Shown here: in pieces, positions 1 through 58,359 of the stretch
Numbering within the stretch: the stretch's first letter is position 1
How the letters are laid out: each line of letters starts with the position of its first letter
DNA from: Candidatus Omnitrophota bacterium
GTDB lineage: Bacteria > Omnitrophota > Gorgyraeia > B26-G9
NCBI GenBank assembly: GCA_018813905.1
Contig: JAHJAO010000030.1
Coordinates: 1-58,359, forward strand
Direction of reading: 5' to 3'
Length of the DNA: 58,359 nucleotides
Position numbers and translations under genes: made by a program
The notes under the pieces: model-generated
Databases searched by the model: none
What the model saw: the letters and a program-made list of their open reading frames with translations, nothing else
What the model was told of the DNA's origin: nothing

Positions 1-2
1 AT

Positions 3-830
3 GTGCCTAAAAATCTAAAATTTTTGCCGGGACAGGAAAGGATTGAGACGTGTTTGGATTTTCGCAAGGAGCAGATAGAATTTGATGCTGCGATTGTGCT
101 TGATTCGCCGGTGTTGGAGAGGATTGGAAAGGTAAGAGAACTTATTAAGAACGCATATATAATAAATATCGACCATCACGTCAGCAATGAGCGGTTCGGC
201 CACATCAACTGGACAGATCATAAAGCGTCCGCGGCCGGCGAGATGGTGTACGGGCTTTATAAATCCAGCAGCGTGCCGATAGATGTTCAAACCGCGCTTT
301 GCCTGTATGTGGCGATTATGACCGATACCGGTTCATTTCGTTATTCGAATACAACCCCGGCTACGCATAGAATAGTTGCGGAGCTTTTAAACTTTGATAT
401 AAATCCGGCGCAAATCTATGAGTTTATTTACGAAACTAAATCCTTTGAAGCTTTAAAAATGCTGGGCGAAGCTTTAGAAAATCTCAATCGGTCCCGGGAT
501 GGCAAAATCGTCTGGTTTAAAGTTACGAAAAAGATGCTTAAGAAATATAACCTTCCGCTTGAGAGCACGGAAAGCTTTATCGATGTCGTGCGGATGATTG
601 AAGGTTCGGAAGTAGCTGTTTTCTTTAGGGAACTTGAATCGGGCGTTGGAATTAAAGTTAGTTTGCGTTCCAAATGCCGTATCGATGTCAATAAAATCGC
701 TAAAAGTTTTGGCGGCGGAGGACATAGCCTGGCCAGCGGATGTGTTATTGAAAAAAAGATGGAAACAGCAGAAAAGCTTCTGGTAAAAGAAATAAAAAAA
801 GCGATAAAGAAACGCTTTTCCGGAAAATAA
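3..830 (+). CDS. nrnA: DHH/DHHA1 phosphoesterase, NrnA-like (oligoribonuclease/PAP phosphatase); 5' end truncated by window
   Basis: Protein motifs IDHHVSNERFG and C-terminal GGGGHSLASG; located directly before truB-ribF; N-terminal DHH motif region missing at window edge. Confidence 0.85.
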   Translation: MPKNLKFLPGQERIETCLDFRKEQIEFDAAIVLDSPVLERIGKVRELIKNAYIINIDHHVSNERFGHINWTDHKASAAGEMVYGLYKSSSVPIDVQTALCLYVAIMTDTGSFRYSNTTPATHRIVAELLNFDINPAQIYEFIYETKSFEALKMLGEALENLNRSRDGKIVWFKVTKKMLKKYNLPLESTESFIDVVRMIEGSEVAVFFRELESGVGIKVSLRSKCRIDVNKIAKSFGGGGHSLASGCVIEKKMETAEKLLVKEIKKAIKKRFSGK

Positions 831-1511
831 ATGAACGGAATTTTTTTAGTTGATAAGCCCCGGGGGCCGACCTCGCACGATATCGTTCTCATTTTAAGAA
901 GAAAACTACAATTTAAAAAGATTGGCCATGCGGGTACTTTAGACCCGCTTGCCTCAGGCTTACTGATCATGTTGGTCGGTAAGGCGACAAAATTATCTTC
1001 TGAGTTCCTGGGCTTAGATAAAGCGTATTCGGTTAGAATCACCTTAGGAGTAAGAACGGATACGGCCGATGCGGCCGGTAAAATCATCCAGGAAAAGGAA
1101 GTGCCCCAATATAGCCGCGAGGCAATAGAGGAAGCACTTCTTAATTTCAAGGGAGAAAGCTGGCAGATCCCCCCGATGGTTTCGGCAAAAAAAGTGAACG
1201 GGCAAAAGCTTTACCGGCTTGCCCGCAAGGGTATTTCTATCGCCCGCCAGCCCCATAAAATTAATATAACGGGAATTAAGCTTACGGAAATTAACTTGCC
1301 GCATTTAAGCTTTGAGCTTATATGTTCTAAAGGTACGTATGTTCGTTCTCTGGCGGAAGATATCGGAGAGTATTTGGGATGCGGCGCGCATGTGTGCGAA
1401 TTACGCCGTACGGCTTGCGGCAATTATAACATAAAGGAAGCTTTGAAACTCGATGAGATTATCCGGATGGAGCAAGAAACATTAGTCCGCCGCTTCTTAA
1501 CTCTTTTATAA
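831..1511 (+). CDS. truB: tRNA pseudouridine(55) synthase
   Basis: GHAGTLDPLASGLL and KGTYVRSLAEDIG motifs. Confidence 0.96.
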   Translation: MNGIFLVDKPRGPTSHDIVLILRRKLQFKKIGHAGTLDPLASGLLIMLVGKATKLSSEFLGLDKAYSVRITLGVRTDTADAAGKIIQEKEVPQYSREAIEEALLNFKGESWQIPPMVSAKKVNGQKLYRLARKGISIARQPHKINITGIKLTEINLPHLSFELICSKGTYVRSLAEDIGEYLGCGAHVCELRRTACGNYNIKEALKLDEIIRMEQETLVRRFLTLL

Positions 1512-1515
1512 CAAT

Positions 1516-2457
1516 ATGCAGGTAGTATTCGGTTTTAAGAAATTTAAAATTAGAGGTTATCCTTTGCCTCGAGTGGTGGCGATCGGCACTTTTGATGGCG
1601 TCCATAAAGCGCACAGGCGCATCATTAAAACTGCGGTACAAAAGGCTAAAATTTTTAAGGGCACGAGTATTGTCCTGACTTTTTCGCCGCATCCGGCGAA
1701 AGTGACTCGCTCGAGCAAATTGCCGGATTTAATTACAAGCATCGCTCATCGGTTGAAGTTGATCGGCGAGTTAGGACCGGATATATGCATTATTGTTGAT
1801 TTTGACAAAAAGTTCGCCAATATCAGCGCTTCCGATTTTGTCCGAGGAATACTTAAGCAAAAATTAGGGGCAAGTTTCGTTGTGGTTGGGGAAAATTTTA
1901 ATTTTGGGAAAAAGAAAGCCGGCAATGTAGCGTATCTTAAAAAGCGGCAGCGCATTTTTCAAATTAAACCGATTGTCTTGCCCGCATATAAAAAAGGGGT
2001 AAAAACAGTTAGTAGTTCGCAAATCCGCAATTTAATCCGTACAGGAAAAATCAAACAGGCCGAGGCAATGCTGGGCCGGACTTTTAGTATTATCGGTATA
2101 GTGGAAAAAGGCGCGCGGCGGGGCGCGGTATTGGGTTTTGCTACGGCAAATATCCAGGCCCACCAGGAAGTTTTGCCGCCTGGTGGTGTTTATGCTGTCC
2201 GGGCAAAGGTGGGTAAAAAATGGTACCGGGCAATGCTGAACATCGGCTATCGGCCGACATTCTATAAAACGAATGCGCAAATGGCGATTGAAGCGCACAT
2301 TTTTAATTTTAACCGAAAAATTTATGGCCAAACGATAGAAATCCAGTTCATTAGCCGGATACGCAAAGAGAAAATGTTTTCCAATACGCAGGATTTAAGA
2401 AAACAGCTGTTACTGGACAAGCATAAAATAAAACATATTTTTAGAAGGGTTCTCTAA
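1516..2457 (+). CDS. ribF: Bifunctional riboflavin kinase/FAD synthetase
   Basis: AIGTFDGVHKAHR, FSPHPAKV and RRGAVLGFATANI motifs; follows truB. Confidence 0.95.
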   Translation: MQVVFGFKKFKIRGYPLPRVVAIGTFDGVHKAHRRIIKTAVQKAKIFKGTSIVLTFSPHPAKVTRSSKLPDLITSIAHRLKLIGELGPDICIIVDFDKKFANISASDFVRGILKQKLGASFVVVGENFNFGKKKAGNVAYLKKRQRIFQIKPIVLPAYKKGVKTVSSSQIRNLIRTGKIKQAEAMLGRTFSIIGIVEKGARRGAVLGFATANIQAHQEVLPPGGVYAVRAKVGKKWYRAMLNIGYRPTFYKTNAQMAIEAHIFNFNRKIYGQTIEIQFISRIRKEKMFSNTQDLRKQLLLDKHKIKHIFRRVL

Positions 2458-2487
2458 AAACTTATAATTCTCGAGGTTAGTTGCTGC

Positions 2488-2516
2488 TTGACGAAGTCGA
2501 TATTTTGATGTAAAAT
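2488..2516 (+). promoter_or_regulatory. Putative sigma70-type promoter for lysC (TTGACG-N17-TAAAAT)
   Basis: -35 TTGACG 2488-2493, 17-nt spacer, -10 TAAAAT 2511-2516. Confidence 0.6.
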
Positions 2517-2528
2517 TAATAACTTGTT

Positions 2529-3755
2529 ATGAATAAAATAGTTGTACAAAAATATGGCGGTAGTTCCGTCGCCGATCCGGAATGCATAAAAAAGGTTGCC
2601 GACCGCGTAGTGAAGACAAGACGCCAAGGCTATAAAGTTGTAGTTGTCGTCTCTGCTTTAGGGGATACCACGGACCGGCTGATTAAATTGGCTTCTCAGG
2701 TAAACGATAATCCCTCGGAACGGGAATTGGACATGCTGGTTTCTACGGGGGAACAGGTGTCGGTGGCGCTTTTGGCTATGGCGATACATAAACACGGGGT
2801 GGAGGCGATTTCTTTTACCGGAGCCCAAGTGGGCATTATTACCGATGCCTCTTATACCCAGGCCCGGATTATCAATATCAACACTAAAAAAATCGAAGAA
2901 GAGTTGAAAAAGGGAAAAGTGGTTATTGTCGCCGGATTTCAGGGCGTAACTACGGACCAGGATATTACTACTTTAGGCCGCGGCGGTTCTAATCTGACCG
3001 CAGTAGCGCTTTCGAAAGCCCTGGGTGCGGATGTTTGCGAGATGAATACGGACGTGGATGGGGTTTATACGGCCGATCCCAGAATTGTACCTTTGGCACA
3101 TAAATTAGACTGGATAAGTTATGATGAGATGCTGGAGCTGGCGTCTTTAGGGTCCCAGATACTGCAGCCGCGCTCGGTAATATTTGCGAAAAAATTTAAC
3201 GTGCCCATTCATGTGCGTTCAAGCTTTAGCGCAAAACAGGGCACATTTATCACTAAGGAGGCAAAGGCTATGATGGAAGGTGTTGTAGTTTCAGGGATTA
3301 CCTGCAATAAAAAGGAAGCGAAGATTACAATTTGTGATGCTCCTGACCGTCCCGGAACCGCTGCCAAAATTTTTAAAGCATTAGCCGTCAAAGAGATAAA
3401 TATAGACATGATCGTACAAAACGTCAGCCGCACCGGCTCAACGGATCTTTCTTTTACGGTAACGAATGCGAATTTGAATAAAACTATGCGTACGACAAAA
3501 GATATAGTGAAAAAAATTGGCGCGGGTAAAGTGATTTGTGACGATAACATTGCTAAAGTGTCTATCGTCGGCGTGGGGATGAAAAGCCATCCGGGGGTTG
3601 CGGCCCGGATGTTTGAGATTTTAGCCAAGAAAAATATAAATATTGAGATGATCTCCACATCGGAAATAAATATTTCCTGTATAATCAGAAAAGCAAAAGC
3701 GGAAAAGGCAGCAAGGTCCCTGCATAGCTGTTTTGGTTTGGATAAAAAAAACTAA
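2529..3755 (+). CDS. lysC: Aspartate kinase with C-terminal ACT domains
   Basis: VQKYGGSSVADPE, TTLGRGGSNLTAVALSKALGAD. Confidence 0.96.
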   Translation: MNKIVVQKYGGSSVADPECIKKVADRVVKTRRQGYKVVVVVSALGDTTDRLIKLASQVNDNPSERELDMLVSTGEQVSVALLAMAIHKHGVEAISFTGAQVGIITDASYTQARIININTKKIEEELKKGKVVIVAGFQGVTTDQDITTLGRGGSNLTAVALSKALGADVCEMNTDVDGVYTADPRIVPLAHKLDWISYDEMLELASLGSQILQPRSVIFAKKFNVPIHVRSSFSAKQGTFITKEAKAMMEGVVVSGITCNKKEAKITICDAPDRPGTAAKIFKALAVKEINIDMIVQNVSRTGSTDLSFTVTNANLNKTMRTTKDIVKKIGAGKVICDDNIAKVSIVGVGMKSHPGVAARMFEILAKKNINIEMISTSEINISCIIRKAKAEKAARSLHSCFGLDKKN

Positions 3756-3769
3756 TAGAAGAGGTTTTT

Positions 3770-3920
3770 CCCGTCTTCGCAGATAAATGCGAAATGCGGG
3801 TCGGCGGGATGTCGCTAAATAAGCAAGCCGGATAAATGAAAATAGGCGAAATAACCCCGGTGTTTCGCAAAACAGGCGGGGCCAGCATATAAGCACTCCG
3901 GGCTTGCCGGGAAGGGGAGT
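3770..3920 (+). other. Candidate structured RNA leader upstream of citramalate/2-isopropylmalate synthase-like gene
   Basis: Successive stem-loops: CCCG(3770-3773)/CGGG(3797-3800) enclosing TTCGCA/TGCGAA; GCGAAA(3846-3851)/TTTCGC(3863-3868) with CCCC loop complementary to GGGG 3878-3881; ACTCC(3895-3899)/GGAGT(3916-3920). Confidence 0.4.
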
Positions 3921-3925
3921 TCCAT

Positions 3926-5503
3926 ATGAAAAAGATTTACCTGTACGATACCACGTTGCGTGACGGTGCCCAAACGGAAGGAATTTCTTATTCGGTAAAC
4001 GATAAGATTTTGATCGCGAAAAAACTTGACGAACTCGGTATGGATTTTATCGAAGGAGGCTGGCCGGGTTCCAATCCCAAGGATCTGGAATTTTTCAAAA
4101 AAATTAAAAGTGTTAAATTCAAAAACTCTAAAATCGTAGCTTTCGGCAGCACGCGGCGTAAAAATAAGCGCGCCAGTTCCGACCCGATTTTAAAAGCGTT
4201 GGTGGAATCAAAAGTTAAACATGTTACGATTTTTGGAAAAAGCTGGGATCTGCATGTACGGGATGTTTTAAAGGTTGCGTTGAAAGATAACTTGGAGATG
4301 ATCACCGATACGATCAGATTCCTGCGCTCTAAAAACATTACCGTTTTTTTTGATGCCGAGCATTTTTTTGACGGTTACAAGCATAATCCGGAATATGCGT
4401 TGGATACAATTATTGCGGCGCAAGAAGCCGGTGCGCAAAGTATTATTTTATGCGATACCAACGGCGGTACGCTTACTTCACAAATAATCAAAATCATCGG
4501 CGAGGTAACCCCGCATATCCGGAAAAATCTGGGTATTCATGTCCATAATGACGCGGGTATGGCGGTAGCAAATACGATTGCCGCGGTAGAAGCCGGCTGC
4601 ACGCATGTGCAGGGGACAATAAACGGATATGGTGAACGCTGTGGCAATGCCGATCTTTGTGCCGTAATTGCCTGCCTTAAGCTAAAATTAAACATTAATT
4701 GCATTAGTGACCGTAATTTGCGGGAACTTACAGAAGTCTCACGTTATGTCAGCGAAGTCAGCAATATGAAGCATCTGGATAATCAGCCCTTTGTCGGCAA
4801 TTCCGCCTTTGCCCATAAAGCCGGGGTGCATATCAATGCCATGCTTAAAAATACGTTTACCTACGAGCATATTAAACCTGACCGGGTCGGCAATAAACGC
4901 AGATTTTTAGCCAGTGAGTTGTCGGGTAAAACTTCAATTTTATTCAAGGCCAAAGAGCTATCTTTTGATTTAAACAAAGATGACCGGCACACAAAAAACT
5001 TGCATAAGCTTATCCAGCGGCTTGAATATGAAGGCTATCAGTTTGAGGCCGCGCAAGCTTCTTTTGAGCTGCTTATTAAAAAGGCGCTTAAAAAGTATAA
5101 GAAGTTTTTTGAACTTGATGGATTCCGGGTGATTGTGGAAAAAAGACAGGATGATACGCTTATTTCTGAGGCCACGGTAAAAATCAAAGTAAACAATATA
5201 TCTGAGCATACAGCGGCAGAAGGCGACGGGCCGGTTAATGCCCTGGATAGCGCTTTAAGAAAAGCCCTGCAGGATTTTTATCCGACTTTGGGCAAAATGC
5301 ATCTTTCTGATTTTAAAGTCAGAGTATTAGATAGCAAGGCGGGGACAGCGGCTAAAGTAAGGGTCTTTATTGAATCGCAGGATGAAAAGAGCTCCTGGTG
5401 GACCGTAGGAGTTTCCGAGAATATAATTGAAGCCAGCTGGCAGGCTTTAGTCGATAGCATCGAATATAAGTTGCTCAAAGAAAAAGAGGCGGATAAAAAT
5501 TAA
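3926..5503 (+). CDS. cimA: Citramalate synthase (LeuA/HMGL family, CimA type)
   Basis: YDTTLRDGAQTEGISYSVNDK, HVHNDAGMAVAN, C-terminal LeuA regulatory domain; CimA subtype judged from the N-terminal motif. Confidence 0.85.
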   Translation: MKKIYLYDTTLRDGAQTEGISYSVNDKILIAKKLDELGMDFIEGGWPGSNPKDLEFFKKIKSVKFKNSKIVAFGSTRRKNKRASSDPILKALVESKVKHVTIFGKSWDLHVRDVLKVALKDNLEMITDTIRFLRSKNITVFFDAEHFFDGYKHNPEYALDTIIAAQEAGAQSIILCDTNGGTLTSQIIKIIGEVTPHIRKNLGIHVHNDAGMAVANTIAAVEAGCTHVQGTINGYGERCGNADLCAVIACLKLKLNINCISDRNLRELTEVSRYVSEVSNMKHLDNQPFVGNSAFAHKAGVHINAMLKNTFTYEHIKPDRVGNKRRFLASELSGKTSILFKAKELSFDLNKDDRHTKNLHKLIQRLEYEGYQFEAAQASFELLIKKALKKYKKFFELDGFRVIVEKRQDDTLISEATVKIKVNNISEHTAAEGDGPVNALDSALRKALQDFYPTLGKMHLSDFKVRVLDSKAGTAAKVRVFIESQDEKSSWWTVGVSENIIEASWQALVDSIEYKLLKEKEADKN

Positions 5504-5566
5504 ACTCAAGTTTAGAAGTTGAACACGGTTCGCGGATTTTTTGATTTCCTGCCGAGCGCCATTCTT

Positions 5567-8239
5567 ATGGAAAATTTAACTACAAAATATAATTTTGAAG
5601 AAATCGAGGCCAAATATTATAATCTTTGGCTAAAGCAGGGCTATTTTCATGCGACAAAAGATACGGATAAGAAGCCGTTTGTCATAGTTATCCCCCCGCC
5701 GAATATTACCGGTATCCTGCATATGGGGCATGCCTTAAATAATACGATCCAGGATATTCTAATCCGTTATAAAAAAATGAGTGGATTCGAATCCCTCTGG
5801 ATGCCGGGAACAGATCACGCGGGTATTGCTACCCAGAATGTCGTAGAACGTAAAATCACCGGCGACGGTCTTTCGCGCCACGTTTTAGGACGGGAAAAAT
5901 TTCTAGAAAAAGTATGGCAATGGAGGCAAGAATACGGCTCGACCATAATTCGCCAATTAAAGCGCCTGGGATGCGCTTGTGACTGGTCGCGGGAACGTTT
6001 TACGCTGGATGCTGGTTACAGCAATGCGGTGTTGGATGTTTTTGTGAATTTATATAAAAAAGGGCTGATTTACCAGGGCAATTACATTATTAACTGGTGT
6101 CCTCGTTGCCAAACCGCACTTTCGAACGAGGAGGCACCGCATAAAGATATGGATGGGTTCCTCTATTATATCCGGTACCCCTTAAAGGATTCAAATGAGC
6201 ATATTGTCGTGGCGACTACGCGACCGGAAACGATGTTGGGCGATACGGCCGTCGCTGTAAATCCAAAAGACAAACGTTACAAAAAAATTATCGGCAAAAC
6301 GGTAATTTTGCCTTTAATGAACCGGCAGATTTTGATAATCAAGGATGATTTTGTTGACCCCCGTTTCGGTACCGGGGCCGTGAAAGTAACCCCGGCGCAC
6401 GATCCCAATGATTATGCGTTGGGAAAAAGGCATGGCTTGGAATTTGTGAACATTATGCATCCGGATGCCACCCTTAACGAAAATGCGCTTGATTATGCCG
6501 GACAGGATCGTTTTAAAGCCCGCGCGGCGATAATTGAGGATTTAAAAGAACGGGGTCTGCTTTTGAAAGTAGAGGCGCATAAATATGCCGTTGGTCATTG
6601 TTACCGGTGCCATACGATTATTGAACCCTATCTTTCCCGGCAGTGGTTTGTGAAGATGAAACCGCTGTCTTTGGCGGCAAAAAAAGTCGTAAAAGATGGT
6701 AAAGTTAAATTTTATCCGTCGCGCTGGACAAAAGTCTATTTGAACTGGATGGAAAATATCCAGGATTGGTGTATATCCAGGCAAATTTGGTGGGGGCATC
6801 GTCTGCCTGTGTATTATTGTAAAAATTGTTATAAGCCGGACAATACAGAAGAAGACGTGCGGCAAAGCGGGGTTATCGTTGCCAAGACCAGACCCGCGCG
6901 GTGTCCGGATTGCGGGAAGGCGGATATTGTGCAAGACGAAGATGTGCTGGATACCTGGTTTTCCTCATGGCTGTGGCCGTTTGCTACTTTTGGCTGGCCG
7001 GATAAAAAGGTAAGCGAGGAAGACTTGAAATATTTCTATCCCACTTCGGTTTTAGTTACGGCTCAGGAAATTATTTTTTTCTGGGTAGCGCGGATGATTA
7101 TGGCGGGATTGGAATTTATGCAGGATATTCCGTTTAAAGATGTTTATATCCATGGAACAGTGCGGGATAAAACCGGTAAAAAGATGTCTAAATCCTTAGG
7201 AAATATTATTGATCCCCTGGATATCATTAAGGAATACGGGACCGATGCCTTGCGGTTTAGTCTAATCAGCATTACCGCTATGGGGCAGGATGTGTATCTG
7301 GCTAAAGACAAATTTGAACTGGGCCGGAATTTTTCCAACAAGATCTGGAACGCCGCCCGTTTTATCCTGATGAATTTGGACACAAAACAGACAGAAGGGG
7401 ATCTGTGTATATTTTATAAACAAACAAAGCTTTCTTTGGCGGATGCCTGGGTTTTGAGCCGGTTTTACTCGACTTTAAAAGCGTTAAATCAAGCCCTTAA
7501 TAACTACCGGTTTAACGAGGCGGCGGGTTTGTTGTATGAATTTTTCTGGCATGAATTTTGTGATTGGTATATTGAATTGGCGAAACTAAACATTAAAGAG
7601 CGCAATACCCAGTTTGTGCTGTATAAAATATTGGAAAAGACATTGCGCGCTTTACATCCGTTTATGCCGTTTATTACAGAGGAGATCTGGCAAAAGTTAA
7701 ATCCAGAAGCCGGCTCGATTATGCAAAAGACCTGGCCGCATGTTCAGGAAAACTTAATCGACCGGGTGCTTGAGAAAAAAATGACTATGCTTAAAGAAGT
7801 TATCATAACCATTCGAAATTTGCGCAGCAAAAATAATATCAAGCCAAAAGACATGGTTGAGGTGAGTATTTTAGCCGAAGACAAAAAGAAAAGAGGTATT
7901 TTAAAAGACACCCAAAGTTATATCGAAAAGCTTGCTCGTGTTTCTAAAATAGCTTTTTTGGAGGTGCCGGTTTCTTTTGACGGTGTCTCGTGCGATGTCG
8001 CCAGCGGCTGTTCGATATACCTGCATATAAACTTTGATGCCGCGGCGGAAAATGAGAGAATAGAGCATGAAATCAATCAGATCACCTCAAATATCAAAAG
8101 AAAAGAAGAGCTGCTTAAAAATAGCGCTTTTATTGCCAAAGCACCTGTGCCTGTTGTCGAGAAAGAGAATAAAGCATTGGCCGAATTGAAAGCGGATTTA
8201 AAAAAACTTGAGGCGATTAAATATGCGGTTAAAAAATAA
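5567..8239 (+). CDS. valS: Valyl-tRNA synthetase (start reset to ATG at 5567)
   Basis: PPPNITGILHMGHALNNTIQD and GKKMSKSLGNIIDP; 5567 is in frame with the ORF-track start at 5519. Confidence 0.96.
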   Translation: MENLTTKYNFEEIEAKYYNLWLKQGYFHATKDTDKKPFVIVIPPPNITGILHMGHALNNTIQDILIRYKKMSGFESLWMPGTDHAGIATQNVVERKITGDGLSRHVLGREKFLEKVWQWRQEYGSTIIRQLKRLGCACDWSRERFTLDAGYSNAVLDVFVNLYKKGLIYQGNYIINWCPRCQTALSNEEAPHKDMDGFLYYIRYPLKDSNEHIVVATTRPETMLGDTAVAVNPKDKRYKKIIGKTVILPLMNRQILIIKDDFVDPRFGTGAVKVTPAHDPNDYALGKRHGLEFVNIMHPDATLNENALDYAGQDRFKARAAIIEDLKERGLLLKVEAHKYAVGHCYRCHTIIEPYLSRQWFVKMKPLSLAAKKVVKDGKVKFYPSRWTKVYLNWMENIQDWCISRQIWWGHRLPVYYCKNCYKPDNTEEDVRQSGVIVAKTRPARCPDCGKADIVQDEDVLDTWFSSWLWPFATFGWPDKKVSEEDLKYFYPTSVLVTAQEIIFFWVARMIMAGLEFMQDIPFKDVYIHGTVRDKTGKKMSKSLGNIIDPLDIIKEYGTDALRFSLISITAMGQDVYLAKDKFELGRNFSNKIWNAARFILMNLDTKQTEGDLCIFYKQTKLSLADAWVLSRFYSTLKALNQALNNYRFNEAAGLLYEFFWHEFCDWYIELAKLNIKERNTQFVLYKILEKTLRALHPFMPFITEEIWQKLNPEAGSIMQKTWPHVQENLIDRVLEKKMTMLKEVIITIRNLRSKNNIKPKDMVEVSILAEDKKKRGILKDTQSYIEKLARVSKIAFLEVPVSFDGVSCDVASGCSIYLHINFDAAAENERIEHEINQITSNIKRKEELLKNSAFIAKAPVPVVEKENKALAELKADLKKLEAIKYAVKK

Positions 8240-9104
8240 TTCGAAAAATTCCGAAGTTACGAATCTGATAAAATCGGCTTTAAATGAAGATTTGGGGCAA
8301 AAGGGAGATATCACATCAGGCGCCTTGTTGGACAGGGGAATGTTTGTCCGTGCGCAGATTGTATCCAAGGATGAAAATGTAGTTATCTGCGGGATGGGAT
8401 TGGCAAAAGAGGTTTTTTGGCAGATAGATAAAAGAATAAAAATAACCTCTTCGGTTAAAGACGGTAAATTTGTAAAAAAACCTTCAGTGATCTGCAAACT
8501 TTATGGGCCGGCACAAGGTATATTAAAAGGTGAGCGTACCGCCCTGAATTTTCTCGGCCGTATGTCCGGCATAGCTACGTTGACTTTTAAGTTTTCTTCG
8601 CGGGCGAAAAAATTCAAGGTCAAGGTATTAGATACGCGCAAGACCACGCCGGGCTTGCGGTTAATCGAAAAATACGCGGTGAGAATCGGAGGTGGTTTTA
8701 ATCACCGTTTTGGGCTGGATGACCAGGCGCTGATTAAGGATAATCATATTAAAGCTTGTCAACAAACGCGCAAATACCCGGGGCTGGATGCGATTATCCG
8801 TCGGGTGAGAAAAAATACGGGTTGCAAGGTAATTGTGGAAATCGAAGTGAATTCACTTAGTCAAATGCAGCAGGCGGTGTCGGCCGGCCCGGAAATTATT
8901 ATGCTTGATAATATGAGCTTGTCAGAAATGAGGAAAGCTGTTAAAATAAGAAACAGTATGGATAAATCCATTAAACTCGAGGCCTCGGGCAATGTTAATT
9001 TGGATAATGTCGCCCGGATCGCGAAAACAGGCGTGGATTTTATTTCCGTAGGGCAGCTGACCCATTCGGCGAAAAGTTCGGATTTTAGTTTAAAAATATT
9101 TTAA
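8223..9104 (+). CDS. nadC: Nicotinate-nucleotide pyrophosphorylase (carboxylating); overlaps valS end
   Basis: NEDLGQKGDITSGAL, LDTRKTTPGLR, GFNHRFGLDDQALIKDNH. Confidence 0.95.
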   Translation: MRLKNNSKNSEVTNLIKSALNEDLGQKGDITSGALLDRGMFVRAQIVSKDENVVICGMGLAKEVFWQIDKRIKITSSVKDGKFVKKPSVICKLYGPAQGILKGERTALNFLGRMSGIATLTFKFSSRAKKFKVKVLDTRKTTPGLRLIEKYAVRIGGGFNHRFGLDDQALIKDNHIKACQQTRKYPGLDAIIRRVRKNTGCKVIVEIEVNSLSQMQQAVSAGPEIIMLDNMSLSEMRKAVKIRNSMDKSIKLEASGNVNLDNVARIAKTGVDFISVGQLTHSAKSSDFSLKIF

Positions 9105-9176
9105 TTCGTTCATCAACTTATAATAAACGGGTATCCCGGGCTTAGCTTATGGCCGGGGATCATTGAGGAGCTCATA

Positions 9177-10256
9177 ATGTGGGATATAAAAAAATTATTG
9201 GTGACGGCAGTAGAAAAAGACGCTTCGGACCTGCATTTAGTTGTAGGCAACACACCGACATTGCGTATTGATGGAAAGCTGATAAATCTGGGCGATGAAA
9301 AATTGACCGGGGAACAATCGCGGCAGATGATTTACAGCATTCTTAATGAGGTGCAGCGTAAAAAATTTGAAGATTCATGGGAATTGGATTTTTCGTATCA
9401 GTTACCGGGCGTTAGCCGGTTTCGGGTTAATATCTACCGTTCTAAAGACGAAATCGAAGCCGCGTTTCGTGTGGTTGGTATCCGGATAAAAACACCGGAA
9501 GAATTAGGACTGCCTCTAGTTGTGTATGAGTTCTGCCGCAAGCTTTCTGGGATGATTTTAGTTACCGGTCCCACCGGAGTAGGTAAAACCACGACCATGA
9601 ACTCAATGATTGATATTATCAACCGGGAACGTTCCTGTCGTATAATTATTATCGAAGATCCGATTGAATACATCCACGAACACAAAAAAAGCATTGTAAT
9701 CCAAAGAGAAGTTTATTCGGATACCAAAACTTTTGCCCGTGCCCTGATTCAAACCCTGCGTCAGGACCCAAACGTAATCTGTGTCGGCGAGATGCGCGAT
9801 TTAGAAACTATTCAGACGGCATTGACCGCTGCGGAAACAGGTCACCTGGTTTTGGCGACATTGCATACCCCTGATGCTATCCAGACTATCGACCGGATTA
9901 TTGATGTTTTCCCGCCGCATGCACAGGAGCAGATAAGAATAACTTTAGCTTCCTGTATCCAGGGGGTTATTTCGCAGCAGCTTTTGGAGCGTATCGATAT
10001 GCCCGGGCGGACAATGGTCGCAGAAATTCTGATTGCTACGCCCGCGCTGCGCAATGTTATCCGGGAAGCGAAAACCGAGCAGATCCCGACGATTATGCAG
10101 ACGAATGCCGATATCGGCATGCTGCTTATGGATGTTTCTTTAAAAGATGCCTATTGCAAAGGCATTATCAGTTATGAATCTGCGGTCCGCCGGGTTAAGG
10201 ATTTGCAGCATTTCAAGGCGCTGCTGGCTAAATCGGGAAAAGAATCTCGCGCTTAA
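9177..10256 (+). CDS. pilT: Type IV pilus retraction ATPase PilT
   Basis: TGPTGVGKTTTMNSMID, IIIEDPIEYIHEHKKS, LRQDPNVICVGEMRD, AETGHLVLATLHT. Confidence 0.95.
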   Translation: MWDIKKLLVTAVEKDASDLHLVVGNTPTLRIDGKLINLGDEKLTGEQSRQMIYSILNEVQRKKFEDSWELDFSYQLPGVSRFRVNIYRSKDEIEAAFRVVGIRIKTPEELGLPLVVYEFCRKLSGMILVTGPTGVGKTTTMNSMIDIINRERSCRIIIIEDPIEYIHEHKKSIVIQREVYSDTKTFARALIQTLRQDPNVICVGEMRDLETIQTALTAAETGHLVLATLHTPDAIQTIDRIIDVFPPHAQEQIRITLASCIQGVISQQLLERIDMPGRTMVAEILIATPALRNVIREAKTEQIPTIMQTNADIGMLLMDVSLKDAYCKGIISYESAVRRVKDLQHFKALLAKSGKESRA

Positions 10257-12263
10257 ATGAATGCTTTTAAGCTTCATACAAAATTTAAGCCCCGTGGCGA
10301 CCAACCTCAGGCCATAAATAAACTTACCAAAACAATAAATAACGGCAACGCCTATCAGACCCTGCTCGGGGTTACGGGCAGCGGCAAAACATTTACCATG
10401 GCCTCGCTTATTGCCAACATTAACCGGCCGACACTTGTAATTTCGCACAACAAAACCTTAGCCGCCCAGCTTTATATGGAGTTCAAAGAATTTTTCCCGG
10501 AAAATGCGGTAGAATATTTTATAAGTTATTATGATTATTATCAGCCGGAAGCGTATATGCCGACAACGGACACCTATATCCAAAAGGATGCATCAATTAA
10601 TGAACGCATAAATCGGCTGAGGTTGTCGGCGACAACGTCGTTGATTAGTCGTAACGATGTGATCGTGGTTGCTAGTGTCTCCTGTATATATAATTTGGGT
10701 TCTCCGGACGAATATGCGCAAAAATTTATTCGCCTGGTCCGGGGCGGGAAGCTTGACCGGGACGAATTCATCAAAAAATTGATACAAATTCGCTATGAAC
10801 GCAATGACGTGGATTTTTCTCCGGGAAAATTTAAAACCCGTGGCGATACGGTAGAAGTCTTTCCGATGTATGCTGAAAATTCAATCAGGGTTGAATTCCT
10901 TGCGGATACCGTTGATAGAATAGCAATAGTCGATCCGCTGCTTTACAAAACTAAAGGTTTTAAAGAGGAAATTGCTATTTATCCGGCGCAGCATTTTCTA
11001 ACTAATGCCGACAACCTAGAAGACGCTATTTCTTCTATCCAGGAAGAACTAGAAGCCCGGTTAGCGCAGCTGCATCGCCGGGGCAAATTACTTGAAGCGC
11101 AACGCTTAAGGAGCAGGACGATGTATGATATCGAAATGCTGCGGGAAGTCGGATATTGCCACGGGATTGAAAATTATTCCCGGCATCTTAGCCGCCGTTT
11201 GCCGGGCAGTCGGCCATTTTGTCTTTTGGATTATTTTAGCGAAAATTTTTTTATGATTATTGATGAATCTCATGTGACTATTCCTCAAATCCGTGGCATG
11301 TATAACGGTGATCGTGCCCGAAAAGAAGTGCTGGTAGAATACGGTTTCCGTCTGCCGTCGTGCCTCGATAACCGGCCTTTAAAATTTGAGGAATTCCAAA
11401 CGCAGGCAAAACAAATACTTTTTGCTTCGGCTACACCCAGTGAATATGAGTTAAAAAATAGCAAGTATGTTGTCGAGCAGATAATCAGGCCCACCGGGCT
11501 TATTGACCCAAAGATTATCGTTCGGCCTACCCAAGACCAGGTGGACGATATAATCCGGAACGTTAAGGAACGCGCCGCTAAAAGTGAGCGGATACTGGTT
11601 ACTACTTTAACTAAGCGCATGGCCGAAGACCTGTGCCGGTATTTACAGGACGCAGGGTTGGCGGCGCAATATCTACATTCGGAAATAGAGGTATTAAAAC
11701 GGGTGGCGATATTGAACAATTTAAGAAAAAAGAAGTTTGATTGCCTGGTCGGCGTAAACCTCTTAAGGGAAGGCCTGGATTTGCCGGAGGTATCGCTGGT
11801 ATGCGTTTTGGATGCGGATAAGGAAGGGTTCCTGCGTTCGGCTACTTCTTTGATTCAGGTCGCGGGCCGGGCGGCCAGAAATATAAACGGGCAAGTTATT
11901 ATGTATGCGGATGAACTTACTTCATCCTTGAAGATCGCATTAGGGGAAACAGAGCGCCGGCGGAAAATTCAGCTTGAGTACAACCGCCGCCGTAAAATTA
12001 AACCGGCCGGCATCAAGAAAGCGATTAAAGACTGGGATGAACTTGAAGAACACTCAAAGGATTTTGTCGAAGATGTCGTATCGCGGGATTTCACCGATTA
12101 CGAGCGCATGGATGCGATCGATAAACTCAAGGCGCAAATGCTGCTTGCCGCTAAAAATTTACAGTTTGAAAAAGCGATAGTTTTACGCGATAAAATAGCC
12201 GCGTTAAAACAAGATGCAGGTCATGGAAACAAAAATTTTGAATTTGCTAAAAGAAAACAGTGA
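10257..12263 (+). CDS. uvrB: Excinuclease ABC subunit B
   Basis: LLGVTGSGKTFTMA, YYDYYQPEAYMPTTDTYIQKD, IDESHVTIPQIRGMYNGD, C-terminal UVR motif. Confidence 0.97.
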   Translation: MNAFKLHTKFKPRGDQPQAINKLTKTINNGNAYQTLLGVTGSGKTFTMASLIANINRPTLVISHNKTLAAQLYMEFKEFFPENAVEYFISYYDYYQPEAYMPTTDTYIQKDASINERINRLRLSATTSLISRNDVIVVASVSCIYNLGSPDEYAQKFIRLVRGGKLDRDEFIKKLIQIRYERNDVDFSPGKFKTRGDTVEVFPMYAENSIRVEFLADTVDRIAIVDPLLYKTKGFKEEIAIYPAQHFLTNADNLEDAISSIQEELEARLAQLHRRGKLLEAQRLRSRTMYDIEMLREVGYCHGIENYSRHLSRRLPGSRPFCLLDYFSENFFMIIDESHVTIPQIRGMYNGDRARKEVLVEYGFRLPSCLDNRPLKFEEFQTQAKQILFASATPSEYELKNSKYVVEQIIRPTGLIDPKIIVRPTQDQVDDIIRNVKERAAKSERILVTTLTKRMAEDLCRYLQDAGLAAQYLHSEIEVLKRVAILNNLRKKKFDCLVGVNLLREGLDLPEVSLVCVLDADKEGFLRSATSLIQVAGRAARNINGQVIMYADELTSSLKIALGETERRRKIQLEYNRRRKIKPAGIKKAIKDWDELEEHSKDFVEDVVSRDFTDYERMDAIDKLKAQMLLAAKNLQFEKAIVLRDKIAALKQDAGHGNKNFEFAKRKQ

Positions 12264-13182
12264 TTCATTTCTATCCGGCGAGGAAATATCACGCCAGTTG
12301 TATGTTTCCCGTACCGCTGTCTGGAAGCATATTCAGCATTTAAAAGACGCCGGATATGAAATTATTGCCCAGCCCCATTTAGGCTATCGGCTCCAAGCTG
12401 TTCCCGATAAAATGCTGCCGGATGAGATAGGGTATAATTTAAATACGAAAATTTTCGCTAAAAAAATAATTTCATTTTCCTCCACGACCTCGACCAATGA
12501 TGTTGCTTATAAGTTAGCCGAGCAGGGCCAAGATGAAGGTGCGCTGGTTGTGGCGGAAGAACAGTCCCGCGGACGGGGACGGATGGAGCGAAAATGGCTT
12601 TCCCCGCCGGGCGTGGGGATTTATGCCTCGTTGATTTTACGGCCGAAGATAACACCGATTGAGGCGGGAAAAATTACGTTGATGGGGGCGGTGAGTATCG
12701 CTAAAATAATAAGAAAGCTTTACGGAATAACGGCATTAATCAAGTGGCCGAACGATGTTTTTATTGAAAATGAAAAAATCTGTGGTATCCTGACAGAAAT
12801 GAACGCCGAGCAGGACTTGATTAAATTTGTAATCTTAGGTATGGGGGTGAACGTCAATAATGACGCCGCGCAAATACCTCCGGGTGCGACTTCACTTAAA
12901 ATACAGACGGGCCGGCAGATTAACCGTATCGAATTTTTCCAAAACGTATTAGAGGAACTTGAAGCCCATTACGTAAAAATAATCCAGCGTGAATTCGACT
13001 TTATAATTGACGAATGGAGGAATCTTTCTCTAACTTTAGGCCGGCGGGTGAAAATAAAAAGGGAAAGCAAAAATATCGAAGGCCAGGCCATGGATATAGA
13101 TGAGAACGGTGCGTTGATTATCCGCGACGATTTTGGCTTTTCGCATCACATCTTAAGCGGGGATGTGCAGATTGAGAGGTAA
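12223..13182 (+). CDS. birA: Biotin--[acetyl-CoA-carboxylase] ligase with N-terminal HTH
   Basis: VSRTAVWKHIQHLKDAGYEI HTH; GRGRMERKWLSPPG; IKWPNDV. Confidence 0.93.
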   Translation: METKILNLLKENSDSFLSGEEISRQLYVSRTAVWKHIQHLKDAGYEIIAQPHLGYRLQAVPDKMLPDEIGYNLNTKIFAKKIISFSSTTSTNDVAYKLAEQGQDEGALVVAEEQSRGRGRMERKWLSPPGVGIYASLILRPKITPIEAGKITLMGAVSIAKIIRKLYGITALIKWPNDVFIENEKICGILTEMNAEQDLIKFVILGMGVNVNNDAAQIPPGATSLKIQTGRQINRIEFFQNVLEELEAHYVKIIQREFDFIIDEWRNLSLTLGRRVKIKRESKNIEGQAMDIDENGALIIRDDFGFSHHILSGDVQIER

Positions 13183-13183
13183 A

Positions 13184-13951
13184 ATGTTATTGCTTATAGA
13201 CCTGGGAAATACCTGCATTAAAATCGGTTTTAAGGACAGAAGAGAAAATTACCGGCAATGGAACATGTCTTCGCTGCTGCTTAAAGATTTCCCCCGTTTT
13301 AAGGCCGGCATGAATAAGGGGAATAAAAAATTTAATATCAATAAAGTTGAAGTTATAGTTTACTGTTCGGTAGTCCCGGCTTTTGACAGTATTCTGGAAA
13401 ATTATTTAAAAATAATCTATCCAAAAACGAAAATTTTTAAGTTAGGTGACGATATCGATATTCCCGTAAAGAATTTATATTCTCATCCGAAACAGGTAGG
13501 TAAAGATCGCTTAGCTAATGCCGTGGCCGCAAAATATTTTTATAAATTGCCGGCGGTGATTGTTGATTTTGGAACAGCAATTACGATTGATGTAGTGTCC
13601 GGGGCGGGTGCATATCTGGGTGGTATTATTGTGCCGGGGATCGGAATGTCTTTGGCCGGTTTATACGAGAAAACAGCTTTGTTGCCTAAAATTGAACAAT
13701 GCCACCAACCGGCAAAAATTTTGGGCACAAACACCAAAAACTCAATTTTAAGCGGTATTTATTACGGTACCGGATTTCTAATTGATGGATTTATTAAGGC
13801 CTTTGAAACTATTGTAAAAAATAAGGCTACGGTCATTGCTACCGGCGGCAATCTTGATCTGGTTCGGACAATAAGTAAAAAGATTACGGATTTTGATTTG
13901 TATTTGACATTGAAAGGAATAGAAAAATCTTATTTAACCTCAAAAAAATAA
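13184..13951 (+). CDS. coaX: Type III pantothenate kinase
   Basis: LLIDLGNTCIKIGF, VGKDRLANAVAA, DFGTAITIDVV, GGIIVPGIGMS. Confidence 0.94.
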   Translation: MLLLIDLGNTCIKIGFKDRRENYRQWNMSSLLLKDFPRFKAGMNKGNKKFNINKVEVIVYCSVVPAFDSILENYLKIIYPKTKIFKLGDDIDIPVKNLYSHPKQVGKDRLANAVAAKYFYKLPAVIVDFGTAITIDVVSGAGAYLGGIIVPGIGMSLAGLYEKTALLPKIEQCHQPAKILGTNTKNSILSGIYYGTGFLIDGFIKAFETIVKNKATVIATGGNLDLVRTISKKITDFDLYLTLKGIEKSYLTSKK

Positions 13952-14066
13952 GATATTAACTAATTTCTGCCAAATATCTCCAATTTTCCCCTAGATTTAA
14001 CTACTTTTTTTTAAAAATAACACTTGATTAATGAAATCAATTGTGATAACTTAATATTTCTTAAAA

Positions 14067-14093
14067 TTAGCACTCCTCATTGCTGAGTGCTGA
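14067..14093 (+). promoter_or_regulatory. CIRCE element (HrcA operator) upstream of groES
   Basis: TTAGCACTC-CTCATTGCT-GAGTGCTGA, near-perfect match to TTAGCACTC-N9-GAGTGCTAA. Confidence 0.95.
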
Positions 14094-14127
14094 TAAAACA
14101 GAAAAATAAAAAGAAAGGAGGCGGATT

Positions 14128-14418
14128 ATGAAATTTAAACCATTAGGTGACCGCGTGCTGGTTGAAGTGCTTGAGCCGGAAGGAAAAACAAAAGGGGGTA
14201 TTGTTTTGCCGGATACCGCAAAGGAAAAGCCGCAGGAGGCAAAGATAATTGCTGTGGGGCAGGGCAAAGTTCTGGAAAGTGGCAAGGTTCAGGCGCCGGA
14301 GGTAAAAGTCGGCGACCGGGTAATCTTTGGGAAATATTCCGGGACTGCGGTAACGACCAAAGATGGCCAGGAGTATTTAATCCTGAGAGAAGAAGATATT
14401 TTAGCGATTGTTTCTTAA
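14128..14418 (+). CDS. groES: Co-chaperonin GroES
   Basis: [30 protein letters not shown]. Confidence 0.97.
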
Positions 14419-14423
14419 ACTAA

Positions 14424-16088
<1,665 letters not shown>

Positions 16089-16118
16089 TACTGCCTGAAA
16101 TCGTAAAAGATAAGAGTT

Positions 16119-16153
16119 AAAAACCCGCAAGGTAAGTTGCCTTGCGGGTTTTT
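16119..16153 (+). terminator. Rho-independent terminator after groESL
   Basis: AAACCCGCAAGG-TAAGTTG-CCTTGCGGGTTTTT. Confidence 0.93.
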
Positions 16154-16159
16154 AATTAA

Positions 16160-16188
16160 TTGACACAAAAAAAATTTTGTGATATATT
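16160..16188 (+). promoter_or_regulatory. Putative sigma70-type promoter (TTGACA-N17-TATATT)
   Basis: -35 16160-16165, 17-nt spacer, -10 16183-16188, directly after the groEL terminator. Confidence 0.8.
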
Positions 16189-16276
16189 TAAAGCTCATAA
16201 CTGGTATTGATTTCAAGGTGTTTTGAAAAAAAGCGGTATATCTTTATAACACAAAAAAGGGGAGGATGCATAGGTA

Positions 16277-17437
16277 ATGGCGGAGTTTATTGGAAGAGAC
16301 CGAAAAGCAAGGCGTTGTTACGGATTTGACGAAGTTGCCTTGGTGCCCGGGATGGCTACTATAAATCCTAATGAGGTTGATACGAGTTTTGTCCTGGGGG
16401 ACAAGACCTATAAGGCGCCGATTTTAGCTGCGGCAATGGATGGGGTGGTGGATGTTGATTTCGCCGTGGAAATGGGCCGGCTGGGAGGGCTTGCGGTTTT
16501 AAATTTGGAAGGCGTACAGACGCGTTATGATAAGCCGGAGGAGGTCCTGGAAAGAATTGCAAAAGCTACTGCGGAAGAAGCGACGAAACTGGTCCAGGAT
16601 ATCTATAATGAACCGATAAAAGAAAAATTGATTGGCGTACGTATCCGGCAGATAAAAGAAAAAAAAGTTCCTTGCGTTGTCAGCTCTATACCGCAGCGGG
16701 CAGAGCATTTCGGCCAGATTGCCGAAGATGCCGGCGCGGATATTTTTGTGGTCCAGTCTACCGTTACTTCCGTAAGGCATATTTCAACGGAATATAAGGT
16801 TTTAGACCTGGCAAAATTTTGTAAAAAAATGAAAATACCCGTAATCATCGGTAATTGTGTGACCTACAATGTGGCGTTAGAGTTATTTGAAACCGGCGCC
16901 AGCGCTTTGCTTATTGGTATTGGCCCCGGGGCCGCGTGTACAACCCGGGGTGTTTTGGGTATTGGTGTGCCTCAGGTTACCGCAACTTGTGATGCCGCGG
17001 CGGCCAGAGACTTTTATCATAAAAAAACGGGTAAATATATCCCGATTATAACGGACGGCGGAATGCGTACGGGCGGCGATATCTGTAAGGCATTTGCTTG
17101 CGGTGCGGATGCGGTTATGGTCGGATCAGCCTTTGCCCGGGCTAAAGAAGCTCCGGGACGGGGATATCATTGGGGGATGGCGACGCCGCACGCCAATTTG
17201 CCTCGTGGAACGAGAATTTTTGTGGGAACCACAGCCGCTTTAGAAGAGATTTTATTTGGTCCGGCAAGATTGGATGACGGTTCGCAAAATCTGGTAGGTG
17301 CGTTAGGGCTTTCCATGGGGTCGGTCGGTGCGAAAACGATAAAAGAGATGCATCTGACGGAACTTATTATTGCGCCATCTATCCAAACCGAAGGCAAGAT
17401 TTTTCAGCAAGTGCAGCGTGTGGGCATGGGCAAATAA
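16277..17437 (+). CDS. guaB3: GuaB3-type IMP dehydrogenase family protein (no CBS domains)
   Basis: GIGPGAACTTRGVLGIGVPQVTA active-site loop, short protein without CBS insertion. Confidence 0.85.
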   Translation: MAEFIGRDRKARRCYGFDEVALVPGMATINPNEVDTSFVLGDKTYKAPILAAAMDGVVDVDFAVEMGRLGGLAVLNLEGVQTRYDKPEEVLERIAKATAEEATKLVQDIYNEPIKEKLIGVRIRQIKEKKVPCVVSSIPQRAEHFGQIAEDAGADIFVVQSTVTSVRHISTEYKVLDLAKFCKKMKIPVIIGNCVTYNVALELFETGASALLIGIGPGAACTTRGVLGIGVPQVTATCDAAAARDFYHKKTGKYIPIITDGGMRTGGDICKAFACGADAVMVGSAFARAKEAPGRGYHWGMATPHANLPRGTRIFVGTTAALEEILFGPARLDDGSQNLVGALGLSMGSVGAKTIKEMHLTELIIAPSIQTEGKIFQQVQRVGMGK

Positions 17438-17484
17438 TACCCCTGGGCAATAAATAAAACCATATCCAAATACATTAACCTGAG

Positions 17485-19254
17485 ATGAAGATAAAAAGAA
17501 CGCATCATTGCGCCGAGTTAAATATTAACGATGAAGGCAAGAATGTCCTGCTTTGCGGCTGGGTGCATACGCGCCGTGATCACGGGGGCTTGATTTTTAT
17601 CGACTTAAGGGACCGCGCCGGCCTTACCCAGGTTGTTTTTAATCCTGAAAATAGTACGGCGGTCCATGAACAAGCGCAGCTTTTAAAAAATGAGTTTGTA
17701 ATTTGCGTGCAGGGCGTTGTGCGCAGAAGGCCCCCGGGCACGGAAAACAAAAAGGTTTCTACCGGAGAGATTGAACTGGTGTGTGAATCTCTGGAAATAT
17801 TAAATGCCGCGGCGGCTTTGCCTTTTGAAATAAATGATGATAAAGAAGTTAACGAGGATTTGCGTTTGTCTTACCGCTATTTGGATTTGCGCCGGCCGGG
17901 AATGAAGAAAAATTTAATTTTGCGGTCGAAAGTTTTTAAGATAATGCGGGATTTTTTAGATGAAAAAGGATTTTTAGAAATTGAAACGCCGATCTTGACT
18001 AAAAGCACGCCGGAAGGCGCGCGTGATTATCTTGTGCCCTCGCGCATAAATCACGGGCAATTTTATGCCCTGCCGCAATCACCGCAGTTATTTAAACAAA
18101 TATTAATGGTGGCCGGTTTTGATAAATATTATCAGATTGCGCGTTGTTTTCGCGACGAAGATCTGAGAAAAGACCGGCAGCCGGAATTTACGCAGCTGGA
18201 TATTGAAATGTCTTTTGTAGACGAAGAAGAAATTTTTACGTTAATAGAAGGGCTTTTTTTAAAAATCTTCAATGAGGTTTTAGGCCGAAAGTTAGAACGG
18301 CCCTTTAAACGTATGAGTTACGATGAAGCCTTAAACCGCTATGGCTCGGATAAACCGGACCTGCGCTGTGAGATCGAACTTAAAGAATTAAACAGTAAAT
18401 TAAGCGCTTGTAATTTCAAGGTATTTGAAAAAGCGATAAGCGCCGGCGGGGCGGTAATGGCTATAAAAGTTGACGGTGCGGCGGCTTTGTCTTTGAAAGA
18501 ACTGGAGCTTCTTACAGAACAATCTAAAGAATTGGGCGCCAAAGGGCTGGTTTGGATTAAGGTGTTGGCAGGCGACTATCAGTCGCCGGTTAAGAAACAC
18601 TTAGGGGATGAACTGTTAAAAAATATCGCGCAGCATTTACAAGCAAAGCCGGGAGATTTGCTGCTGATCGTGGCCGACACTAAAAAGATAGCTCGGAGCG
18701 TGTTAGGGCAGTTGCGTTTGGAATTGGCAGAAAAATTCGGCCTGCTCAAAAAAGACAGCTTTGAATTTGTCTGGGTTGTGGACTTCCCGTTATTCCAATA
18801 TAATGCGGAGGAAAAGCGCTGGGATTCTGAACATCATCCGTTTACCGCGCCGAAGGACGAAGATTTAAAATTTTTAGATTCAGCGCAAGATTTATCGCGC
18901 GTGCGTTCGCGGGCTTATGATTTGGTAGTCAACGGAGTGGAGTTGGGCAGCGGCAGTATTAGAATACATCGGCCTGAACTTCAAACAAAAATTTTTAAAA
19001 TCTTAGGATTAGGCGAAGAGGAGACGCAGTCCAAATTCGGATTTTTATTGGAAGCATTTAAATACGGCGCGCCGCCGCACGGAGGAATCGCTCCCGGCCT
19101 CGATAGATTGCTTACACTTTTGACCCAGAGTTCTAGTATTCGGGAAGTGATCGCCTTTCCCAAGAACCAGAAAGGGGTCTGCCCGATGACCCAGGCGCCC
19201 TCAGATGTTTCGGCACGGCAGTTAAAAGAACTGCATTTGACAATAAAAGAATGA
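17485..19254 (+). CDS. aspS: Aspartyl-tRNA synthetase (bacterial type with GAD domain)
   Basis: CGWVHTRRDHGGLIFIDLRDR, FRDEDLRKDRQPEFTQLDIEMSF, GGIAPGLDRL. Confidence 0.96.
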   Translation: MKIKRTHHCAELNINDEGKNVLLCGWVHTRRDHGGLIFIDLRDRAGLTQVVFNPENSTAVHEQAQLLKNEFVICVQGVVRRRPPGTENKKVSTGEIELVCESLEILNAAAALPFEINDDKEVNEDLRLSYRYLDLRRPGMKKNLILRSKVFKIMRDFLDEKGFLEIETPILTKSTPEGARDYLVPSRINHGQFYALPQSPQLFKQILMVAGFDKYYQIARCFRDEDLRKDRQPEFTQLDIEMSFVDEEEIFTLIEGLFLKIFNEVLGRKLERPFKRMSYDEALNRYGSDKPDLRCEIELKELNSKLSACNFKVFEKAISAGGAVMAIKVDGAAALSLKELELLTEQSKELGAKGLVWIKVLAGDYQSPVKKHLGDELLKNIAQHLQAKPGDLLLIVADTKKIARSVLGQLRLELAEKFGLLKKDSFEFVWVVDFPLFQYNAEEKRWDSEHHPFTAPKDEDLKFLDSAQDLSRVRSRAYDLVVNGVELGSGSIRIHRPELQTKIFKILGLGEEETQSKFGFLLEAFKYGAPPHGGIAPGLDRLLTLLTQSSSIREVIAFPKNQKGVCPMTQAPSDVSARQLKELHLTIKE

Positions 19255-19325
19255 TGAATTATAATAACGAAATCAAAGCTAACTATTTAAAATTGAAGAA
19301 GTAGAAGCGATGCAGGAGGTGAATT

Positions 19326-19946
19326 ATGCTTAGATTTGTATCTTTGATTGTGATAACCGCGATGGTAAGCGCGGGCCTGGTTGGTTGTGCAAAACGCATT
19401 GAAATAGTAACCATAGAAAAAGAGCGGATCGATCAGGATTTATCGAAAGGCAATAAGGGATTTTTAAAAGGAACGCCGCCGCAGCAAAAAGAACTGAAGG
19501 AGAGGGATACTAAACGCACCTATTATCAGGTTACGATAGAGATGCCGCCGTACGTGGAATGGAGAGACTATCCCAAGACCGTGGATGAAGAATTATGGGG
19601 AAATCGCGGCTATATCTATGGCGGGCCGCAAACGATAACGCCGCAGAAGGGTAAAAAAGAGGCGAAACAGGAAGAGAGCAGAAAAGAAGCTATCATTTTA
19701 CCAATGGAAGATGAACCGGCAGATTTAGAGGAGGATGTCGAGCTGATTATCTCGGAAGATATTCCCGCAACGGAGCCGGCTTATACCGAATATGTGGTGA
19801 AAAAGGGCGATACGTTAGGAAAAATTTCTCAAAAAGTGTATGGCACCTCAAAAAAATGGCAATTAATTTACAACACTAACCGAAATATAATAAAAGGACC
19901 GGACAAGATCTATCCGGGGCAAAAATTAAAAATCCCCCGCCAATAG
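19326..19946 (+). CDS. LysM-domain lipoprotein
   Basis: Signal peptide with lipobox-like LVGC; C-terminal YVVKKGDTLGKISQKVYGTSKKWQLIYNTN LysM. Confidence 0.85.
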   Translation: MLRFVSLIVITAMVSAGLVGCAKRIEIVTIEKERIDQDLSKGNKGFLKGTPPQQKELKERDTKRTYYQVTIEMPPYVEWRDYPKTVDEELWGNRGYIYGGPQTITPQKGKKEAKQEESRKEAIILPMEDEPADLEEDVELIISEDIPATEPAYTEYVVKKGDTLGKISQKVYGTSKKWQLIYNTNRNIIKGPDKIYPGQKLKIPRQ

Positions 19947-19975
19947 AATTATTATTTTGAATTGCCCGAGATATA

Positions 19976-20953
19976 ATGAAAAGATTAATAAAGCTGCATA
20001 ATAACGAGGAAGCAAATATATTATTTGGCAGACACGACGAAAATCTTAAAATTATAGAGCAAGTACTTACCGTCAAAATTATCGCCCGCGGCGGAAATCT
20101 TACCCTGCAAGGTAGTGAAAAAAAAGTAATATTAGCTGCGAAACTTATCCAGGAGCTTGTGGATGTCGTCCGTTCCGGAGGCAGTTTGAAAAGCCAGGAT
20201 TTGACTTATGCGTTGCGGGGGATAAAACAGGATGATAATCTCGATTTGCACGCAATATATTTAGACCGCATCGATGTAATGTCCCGGCGTCAATTTATTA
20301 CGCCAAAAACAAAACGTCAAAAAGAATATGTGGATGCGATGCGGCAATGCGACATTGTCTTTTGTATTGGCCCGGCGGGGACGGGTAAAACATATTTAGC
20401 CATGGCCATGGCTGTTTCCGCTCTAAAAAATCAACAGATCAGCCGAATAATCCTGTCCCGGCCCGCGGTAGAGGCGGGCGAAAGCTTGGGGTATCTGCCC
20501 GGGGATTTAAATGAAAAAATCGGGCCTTATCTTAGGCCGCTTTATGATGCCCTATATGATATGATGGAAGTGGACGATATCCAGCGTTATCTGGAAAAAG
20601 GGGTAATCGAAGTCGCACCTTTAGCTTATATGCGCGGCCGGACACTTAACGATTCCTTTATTATCTTAGATGAAGCGCAGAATTCTACGCCAGAGCAGAT
20701 GAAAATGTTTTTGACCAGACTTGGTTTTGATTCCAAGGCTTTGATCACCGGAGATATCACCCAGGTGGATTTGCCGACGCACCGGGCTTCCGGGTTAATT
20801 CAGGTGCAGTCGATTTTAAAAAATATCGAAGGTATCAAGTTTGTATATTTAAACGAATTGGATGTTGTGCGGCACGATTTAGTGCAGGATATTGTAAAGG
20901 CGTATGCAGATTATGGAACCAAAACAGGAAAAAAAAGCACCGGAAAAAACTAA
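19976..20953 (+). CDS. PhoH family ATPase
   Basis: FCIGPAGTGKTYLAMAMAV, SRPAVEAGESLGYLPGD, DEAQNSTPEQMKMFLTRLG. Confidence 0.95.
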   Translation: MKRLIKLHNNEEANILFGRHDENLKIIEQVLTVKIIARGGNLTLQGSEKKVILAAKLIQELVDVVRSGGSLKSQDLTYALRGIKQDDNLDLHAIYLDRIDVMSRRQFITPKTKRQKEYVDAMRQCDIVFCIGPAGTGKTYLAMAMAVSALKNQQISRIILSRPAVEAGESLGYLPGDLNEKIGPYLRPLYDALYDMMEVDDIQRYLEKGVIEVAPLAYMRGRTLNDSFIILDEAQNSTPEQMKMFLTRLGFDSKALITGDITQVDLPTHRASGLIQVQSILKNIEGIKFVYLNELDVVRHDLVQDIVKAYADYGTKTGKKSTGKN

Positions 20954-22640
20954 GTGGACCGATATTAAAAACAGCTCGGGCCAAAAACTTATTCTCGTTA
21001 TTCTTGCGGTCTTTTTCTGCCTGCTTTTAGCGGTCATTTTATTGCTTGGCCGCGAATACCTATGGGTGCCGGAAAAAATTCAAGAGGGAAGTATCAGCCG
21101 TAATAATATTTATGCGCCTTTTGATTTTAATTTTAATGGTATTAACGGCGACAGAATCGAGGTTAAAAAGAATGAACTTATTATTCAGCGCGGCGAGAGG
21201 ATTAATAAAACTCAGGAATTGGCTCTGCTGGGATTGCAAAAATTACAAAGGCAGCCCAAAAAGTTGTATTATCTTTTAGGCATAATTTTGCTTTTGATAA
21301 TTTTCGCCGTATTCAGCGTTGTATATATTAATATTTATGGACCGAAAGTGATTTTAAAGACAAAAAATGTATTGTTGTTATGCATCCTGTCGCTGTTTGC
21401 AGTGGTTATAACCAAGGCAACCGTTATTTCTTCCGTTTCGCTGTATTTGATCCCATTGGCAAGTTTTTCGATGCTTGCGGCAATTCTTATCGGACCGGGC
21501 ATGGCTTTTATGTTCACGGTAATTATGAGTGTTTTTATTGGTATTTTGACCGGCGGAAGATTTGAGCTTATGGTTACGATGCTTGCCGGCGGCATTGTTA
21601 GTATTTATGCCGTGCTTAATGTGCGACGGCGGCGCAGTTTAACCAAAGCGGGCGTGCTTATCGGCCTGACGAATATGGTTTCTATCGTCGGCATGGGGCT
21701 GATAAACTTTATACCTTTGAATAATTTAGTTGTCCGTAGCTGCTGGGGGCTGGCCAATGGGATTATATCGGCAATTATTGTTACCGGCGTCCTGCCGATA
21801 TTTGAAATCTTATTTAATATTACTACAAACATAAGTCTGCTTGAGCTGTCTGATTTAAATCAGCCGGTGCTAAAAGAATTAGTTATGAAAGCGCCGGGTA
21901 CTTATCATCACAGTCTGGTTGTGGGGAATTTGGCCGAATCCGCCGCCGAGGCCGTAGGAGCCAATAGCCTGCTTTCCCGCGTAGGCGGCTATTTTCATGA
22001 TATCGGAAAACTAAGAATGGCGCCTTATTTTAGTGAAAACCAAAATTTTGCCGAAGATAAGCATGAGAATTTAAGTCCGAGTATAAGCAGTTTAATCATC
22101 ATCAATCATATCAAAGAGGGCGTGGAACTGGCAAAAAAATATCGTTTAGGCCAGGAAATAATTGATATAATTACTCAGCACCACGGGATGGACGTGGTCT
22201 ATTATTTCTATCATCGCGCCCTGGGCCAACACAGTGAAGAAAAAACTAAAGTGGAAGCGGAGGATTTTCGTTATTCCGGCCCAAAACCCCAGTCCAAAGA
22301 GGCGGCGATTGTCATGCTTGCTGATTCAGTGGAGGCGGCGTCAAAGTCATTGCCGCAGCGCACCCCGGCGAAAATTCAAGATTTGGTTAACCGGATTATA
22401 AACAACAAGTTTATTGACGGGCAGCTTGACGAATGCGATTTAACCTTGAAAGACCTGCATATTATTGCGGAAGTGTTTACTCATATTTTAAACGGTATTT
22501 TTCATGCCCGGGTGGAATATCCCAATTTAAATTTGAACCAGGCCAGTAATGAGCAATATAAAAATAAAGAACTTTCAGAAAAAGATAAAAGTCAATCAGG
22601 CGAAGCTAAAAAGAATAGCAAACGCGATCCTCAAAAATGA
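20913..22640 (+). CDS. Membrane HD-domain phosphohydrolase (7TM-HD/PgpH family)
   Basis: Multiple TM helices then PGTYHHSLVVGNLAESAAE, YFHDIGK, ITQHHG. Confidence 0.9.
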   Translation: MEPKQEKKAPEKTKWTDIKNSSGQKLILVILAVFFCLLLAVILLLGREYLWVPEKIQEGSISRNNIYAPFDFNFNGINGDRIEVKKNELIIQRGERINKTQELALLGLQKLQRQPKKLYYLLGIILLLIIFAVFSVVYINIYGPKVILKTKNVLLLCILSLFAVVITKATVISSVSLYLIPLASFSMLAAILIGPGMAFMFTVIMSVFIGILTGGRFELMVTMLAGGIVSIYAVLNVRRRRSLTKAGVLIGLTNMVSIVGMGLINFIPLNNLVVRSCWGLANGIISAIIVTGVLPIFEILFNITTNISLLELSDLNQPVLKELVMKAPGTYHHSLVVGNLAESAAEAVGANSLLSRVGGYFHDIGKLRMAPYFSENQNFAEDKHENLSPSISSLIIINHIKEGVELAKKYRLGQEIIDIITQHHGMDVVYYFYHRALGQHSEEKTKVEAEDFRYSGPKPQSKEAAIVMLADSVEAASKSLPQRTPAKIQDLVNRIINNKFIDGQLDECDLTLKDLHIIAEVFTHILNGIFHARVEYPNLNLNQASNEQYKNKELSEKDKSQSGEAKKNSKRDPQK

Positions 22641-22983
22641 AAATGCCGGACATAGCGAGGTGAGCATCCTTTTAGTCAGCGATGCAGTTATCCGGAAATT
22701 GAACCGGAAATATTTAAATAAAAATTCGGCTACCGATGTGCTTGCGTTTAGGTTGGGCGATGGGGAATTTGCCCAGATTTGCCCGCAGATTTTAGGTGAT
22801 GTGGTAATTTCCCTGGATACGGCTTGTTATCGGGCGCGCTCACTGAAAATTTGTTTTGAAAAAGAGCTGTCTCTGTATCTGATTCACGGCTTATTGCATC
22901 TTTTGGGGTATGAAGACAAAACCCGGGCAGGATTTTCCCGCATGAAAAGATTGCAAGAGGAGTATCTGTTTTATTATGCATAG
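22549..22983 (+). CDS. ybeY: Endoribonuclease YbeY (rRNA maturation)
   Basis: LNRKYLNKNSATDVLAFRLG, LIHGLLHLLGYED. Confidence 0.93.
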   Translation: MSNIKIKNFQKKIKVNQAKLKRIANAILKNENAGHSEVSILLVSDAVIRKLNRKYLNKNSATDVLAFRLGDGEFAQICPQILGDVVISLDTACYRARSLKICFEKELSLYLIHGLLHLLGYEDKTRAGFSRMKRLQEEYLFYYA

Positions 22984-23680
22984 GCGGAAGATGACGGAAA
23001 GCTTTAATTATTCCATTGAAGGGTTTATGTATGTGTTGAAGTCGCAAAAAAATATGCGGCTGCATTTTTTGCTGGCGGTAATCGCATTGCTTTTGGGAAT
23101 ATACTTTAATTTTACTAAACTTGAGTTTATGATTTTAGTCTTGACGATAACGTTTGTCTTTTTGGCGGAGATGATAAATACGAGCATGGAATTCGTAATT
23201 GACCTGATTACCCCGGAAATTCATCCGTTGGCGCGCATCGTAAAAGACATCTCTGCCGGTGCAGTTCTCGTCGCAGCGGTTAATAGTATTTTTATCGGTT
23301 ATCTTTTGTTTTTAGCCCATTTGCCGACTAAAACGTTTCAGACGACACTTGATTATATAAGACATCAGCCGCTACACATAACATTTATATCTTTGCTGTT
23401 AGTTGTTGCGGTAGTTATTTTCTCTAAAGCCAAGTTAGGCCGGGGGCGGCCGTTGCGCGGCGGAATGCCTTCCGGGCATGCGGCTCTTTCATTTTCCATG
23501 TTAACGATATGTCTGTTTATTACCCAGAGCCGCCTGATAATTGCCATCGTGTTTATGCTTGCTCTTTTGGTTAGCGCAAGCCGGATCCGGCAAAACTATC
23601 ACACGGCAAAGGAGGTATTTGTCGGCGCGCTTTTAGGTACCAGCCTGACAAGCTTGACATTTTTTATTTTACGCTACTAA
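22976..23680 (+). CDS. DgkA-type lipid kinase fused to PAP2-type phosphatase domain
   Basis: N-terminal NMRLHFLLAVIA...FLAEMINTSMEFVIDLI (DgkA), C-terminal GRGRPLRGGMPSGHAALSFS...SRIRQNYHTAKEVFVGALLG (PAP2). Confidence 0.87.
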   Translation: MHRRKMTESFNYSIEGFMYVLKSQKNMRLHFLLAVIALLLGIYFNFTKLEFMILVLTITFVFLAEMINTSMEFVIDLITPEIHPLARIVKDISAGAVLVAAVNSIFIGYLLFLAHLPTKTFQTTLDYIRHQPLHITFISLLLVVAVVIFSKAKLGRGRPLRGGMPSGHAALSFSMLTICLFITQSRLIIAIVFMLALLVSASRIRQNYHTAKEVFVGALLGTSLTSLTFFILRY

Positions 23681-23681
23681 T

Positions 23682-24440
23682 ATGGCAATACATAAATCAG
23701 AAGCATTGATTTTGGAGAGAAGAGATTTTCGGGAAACAAGTTATATCCTGACTCTTTTTACTCTGGATTTTGGAAAAATAAGTGCTCAAGCCAAAGGGGC
23801 AAGGAGAAAAATAGATAAATTCGGCACTAATTTTCTGCCGTTAACGCTTAATAAAGTGGTTTTTTACGAAAACAGCTACGGAAATTTGCATATTTTGAGC
23901 CAGATCGATCTCTTGGACTATTTCGACAAAGTCGGCGATTCTGTCGAAAAATTTACTTCGGCGATGTATTTTTTAGAGCTTGTAAACAGCACTATGCCCT
24001 GGGAACAGAAAAATACGGCAATTTTTAACCTGTTAATGGATTTTTTGCGGTATTTAAACCAACATGACCGTGCCCAGAATATAAGGCAGATTTTTGAAAT
24101 AAAATTTTTAAAGCTTTCCGGATTTAAACCCCATTTTGACAGTTGCGTCCACTGCGGCGCTCCGATTAAAGATGAATGCCGGTTTAGCTATACCCTCGGA
24201 GGGCTATTATGCAATTTGTGCCGATACCGGGATGTGGCCGCAAAACCCGTTATGCCGGGTACGGTAGCGACGATCGAGTATCTGGAAGAGAATAGTCTGG
24301 ATAAGATCCCCAATTTTAAAATTAGCGGCAAAATTCAAAAAGAGCTGGAATTGATATTAAGGAATTTTATCGAGCATCATTTAGGGCAACGGTTTAAAAG
24401 TCTGGAGTTTTTAGAAAAATTGAGGGTTTCTTATGTCTAA
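23682..24440 (+). CDS. recO: DNA repair protein RecO
   Basis: SEALILERRDFRETSYILTLFT; C-H-C-G zinc motif SCVHCGAP...CNLCR. Confidence 0.92.
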   Translation: MAIHKSEALILERRDFRETSYILTLFTLDFGKISAQAKGARRKIDKFGTNFLPLTLNKVVFYENSYGNLHILSQIDLLDYFDKVGDSVEKFTSAMYFLELVNSTMPWEQKNTAIFNLLMDFLRYLNQHDRAQNIRQIFEIKFLKLSGFKPHFDSCVHCGAPIKDECRFSYTLGGLLCNLCRYRDVAAKPVMPGTVATIEYLEENSLDKIPNFKISGKIQKELELILRNFIEHHLGQRFKSLEFLEKLRVSYV

Positions 24441-25764
24441 TGCGTTAATGGAACAGGTGGTATCTCTTTGCAAGCGCCGGGGCTTCATATTCCCGGGATC
24501 GGAAATTTACGGGGGATTAAGCAGCAGCTGGGATTACGGGCCGTTGGGGGTGGAATTGAAGCGCAATCTGAAGCAGGCCTGGTGGAAGGCTGCCGTTCAT
24601 TTACGGGATGATATGGAAGGGCTAGATAGCGGTATTCTTATGCATCCGTCGATCTGGCGTGCCTCCGGGCACATTGAAGGCTTTACCGATCCGTTAGTTG
24701 ATTGCAAGGCTTGTAAGAAGAGATTTCGCGAGGACCAGCTAAACTTGTCTGATAACGGCAAGACAAAGATGTGTCCTGAATGCGGCCAAATTATCGATTT
24801 GGGCCAGAATCCGCCCCGCATGTTTAATCTGATGCTCAAGACCTATCTTGGTCCGGTCGAAGATGAAGGCGCGGTTACTTATCTTCGCCCGGAAACAGCG
24901 CAGGGTATTTTTGTGAATTTTTTAAACGTTATCAATACGCGGCATCGCAAACTCCCCTTTGGCGTTGCTCAGATCGGGAAAAGTTTTCGCAACGAAATCA
25001 CGCCCGGTAATTTTACTTTCCGCACACGTGAATTTGAGCAGATGGAGATTGAATATTTTGTAGCGCCTGAAGAAGCGGATGTTTGGTATCGTAAATGGAT
25101 AGATTTACGTCTTGATTGGTATCTGGAACTGGGGATGAAAAAGGAAAATCTGCGTTTGCGTGAACACGCAAAAGAGGAGCTGGCCCATTACGCCAAAAGC
25201 TGTACGGATATCGAATATCAGTTTCCTTTCGGCTGGTCGGAGCTGGAAGGTATTGCTAACCGGCGGGACTTTGATTTAAAACAGCACGCGCATTTAAGCG
25301 GCAAAGACCTGACCTATTTTGATCAGGCGCGTAATTTGAGATTCCTGCCTTATGTTATTGAGCCTTCCGGAGGAGTGGACCGGGCGGTTTTGGCTTTTGT
25401 CGTGGACGCGTATCGGCAAGAAAAAGTGAATGATGGAACGCGCGTGGTTTTGGGGCTGGACAAAAGCTTAGCCCCGTTTAAAATCGCGGTTTTACCTTTG
25501 CTTAAAAAAAACGAAAAGGTTGTGGCATTAGCCAAGAAAATTAATTATGTCCTAAAAAATAAATTTATGGTAAAATACGACGATACTGCGTCTATCGGCA
25601 AGCTATACCGGCGTCAAGACGAAATCGGCACGTTATATTGCGTAACGGTTGATCCGGAGACTCTTGAGGATAATAAAGTCACGGTTCGCGATCGCGATAC
25701 GATGTTGCAGGACCGGGTAAGTATTGAGTCGCTCGAAAAATATTTTCAAGAAAAAGGACTTTAA
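24433..25764 (+). CDS. glyS: Glycyl-tRNA synthetase (single-chain type)
   Basis: GFIFPGSEIYGGLSSSWDYGPLGVELK, YLRPETAQGIFVNF, GVAQIGKSFRNEITP. Confidence 0.96.
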   Translation: MSNALMEQVVSLCKRRGFIFPGSEIYGGLSSSWDYGPLGVELKRNLKQAWWKAAVHLRDDMEGLDSGILMHPSIWRASGHIEGFTDPLVDCKACKKRFREDQLNLSDNGKTKMCPECGQIIDLGQNPPRMFNLMLKTYLGPVEDEGAVTYLRPETAQGIFVNFLNVINTRHRKLPFGVAQIGKSFRNEITPGNFTFRTREFEQMEIEYFVAPEEADVWYRKWIDLRLDWYLELGMKKENLRLREHAKEELAHYAKSCTDIEYQFPFGWSELEGIANRRDFDLKQHAHLSGKDLTYFDQARNLRFLPYVIEPSGGVDRAVLAFVVDAYRQEKVNDGTRVVLGLDKSLAPFKIAVLPLLKKNEKVVALAKKINYVLKNKFMVKYDDTASIGKLYRRQDEIGTLYCVTVDPETLEDNKVTVRDRDTMLQDRVSIESLEKYFQEKGL

Positions 25765-25801
25765 TTAAACAGAGGTTTACAAGAGGAGGATTTAAGATAA
25801 G

Positions 25802-28483
25802 ATGGCAAAAAAATATGTATACTTCTTTGGAAATGGTAAAGCGGAAGGAAATGCGCAGATGAAATCTGTTTTAGGGGGAAAAGGCGCTAATCTCGCCGAG
25901 ATGGCCAGAATCGGCGTTCCGGTTCCCGGCGGGTTTACGATTTCTACGGAAGTCTGCGATTATTATTATAAGCACGGGGAAAAATATCCACAGGAATTAC
26001 AGGCGCAGATCAATCAGAATATCGCAAAGCTTGAGCAAGTTATGCAGGCAAAACTGGGCGATGAAAAGAATCCGCTCTTGGTTTCGGTGCGCAGCGGCGC
26101 GGCTGCTTCCATGCCGGGGATGATGGATACGGTTTTAAATCTTGGCTTAAATGATGAAGCGGTAAGCGGTTTGGCGAAAAAAGCCGCGAATAAACGTTTT
26201 GCCTGGGATGCCTATCGGCGGTTTATCGATATGTTTTCCGATGTGGTTATGGGCGTGCCGCATGAGCACTTTGAGGCAAAACTTTCTCAACTTAAGAAAA
26301 AATATAATGTAAAACTCGATACGCAGTTAAATGCCGAACAACTGCAGGAATTGGTTGCCGAATATAAAAAAGTATTTAAAAAATTCACAAATAAACCTTT
26401 TCCTACCGACGCAAAAGAACAGCTCATGGCGGCGATTAATGCCGTGTTCGGTTCCTGGAATACGGAACGGGCGGTGGTGTACAGAAGAATTAATAAAATA
26501 ACGGGTTTGCTGGGAACGGCGGTTAATGTTCAGGCCATGGTTTTCGGCAATATGGGCGATACTTCCGGCACCGGCGTGGCTTTTACCCGGAATCCGGCTA
26601 CGGGAGAAAAGGAGTTTTTCGGAGAATTTTTGATCAATGCTCAAGGTGAAGACGTGGTTGCGGGAATAAGGACACCTGAACCGATAAAGGAACTGAAACG
26701 GCAGATGCCGAAGATATATAAAGAATTAGATGATATCAGAAACCGTCTCGAAAAACACTATCGGGATATGCAGGATGTGGAATTCACCTTTCAGGAGAAA
26801 AAACTATACATGCTGCAAACGCGTACCGGTAAACGTACGGGTCTGGCTGCGGTGAAAATCGCTTGTGATATGGTAAAGGAAAAGCTTATCGACCCCAAGG
26901 AAGCGTTGTTGCGCATTGAGGGCGAACAGCTCAATCAGCTGTTGTTTCCGATTTTTGACCTCAAAGTCAAAGCCGCGGCGAAAAGGATTGCTCGGGGTTT
27001 GCCCGCCGGCCCGGGCGCTGCTTCCGGACAAGTTGTTTTTAGCGCAACTGAGGCGGAGGATTGGAACAGAAAGGGCAAAAAGGTTATTCTGGCGCGCCAC
27101 GAAACTTCTCCGGAAGATGTCGCGGGAATGAATGCTGCTGCCGGAATCCTGACCTCGACCGGCGGGATGACCTCCCATGCTGCAGTGGTCGCCCGGGGTT
27201 GGGGAAAATGCTGTATTGTCGGCTGCGCGGCATTAAATATAAATTATAATAAAAAAGAAATCACAACCGGGAATTTGATAATCAAAGAAGGAGATTGGAT
27301 TTCTTTGGATGGCGCGACCGGAGAAATTATGCTGGGCGATATTAAAGCGTCCTCCAGTCCGGTTATTGCCGGTGTTGTCGAGAGAAATAAAACAGCTAGA
27401 AAGCATGATATTTATAATGAGTTTGTTCAAATCATGAAATGGGCGGATCAATACCGAAAACTGCGCGTGCGGACAAATGCGGACACGCCAAAAGACGCCC
27501 AGATAGCGCGCAGCCTGGGGGCGGAAGGAATCGGCTTAACCCGGACAGAACATATGTTCTTCGAAGGCGAAAGGATTTGGGCGATACGCGAATTTATATT
27601 GGCGCAGGATAAACAGACGCGGGAGAAAGCGCTTAAGAAATTACTTCCTTACCAGAGAAAGGATTTTGAGGGTATTTTTGAGGAAATGAACGGCTTGCCT
27701 GTTACCATCAGGTTGCTGGATCCGCCGCTCCACGAATTTTTGCCAAACGATGCCCCCGGGCAAAAAGAAATGGCCAGACGCATGGATATAAGTGAGGAAA
27801 AGGTGCGGGAACTTGTGCAAAACTTGCATGAATTAAATCCGATGCTCGGCCACCGCGGCTGCCGTTTGTCCATTACTTATCCGGAACTCTGCGTGATGCA
27901 GTCGACGGCGATAATCGAAGCGGCATGCAGCATGAGTAAGAAAGGCATTAAGGTTATGCCGGAAATAATGATCCCGCTTATTGGCACTAAAACCGAATTC
28001 GATAATTTAGAGCCGATTATTCGCAAAACCGCAGATGAGATAATCCGGCGGGAAAAAACGCCAGTTAAATATCTTGTGGGGACGATGATCGAAATCCCGC
28101 GGGCGGCTTTAATCGCAGACAAAATAGCGGAGAGGGCGGAATTTTTCTCTTTCGGCACTAATGACCTTACCCAGATGACTTTTGGTTACAGCCGCGACGA
28201 TGCCGGGGTGTTTTTGACCGAATATATCGAGAAGAAAATCTTAAGTGATGATCCGTTTCAATCTATTGATACTGAAGGCGTGGGAAAACTTGTGCAGATC
28301 GCGGTATCTGGTGGTAGAAAAATCCGCAAAGGGCTCAAATGCGGTATCTGCGGGGAACACGGAGGTGATCCGCGGTCTATAGTTTTCTGCCACGAGGCGG
28401 GGTTAGATTATGTCAGTTGCTCTCCTTATCGGGTGCCGATTGCGCGGCTGGCGGCAGCCCAGGCTGTCTTAATGAAAAAATGA
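25802..28483 (+). CDS. ppdK: Pyruvate, phosphate dikinase
   Basis: LGGKGANLAEMARIGVPVPGGFTIS, GGMTSHAAVVARGWGKCCIVGC, full-length architecture. Confidence 0.97.
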   Translation: MAKKYVYFFGNGKAEGNAQMKSVLGGKGANLAEMARIGVPVPGGFTISTEVCDYYYKHGEKYPQELQAQINQNIAKLEQVMQAKLGDEKNPLLVSVRSGAAASMPGMMDTVLNLGLNDEAVSGLAKKAANKRFAWDAYRRFIDMFSDVVMGVPHEHFEAKLSQLKKKYNVKLDTQLNAEQLQELVAEYKKVFKKFTNKPFPTDAKEQLMAAINAVFGSWNTERAVVYRRINKITGLLGTAVNVQAMVFGNMGDTSGTGVAFTRNPATGEKEFFGEFLINAQGEDVVAGIRTPEPIKELKRQMPKIYKELDDIRNRLEKHYRDMQDVEFTFQEKKLYMLQTRTGKRTGLAAVKIACDMVKEKLIDPKEALLRIEGEQLNQLLFPIFDLKVKAAAKRIARGLPAGPGAASGQVVFSATEAEDWNRKGKKVILARHETSPEDVAGMNAAAGILTSTGGMTSHAAVVARGWGKCCIVGCAALNINYNKKEITTGNLIIKEGDWISLDGATGEIMLGDIKASSSPVIAGVVERNKTARKHDIYNEFVQIMKWADQYRKLRVRTNADTPKDAQIARSLGAEGIGLTRTEHMFFEGERIWAIREFILAQDKQTREKALKKLLPYQRKDFEGIFEEMNGLPVTIRLLDPPLHEFLPNDAPGQKEMARRMDISEEKVRELVQNLHELNPMLGHRGCRLSITYPELCVMQSTAIIEAACSMSKKGIKVMPEIMIPLIGTKTEFDNLEPIIRKTADEIIRREKTPVKYLVGTMIEIPRAALIADKIAERAEFFSFGTNDLTQMTFGYSRDDAGVFLTEYIEKKILSDDPFQSIDTEGVGKLVQIAVSGGRKIRKGLKCGICGEHGGDPRSIVFCHEAGLDYVSCSPYRVPIARLAAAQAVLMKK

Positions 28484-28505
28484 TATAGATAAGTGTTTTA
28501 TCGCT

Positions 28506-29312
28506 ATGGATCCAATTCGGCTATATTTAAAAGATATTAAAAACATTCCGCTTTTAACTCCGGAAGATGAATTAAAGATATCTAAACGGGCAAAACGCGG
28601 TAATGCCCAAGCCCGCAAGCTCATGATCAGTTCAAATTTGCGGCTGGTTGTTAACATTGCCAAAAAATACAGCTTCTTGGGCGTGTCTATGACCGATTTA
28701 ATCGAAGAGGGCAACCTGGGCTTGATGAAAGCGGTGCATAAATATGATCCCAGCAAGGGATACCGTTTCAGCACTTATGCGGCTTGGTGGATCCGGCAGT
28801 TTATAACCCGTGCGATCGCTAACCAAAGCAAAACGATTCGCGTGCCCGTTTATCTTACGGAAACAATTACTAAATGGCGGCGGGTTACCGAGCGGTTGAC
28901 CCAGAAGCTTGGCCGTACGCCAACCTTAAGAGAGCTGGCAAAAAAAATGCGCATTACGATTAAAAAGGCAAAACGGATCAGCGAAATTATTACGAACACC
29001 ACTTCTTTGCATAAGCCCATCGGAGACGACTCATCCGGCGAGTTTATGGACCTGATCGAAGACGAGTCGGCAGTTTCCCCCTTTGACGAATTGAGCAGAT
29101 TGTTGCGTCAGGAAAAGATTTCCGAGCTGCTTAATAGAATGTCCGAACGCGAGAAAAAGATTTTAATCTTAAGATATGGCCTGGAAGATAATATCTTCAG
29201 GACTCTGGAGGAAACCGCAAAATATTTTAAAATCAGCCGTGAGCGTGTACGCCAGATAGAGAATAACGCTTTAAATAAATTGAGGGTATATTTAAAGGAG
29301 GCCGAAGGATGA
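28506..29312 (+). CDS. RNA polymerase sigma-70 family factor (RpoD/RpoS-like)
   Basis: [36 protein letters not shown]-terminal [18 protein letters not shown]. Confidence 0.93.
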
Positions 29313-29833
29313 ACCAGACAGAACGCCTTGCTAAGTCCATACGGGATATCCCCGACTTTCCCAAGCCGGGCATAATATTTAAAGATATCACCACACTTTT
29401 ACAAAATCCTAAGACATTTAAGATGGCGTTAGATGCCCTTTATGCCCGGTATAAAAATCAAAAGATTGATAAGGTAGTTTGTGTTGAGGCGCGGGGTTTT
29501 ATATTCGGTTCGGTTTTGGCCTATAAATTGGGTGCGGGGCTGGTTTTGGTGCGCAAAAAAGGAAAACTGCCTTATAACACTTATGGCATTACCTACGCGC
29601 TTGAATACGGCAAAGACACCCTGCAGATTCATCAGGACGCGGTTTGCGTCAACGAAAAAATTTTAGTGGTTGATGACCTTTTGGCTACGGGGGGAACAAT
29701 TGCGGCTGTTTGCCGTTTGCTTAAAAAAATGAAGGCGAAAATCGTGGGCGTAGCCTTTCTGATCGAACTTACCTTTTTGCCCGGACGCAAAAAACTCAAA
29801 AATCATCCGGTTTTTTCCTTGATAAAATTCTAA
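29309..29833 (+). CDS. apt: Adenine phosphoribosyltransferase
   Basis: [36 protein letters not shown]. Confidence 0.95.
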
Positions 29834-29933
29834 CGTTCCGGGAAACCATATTCCATATAAACGAAAAGGGAATTTGTTATTTCAAATTGACACCGGTCCA
29901 GGCCGGTGGTAGTATTATTATGAGAAGTGATAA

Positions 29934-30653
29934 ATGAAAATGGCCAAAAAGCAAGAGGTAGCCATGAAAAATATAACCATGCTGATGCTGGCATTTATTT
30001 TTTTGGTCTCCGGATGTTCCCGCGGGGGCGGGGCAAAATTGGTGGTGAAAGAACAAGATATCTTAGATTCGGATATTCAAGCCCGAAAGGAACTTTCAAA
30101 ACTCGAGGCCGATAAAATTATCTCCAAGGACATCTGGCGCAACAAACTTGTTTGCAGTATTAAAATGAATTCCAACGGTTCGCAGCGCGATATTTTTATG
30201 GCCGACCTTGACGGCTCGCAAACTACACAGCTTACCTCGACTAAATCTTATAACGCCTCGCCGAAATGGCTTTGGGGCGGTAAGTTCATCGGCTATTATT
30301 CATTACCCACGCAAGTTACGGTGTTGGATTTGTCCGGTAAAATAATAAAAAAGTTTAGATTTGAAAACCGCAGTTTCTGTGAAATATTCAACGATAAAAT
30401 TATTTTCTTTGCCAACGGCAAATTCTATCAGATTATCGACGAGACCTTAAATCTTAAGGAGCTTTTTGAAATACCTGAGGCCAATTACGAATTAAAAGCT
30501 ATTTTTATCAAGCCGGAAGGCGTGTATTTCAAAATAACCAAAAAAGGCAATTTTGGCTTTTCCGAGAAAACGGAGTGTTACTTTCTTAATTATTCCGGCG
30601 AGTCTCAGCGTATGGAAAAAGAAAAATTCAATAATTTAATGTTCGAGTCTTGA
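29934..30653 (+). CDS. Predicted lipoprotein with TolB-like beta-propeller fragment
   Basis: Signal peptide and lipobox FLVSGC; DIFMADLDGSQTTQLTSTKSYNASPKW resembles a TolB-type repeat. Confidence 0.6.
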   Translation: MKMAKKQEVAMKNITMLMLAFIFLVSGCSRGGGAKLVVKEQDILDSDIQARKELSKLEADKIISKDIWRNKLVCSIKMNSNGSQRDIFMADLDGSQTTQLTSTKSYNASPKWLWGGKFIGYYSLPTQVTVLDLSGKIIKKFRFENRSFCEIFNDKIIFFANGKFYQIIDETLNLKELFEIPEANYELKAIFIKPEGVYFKITKKGNFGFSEKTECYFLNYSGESQRMEKEKFNNLMFES

Positions 30654-30733
30654 CCCGCTGGTTATCCCCGCAATTGTCCTAACCGTATAATTTTGCGCAA
30701 GTTAAATAAAAATAGCTTTTTAGCGGCTACGGC

Positions 30734-30761
30734 TTGATTTTTAATCCGGATGTGTTACAAT
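30734..30761 (+). promoter_or_regulatory. Putative promoter for tRNA-Arg transcript (TTGATT-N16-TACAAT)
   Basis: -35-like 30734-30739, 16-nt spacer, -10 30756-30761. Confidence 0.5.
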
Positions 30762-30779
30762 ATCTCCAGAATAGATTTA

Positions 30780-30853
30780 CCCCTGTAGCTTCCTCCTGCG
30801 TTGGGAATGGAAAATAGGCAGGAAAGCGGGCTCCGGAGGACGAGACGCTACAG
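30780..30853 (+). other. Structured leader element upstream of tRNA-Arg with tRNA 5'-end similarity
   Basis: CTGTAGC(30783-30789)/GCTACAG(30847-30853) and TCCTCC(30791-30796)/GGAGGA(30835-30840) pairings; shares CCCCTGTAGCT with tRNA 5' end. Confidence 0.5.
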
Positions 30854-30872
30854 TTTGGATATTGAACCAAGT

Positions 30873-30949
30873 GCCCCTGTAGCTCAGAAGGATAGAGCAT
30901 CGGTTTCCTAAACCGAGTGCCGGACGTTCAAATCGTCTCAGGGGCACCA
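30873..30949 (+). tRNA. tRNA-Arg (anticodon CCT), encoded CCA
   Basis: Acceptor GCCCCTG/CAGGGGC, anticodon arm TCGGT-TTCCTAA-ACCGA, TTCAAATC T-arm, ACCA. Confidence 0.93.
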
Positions 30950-30978
30950 TTTAAAAATTAAGATATTTTTGTCATATC

Positions 30979-31641
30979 ATGAATAAAATTATAGACTTAC
31001 ATACACACAGTTTATTGAGTGATGGGGTGCTTTTACCTGCAGAACTTGTGCGCCGGGCTGAAATAATCGGCTATGCGGCTATTGGCATTACGGATCATGT
31101 GGATTTGTCCAATATCGATTCAGTAATCCAAAAACTTCTCAAGTTTGCGGAAGGTGCAACCGCAGAATCAGCTATCCGGTTAATCCCAGGAGTAGAAATT
31201 ACGCATGTGCCTTTGTCTGAATTTAAGGGTTTAGTCGCTTTTGCCCGGGAAAAAGGGATAAAACTTATTGTCGGCCACGGCGAGACAATTGTCGAACCGG
31301 TGCGCAAAGGCACAAACCGTGCGGCTATAGAAGCGGGTGTGAATATCCTGGCGCATCCCGGATTGATTACTTTGGAAGATGCGAAATTGGCGGCGGAAAA
31401 AGGGGTGTTTTTGGAAATCAGCGGCCGCAAAGGGCATTGCCTGAGCAATGGGCATGTGGTGCAACAGGCAATCAAAAGCGGCGCGAAGTTAATTTTGGAT
31501 ACAGATGCGCATTTGCCGGAAGATTTAATTTCTTTTGAAACAGCACAAGCAGTTGTGCGGGGAGCGGGTTTAGAAAGCAAAGAAAGCCTGGAAGTTTTGC
31601 AAAATAACCCAAAAGAACTACTTTCCCGTTTAGGATTTTAA
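30979..31641 (+). CDS. PHP-domain metal-dependent phosphoesterase
   Basis: DLHTHSLLSDG, GITDHVDLSNI, HGETIVE, AHPGLIT, DTDAHLPED. Confidence 0.88.
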   Translation: MNKIIDLHTHSLLSDGVLLPAELVRRAEIIGYAAIGITDHVDLSNIDSVIQKLLKFAEGATAESAIRLIPGVEITHVPLSEFKGLVAFAREKGIKLIVGHGETIVEPVRKGTNRAAIEAGVNILAHPGLITLEDAKLAAEKGVFLEISGRKGHCLSNGHVVQQAIKSGAKLILDTDAHLPEDLISFETAQAVVRGAGLESKESLEVLQNNPKELLSRLGF

Positions 31642-31651
31642 AGGATAAATT

Positions 31652-32140
31652 ATGAAGCTATTTTTCGATCCGGTTAAGATAAAACTTCTAGTGTCCTTTT
31701 TAGTTATGACCGTTGTTGTCTGCGGATGCGGTGTTTTAAATAAGGAAGCCCAGTATGTCCGGCCCGATTTGAGAGAAGAATTACAGCTTTCCTATGCATT
31801 GCGTTTTGATGACGTACCGGTACCGACGGGTTTTGTCCTTAACAGAAAAGATTCGTTTATTTTCCAGAACAGCCAAACGCGCATGGGGACATTAAGCTAT
31901 GACGGCATAACCGATTTTGAATTACTGGTGAATTTTTTTAAAAAACAAATGGAAGTAAACGGCTGGCGTCTAAAGAGCAGCGTTGAATTCGATGAAGTAA
32001 TTCTTAATTTTGAAAAGAAAAGCGAAGGATGCATCGTAAGATTAGGTAAAACGGGAAAGAATAAAGCCCAGGTTATTGTAAACCTGTCGCCGCTGTCCAG
32101 CGGAAAAATTGATAATTCCGGCTCATCCCCGGATGAATAA
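31652..32140 (+). CDS. Predicted lipoprotein of unknown function
   Basis: Signal peptide with VVVCGCG lipobox; soluble domain without recognised family. Confidence 0.6.
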   Translation: MKLFFDPVKIKLLVSFLVMTVVVCGCGVLNKEAQYVRPDLREELQLSYALRFDDVPVPTGFVLNRKDSFIFQNSQTRMGTLSYDGITDFELLVNFFKKQMEVNGWRLKSSVEFDEVILNFEKKSEGCIVRLGKTGKNKAQVIVNLSPLSSGKIDNSGSSPDE

Positions 32141-32170
32141 TCAGGGGGGTGCCTGGCGATTTTGATTTTG

Positions 32171-32199
32171 TTGAAAAACGGCCCTTTTAGTGTTACAAT
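32171..32199 (+). promoter_or_regulatory. Putative sigma70-type promoter (TTGAAA-N17-TACAAT) for PilZ gene
   Basis: -35 32171-32176, spacer 17, -10 32194-32199. Confidence 0.65.
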
Positions 32200-32254
32200 G
32201 TTTCTATAACAGGGAAGTGTCGCCTTAATTTACTATCCATTAAGGAGGTAATCT

Positions 32255-32605
32255 ATGCAGGATAGAAGGCAGTCCAAACGAATGCCCATGGCGCTTTTTA
32301 TACGTATTTTAGTCGACGAAAAGGATAATATGAAATGCGAAACTTTTACGCAAAATGTCAGTGCGGACGGTGCGCAGATATTATCGAGCCGCCCTTTAAC
32401 GCAGAACGCCGATGTTCTACTGAATATCGATGTGCCAAACGACCCGGATATCGTTCGGGCCGAAGGGACAGTGCGTTGGGTAGGCAAGCATGCGCTGGAA
32501 GATGAAAATGGTAAAAAGGTTTTTCCGATCGGGGTAGAATTTACTTATATGGACCGGCAGGATCGGACGTTCTTAGAGGAATACTTGTACCAGAACGCCG
32601 ATTAA
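32255..32605 (+). CDS. PilZ-domain protein
   Basis: RRQSKR and TQNVSADGAQI (NxSxxG) motifs. Confidence 0.85.
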   Translation: MQDRRQSKRMPMALFIRILVDEKDNMKCETFTQNVSADGAQILSSRPLTQNADVLLNIDVPNDPDIVRAEGTVRWVGKHALEDENGKKVFPIGVEFTYMDRQDRTFLEEYLYQNAD

Positions 32606-32743
32606 AGAGTAAGCCTGGCTTCGATTATGAACTATCAAAATACGCCATAAAAACAGAAGTTAACTTTAAATAATTTATAAACTTAGAACTCCAGCCTTGA
32701 GCGAGATTAATTTGTTCCAGCCATATTAAAAACAACGGATATA

Positions 32744-33145
32744 ATGAAAAAGTTAGAGTTGAAAGATGACGGGTTTTGTTTTGTTTGCGGGAAGAAAAAC
32801 CGTTTTGGACTAAAAATAGACTTTACATTGGAAAAACCGGATAAAATATCTTGCGAGTTCACGCCGCAAAAACAGCATCAGGGATATGCGAATATCGTTC
32901 ATGGCGGCATCATCGGCTTGATTTTAGACGAGGCCATGGTTCAGCTTTTGTGGAAACAGGGAAAGCTCGCGGTTACGGCCGATTTTCAAATGCGTTTGCG
33001 GGAAGCGGCTTACACGGGGGAAAAACTAAATTTTTGCGCCCGGATAACAAAACGCAAAAAGCGATTGATTCATACCGAGGCTACCTGCTGTAATATGCGG
33101 GGCGGAATTATCGCCCACGCCCAAGCGAAATGTGTCCTGGTATGA
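32744..33145 (+). CDS. PaaI-like hotdog thioesterase
   Basis: CFVCGKKNRFGLKI, GYANIVHGGIIGLILDEAM. Confidence 0.83.
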   Translation: MKKLELKDDGFCFVCGKKNRFGLKIDFTLEKPDKISCEFTPQKQHQGYANIVHGGIIGLILDEAMVQLLWKQGKLAVTADFQMRLREAAYTGEKLNFCARITKRKKRLIHTEATCCNMRGGIIAHAQAKCVLV

Positions 33146-33173
33146 AAATGCTTTATGTGAGGAGGAAGGCGTT

Positions 33174-34139
33174 ATGTTTTTTTTGAATTTGAGGATGTAT
33201 GTTTTGCTTGCGTTATTATTCGCATTTATCTATGCGATTGTTTCCATGATCGCTCACTCCTTAGGCATAGAAAGCTTTATCTTGTATGTCGTTATTGCTT
33301 TTGTAATTATCGGCATTCAGTATCTGCTCGGTCCGAAACTTGTGGAATGGTCAATGCGGGTGCGTTATATAAAAGAAGGCGAGCAGGAAAAGCTTTTTTT
33401 GATGGTAAAGGAAATGGCCGAAAAGGCGAAAATTCCCATGCCGCGCGTGGGCATATCTAGCCTGGAATTACCGAACGCGTTTGCTTTTGGGCGCGGTATC
33501 CGCGACAGCCGGGTTTGTGTTACCGAAGGCATCCTGCGGCTGTTAAACGATAATGAATTAAAGGCCGTTTTAGGGCATGAAATTGCGCATATAAAAAATC
33601 GGGATGTTTTAACTATAACGCTTTTGTCCGTAATTCCGCTGATCCTTTACCGGATCGCTTTTCATCTGTTGTTTTTTGGCGGCGGCCGCAGCCGAAGAAG
33701 CGGTCAAAATACCGCCTTGATTGGTCTGGCCGCGCTTTTATTTTATTTTATTACCAACCTACTTGTTTTATATGCCTCCCGGATACGGGAATATTTCGCT
33801 GACCGCGGATCGATTGTTTTAGGCAACCATCCTAAGTTTTTGGCCTCGGCTTTATATAAGCTTGTTTATGGAAATGCGCGGATCGGCCGTGAAAAAATCC
33901 GGTCAGTAGAAGGCCTAAAGGCGTTTTTTGTCAACGACCCTTCCCGGGCCGTAAAGGAACTGAAAGAATTAAAGCAGATCGACCAGGACCAAAGCGGCGA
34001 TATCGACACTGAAGAGTTAAAAGCATTACGCTTAAACGCCATTAAACCTAGCGGCGCGGATAAGTTTTTTGAGTTGTTCAGCACACATCCGAATATGTTA
34101 AAACGCATCAAGCAGCTTTCGACTTATTTAAAAACATAA
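33174..34139 (+). CDS. htpX: M48 metalloprotease HtpX with EF-hand-like loop
   Basis: HEIAH zinc motif, N-terminal TM helices, C-terminal STHPNMLKRIKQLS, inserted DQDQSGDIDTEE; strong SD (ggagg) before ATG 33174. Confidence 0.9.
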   Translation: MFFLNLRMYVLLALLFAFIYAIVSMIAHSLGIESFILYVVIAFVIIGIQYLLGPKLVEWSMRVRYIKEGEQEKLFLMVKEMAEKAKIPMPRVGISSLELPNAFAFGRGIRDSRVCVTEGILRLLNDNELKAVLGHEIAHIKNRDVLTITLLSVIPLILYRIAFHLLFFGGGRSRRSGQNTALIGLAALLFYFITNLLVLYASRIREYFADRGSIVLGNHPKFLASALYKLVYGNARIGREKIRSVEGLKAFFVNDPSRAVKELKELKQIDQDQSGDIDTEELKALRLNAIKPSGADKFFELFSTHPNMLKRIKQLSTYLKT

Positions 34140-34155
34140 AGCCGGATTTTTATTG

Positions 34156-34557
34156 ATGCGCAAAGTATATACAAGTTTATTCAGAGGCGGGATAATTGTT
34201 CTTTTAGTTGTTTTTTTGATGCCGATACTTTTGGCCGCAGAAAAAATAAATATTGAGCCGGATGGAAATGTCGGGTTTGATTTCAGCTGGGAATTTACGC
34301 GCCCGGCGCGGGGTTATCTTCAAGAAGATAAAATCGCAGAATACCTCGCGGATAACGGCCGGAAGTTGATTGGAAAAGGGCAGCGGGATATAATAGATTC
34401 TCTGGGCCGGCCGGCGCGGGCGAAGAAAAACGCAGATAAAAGAAAAGTTTGGATATATTTTATCGGGTCCAGAAGCAAAGCAAAAGGAGAGGTCTGGATT
34501 TGTTTTACTAAAGGTAAATATGTAGAAAAAGTCACGTTGCGCGAGTATGACCAATAA
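34156..34557 (+). CDS. Secreted/periplasmic small protein, possibly BamE/SmpA-like
   Basis: Signal peptide; GKGQRDIIDSLGRPARAKKNADKRKVWIY resembles BamE/SmpA-like N-terminal pattern. Confidence 0.5.
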   Translation: MRKVYTSLFRGGIIVLLVVFLMPILLAAEKINIEPDGNVGFDFSWEFTRPARGYLQEDKIAEYLADNGRKLIGKGQRDIIDSLGRPARAKKNADKRKVWIYFIGSRSKAKGEVWICFTKGKYVEKVTLREYDQ

Positions 34558-34582
34558 CGCAAAAATCAAGGAGCCGTAAAAG

Positions 34583-37500
34583 ATGGACTTAAAGCATAAA
34601 CACCAAAGAAAAGTTTCCTATCAACTTGAAAGCGACGGAAAATTTGTCATTGATAACTATGACTTAGCCAAGCCTTTTGCCAGTTTTTTCCCTGGTATTG
34701 CCGGAATATTCGGCATCCCGATGTGGGTATTTTATGTGAACCGGGGCCAAGGCATTGCCAGTTTTGGCACGAAAAACAAAAACCATTCGATTTTAGCGTT
34801 TAACGCGGCAAATCGGGCCTGGCAATCGGTAACGAGATTCGGATTTAGGACATTTATCCGCATAAAGAATTTAAGAGGAGAAAATTGTTACGAACCATTC
34901 CAAAATGATTTATTCAGCACCAATTTTAATGTTCAAAGAAAAATGTCAATCAGTTCTTTTGATTTTTCCCTGGAAGAGGCTAATGCGACTTTAGGGCTTG
35001 ATTTTAAAGTCAACTATTTTACTTTACCCGGCGAATCTGTGGCTGGGCTGGTAAGAATTGTTCATATAAAGAATATGTCTACAACGAAAAAGGACCTGGA
35101 TATTTTAGATGGTTTGCCGCAACTTGTGCCTTATGGTGTTACCGACAGATTCTACAAGGATTTAAGCCGCACGATTGAAGCCTGGATGAAGGCGGAATTT
35201 GTGGAAGATATTGGTATGCCATTTTACAAACTCAGCGTGGATCCAACCGACCGGCCGCAGGTGATGTATGTTCAGGGTGGTAATTTTTATTGCGGTTTTT
35301 ATGAAAAAAAATCCCAGTTGAAAAAGTGCGATATAATTGTTGACCCGGATCTGGTTTTCGGTCCGATAACCGATTTTAGCCAGCCGGAGATTTTTTATTC
35401 CAAAAATTTTCAAGTTCCGCCCAAGATTTCAACTTGCAACAAAACTCCGGCCGCATTCAGTTTTTGCCGGAGTGGGCTTTTGCCCAAACAGCAGATTTGC
35501 CTGGTTAGTGTGTGCGGCTATGCGCATGAAGAGAGGTATTTGCGGGATTTAGTCTCCAAATTCAAAAACATTGATTTTGTCAATAATAAATTTGATGAAT
35601 ACAAAAAAATAATCTGCGAACTTCAAAACAATATTCTTACGGTAAGTAACGACAACGTTTACAACTTGTATTGTAAGCAGACATATCTGGATAACGTCCT
35701 GCGCGGGGGGATACCTTTGACATTGGGCCAGGAAAATAAGGCGCATACTTTTCACCTTTTTTCCCGCAAGCACGGAGACCTGGAACGGGACTACAATAAC
35801 TTCTTAACCCAAGCCACTTATTTTTCGCAGGGCAACGGTAATTATCGCGATATAAACCAGAACTTACGCAATGATGTCTGGTTCAATCCCCGGGTTGAAG
35901 ACAGCAATATCTTCACCTTTTTCAACTTGTTGCAGTTGGACGGTTTTAATCCGCTTGTGGTTTTTGGAACATTTTTTTGTTTAAGAAAGAATGCGGATCC
36001 GGCGGCGATCGCCAAGTGCTTATGTGAAAAAAAAGATCTGGAAGGTGTTTTGCAATTTATCAGCCGCCCGTTTGTGCTTGGTGAATTCTTCATGTATTTG
36101 GAAAAAAATGGCATTAAAATTAAAGTGAGCAATGAAGCGTTGGCCAAAGAAATAATCTCCGATTGCGAAAAGCGCCTAAAAGCTGAACATGGAGACGGAT
36201 TTTGGATTGACCATTGGACTTATAATCTGGACGCGCTTGAGGCGTATTTGGCGATTTACCCGGAAAGGGCGCGGGAGATAATTTTTGAAAAATGTCAATT
36301 TGTATTTTTTGAAAATTTTGTCAAAGTAAAGCCCCGCTGCGATAAATTTGTGCTTTTTGAAGATAAAGTCAGGCAATATCATGCGGTTACTTTGGAAGAG
36401 ATAAAAGAAGATTCGCCCCTTAGCCGCAAAATCCACCGTGATGACTGGAGACTCAGGGCGGATTACGGCCGGGGCCCGGTCTATAAGACGACGTTGCTAG
36501 TCAAAATGATGACTTTAATCACCAACAAAATGGCTTCTTTTGATCCTTTTGGCTGCGGGCTTGAGATGGAAGCAAATAAACCCGGATGGTACGATGCGCT
36601 GAATGGCCTGCCGGGCCTGTTTGGCTCTTCTACTTGCGAAGTATTTGAGCTGAAGAGACTGATTGTTTTTATTCAGAACTGCATGGACAAACTGCAGATA
36701 AAACCCGCTTATTGCCTGGAATTACCCTGGGAAATTTATGAATTTACGGTTGGACTGGAAAAACTGATAAAAGAGTATTTTAAACGCGAAGGTTCGCAAA
36801 AAGATTTTTGGTTTTGGGATAAATCCTGCGCTTTAAAAGAAGATTATCGCAGAAAAACGGCTTTAGGCATCGGGGGTAAAGAGAAAAAGTTAAACATCGT
36901 CGATTTAAGGCGAATTTTGAAAATAATGGAATTAAAAACAACCCAGGCCTTAAAGAAACTAAAAGAAAAAAAAGGTGGTTTATATCATACTTATTTTATA
37001 AATGAAGTGGTTGAATATGAAAAGATTCCGGTAAAATCCAAAGCGAAAAATGAGTTCCGGCACACTAAAGAAGGCCATATTTGTGTGCAGCCTTTAAAAT
37101 TTCGGCAGGTGGCGCTGCCGTTATTTTTAGAGGGCCAGGTGCATGCTTTTCGGATTATGGATACGAAAGAAAAAGCAAAAGAGTTATATCAAAATATTAA
37201 AAACAGCCCGCTTTACGACGCGAAACTTAAAATGTTCAAGGTCAATGCTTCTTTGAAAGAGTTTAACGAGGAAATCGGCCGGGCGAGAGTTTTTGTGCCG
37301 GGCTGGCTGGAGAATGAATCCATCTGGCTGCATATGGAATATAAGCTGCTGCTGGAACTATTGCGTCACGGGCTTTACAATGACTTTTTCCGCGAATTCA
37401 AAAACGTACTTATTCCTTTCCAGCCTCCGGAACGCTACGGGCGCAGCATTTTGGAAAACTCCTCCTTTTTAGTTAGCAGCGCATATCACGATAAAAAATT

Positions 37501-37942
37501 GCACGGCAACGGGTTTGTGGCCCGCTTGAGCGGTTCAACCGCAGAATTTCTAAATATCTGGCTCTGGTTGAACTTGGGGATGCGGCCGTTTAAGCTTGAC
37601 CGTCTGGGAGAGCTTAAATGTGATTTTGAGCCGGTGCTTCCGGAATGGATGTTTACCAAAAAGCAGACAAGTATCGACTACTATGCTCCGGATGGGAAGA
37701 AGACGCTATTTAATATGAAAAAAGATTCTTATGCCTTTATGTTTCTGGGCAAAACCCTCGTGGTTTATTATAATCCAAAACGAAAAAATACGTTCGGCAA
37801 GGAGGCTGCGGTAATTACCCATATAAGTTTAATCACGGAGGATGAGGAGAATTTTGATATCTATAACAAATCCATTCCTGCTGCCTATGCGCGGATGTTG
37901 CGTGCGGGAAAAATAAAACGGATTTTGGTAACGCTTGAATAA
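34583..37942 (+). CDS. Large GH94-like (cellobiose-phosphorylase-related) protein
   Basis: GIASFGTKNKNHSILAFNAANRAWQ, GFWIDHWTYNLDALEAYL, GWYDALNGLPG resembling the phosphorylase DWNDALN motif. Confidence 0.6.
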   Translation: MDLKHKHQRKVSYQLESDGKFVIDNYDLAKPFASFFPGIAGIFGIPMWVFYVNRGQGIASFGTKNKNHSILAFNAANRAWQSVTRFGFRTFIRIKNLRGENCYEPFQNDLFSTNFNVQRKMSISSFDFSLEEANATLGLDFKVNYFTLPGESVAGLVRIVHIKNMSTTKKDLDILDGLPQLVPYGVTDRFYKDLSRTIEAWMKAEFVEDIGMPFYKLSVDPTDRPQVMYVQGGNFYCGFYEKKSQLKKCDIIVDPDLVFGPITDFSQPEIFYSKNFQVPPKISTCNKTPAAFSFCRSGLLPKQQICLVSVCGYAHEERYLRDLVSKFKNIDFVNNKFDEYKKIICELQNNILTVSNDNVYNLYCKQTYLDNVLRGGIPLTLGQENKAHTFHLFSRKHGDLERDYNNFLTQATYFSQGNGNYRDINQNLRNDVWFNPRVEDSNIFTFFNLLQLDGFNPLVVFGTFFCLRKNADPAAIAKCLCEKKDLEGVLQFISRPFVLGEFFMYLEKNGIKIKVSNEALAKEIISDCEKRLKAEHGDGFWIDHWTYNLDALEAYLAIYPERAREIIFEKCQFVFFENFVKVKPRCDKFVLFEDKVRQYHAVTLEEIKEDSPLSRKIHRDDWRLRADYGRGPVYKTTLLVKMMTLITNKMASFDPFGCGLEMEANKPGWYDALNGLPGLFGSSTCEVFELKRLIVFIQNCMDKLQIKPAYCLELPWEIYEFTVGLEKLIKEYFKREGSQKDFWFWDKSCALKEDYRRKTALGIGGKEKKLNIVDLRRILKIMELKTTQALKKLKEKKGGLYHTYFINEVVEYEKIPVKSKAKNEFRHTKEGHICVQPLKFRQVALPLFLEGQVHAFRIMDTKEKAKELYQNIKNSPLYDAKLKMFKVNASLKEFNEEIGRARVFVPGWLENESIWLHMEYKLLLELLRHGLYNDFFREFKNVLIPFQPPERYGRSILENSSFLVSSAYHDKKLHGNGFVARLSGSTAEFLNIWLWLNLGMRPFKLDRLGELKCDFEPVLPEWMFTKKQTSIDYYAPDGKKTLFNMKKDSYAFMFLGKTLVVYYNPKRKNTFGKEAAVITHISLITEDEENFDIYNKSIPAAYARMLRAGKIKRILVTLE

Positions 37943-37951
37943 AATAAGAAT

Positions 37952-38803
37952 TTAGCCGGCGGCTTTAAACTTTTTGATCTGGTTTTTTATTTCCTTTATT
38001 ATATAATCGGGCGTGGATGCCCCGGCAGTAATCCCGATCCGGCGCTTATCTATAAACCACTCTTTTTTTAATTGATTCCTGGAATTCACCCAAAACGTGT
38101 TCGGATTGATGGATTTTGATATTTCAAACAGGCGTTTTGTATTTGCACTGCTTTTCGCGCCGATGACGACCATCGCGTCATTAATTTTCGGCATTAACTT
38201 TATTTCTTTCTGTTTTTGCCGTGTCGGATAACAGATGGTGTTAAAAAACTTTATTTTCCGGATAATTTTTTTTAATTTCTTAAATATATGATCTATATAT
38301 TCTAAGTTTTGAGTTGATTGAACGACGACAACCGCACGATCTATCCCGCGCAGGCGGTTTACAGTTATATCTTTTTTTTCGGAGATAACAACCGGGGTTG
38401 TCCGGACATTGCCTTTTATGCCGATAACCTCGTCATGGGTCGCATCGCCGATAATAATTATCCGGTAACCGCGTTTTTCGTAGCGTTTGGCGATCGCCTG
38501 TATTTCTTTTACCATCGGGCAGGTGGCGTCGATAATCCGGTAGTTTTTTCTTCTTGCCTGGTGGTACACGCTTTCCGGGGCCCCATGCGCCGGGATAATC
38601 AAAACTCGTTTTCCGTTTTTGACCAGTCGTCGTATCTTTCTTATTCCCATCTTTTTTATATCGTTTACCACGCGCGGATTGTGCACGATATCTCCCAGCA
38701 TGAAAATTTTCTTGTGTCGCTGCGCTGTATCCCGGGCAAGTTGTATGGCCCGTTTTACGCCGAAACAGAACCCTGAGCTTTTAGCGATTTTAATTTTAAA
38801 CAT
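37952..38803 (-). CDS. ispH: 4-hydroxy-3-methylbut-2-enyl diphosphate reductase
   Basis: AKSSGFCFGVKRAIQLA, IIPAHGAP, DATCPMVKEIQ, NTICYPTRQKQ. Confidence 0.93.
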   Translation of the reverse strand: MFKIKIAKSSGFCFGVKRAIQLARDTAQRHKKIFMLGDIVHNPRVVNDIKKMGIRKIRRLVKNGKRVLIIPAHGAPESVYHQARRKNYRIIDATCPMVKEIQAIAKRYEKRGYRIIIIGDATHDEVIGIKGNVRTTPVVISEKKDITVNRLRGIDRAVVVVQSTQNLEYIDHIFKKLKKIIRKIKFFNTICYPTRQKQKEIKLMPKINDAMVVIGAKSSANTKRLFEISKSINPNTFWVNSRNQLKKEWFIDKRRIGITAGASTPDYIIKEIKNQIKKFKAAG

Positions 38804-39914
38804 GGCTTTTAATTTCCATAGCATCAGCCAGATACCGCAGAAGCAGATTTTTATATTTAGCGTTCATTTCCGTGGCGAACAGCTTCTTTTTTGCTTTGCG
38901 AACCAGTATATTTATCCGCTGCCGTGTTTTACGGTAAGCACCGCAGTTTATAATTATCTGACGGATGTTTTTCAGGTCCCGGATTTTTAACTTACTGGAA
39001 CCAAGGCAATTATCCAGGTATTTTTTTATTTTCGGCGGGCTCATTTTGTAGGCCAGGTAAATCGGCAAAGTTTTTTTTGCTTCGGTTAAATCGCTCAAAA
39101 TCGATTTACCGATACTCCTTTCGTTTTTAAATAACCCCGCTAAATCATCCAGAATTTGGAATGCTTCGCCCAGATAATTTCCGAATGAGGCTATTTTTTT
39201 AAGGTCTGTTCGTCTTCCGTCGGCCAGTAAACAACCGCATAACAGGGGGGATTTAAACGTGTACTCGCTGGTTTTTAATCGATAATTTAAAAGGATCTCA
39301 GCCAGATTGATTTTTTTTAATTTTGTAAAACCTTGGCATACGTCATTAAATTCGCCGATGCCGGTCCAAATCATACCCGTTAAAAATACAGAAAAAGCTT
39401 CCTGGATGTTTTCAAGATGATGGCTTGAAGATATAAAGCTTTCCAAAGCCAGAGCGAAAATTATATCGCCGGCCACAATGCCTAAATCCTGGCCGGTCTT
39501 TTCATTAAGGCGCATGTTTTTTTCAAAAACCTTGTGGAGACTATCCCGGCCGCGCCGCAGGGACGCGTTATCGATGATATCATCGTGGATCAGCAGAAAA
39601 TCGTGCAGCAGCTCGAAAGATAACGCGGTTTTAAGCACGCGGGAATTGAGGCGCAGAGGAGCTTTATGGCAGTAACCCAGATAAGAAAGTAAAAATAGAA
39701 TTGGCCGGATTCTTTTGCCGTCCCGCAGGATAAATTCCGTCAGGGGGCCGGTCAGTTGCGCGCAGGTGCGGGATAACTTATAATGAGATACGCGTTGTTT
39801 TACAAACCGCTTGAGTGAGGTATTTATGCGTTGTTTTAGTTGCCGATGCATGGATTTTATGTTAGCACATTCATAGATTTTTAACAATACAAACCTCTTA
39901 GAATTTACTTGCAT
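38796..39914 (-). CDS. Polyprenyl synthetase (trans-isoprenyl diphosphate synthase)
   Basis: RDGKRIRPIL, LIHDDIIDNASLRRG first Asp-rich motif, FQILDDLAG second motif. Confidence 0.9.
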   Translation of the reverse strand: MQVNSKRFVLLKIYECANIKSMHRQLKQRINTSLKRFVKQRVSHYKLSRTCAQLTGPLTEFILRDGKRIRPILFLLSYLGYCHKAPLRLNSRVLKTALSFELLHDFLLIHDDIIDNASLRRGRDSLHKVFEKNMRLNEKTGQDLGIVAGDIIFALALESFISSSHHLENIQEAFSVFLTGMIWTGIGEFNDVCQGFTKLKKINLAEILLNYRLKTSEYTFKSPLLCGCLLADGRRTDLKKIASFGNYLGEAFQILDDLAGLFKNERSIGKSILSDLTEAKKTLPIYLAYKMSPPKIKKYLDNCLGSSKLKIRDLKNIRQIIINCGAYRKTRQRINILVRKAKKKLFATEMNAKYKNLLLRYLADAMEIKSHV

Positions 39915-39944
39915 TATTCTAACGGGGAATATAAAATTATACTG

Positions 39945-40190
39945 GGCGATAAAGGTAACTGTATCACTGATACCCCTTTCGCCGGCCGGCAGGCATAAGG
40001 GATGCGTTCATTTAAATAGAGGCAAATTCGTCCCGCCCTGGCGGGACTCATTTATAGAATAAATAGGATGACCCCCTCGGCGTAAACGATTGAAAAATTT
40101 CTTAGAAATTTTTCTAATCACTTGAGGGGATAAATTCGCACAGTGACTTATGTTCACGTAGTTCCATAACTCACGTGCTCATTTAGGAGG
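39945..40190 (+). other. Highly structured intergenic region / candidate ncRNA or long 5'UTR upstream of ybaB
   Basis: Series of inverted repeats: GTATC-ACT-GATAC; GCAT-AAGGG-ATGC; GTCCCGCC-CT-GGCGGGAC (40030-40047); CCCCTC/GAGGGG enclosing GATTGAAAAATTTC-TTA-GAAATTTTTCTAATC (40073-40129); CACGTAGTT-CCAT-AACT(C)ACGTG (40155-40177). Confidence 0.45.
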
Positions 40191-40196
40191 AACAAT

Positions 40197-40496
40197 ATGC
40201 TGGATAAGTTAAAAAACATGTTTGAAGCGCAAAAGAAAATAGGCGAAATAAAAAAAGAACTTGAAAAAGTTACTATTGATTTTTCTAGCCCCGATGAAAA
40301 GATAAAACTGAAGATGACGGGCACGCAAAAAATCATCGCGCTGGAAATAACGCAGGATTTGCTTAGCGTAGAGAAGAAGAAAACTTTAGAAGAGAATCTG
40401 GTTAGCTCTTTTAACGCGGCTTTAGATAAAGTGCAACTTGCCGTATCCGATAAGCTGCGGTTAAAGGTGGGCGATTTAAAAATCCCCGGATTTTAG
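40197..40496 (+). CDS. YbaB/EbfC family nucleoid-associated protein
   Basis: Small protein with MLDKLKNMFEAQKKIGEIKKELEKV...VGDLKIPGF; size and pattern of YbaB. Confidence 0.8.
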   Translation: MLDKLKNMFEAQKKIGEIKKELEKVTIDFSSPDEKIKLKMTGTQKIIALEITQDLLSVEKKKTLEENLVSSFNAALDKVQLAVSDKLRLKVGDLKIPGF

Positions 40497-40636
40497 TAAA
40501 GAAGGGAGGTGAGGAGAGTGAATATTATCATTAAATATATGTTGCGTCCGGTAACGCATTGCAAGGAGGGATGTCTTAGGTCGTCCTGGGCACGACTCTA
40601 AACTGCCCGGATTTAAAATTTGATCAGGCGGAGATT

Positions 40637-41584
40637 TCAGCCGGCCAGGTCAATATCCTGAAATTCTGCGGCACAGATTTTATCCCGGCCGCCGTGTTTA
40701 GCCTTGTAGAGTTGCTTATCCAAGGCTTGGACAATAATGTCAAAGCTTAGTTCAGCATTGTCTGGGAAGCTTACTACGCCTAAACTAAGCGTAACTTCAA
40801 GCGGCGGGTTAATTTCTTCAAAATTGTAAGACTTGACTTTGTTTTTTAAACGTTCCGCTAAAACCTGCGCGCTTTCAAGATTGGTGTGGGGGGAAATAAT
40901 AACGATTTCATCTCCTCCGTAACGGCAGAGGATATCGATATTCCTGATGCCGTCTTTAATCAGGTTCGCCAGTTTTTTTAAAACAATATCGCCCTGAGAA
41001 TGACCGCACCGGTCATTGATATTTTTGAAATAGTCAATATCGACCATGATCATGGAAAGCGGATAGTGATACCTTTTTATCCGGGCGATTTCTTCGTCAA
41101 TTCTTTTTATTAAATAGCGCCGGTTATATATCTGCATCAGTTCGTCGGTCATGGAGATTTTGGCCAGCAGATTATTTTTGGCCTCCAATTCCTGTTCCAG
41201 TGCCTGGTGTTGCAGGAAAACGTTTGAATATGCGGCTAATTCGTCAAAGCTTATCGGGGCGGTGAAGTATCCATCTACAAGCGCGGCGTTAAACAACTTG
41301 ATTTTTTCTTTCGGGTCGGAACTTTCAAAATTCAGTATAATAATCGGCACGGTTTCGGTGTTAGTTAACGCCCGCAGGGCGATTCACAATTCCTGGATAT
41401 CGTTTAAGTCGGGCAGTTTGCTGTTAAGAAAAATCAGGCCGACGGAATACTTGGATGCATTATCCATTAACTCTTTAGCGGTGGAGACGGTTGAAAAATT
41501 GAATGTGTTGGTATCGAAAAAACTTTCCAGAGAGTGCAAAAAGTCCTGTTTTAATCCGACACAGACTAAAGTTTTTTTACGCAT
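40637..41584 (-). pseudogene. Receiver-like domain + GGDEF diguanylate cyclase interrupted by one in-frame TGA (41384-41386)
   Basis: ORFs 41384..41584(-) and 40637..41350(-) share a frame; conceptual readthrough gives a continuous REC-like domain; C-terminal RNIDILCRYGGDEI (I-site + GGDEF signature). Confidence 0.8.
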
Positions 41585-41786
41585 TTTTCTCCCTTAAATT
41601 ATTGTACTATAAGTTTTAAAAATATGCAAAACTAAAAGATAATAAATATTGGGGCATTGACGATGCGCGGAGAATTTTGATACAATATTCTACACTGGCA
41701 AATTTGATTATAACTTATTCAAAATAAAGATGTTGCTTGAAAACCACCTAATTTTTAGTTTGTGGATATTAAATTAAATACCGGTT

Positions 41787-42062
41787 ATGGCGATAAAACA
41801 GGCGAATATTTTTTATACGGGACGCGTGCAGGGGGTGGGATTCCGATATACCGTCCAGCGCATTTGCGCTAAATATGCTCTTGGCGGATGGACGAGGAAT
41901 CTTCCGGATAAACGGGTGGAGGTTTTGGTCCAGGGCCCGGAAGAAGATATCCAGGCTTTTGTCGCGGAATTGGATGAGGCAATGTCCGGTTATATCCGGG
42001 GTAAGCAGCTTTATTGGCAGAAAAAAAAAGAAGAATTTCGAGATTTTCAAATCCGATTTTAA
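41787..42062 (+). CDS. acyP: Acylphosphatase
   Basis: FYTGRVQGVGFRYTVQRIC, GGWTRNLPDKRVEVLVQGPEE. Confidence 0.95.
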   Translation: MAIKQANIFYTGRVQGVGFRYTVQRICAKYALGGWTRNLPDKRVEVLVQGPEEDIQAFVAELDEAMSGYIRGKQLYWQKKKEEFRDFQIRF

Positions 42063-42063
42063 A

Positions 42064-42789
42064 ATGCGCTACGCTATTTTTTCCGATATCCACGGTAATT
42101 TAGAAGCATTGCATGCGGTTTTCAAGGCCTATAAAGATGAGCGCATCGATAAATTCATCTGCCTGGGCGATATCGTGGGCTATGGCGCTAACCCTAATGA
42201 GTGCGTAACTTATGTACGGTCAACAGATTCTGCGTGCGTTGCGGGCAACCATGACTGTGCGGCTGTAGATATTAATCGGGCAGGTGCATTTAATAACAAC
42301 GCATATCAAGCAATCCTCTGGACGGCCGGGCAGCTTGAGGAAAAAGCAAAAATATATCTTAAAGGGCTTAAGCTTGTTTATGAGGATAAAGAGGTCATTT
42401 GTCTGCACGGGACATTGGATGCGCCGGGCAATTTTGATTACATGTTCAGTATCGAAGACGCCGTATTGACATTTAAACGGATGAAAAAATCCATTTGTTT
42501 CGTTGGCCATACCCATATCCCGATGATTTTTTACTCTTTAGGTACGAAGACGGGGATTATTGAACAGCCGCAAGTTATGTTATCCCGGGCCGCGAAGTAT
42601 ATTTGCAATGTGGGCAGCATTGGTCAGCCCCGAGACAGACACGCGGATGCGGCTTATTGTGTTTATGACGCGGGGAAAAAACTTGTGGAAATAAAAAGAA
42701 TTGCGTATAATATTTCCCAAACACAGGAGAAAATTATCCGAGCAGGATTGCCCGAATTTTTGGCTAACCGCTTGGAGAAAGGGCGATGA
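42064..42789 (+). CDS. Calcineurin-like metallophosphoesterase (start reset to 42064)
   Basis: MRYAIFSDIHGNLEAL, CLGDIVGYGANPNEC, GNHDCAA, VGHTHIPM. Confidence 0.93.
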   Translation: MRYAIFSDIHGNLEALHAVFKAYKDERIDKFICLGDIVGYGANPNECVTYVRSTDSACVAGNHDCAAVDINRAGAFNNNAYQAILWTAGQLEEKAKIYLKGLKLVYEDKEVICLHGTLDAPGNFDYMFSIEDAVLTFKRMKKSICFVGHTHIPMIFYSLGTKTGIIEQPQVMLSRAAKYICNVGSIGQPRDRHADAAYCVYDAGKKLVEIKRIAYNISQTQEKIIRAGLPEFLANRLEKGR

Positions 42790-43271
42790 AAAAAACAGCA
42801 AGCATAATATTTTTGAGCATAATGTGTTTATTTGCGTGCGGATTTAAAAGCGGTTCGGATATGAAATATAAATCGGAAACAAAAAAACCGCCGGATACTC
42901 CGGTCTACAAATACGAGGATGTAATTATACCCCAAAATCCCCCCCGCGAACTTTATCAGCAGTACCGGCTCATTATTCAAACCTCACTAGAAGAAGCCGC
43001 CAAATCCATCAGGGATAATCCGCAATGGGCGTACCGCATGGTCCACAATGCTTATAAATACATGGGGCTTTTACGGGCTTTAATCGAAGAAAAATATCAG
43101 GATAAGTTTTCCCTCATGCATAAAGATATGAAATCGGCAGCAACGCAATTGCGTAAAAGTGATATGAGCCGAAGCGAAAAAAGACGGCTTGAACGAGAAC
43201 TTGAAAAAATGGCAGAAACTTTAAAGGGCGATTTTAAATTAATCCAAGTTCAAACGTGGATAAAGAAATAA
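42786..43271 (+). CDS. Predicted lipoprotein of unknown function
   Basis: Signal peptide with LFACGF lipobox; charged helical remainder. Confidence 0.6.
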   Translation: MKKTASIIFLSIMCLFACGFKSGSDMKYKSETKKPPDTPVYKYEDVIIPQNPPRELYQQYRLIIQTSLEEAAKSIRDNPQWAYRMVHNAYKYMGLLRALIEEKYQDKFSLMHKDMKSAATQLRKSDMSRSEKRRLERELEKMAETLKGDFKLIQVQTWIKK

Positions 43272-43876
43272 TCTTAAAAAAAATTACCGGCGGCCAACTT
43301 GAGACAAATTGTTATATCCTGGCCTGTAAAAAAACAAAGAAGTGTTTAATTGTCGACCCGGGCGTAGACGCGGGTCAAATAGAGCAGGAAATTAATAAGT
43401 TAAATCTTAAAGTTACCGCCATAATTTTAACCCACGGGCATTTTGATCATATCGCGGCATTAAACGATTTAAGTTATCCGGTATATATTCATAAAGATGA
43501 CGCCTTTTTACTAAATAGCCAGGATATTTTAAGTTATTTTTCGCCAGGCACCAAAACATATTCTGGTCCATTGAATTTTATTGATGAGCAGTCCAAGATA
43601 AACGTGGGCGATTTGACCGTAGAAATTTTGCATACCCCCGGCCACAGCCCGGGCGGTATTTGCCTGAAGGTCAATGGATTGTTGTTTAGCGGAGATACTT
43701 TATTCTGCCGCGGAATCGGCCGGACAGATCTTCCCGGCGGTTCTTATGAGAAAATCATGCATTCTATCCGGAATAAAATTATGGTATTACCCGGCGCTAT
43801 TCGGGTTCTGCCCGGGCACGGACCGGAAACCACGATTGGCAAGGAAAAAGAAGCAGGAGGATATTTTGTGGACTAA
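43256..43876 (+). CDS. MBL-fold hydrolase (glyoxalase II-like)
   Basis: LTHGHFDHIAAL, HTPGHSPGG, SGDTLFCRGIGRTDLPGGS. Confidence 0.93.
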   Translation: MDKEIILKKITGGQLETNCYILACKKTKKCLIVDPGVDAGQIEQEINKLNLKVTAIILTHGHFDHIAALNDLSYPVYIHKDDAFLLNSQDILSYFSPGTKTYSGPLNFIDEQSKINVGDLTVEILHTPGHSPGGICLKVNGLLFSGDTLFCRGIGRTDLPGGSYEKIMHSIRNKIMVLPGAIRVLPGHGPETTIGKEKEAGGYFVD

Positions 43877-43902
43877 GGCGCTGGCCATAAAAATGGCCCG
43901 AC

Positions 43903-43931
43903 TTGACATGTTTAAGATATTATGTTATACT
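43903..43931 (+). promoter_or_regulatory. Putative sigma70-type promoter (TTGACA-N17-TATACT)
   Basis: -35 43903-43908, spacer 17, -10 43926-43931. Confidence 0.85.
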
Positions 43932-44016
43932 TAAATCGGAGGTAAATTTTTTTATACCAATATTTTAAAGACTTTATAAATGTAGAAGCAATGTTGAGAA
44001 AGAAAGTGGTTTAATC

Positions 44017-44214
44017 ATGGGCAAAAATAACTTGTTTATACAGAGAAGATTCCAGGTGCAGCCGGATCAGGAGCATGAACGGGTGCACTTTATCGGTTCT
44101 TTGTATATAGCTTATTATTTTTATGTTGAAAACCAGCTTTATGTGTCCAAATATGCGCTTTGCATGAAGATCACCAAGACCATGGCCGAACTTAAAAATC
44201 TGCAGAACAAATAA
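44017..44214 (+). CDS. Small orphan protein (65 aa) in its own transcription unit
   Basis: Open reading frame flanked by a consensus promoter and a rho-independent terminator; no recognised family. Confidence 0.65.
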   Translation: MGKNNLFIQRRFQVQPDQEHERVHFIGSLYIAYYFYVENQLYVSKYALCMKITKTMAELKNLQNK

Positions 44215-44239
44215 GGCCGCGGTTATATAGTATTATTTG

Positions 44240-44270
44240 AAGCTTCCCTTGAATTCGGGAAGCTTTTTTA
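44240..44270 (+). terminator. Rho-independent terminator
   Basis: AAGCTTCCC-TTGAATTC-GGGAAGCTTTTTTA. Confidence 0.92.
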
Positions 44271-44388
44271 TTTGACGCATTCGGCGACAATCCCTAATCT
44301 TGCCGCTAAAAAAATAGAGCCGCTCAGTGTCCAGCCGAGTATTAAAGGGCAAGCTTCTATTTTTGGCATCGTAGGCATACCAAATGGC

Positions 44389-44417
44389 TTGACAATATGT
44401 TTTAAAATGAGTAAAAT
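44389..44417 (+). promoter_or_regulatory. Putative sigma70-type promoter (TTGACA-N17-TAAAAT)
   Basis: -35 44389-44394, spacer 17, -10 44412-44417, upstream of M16 peptidase. Confidence 0.75.
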
Positions 44418-44473
44418 TTAATGAATAATCTATTCCAAGGTATGGGTTTTAACTATTTAAAAAATGTAAAGTT

Positions 44474-45754
44474 ATGTATAAAATCACCTGCCTGAAAAAC
44501 GGCACAAAGGTTGCTACCCTTACTGTGCCCCGCGCTAATTCTGTAGCCATGGGCGCGTGGATCGGTATTGGGGGCAGGTATGAACCTTTGCCTTTAAGCG
44601 GTATTTCGCATTTTTTGGAGCATTTGGTCTTTAAAGGCACTAAAAAACGCACTTTTAAACAGATTAAGGAGTCCATTGAAGGCAGCGGCGGGCTGCTTAA
44701 CGGTTTCACCACCGAAGAATTAACCTGTTTTTTTGTCAAAGTATTGGCGCGGGATGCGGCGGTAGGATTGGACGTGCTTTTGGATTTGGTGAGCAACGCC
44801 CAATTAAAAAAAACGGACATGGAAAAGGAAAGATTAGTGATTTTTGAGGAACTAAAGATGTATTTTGATTTACCGCAGCATCGTTTGCATGATTGCCTAA
44901 TGCGTATGCTTTGGCCGGAGCATCCCCTGGGCCGGAATATCGCCGGTTCATTTGACACATTAAACAAAATGCAACACAGCCACCTGCTTGATCATAAAAA
45001 AAAATACTATCGCTGGGATAATATGCTTATCGTATCTTGCGGCAATGTTGCACATGTCAAAATGGTGGAAATGGTTAAAAATTTTACTAAAAACGCAAAG
45101 GTGCAAGGTGCTTTTGAAAATTCGGGGTATGAACCGGTAAAATACATCCAAAAGCAGCTGCAGACAAAATTCATAAATTACAATACAAAACAGACGCATA
45201 TTTTTCTGGGCATGCACGGATTGAAACGTACAGACAGGCATCGCCATGCCTTATCGCTTTTGCATATAATTTTGGGCGCGAATATGTCCAGCCGGCTCTT
45301 TAATGAAATCCGGGAGAAAAAGGGTTTGGCTTATGATATCGGGACTTCGTTGCGGCGGTTCAACGATACCGGCGCTTTTATAGTGCATGCGGGGGTGATA
45401 GACAACTCCTGTGAAATCGTTTTAGCTCTGATCCTGCGTGAATTGAAAAAAATAAGAAAAAACCTGGTAACCAGAGATGAATTTGTCCGCGCCCGGGACT
45501 ATTATACCGGGCAACTTCTTATGGGGCTCGAGGATACGGTTGACCACATGGCTTGGATGGGAGAACAGCTGAGCATATCAGGGAGTATTAAATCACCGCT
45601 ACAGGTGATTGATGAAATCTGCCGGGTTAAAATAGGAGATTTGACGGAGGTTGCCCGGATGATTTTTAAAGGTGAAAAATTCAATCTTTCGGTTATCGGC
45701 CGCGTAAAAAACAGGCAAAAAACCAGGATGATTAATGCGTTGAAGGCATATTAA
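44474..45754 (+). CDS. M16 family metallopeptidase (processing-peptidase-like)
   Basis: GISHFLEHLVFKGTKKRT (HxxEH), GGLLNGFTTEELT. Confidence 0.93.
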   Translation: MYKITCLKNGTKVATLTVPRANSVAMGAWIGIGGRYEPLPLSGISHFLEHLVFKGTKKRTFKQIKESIEGSGGLLNGFTTEELTCFFVKVLARDAAVGLDVLLDLVSNAQLKKTDMEKERLVIFEELKMYFDLPQHRLHDCLMRMLWPEHPLGRNIAGSFDTLNKMQHSHLLDHKKKYYRWDNMLIVSCGNVAHVKMVEMVKNFTKNAKVQGAFENSGYEPVKYIQKQLQTKFINYNTKQTHIFLGMHGLKRTDRHRHALSLLHIILGANMSSRLFNEIREKKGLAYDIGTSLRRFNDTGAFIVHAGVIDNSCEIVLALILRELKKIRKNLVTRDEFVRARDYYTGQLLMGLEDTVDHMAWMGEQLSISGSIKSPLQVIDEICRVKIGDLTEVARMIFKGEKFNLSVIGRVKNRQKTRMINALKAY

Positions 45755-45769
45755 AAAAGGCAGGAACCT

Positions 45770-46423
45770 ATGAAAAAAAACAAAATATTGATCGCTCCGT
45801 CTATTTTATCGGCAGATTTTAGCCGCTTGGAATCGGAAATTAAAACTGCAGAAAAAGCAAAAGCCGATATGTTGCATGTGGACGTGATGGACGGCCATTT
45901 TGTTCCAAACATATCTATTGGGCCGGCGGTGGTTGCCGCCATCCGCAAACGCACAAACTTGCCGCTGGATGTACATCTGATGATATCGGACCCCGAGTTT
46001 TTTCTTGAACCCTTTATCCGTGCGGGTAGCAATATAATTACCGTACATATCGAAACCTGTTCAAAAGGGCTGCTTAAAAAGATTAAACGCAGGCTTTCTC
46101 AAAGCCGTGTGCGTTTTGGTATAAGCTTAAACCCGGCGACACCCCTTAAAAAAGTAATTCCGGTTTTAGATTTGGCGGATATGATACTGCTTATGAGTGT
46201 CCATCCCGGTTTCGGCGGGCAATCGTTTATAAAGACCGTTTTGCCGAAAATCAAGGATTTAAGAGCGCTATACGATAAAGATATCGAAGTAGATGGCGGG
46301 ATAACCGATAAGACTGCACCCCGGGTTATAAAAAGCGGCGCGAATATTCTGGTCGCTGGCTCTTACGTGTTTGGTAAAAAAAACAGAACGAAGGCAATCG
46401 AAAAACTCAGGTATGGTTTATGA
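45770..46423 (+). CDS. rpe: Ribulose-phosphate 3-epimerase
   Basis: IAPSILSADFSRL, DVMDGHFVPNISIGP, MSVHPGFGGQSFI. Confidence 0.95.
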   Translation: MKKNKILIAPSILSADFSRLESEIKTAEKAKADMLHVDVMDGHFVPNISIGPAVVAAIRKRTNLPLDVHLMISDPEFFLEPFIRAGSNIITVHIETCSKGLLKKIKRRLSQSRVRFGISLNPATPLKKVIPVLDLADMILLMSVHPGFGGQSFIKTVLPKIKDLRALYDKDIEVDGGITDKTAPRVIKSGANILVAGSYVFGKKNRTKAIEKLRYGL

Positions 46424-47796
46424 TCAAATTCGGCACCGATGGATTCAGAGGTGTTATCGCGGAAGATTTTACTTTTAAAAATGTGGAATTAATTGCTCGG
46501 GCGTTGGCTGTTTATTTATCAGAAAATTTTACAAAAAAAGAAATAACCGCCGGCGTGCTGGTCGGTTATGACCGCAGATTTGCCTCGGATAAGTTCGCAA
46601 AACATTTTGCCCGGACGTTAAGCCAAAATAATATCCCTGTTTTTCTAACGCATATGTGCGTGCCGACGCCGGCGATAAGCTGGGCTGTGCGCAAGATGCG
46701 CCTGGTAAGCGGCGTAATTATAACGGCAAGCCATAATCCGCCGATTTTCAACGGCGTTAAGATTAAAAACCGCTTTGGCGCATCAGTAACGGGTGAGGTA
46801 ACTTCTCAAATTGAAAGACTCATTAGCCGGCCGAAAAAAATAACCAGGCCGCGTATTGCCAAAATTAAAACCGTTAACGTTACGGCCGATTATATTAAAG
46901 CTTTAAGAGGTTATTTAGACCTTAAAATTTTAAGGAAATCCCGCTTTAAGATAATTGTAGACGCGATGCATGGGGTAACGGCCGGCATTACAGAACAGGC
47001 CATAAAGGATACGCCGTTTAAAATCACCACCATAAATGTCGGACATGATCCTTTCTTCGGCGGGATAAACCCGGAACCGATAGAAAAAAATTTAACGGCT
47101 TTAAAAAGAGAGCTCCAAACGGGCAGATATGACCTTGGGCTTGCTTTTGACGGCGATGGTGACCGCATTGGCGCGATGTGTCCGAACGGCGAGTTTATCA
47201 ACTCCCATCAGGCGATTTGCCTGATTTTGCTGCATCTGATCGAAAATCGCTGTTGGCGCGGAAAAGTGGTAAAAACGATAAATACCACCAATCAAGTGGA
47301 CAAAATAACCAAATATTATGAGCTGCCTTTAGAGGTAGTGCCGGTGGGTTTTAAAAATATCGCTGCGCAAATGATAAAAAACGATGTCCTGCTCGGCGGC
47401 GAAGAATCCGGCGGCATTGGTTTTAAAAATTATATGCCGGAAAGAGATGGTATTTTATCCGGACTTTTGCTGCTGGAACTTATGGCGTGCCGAAAGATGT
47501 CTATTGCCGCAATAATAAAGGATATGGAGAAAAGATTTGGCTGCTTTCGGTACATGAGGAGGGATCTTGGTGTCAAAAAAATAAAGTCCGCTAAACCAAT
47601 CAAAAATTTCAAACAGATCTGCGGGGAAAAAGTTGTTAAAATCGAAGATTATGATGGTAAAAAGTTTAATCTGGAAGATGATAGCTGGCTCTTAATTCGT
47701 GCTTCGGGCACAGAACCGATTGTTCGCATTTATGCTGAAGCGCATACTCTTACCCAGACGCGCAGACTTATCCGGTTTGGCGCCGGTTTATTATGA
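46420..47796 (+). CDS. Phosphohexomutase (phosphoglucosamine/phosphomannomutase family)
   Basis: FGTDGFRGVIAEDFT, TASHNPPIFNGVKIK, DGDGDRIGAM, RASGTEPIVRIYAEA. Confidence 0.93.
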   Translation: MIKFGTDGFRGVIAEDFTFKNVELIARALAVYLSENFTKKEITAGVLVGYDRRFASDKFAKHFARTLSQNNIPVFLTHMCVPTPAISWAVRKMRLVSGVIITASHNPPIFNGVKIKNRFGASVTGEVTSQIERLISRPKKITRPRIAKIKTVNVTADYIKALRGYLDLKILRKSRFKIIVDAMHGVTAGITEQAIKDTPFKITTINVGHDPFFGGINPEPIEKNLTALKRELQTGRYDLGLAFDGDGDRIGAMCPNGEFINSHQAICLILLHLIENRCWRGKVVKTINTTNQVDKITKYYELPLEVVPVGFKNIAAQMIKNDVLLGGEESGGIGFKNYMPERDGILSGLLLLELMACRKMSIAAIIKDMEKRFGCFRYMRRDLGVKKIKSAKPIKNFKQICGEKVVKIEDYDGKKFNLEDDSWLLIRASGTEPIVRIYAEAHTLTQTRRLIRFGAGLL

Positions 47797-49583
47797 AGAA
47801 AGAATTTATCAGAAACTTTTGCATTATTGCCCATATCGATCATGGCAAATCCACGCTTGCGGACCGATTCTTGGAAATTACCAATACGGTCGATAAGCGC
47901 AATTTTTATAACCAAATGCTGGACAGCATGGAGCTGGAACGGGAAAGAGGCATTACGATTAAAGCCAGTGCTGTGCGCATGGAATACCGGGCAAAAGACG
48001 GCAATATTTATCAATTAAACCTTATCGATACTCCCGGTCATGTCGATTTTAGCTATGAAGTTGCAAAATCCCTGGCCGCTTGTGAAGGCGCGCTGCTGTT
48101 AATCGATGCCTCGCAGGGAATTGAGGCGCAGACCGTGGCCAATTTTTATCTGGCATCCGAACAACATTTAAAGATTTTACCCGTGATTAACAAGATTGAC
48201 TTGGCCCATGCGCAACCCGATGCCGTGCGGCATCAGATCAAGGATATTTTAGGCATAGAGGAAGAGCCGGTTTTGACCAGTGCGAAACTGGGTACAGATA
48301 CCGATAAAATATTGGAAAAAGTCGTATCCCAGATACCCCAGCCTCAGGGCGAACCGGATGCGCCCTTGCAGGCGTTGATTTTTGATTCGGAATTTGATAC
48401 GTTTAAGGGAGTGATTGTTTACTTGCGGATTGTTAACGGTTGCATTGAGCCGAAAATGAAAGTGATGTTTATGCGCACCGGAAAGGACTATGAAGTTCAG
48501 GAAACCGGTATTTTTAAACCTAGTCCGCAAAAGATTGATAAGCTTTGCTGTGGTGAAGTAGGATATATATGTTGTAATATCAAGACGCCGGAGGAGGTTT
48601 TAATCGGTGATACCGTTACCGCAGAAAATAATCCGGCAAAGGAGTCGCTGCCTGGATTTAAGAAGAAACAAGCGTTGGTGTTTTGCGGCCTATATCCGGT
48701 AAACAGCAAAGATTTTGACCAGTTGCGCACGGCGTTAAATAAACTAAAACTCACCGATTACGGGTTCATTTTTGAGCCGGAGAGCAGTCCCTCGTTAGGA
48801 TTTGGATTTAGGTGTGGATTTCTGGGTTTGTTACACATGGATATCGTCCAGGAACGGCTGGAGCGGGAGTTCTCGTTGGATTTAATTGCTACTACTCCCA
48901 GTGTTGTCTATCGCGTAATCCAGACGGACGAGAAAGTGTTGAATGTGGATTGTCCTTCAAAATTTCCCAGCATTACCCAGGTTAAACACATCGAAGAACC
49001 TTATGTTAAGGCGTTTATGATTATACCGTTGGAAAGTATGAGCTTGATTATAGAAATTGCCCGCGACAAACGGGGAATTTTCATCGGCAAGGAATTTCTG
49101 GATGAGGAACGGATAATGTTGACTTATGAGTTTCCTTTGTCCGAGATCATCGTGGATTTTTATGATAAGCTAAAGTCCTTGACTAAGGGCTACGGATCGC
49201 TGGACTATGAACTTATCGGATATCGCATGACAAAACTCATAAAACTTGATATTCTAATAAACGGGGAAATCTGCGATGCGCTGTCATTCCTACTGCATAA
49301 AGACAATGTACAATTCAAAGCCCGGCAGTTGGTTACAAAGCTCCGGGAACTGATTCCCCGCCAGCTTTATGAGGTGGCGATTCAAGCGGCTATTGGCGGC
49401 AAGGTTATTGCGCGGGAAAACGTAAAACCTCTGGGGAAGAATGTGACGGCGAAGTGTTATGGCGGCGATATCACACGGAAAAAGAAGCTGCTTAAAAAAC
49501 AAAAAATGGGCAAAAAGCGCATGAAGCAATTTGGGAAAATTCAAATTCCTCAAGAAGCGTTTCGGGCCGTATTAAAAATTTAA
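47793..49583 (+). CDS. lepA: Elongation factor 4
   Basis: IRNFCIIAHIDHGKSTLADR, DTPGHVDFSYEV, C-terminal KPLGKNVTAKCYGGDITRKKKLLKKQK. Confidence 0.97.
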   Translation: MKKEFIRNFCIIAHIDHGKSTLADRFLEITNTVDKRNFYNQMLDSMELERERGITIKASAVRMEYRAKDGNIYQLNLIDTPGHVDFSYEVAKSLAACEGALLLIDASQGIEAQTVANFYLASEQHLKILPVINKIDLAHAQPDAVRHQIKDILGIEEEPVLTSAKLGTDTDKILEKVVSQIPQPQGEPDAPLQALIFDSEFDTFKGVIVYLRIVNGCIEPKMKVMFMRTGKDYEVQETGIFKPSPQKIDKLCCGEVGYICCNIKTPEEVLIGDTVTAENNPAKESLPGFKKKQALVFCGLYPVNSKDFDQLRTALNKLKLTDYGFIFEPESSPSLGFGFRCGFLGLLHMDIVQERLEREFSLDLIATTPSVVYRVIQTDEKVLNVDCPSKFPSITQVKHIEEPYVKAFMIIPLESMSLIIEIARDKRGIFIGKEFLDEERIMLTYEFPLSEIIVDFYDKLKSLTKGYGSLDYELIGYRMTKLIKLDILINGEICDALSFLLHKDNVQFKARQLVTKLRELIPRQLYEVAIQAAIGGKVIARENVKPLGKNVTAKCYGGDITRKKKLLKKQKMGKKRMKQFGKIQIPQEAFRAVLKI

Positions 49584-49600
49584 AGAGGATCTAGTGGTTT

Positions 49601-50140
49601 ATGAATCAAAAAATGAAAGCATTAATCCGTGAATATGCGGAATCTTTAATAATCGCGCTTATTTTGGCTTTGATTATCCGCACGTTTTTCGTCCAGGCCT
49701 ATAAAATTCCTACGGGTTCCATGAATCCCACATTGGTTGAAGGCGACCGGATACTCGTCAACAAACTTATCTACCGGTTTCGTAAACCGGAGAGGGGAGA
49801 AGTGATTGTTTTTAAATTTCCGGAAAATCCGCGGTTGGCTTACATAAAAAGACTTATCGGTTTGGAATTCGAAAATTTACAGATACATAACGGTAAGATT
49901 TATCTGGACACAGAACCGATAAAAAGCGAACAGTTAATGATGCCTTTCTATTACAACCGGGGCGATTTCGGCAAAACCGGTGAAAAAATTAGCGTTCCCG
50001 CAAAAAGTTTCTATGTTTTGGGTGATAATAGCGCCAATTCCCGGGATTCGCGGTATTGGGGGTTTGTGCCGGAGGAGAATCTTATCGGCAAGGCGATTCT
50101 AATCTATTGGCCGCCTCACCGAATTAGATTAATCGAATAA
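49601..50140 (+). CDS. lepB: Signal peptidase I
   Basis: YKIPTGSMNPTLVEGDRILVNK, YIKRLIGL, VLGDNSANSRDSRYWGFV. Confidence 0.96.
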   Translation: MNQKMKALIREYAESLIIALILALIIRTFFVQAYKIPTGSMNPTLVEGDRILVNKLIYRFRKPERGEVIVFKFPENPRLAYIKRLIGLEFENLQIHNGKIYLDTEPIKSEQLMMPFYYNRGDFGKTGEKISVPAKSFYVLGDNSANSRDSRYWGFVPEENLIGKAILIYWPPHRIRLIE

Positions 50141-50147
50141 ACCGACT

Positions 50148-50705
50148 ATGAATTTACCAAATTGGATATCCATTTTTAGAATCATACTGATACCCCTATT
50201 TATCAGCAGCATTGTTTATTATTGCCCGGAAAAAGACTTTTTGCGCTATTTAGCCCTTTTGATATTTTTTATTGCGGTAATAAGCGATGGCGTTGATGGA
50301 TATATTGCCCGCACCCGTAAATTAAAAACAAAACTGGGCTCTTTTCTTGATCCTTTAGCCGACAAGTTACTGCTTAGTTCCAGTTTTATAACCCTGGCTT
50401 TAGCTCATAATGTTCCGCTTATTATCCGTTTGCCGGTATGGCTGCCTATTTTGGTAATCTCGCGGGATATAATTTTGGTTATCGGTTCTACTTTAGTCTA
50501 TATCATTAGCGGGGATTTGAAGATTAGTCCCAGTTATTGGGGGAAATTAACTACTTTTTCCCAAATGGGCACGATTATCTGTATTCTTTTGCAATTTAAA
50601 TATTCTTTTATCATCTGGAATATTGCTGCTTTTTTCACCCTGGTTTCCGGTTTTGACTATCTATATAAAGGCAGCCGTTTATTGAATAACAACCATAATT
50701 TTTAG
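50148..50705 (+). CDS. pgsA: CDP-diacylglycerol--glycerol-3-phosphate 3-phosphatidyltransferase
   Basis: CDP-alcohol phosphotransferase motif DGVDGYIARTRKLKTKLGSFLDPLADK. Confidence 0.94.
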   Translation: MNLPNWISIFRIILIPLFISSIVYYCPEKDFLRYLALLIFFIAVISDGVDGYIARTRKLKTKLGSFLDPLADKLLLSSSFITLALAHNVPLIIRLPVWLPILVISRDIILVIGSTLVYIISGDLKISPSYWGKLTTFSQMGTIICILLQFKYSFIIWNIAAFFTLVSGFDYLYKGSRLLNNNHNF

Positions 50706-50723
50706 AACGGGTGGGATGTTTCC

Positions 50724-52052
50724 GTGGTATTGCAAAAAGATGCCGTTGTTATTGTCGGCCGGCCGAACGTAGGCAAGTCCAGCCTCTTTAATCGAATTCT
50801 GGGGCACAGGCACACAATCGTGGAAGCGACCAGCGGCGTAACCCGCGACCGGATTTATAAAAAAGCGGCTTGGAAAAATTTTGATTTCACCTTGATTGAT
50901 ACCGGCGGAATAATTCTGAGAGAACGCGCGGACCTGTCGGTTGCGGTAATCGACCAAGTTGTTTGGGCGATTGAGACATCAGAACTAATTGTTCTGGTAT
51001 TGGATGCGCAAACAGGTCTTGTCCCGGCAGATATTGAAATTCTCAATTTTTTAAGACGGTTTGGAAAAAAAATAATTGTCGCGGTCAATAAAGTCGATGA
51101 CATTTCAAAGCTTAATTTATATTCCGAATTTTATGAGTTGGGGGCAAAAGATATTTATTTTGTTTCCGCCCTGCACGCAAATAATATCGAACAATTAAAA
51201 GAAGCGATTAGCAGCGCCTTTTCCAAATTGCATACACAGGAAAAGGTTTGCGAGGAATATTTGTTGAAAATAGCAATAATCGGCCGGCCGAACGTAGGCA
51301 AGTCATCATTCTTGAACAGAATTCTTAAGGAAGAACGCGTGATTGTCGATGAGCGTCCGGGGACAACCCGGGATGCGGTGGATACGACAGTGGAATTTGG
51401 CGGGCATAAAATTGTATTGATCGATACCGCCGGTATAAGCGCAAAAAAAAAGATCAAGGACAACATCGATTTTTATTCGCGTTCGCGTACAATTAGTGCT
51501 GTGCGGCGCGCAGACGTTTGTATAGTTATGGTTGATGCAAAGTGCGGCATACAAAACGATGACTTGCAGATCTTTAGACTTATAAAAGATGAATATAAGC
51601 CGTGCGTAATCGCTATAAACAAATCTGATTTGATTAAAATTAAATTGTCCGACTGCATTCGCACGATTAATCAAAAAGCGGCGTTTATTGATTTCGCTCA
51701 CATCGTGCTTTGTTCGGCAAAAGAGAACCTGAACCTTGAAGCGGCGATTGAACTGGCCATAAAAAGCCGGGATAATGCAAAGCTTAAGGTAAAACAAAAG
51801 GATTTAAACGAAACTATCGCGCATTTAAAGCAAAGGATTCCGCAGCTGAGCCGGGCGGGCAAGTTGAAAATAAATTATTTAACACAAACAGATGTTTTGC
51901 CGCCAAAATTTATTCTATTGGTTAACCACCCTTCTTTGGTAAAAGATGATTTCATCCGCTGCATCGAAAATGATTTAAGGCGGCGATTCGGATTCAATGG
52001 CGTACCGATTCAAATACTAATTCGGGAAAAAAAGAAACAAAAGGAAGGTTAA
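50724..52052 (+). CDS. der: Ribosome biogenesis GTPase Der
   Basis: Two GTPase domains: VGRPNVGKSSLFNRI and IGRPNVGKSSFLNRI; KH-like C-terminus. Confidence 0.97.
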   Translation: MVLQKDAVVIVGRPNVGKSSLFNRILGHRHTIVEATSGVTRDRIYKKAAWKNFDFTLIDTGGIILRERADLSVAVIDQVVWAIETSELIVLVLDAQTGLVPADIEILNFLRRFGKKIIVAVNKVDDISKLNLYSEFYELGAKDIYFVSALHANNIEQLKEAISSAFSKLHTQEKVCEEYLLKIAIIGRPNVGKSSFLNRILKEERVIVDERPGTTRDAVDTTVEFGGHKIVLIDTAGISAKKKIKDNIDFYSRSRTISAVRRADVCIVMVDAKCGIQNDDLQIFRLIKDEYKPCVIAINKSDLIKIKLSDCIRTINQKAAFIDFAHIVLCSAKENLNLEAAIELAIKSRDNAKLKVKQKDLNETIAHLKQRIPQLSRAGKLKINYLTQTDVLPPKFILLVNHPSLVKDDFIRCIENDLRRRFGFNGVPIQILIREKKKQKEG

Positions 52053-52053
52053 G

Positions 52054-52668
52054 ATGATCCGCATATTTTTTGGCGCGCTATTTAGTTATCTAGCGGGAGC
52101 TATCCCCACGGCATTTATTTTTGCCAAAATCATGAAAAATGTTGATATCCGTGATTACGGCAGCGGCAATGTGGGGGCGACAAACGCATTACGTGTTTTA
52201 GGCAAGCTTCCGGCAGCTTTTGTTTTATTTTTGGATATTTTTAAAGGGATCCTGGCCGTGAGTTTGTTCAGCAAATTATTTTTACAAGAGCCGGCAGTTG
52301 TATCTGTAGAATTTGTCCGGGCGTTTTTCGGTGTTTGCGTGGTTTTGGGGCATGTCTTCAATATCTTCCTGAAATTTAAAGGCGGTAAAGGTGTGGCGAC
52401 AAGTATGGGGGTCTTAATCGCGATTGCTCCCAAAGCAGCCTTGTTTGGTTTATTAGTTTTTGTGGCGGTGGTGATTTTTACCAGATACGTGTCTTTAGGG
52501 TCGATTGTAGCCGGTATCCTGATGCCGTTTTATAATCACTTTACGAAACAAAATTATTGCGTGGTGATCCTGAGTGCGATTTTATGCATAATTGTCGTCG
52601 CTACGCACCGTTCGAATATAAAACGGCTTATCGCGGGCAGAGAAAGGAGAGTTTTTGAGAAAAAATGA
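52054..52668 (+). CDS. plsY: Acyl-phosphate glycerol-3-phosphate acyltransferase
   Basis: DIRDYGSGNVGATNALRVLG, FKGGKGVATSMGVL. Confidence 0.96.
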   Translation: MIRIFFGALFSYLAGAIPTAFIFAKIMKNVDIRDYGSGNVGATNALRVLGKLPAAFVLFLDIFKGILAVSLFSKLFLQEPAVVSVEFVRAFFGVCVVLGHVFNIFLKFKGGKGVATSMGVLIAIAPKAALFGLLVFVAVVIFTRYVSLGSIVAGILMPFYNHFTKQNYCVVILSAILCIIVVATHRSNIKRLIAGRERRVFEKK

Positions 52669-53657
52669 GAATAACGATTGTTGGTGACGGAGGTTGGGGG
52701 ACGGCGCTGGGGGTGCTTTTGGCCCGCAACGGCCATAATACTACTTTATGGGGCGCTTTCCCGGAATATTTAAAAATAATGATCCGGGCAGGAGAAAACA
52801 AAAAGTTTTTGCCGGGAGTGCAACTGCCCGCGCAGATGAAAATAGAGCCGGATTTAGCACGAGCGCTGGATGAGAGTGAACTTGTCGTTTTTGCCGTACC
52901 CGCCCAATTTTTGAGAATAATATTGAAAAAAGTTAAGGCGTATTGTTCGCCTGGTTGCCTATATTTAAGCGTAGTTAAGGGGCTCGAATTCGATTCCGCA
53001 AAGCGGATGTCCGAACTTATCCGGGAAATACTGGGAACACACCTAAAGTTAGCGGTTTTGTCCGGGCCGAATATTGCCTCGGAGGTCGTCTGCGGCATAC
53101 CTTCGGCCTGCGTTGTGGCCGCAAAAAATATAAATATAGCGCGGAAGATTCAAAAAACTTTCATGACGGAATCATTCAGAGTTTACACTGCCCAAGATCT
53201 AATTGGGGTGGAATTAGGCGGCGCCCTAAAAAACGTTATTGCTATTGCCTGCGGAATTTCAGACGGTTTGGGCTTTGGCACCAATACCAAAGCGGCGCTT
53301 TTAACCCGGGGGCTGGTGGAAATGACCAAATTGGGTGCGAAATTAGGAGCAGATTTTAGAACCTTCACCGGCTTGTCGGGGTTGGGGGATTTAGTTACTA
53401 CCAGTTTTAACCCGAGGAGCCGAAATTACTCTTTAGGCGAACAATTAGGTCGGGGCAAAAAACTGGCTAAAATTTTGACTGGTACGGAGATGGTCATAGA
53501 AGGGGTGATGACCGCAAAAGCGGCTTTGAAACTGGCCAGGAAGAATCGCGTGGAAATGCCGATTACCAATGAAGTTTGCGCTGTTTTATTTAAAAACAAG
53601 TCGCCCTTTGTGGCGGTAAAGTGTTTGATGCAACGTTCCGGCAAAAGGGAAATGTGA
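52665..53657 (+). CDS. gpsA: Glycerol-3-phosphate dehydrogenase [NAD(P)+]
   Basis: GDGGWGTALGVLLARNGH, SGPNIASEV, ELGGALKNVIAIACGI, GLSGLGDLVTT. Confidence 0.96.
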   Translation: MRITIVGDGGWGTALGVLLARNGHNTTLWGAFPEYLKIMIRAGENKKFLPGVQLPAQMKIEPDLARALDESELVVFAVPAQFLRIILKKVKAYCSPGCLYLSVVKGLEFDSAKRMSELIREILGTHLKLAVLSGPNIASEVVCGIPSACVVAAKNINIARKIQKTFMTESFRVYTAQDLIGVELGGALKNVIAIACGISDGLGFGTNTKAALLTRGLVEMTKLGAKLGADFRTFTGLSGLGDLVTTSFNPRSRNYSLGEQLGRGKKLAKILTGTEMVIEGVMTAKAALKLARKNRVEMPITNEVCAVLFKNKSPFVAVKCLMQRSGKREM

Positions 53658-53762
53658 TTTTTTCGACATTTGCGTAAAAAATTTTTTACCCGGTCATATT
53701 TTGCTTGAAATCCGCCGGGTTTTATTGTAACCTAAGGAAGAGGTTTTTACTGATATGCTGTG

Positions 53763-53840
53763 CGGGGCGTGGCGCAGTTTGGCTAGCGCGCTTGAATGGG
53801 GTTCAAGAGGTCGACAGTTCAAATCTGTCCGCCCCGACCA
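53763..53840 (+). tRNA. tRNA-Pro (anticodon GGG), encoded CCA
   Basis: Acceptor CGGGGCG/CGCCCCG, anticodon arm CTTGA-ATGGGGT-TCAAG, TTCAAATC T-arm, ACCA. Confidence 0.95.
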
Positions 53841-53905
53841 AATTGATTGCATCCCGTTTTTTAATATAGAGTTAGGTTTAAAAGTAAATCAAGGTGAAAT
53901 TTGTC

Positions 53906-54322
53906 ATGGCCGGAACAAAACAACAGTCGACCGGTGTGGACGGACAGTTAAAAAACGAGCAACGCCGGTTTTGGCGGATAAACGCAAATTTCGTGGTCAG
54001 TTATTATTTGTATCCGGTCGCAACGCGCAATTTGGATATGAGTTTAACGCGCAATATCGGCCTGGGAGGTGTTTGTTTTACTTGTGATCGAAAATTTAAA
54101 ACCGGCGATTTGCTGCATATATCCTTGAAATTGCCGAATACGGAGCGGTTAATTGTTTTTTTGGGCAAGGTCGTATACTTGAATAAACATGTTAAAAACA
54201 ACAATTTGTTTGATATCGGCGTAAAGTTCGTGGAGGCAGAAGACAATAATCTGTTTGTGTTAGACAGCATTATTGGGGTTTGCGCTTCCAAGTTTAACAA
54301 AAAATCCAATAAATTTAGGTAA
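53906..54322 (+). CDS. PilZ-like domain protein with degenerate second motif
   Basis: RRFWRI and TRNIGLGGVCF (NxGxxG in place of NxSxxG); start between 53894 and 53906 uncertain. Confidence 0.7.
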   Translation: MAGTKQQSTGVDGQLKNEQRRFWRINANFVVSYYLYPVATRNLDMSLTRNIGLGGVCFTCDRKFKTGDLLHISLKLPNTERLIVFLGKVVYLNKHVKNNNLFDIGVKFVEAEDNNLFVLDSIIGVCASKFNKKSNKFR

Positions 54323-54326
54323 AATT

Positions 54327-55625
54327 ATGCAGGAAATTAAAATCGGTATAATCGGTTATGGTACGGTAGGAACGGGTGTGGCAAAAATTCTTAGCCGCAA
54401 ATCAAGTCTGCTATCTGAAAAGCTCAAGACTAGGCTCATTTTAAAAACCATTTGCGATCTGGATGTGCGGCGCAAGAGAAATTTTATGCCCAAGGGCGTT
54501 TTGTTTACTAGAAATGTTGATAAGGTATTGGATGACGAGCAAATACAAATAGTCGTCGAACTTATCGGCGGGATAAACCCGGCAAAGGAATACATAATCC
54601 GCGCTTTAAAAAATAAAAAATTTGTCGTTACGGCGAATAAAGCGTTGCTTGCCGAAGCCGGCCCGGAGCTTATGAGGCTCGCCCGCAAATGCGGCGTGGA
54701 TATCTATTTTGAGGCCAGTGTCGGCGCCGCTATCCCGGTGATTAAGGCGATCCGCGACGGGCTTATCTCTAATAATGTGGAAAATATTTTTGGGATAATA
54801 AACGGGACGTCCAATTATATCCTTTCGGAAATGACGCAAAACAGGTGCGATTTTAAATCCGCTCTTCGCCAGGCAAGAATCCATGGATTTGCCGAGAGGA
54901 ATTTTAAACTGGACACAAGCGGCATCGATTCCGCGCATAAACTGGTTATTCTATCGCGCCTCTGTTTTGGGCAGGGCATCAAACTTTCCGATGTCTATGT
55001 CGAGGGCATTAATGAAATAAAACTTCATGATATTCAATACGCGGACGAATTCGGTTACTGCATAAAACTTTTGGCCATCGCGAAAATAGCGGGCAAAGAC
55101 CTGCAAATTCGCGTTCACCCCACATTGTTGCCCAAAAAGCATCTTTTGTCCAACGTAAATGGAGTTTTTAACGCTATTTTTATCACCGCCGATTTAGCGG
55201 GCGAAATGATTCTTTATGGCCAAGGCGCCGGGCAGATGCCCGCGGCAAGCGCGGTGGTTAGTGATCTTGCCGATATTTCTAAGCGGCTCGCTAAAATTGA
55301 ATGGGTGTCGAGCCAAACTTTTGCGCCTTCTCAAAATAGATACCGGCGCATTAGCCCAATCCACAAGATAAAAAGCCGTTATTATATCCGGTTTATGGCT
55401 ATTGATAAACCCGGGGCCTTATCTCTGATCTCAAAAATTTTGGGTAAATCCAATATTAGTATATGCAGCGTGCTGCAAAAGGGGCGGCACCAGGGGCAAG
55501 CGGTTCCGATAATCATGATGACGCATGAGGCCAGAGAAAAAGAGCTTAGACAGGCATTGATGCGCATCGATAAACTGCCGATCATTAGAAAAAAAACAGT
55601 TGCGTTGCGCGTGGAAAGCGTCTAA
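54327..55625 (+). CDS. hom: Homoserine dehydrogenase with C-terminal ACT domain (start reset to 54327)
   Basis: [44 protein letters not shown]. Confidence 0.96.
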
Positions 55626-55644
55626 AACGGATAAAAAAGAAATT

Positions 55645-56715
55645 ATGTGGCAAGGTATTATCAATGGTTACAAAAAATATTTGCCGGTCAGCAATAAAAC
55701 ACCAATAATTACTTTGAATGAGGGCAATACCCCTTTAATTTACGCTGCGGCCATTAGTAAATTGGTCGGCAAAAATATTTCCGTGTATCTGAAATATGAA
55801 GGCTTAAATCCGACCGGGTCGTTTAAGGACCGGGGGATGACCATGGCCATTTCCAAGGCCAAGGAAGAAAATGCGCGCGCGGTCATGTGCGCTTCCACCG
55901 GCAATACTTCGGCAGCGGCTGCGGCTTACAGCGCAAAAGCTAATCTGAAATGCATTGTTTTAATTCCCAAAGGGGCGATTGCTCTGGGAAAGTTAGCCCA
56001 GGCGCTAATCCATGGCGCGCAAGTTCTGGCTGTTGACGGCAATTTTGATCAGGCCTTAGAGCTTGTACGGCAGATAACCGATAATTTTCCGGTAACGTTA
56101 GTAAATTCTCTTAATCCCTACCGTATTGAAGGGCAGAAGACAGCGGCGTTTGAGATCTGCGACCAATTAGGACAGGCGCCGGAATTTCTCTCTATCCCCG
56201 TGGGAAACGCGGGAAATATTACGGCGTATTGGAAAGGATTTAACGAATACGCTCAAGGCAAAGTTAAACCCATCTTGCCGAAGATGCTCGGGTTTCAAGC
56301 CGAGGGGGCAGCTCCGATTGTCAAAAAGATGATTATTAGGGAACCGAAAACAATCGCTACCGCCATAAAAATCGGCAATCCGGCAAGCTGGCAACATGCA
56401 ATAGAGGCGCGGGATGAATCAAACGGGTTGATTGATGAGGTTACGGACGAAGAAATTTTAGCCGCTTACCGATTGCTCTCCGGCCAGGAAGGTGTTTTTG
56501 TCGAGCCGGCATCAGCTGCTTCGGTTGCTGGTATTATAAAATTGAGCAAGCAGGGATATTTTAATAAAATACCGGCCGGGGCAAAAATTGTTTGCATCCT
56601 AACCGGGCACGGCTTAAAAGATCCGGACCGGGCGATAAAAAGCGTAGCTGAGCCAAAAATAATACCGGCTCAGATAGAAGCGGTTTTAAAAGAGACGGGA
56701 ATAAAAAAGATATGA
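55645..56715 (+). CDS. thrC: Threonine synthase (start reset to 55645)
   Basis: [34 protein letters not shown]. Confidence 0.95.
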
Positions 56716-57932
56716 AGAAATTAAAATACATCGTTTTGGTGGCGGACGGGATGGCCGACTATCCGCTCGAGGAATTAGGAGGAAAAACTCCGTTGGAAGT
56801 AGCCAGAACCACAAATATGGATTTTTTAGCGCAACAGGGAAAGGTGGGAATAACCTGTTTTGTCCCAAAAGGCATGACCCCGGGCAGTGACATTGCTAAT
56901 CTGTCTATTTTTGGTTATGACCCGGTAAAATATTTTAGCGGCCGCGGACCGTTGGAAGCGTTAAATATAGGGATTGATTTAAAAGATGACGAAGTCGCTT
57001 TCCGCTGCAATTTTATTACTGTGGAAAATGATAAACTGGTTGATTACAGCGCCGGCCATATCACGACAAAGGAAGCCCTGGTGCTGATAAAGACATTAAA
57101 CAAAACTTTAGGCGCGGAAGACGTGCGTTTTTACGCCGGGGTCAGTTACCGGCATTTGATGGTCGTCCGCGGAGCCGTACCTGAGTTTTTAAATATAAAA
57201 TGTTATCCGCCGCATGATATTATGGGTGAAAATATTCCCAAACATCTACCCAAAACAGCGACCGCGGAAAATGAAAAAATTATTCAGCTCATGGGCAAAT
57301 CTAAAAACGTATTGTCCGAGCATGAGATTAATCTGGTCCGGATTGACCTAAAAGAGAACCCGGCGAATATGATCTGGTTGTGGGGACAGGGAAAGAAAGT
57401 GCAAATGCCTACTTTCAGGCAAAAGTATGGCTTAGAAGGCTCGGTAATTTCGGCCGTAGACCTTATTAAAGGTATCGGTATTGCCGCGGGGCTTACGCCG
57501 ATAGCCGTGCCGGGGGTTACGGGTTATTACGACACTAACTACGAAGGCAAAGCGGAGTATGCCTTAGAAGCCTTAAAAGACAAGGATTTTATTTTTGTCC
57601 ATGTGGAAGCTCCGGATGAAGCGGGACATAACGCCGATACCCGGGAGAAGATAAAAGCGATTGAAAACTTTGACCGGTATGTCGTGGGGAAAATTCTTGC
57701 TGAATTTAAGGATAGAAAAGATGAGGTGCGAATTCTGGTTTTACCGGATCACCCTACGCCGATTTCTTTGCGGACGCATACCGCGGACCCGATTTGTTTT
57801 GTTATGTTTGGCGCAGGGATTGAATCCAATGGCTTGGATGCTTTTAATGAAAATTTAGCTCAAAAAAGCAAATATACGATAAGTGTCGGGCATGATCTTA
57901 TGGAAAGTTTTCTTAAAAAAGAAAATATTTAA
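56712..57932 (+). CDS. ApgM/alkaline phosphatase-superfamily phosphoglycerate mutase-like protein; candidate homoserine kinase
   Basis: [57 protein letters not shown]; located immediately after hom-thrC. Confidence 0.85.
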
Positions 57933-58011
57933 AAAACATTGTTTACTATAACATATTGTATTGCAACTAGTTATATGTATATCCAATTGTGGAAAAATTC
58001 CGCATTGTTAC

Positions 58012-58040
58012 TTGACAAGGACATAAGGGTATGATATACT
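58012..58040 (+). promoter_or_regulatory. Consensus-like sigma70 promoter (TTGACA-N17-TATACT)
   Basis: -35 58012-58017, spacer 17, -10 58035-58040. Confidence 0.88.
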
Positions 58041-58128
58041 TATTATGCAGATTAGAAAAACTTTTATTCTGCTTAAACTAAGTAGTTTTGATATCCGAAA
58101 ATCCGCGAAAGCGGGCATACCAAGAAAA

Positions 58129-58210
58129 GGTATGGGCAAACCCTGAGCGATCAGGGGGCGCAAAGCTACGGGTCTTGAAGCAAAAGCTAAGATCGCCGGG
58201 CGCACCGACA
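58129..58210 (+). promoter_or_regulatory. Cyclic-di-GMP-I (GEMM-I) riboswitch aptamer
   Basis: GGGCAAACC-CTGA-GCGA-TCAG-GGGGCGCAAAGCTACGGGTCTT...AAGATCGCCGGGCGCACCGA matches the GEMM-I core (GGCAAACC / GNRA hairpin / GACGCAAAGCCACGGGYCT / GCCGGG). Confidence 0.88.
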
Positions 58211-58234
58211 ACTAACTTTTAGCAAGCTAAAGAC

Positions 58235-58272
58235 AGCCGAGCTGCCGAAGATGCAGGTCGGCTTTATTTTTT
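58235..58272 (+). terminator. Rho-independent terminator, likely riboswitch expression platform
   Basis: AGCCGA-G-CTGC-CGAAGAT-GCAG-G-TCGGCT followed by TTATTTTTT. Confidence 0.88.
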
Positions 58273-58303
58273 GGAAAAACTGGGAAAGGAGGACGCATAA
58301 AAG

Positions 58304-58359
58304 ATGGCGCAAGGAAGTAATGGAAAACGGAATTTCAAAACGCATATAGATAATGGTTG
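58304..58359 (+). CDS. N-terminus of riboswitch-controlled protein, truncated by window end (MAQGSNGKRNFKTHIDNG...)
   Basis: ATG preceded by AAAGGAGG Shine-Dalgarno, open to window end. Confidence 0.7.
   Translation, partial: MAQGSNGKRNFKTHIDNG

Follow-up and report, generated by a model that had tools for sequence, protein, structure and literature searches.

Why does a well-conserved diguanylate cyclase gene of a Candidatus Omnitrophota bacterium carry a TGA in the middle of its reading frame? The gene lies in a contig of 58,359 nucleotides that we analyzed at full length (hereafter the window). Two open reading frames, 41384-41584(-) and 40637-41350(-), follow each other in one frame, and an initial annotation made from the sequence alone had noted that a single TGA separates them. 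This codon, at 41384-41386, is indeed the sole internal stop. We found no second stop or frameshift, and no other disabling change, anywhere in the 315-codon frame. The gene and its surroundings contain the following features.

40637..41584, minus strand: the complete receiver-GGDEF frame of 315 codons, interrupted once by TGA and closed by a terminal TGA, matching four uninterrupted orthologues over its full length
41384..41386, minus strand: codon 67, the in-frame TGA, which falls within helix alpha3 in the receiver model; orthologue codons TGC, TGC, TCG and GCC
41387..41584, minus strand: the first 66 codons, which cover the N-terminal part of the degenerate receiver and are the expected product if translation stops at the TGA
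40637..41383, minus strand: 248 codons and stop, covering the remaining receiver sequence, the linker helix and the GGDEF domain (Pfam GGDEF, 147.6 bits)
41423..41425, minus strand: AAC (Asn54) at the phosphoacceptor position, where every orthologue has Asn or Ser
40904..40918, minus strand: GGDEI signature, residues 223-227
40934..40945, minus strand: RNID, the RxxD motif of the I-site, residues 214-217, five residues before GGDEI
41348..41350, minus strand: GTG given as start codon for the second ORF; it codes for an internal Val when aligned with the orthologues and lacks a Shine-Dalgarno sequence
41369..41381, minus strand: hairpin CGCCC-TGC-GGGCG, its loop 7 nt past the TGA; not conserved, no function inferred
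41589..41595, minus strand: Shine-Dalgarno sequence AAGGGAG of the true ATG start
40197..40496, plus strand: ybaB/ebfC, convergent neighbor, kept in relatives
41787..42062, plus strand: acylphosphatase gene, divergent neighbor, kept in relatives

Comparison with relatives identifies the two ORFs, at the level of sequence, as one receiver-GGDEF gene whose stop is private to the source genome, because full-length orthologues are uninterrupted, gene order is shared and the carriers form one clade. The gene is present in 5 of 12 genomes of the family, the source genome included, and these five members group together with support 100/98. The other four orthologues (G002, G007, G008 and G010) have no interruption and are 48-54% identical to the read-through protein over its whole length, which agrees with the initial view that both sides of the TGA belong to one protein. 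That annotation had proposed aligning the orthologues at the TGA codon, and had held that relatives lacking the upstream receiver half would speak against a single gene. All four match over the full length, and all four have a sense codon at the site (Cys, Cys, Ser and Ala), leaving the source genome as the only one of the five carriers with TGA at codon 67. In three of the four (G002, G007 and G008) the cyclase gene is flanked by the same convergent ybaB and divergent acylphosphatase genes. In G010 the contig ends just beyond the cyclase gene, with the acylphosphatase gene located some 5 kb upstream.

These comparisons also bear on the idea that two genes lie here, one for a short receiver-like protein and another for a cyclase begun at the internal GTG. 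Both ORFs do exist, and the GTG is only 33 nt past the stop, where weak reinitiation is possible. However, every orthologue is one continuous protein, the GTG aligns with an internal Val and has no Shine-Dalgarno sequence before it, and the second product would miss the first half of the receiver. We regard two genes as highly improbable.

Is the unusual receiver itself a sign of decay? Pfam analysis of the read-through protein returned the GGDEF domain at 147 bits and the receiver at 26 bits, under the family cut-off of 30; in the orthologues, no receiver domain was listed at E 0.001. The receiver had been described as atypical, with Asn for the phosphoacceptor Asp and without the N-terminal acidic pair. 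That description holds and extends to all five members, each of which lacks the acidic pair and has Asn or Ser in place of the Asp. A canonical REC-GGDEF paralogue in the source genome (G000 contig C33) retains both the phosphoacceptor Asp and the acidic pair. Because the altered residues recur in every orthologue, the degenerate receiver is an old, conserved property of the family, unrelated to the break, and not as decay.

To date the break, we compared three-taxon branch lengths, dividing the source-genome branch by the mean of the other branches. The ratio was 1.2-1.6 times for the cyclase and 1.05-2.5 times for seven neighboring genes. The receiver half (1.3-1.5 times) and the GGDEF half (1.0-1.8 times) both fell within the range of the neighbors. 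The relaxed constraint expected of a long-established nonsense pseudogene was not seen, the branch being accelerated in neither half. Since both halves evolve no faster than intact neighboring genes, the stop is either very recent or absent from the organism as a consensus error. A long-dead gene is disfavored because branch rates are ordinary, the frame shows no further stop or frameshift, and neither the catalytic nor the I-site residues have been lost; the I-site and catalytic signature, RNID-(5 aa)-GGDEI, are both present as first described.

We then asked whether the cyclase stop stands alone in the assembly. The assembly measures 2.15 Mb, of which we screened about 1.53 Mb (some 30 kb of this, in small contigs, consisted of N) for in-frame stops flanked on either side by coding signal. 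Candidates were then checked for a Pfam domain spanning the stop. Many coding-potential candidates proved false, being neighboring genes that share one frame, and were sorted out by their Pfam spans; a self-tblastn search for internal stops gave mostly antisense-shadow noise. Four further genes with an internal stop were confirmed in the roughly 1.5 Mb, two with TGA and two with TAA. TGA candidates were examined more leniently than TAA candidates, and we claim no excess of TGA.

L204:6469-7563 (G000 contig C101, 26,469-27,563), minus strand: carA, in-frame TGA at the catalytic Cys codon (FGI*LGHQ; contig positions 26,814-26,816, residue 250 of the frame)
L283:7401-7871, plus strand: 23S rRNA intervening-sequence protein, TGA within the Pfam domain, Arg in the PDB relative
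L249:15697-18963, plus strand: RND transporter, TAA within the Pfam domain, Glu in the PDB relative
L296:13026-15005, minus strand: Wzc-like kinase, TAA within the Pfam domain, aligned with Glu

Separately, a Radical SAM gene at G000 contig C111:7473-7952 (plus strand), one of 88 matches, has an internal TGA.

Together with the cyclase, the four confirmed genes amount to at least three internal stops per Mb, a density within reach of assembly miscalls. In assemblies, internal stops are known to track base miscalls and coverage (PMC11017572). The cyclase resembles the internal-stop pseudogenes and assembly miscalls of that work in that one in-frame stop, private to the genome, interrupts a gene that is otherwise constrained, with more such stops in the same assembly. 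The further stops fit assembly miscalls or recent nonsense mutations. The carA TGA aligns with the catalytic Cys of E. coli CarA, a residue that is Cys in nine relatives, and a housekeeping gene broken at a catalytic residue is most easily explained as a consensus error. By the same token, an error becomes more plausible for the cyclase gene.

The carA TGA is also what UGA-to-Cys decoding would look like. Sporadic decoding of this kind would yield full-length cyclase and CarA while UGA remained a stop elsewhere, with an ordinary tRNA-Cys (anticodon GCA), for example, as a near-cognate decoder. In its favor are the Cys codons at the TGA site in two of the four cyclase orthologues and the second TGA at the carA catalytic Cys, where all nine relatives compared have Cys. 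In both genes the TGA falls at a position that is Cys in some or all relatives, which counts against a mutation or miscall, since Cys decoding explains the pattern too. Under single-base change 13-17% of TGA nonsense codons come from Cys, so two of three TGAs would fall at Cys by chance with a probability of 0.04-0.07. The third internal TGA aligns with Arg, two of the internal stops are TAA, and the cyclase site tolerates Ser and Ala. TGA sites of this kind number only two, compared with about 4,300 Cys sense codons in long ORFs.

The decoding apparatus argues in the same direction. TGA ends 171 of 654 long ORFs (26%), in line with the earlier observation that it is a normal stop here and that code reassignment is not supported. 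RF2 is present, and prfB (L197, G000 contig C131, about 5,089-6,123) still has AGGGGGTATCTTTGAC, the canonical +1 frameshift site, including the in-frame TGA. No tRNA with a UCA anticodon was found in the assembly, which is 92% complete; six low-scoring tca matches from a relaxed ARAGORN run were treated as noise, none of them being among the 44 Rfam tRNA matches. General reassignment of UGA was rejected on these grounds (intact RF2 frameshift site, no opal tRNA, TGA a common stop), and the frequent termination at TGA, the intact frameshift site and the missing UCA tRNA likewise weigh against sporadic decoding as Cys, which we judge very unlikely.

Selenocysteine insertion at the TGA, which the initial annotation had ranked last among its candidates, draws on the same two relatives with Cys at this position. 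In the 92% complete assembly, neither selA nor selC was found (the one tRNA-Sec match is a tRNA-Leu by ARAGORN), all selB matches were below cut-off, the best being of EF-Tu length, and selD was below cut-off. The selA and selB searches do work in this family, because relative G007 gives both. There, selA is followed by selB (contig C198:1232-3696; L112, L128), and selenocysteine use is patchy in the family. A bSECIS apical loop must lie 16-37 nt after the UGA (PMC13188914), whereas the hairpin loop here starts at 7 nt, and no bSECIS-like hairpin fits within 16-37 nt. With no selA, selB or selC found, and with a hairpin that is too near the TGA, not conserved and of ordinary stability, we reject selenocysteine; its chance is practically negligible.

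Could the hairpin instead promote programmed readthrough, yielding some full-length cyclase alongside mostly the 66-residue receiver fragment? UGA is in general the leakiest stop codon, and the downstream half of the gene is still under constraint. The hairpin proposed in the initial annotation does exist and, as an isolated 20-nt piece, is moderately stable (z -2.1), but its role as a signal did not stand up. Starting from the TGA, a stretch of 47 nt folds no more stably than shuffled versions of it (z 0.17), 304 of 901 windows of 47 nt within the gene fold equally well, and the hairpin is not conserved in the four orthologues compared. The suggested AATCG/CGATT outer pairing is unused in the predicted fold. 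We therefore rejected the hairpin as a signal on its z of 0.17 and lack of conservation. With both stop and hairpin missing from all four orthologues, the readthrough option raised at the outset is left unsupported, and we consider it quite unlikely.

Taken together, the evidence makes it very probable that one nonsense codon, private to this genome and arising from a miscall, a strain mixture or a very recent mutation, interrupts the gene of a conserved diguanylate cyclase whose receiver is degenerate. Mutation or miscall is favored over special decoding because the relatives' gene is intact and no selenocysteine machinery was found. A recent nonsense mutation and an assembly error were both among the first candidates, and the private stop and intact orthologues keep them in the lead. 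The TGA at codon 67 may stem from a base miscall or strain mixture in the metagenome assembly, to which we give close to an even chance; that it is a very recent real nonsense allele has, in our estimate, a chance somewhat short of even. If the TGA is real, translation would stop after 66 residues and the cyclase would be lost apart from basal readthrough, while the eleven other GGDEF matches of the source genome would stay in place. As it stands the stop is an ordinary feature, one more internal stop in a metagenome-assembled genome, and matters little. The carA TGA in the same assembly makes the question of error versus recoding tractable with reads.

Elsewhere in the window, close to where the contig ends, a c-di-GMP-I-GGC riboswitch aptamer occurs at 58126-58250 (plus strand; 61.3 bits, cut-off 59). 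The gene it targets would be located past that end.

Besides the carA TGA, a second by-product worth keeping is the family itself, a conserved group of GGDEF proteins whose receiver lacks its phosphorylation site. The modelled structure (pLDDT 78, pTM 0.50) has its best full-length matches in WspR (3bre), DgcR (6zxb) and PleD (1w25). Because the model matches these proteins and the phosphorylation residues are missing, the family is assigned a predicted REC-GGDEF architecture with a pseudo-receiver, and cyclase activity is predicted. Like WspR, DgcR and PleD, it combines a receiver, a long linker helix and a GGDEF domain with GG(D/E)EI and an RxxD I-site; unlike them, the orthologues have Asn or Ser for the phosphoacceptor Asp and have lost the acidic pair, and the source-genome copy has an internal TGA. 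Strongly conserved motifs, NTETVP and KEKIxLFxAxxxDGYF, mark this GGDEF family with its degenerate receiver (window 40637-41584; L010, L011, L012 and L013).

A precedent for such a receiver is REC1 of ShkA, a pseudo-receiver that keeps the receiver fold without the phosphorylation residues and is thought to bind ligands (PMC7010744). In ShkA, c-di-GMP acts on the pseudo-receiver (PMC7010744), and in DgcR the linker changes its coiled-coil register when the receiver is modified (PMC8041772). The pseudo-receiver of ShkA belongs to a hybrid histidine kinase, whereas the one described here precedes a GGDEF domain and any ligand it binds is putative. By analogy, and because the receiver has no phosphorylation site, a ligand or partner bound to the receiver of the intact family may act through the long linker helix to change the position of the GGDEF dimer; product inhibition would come from the I-site.
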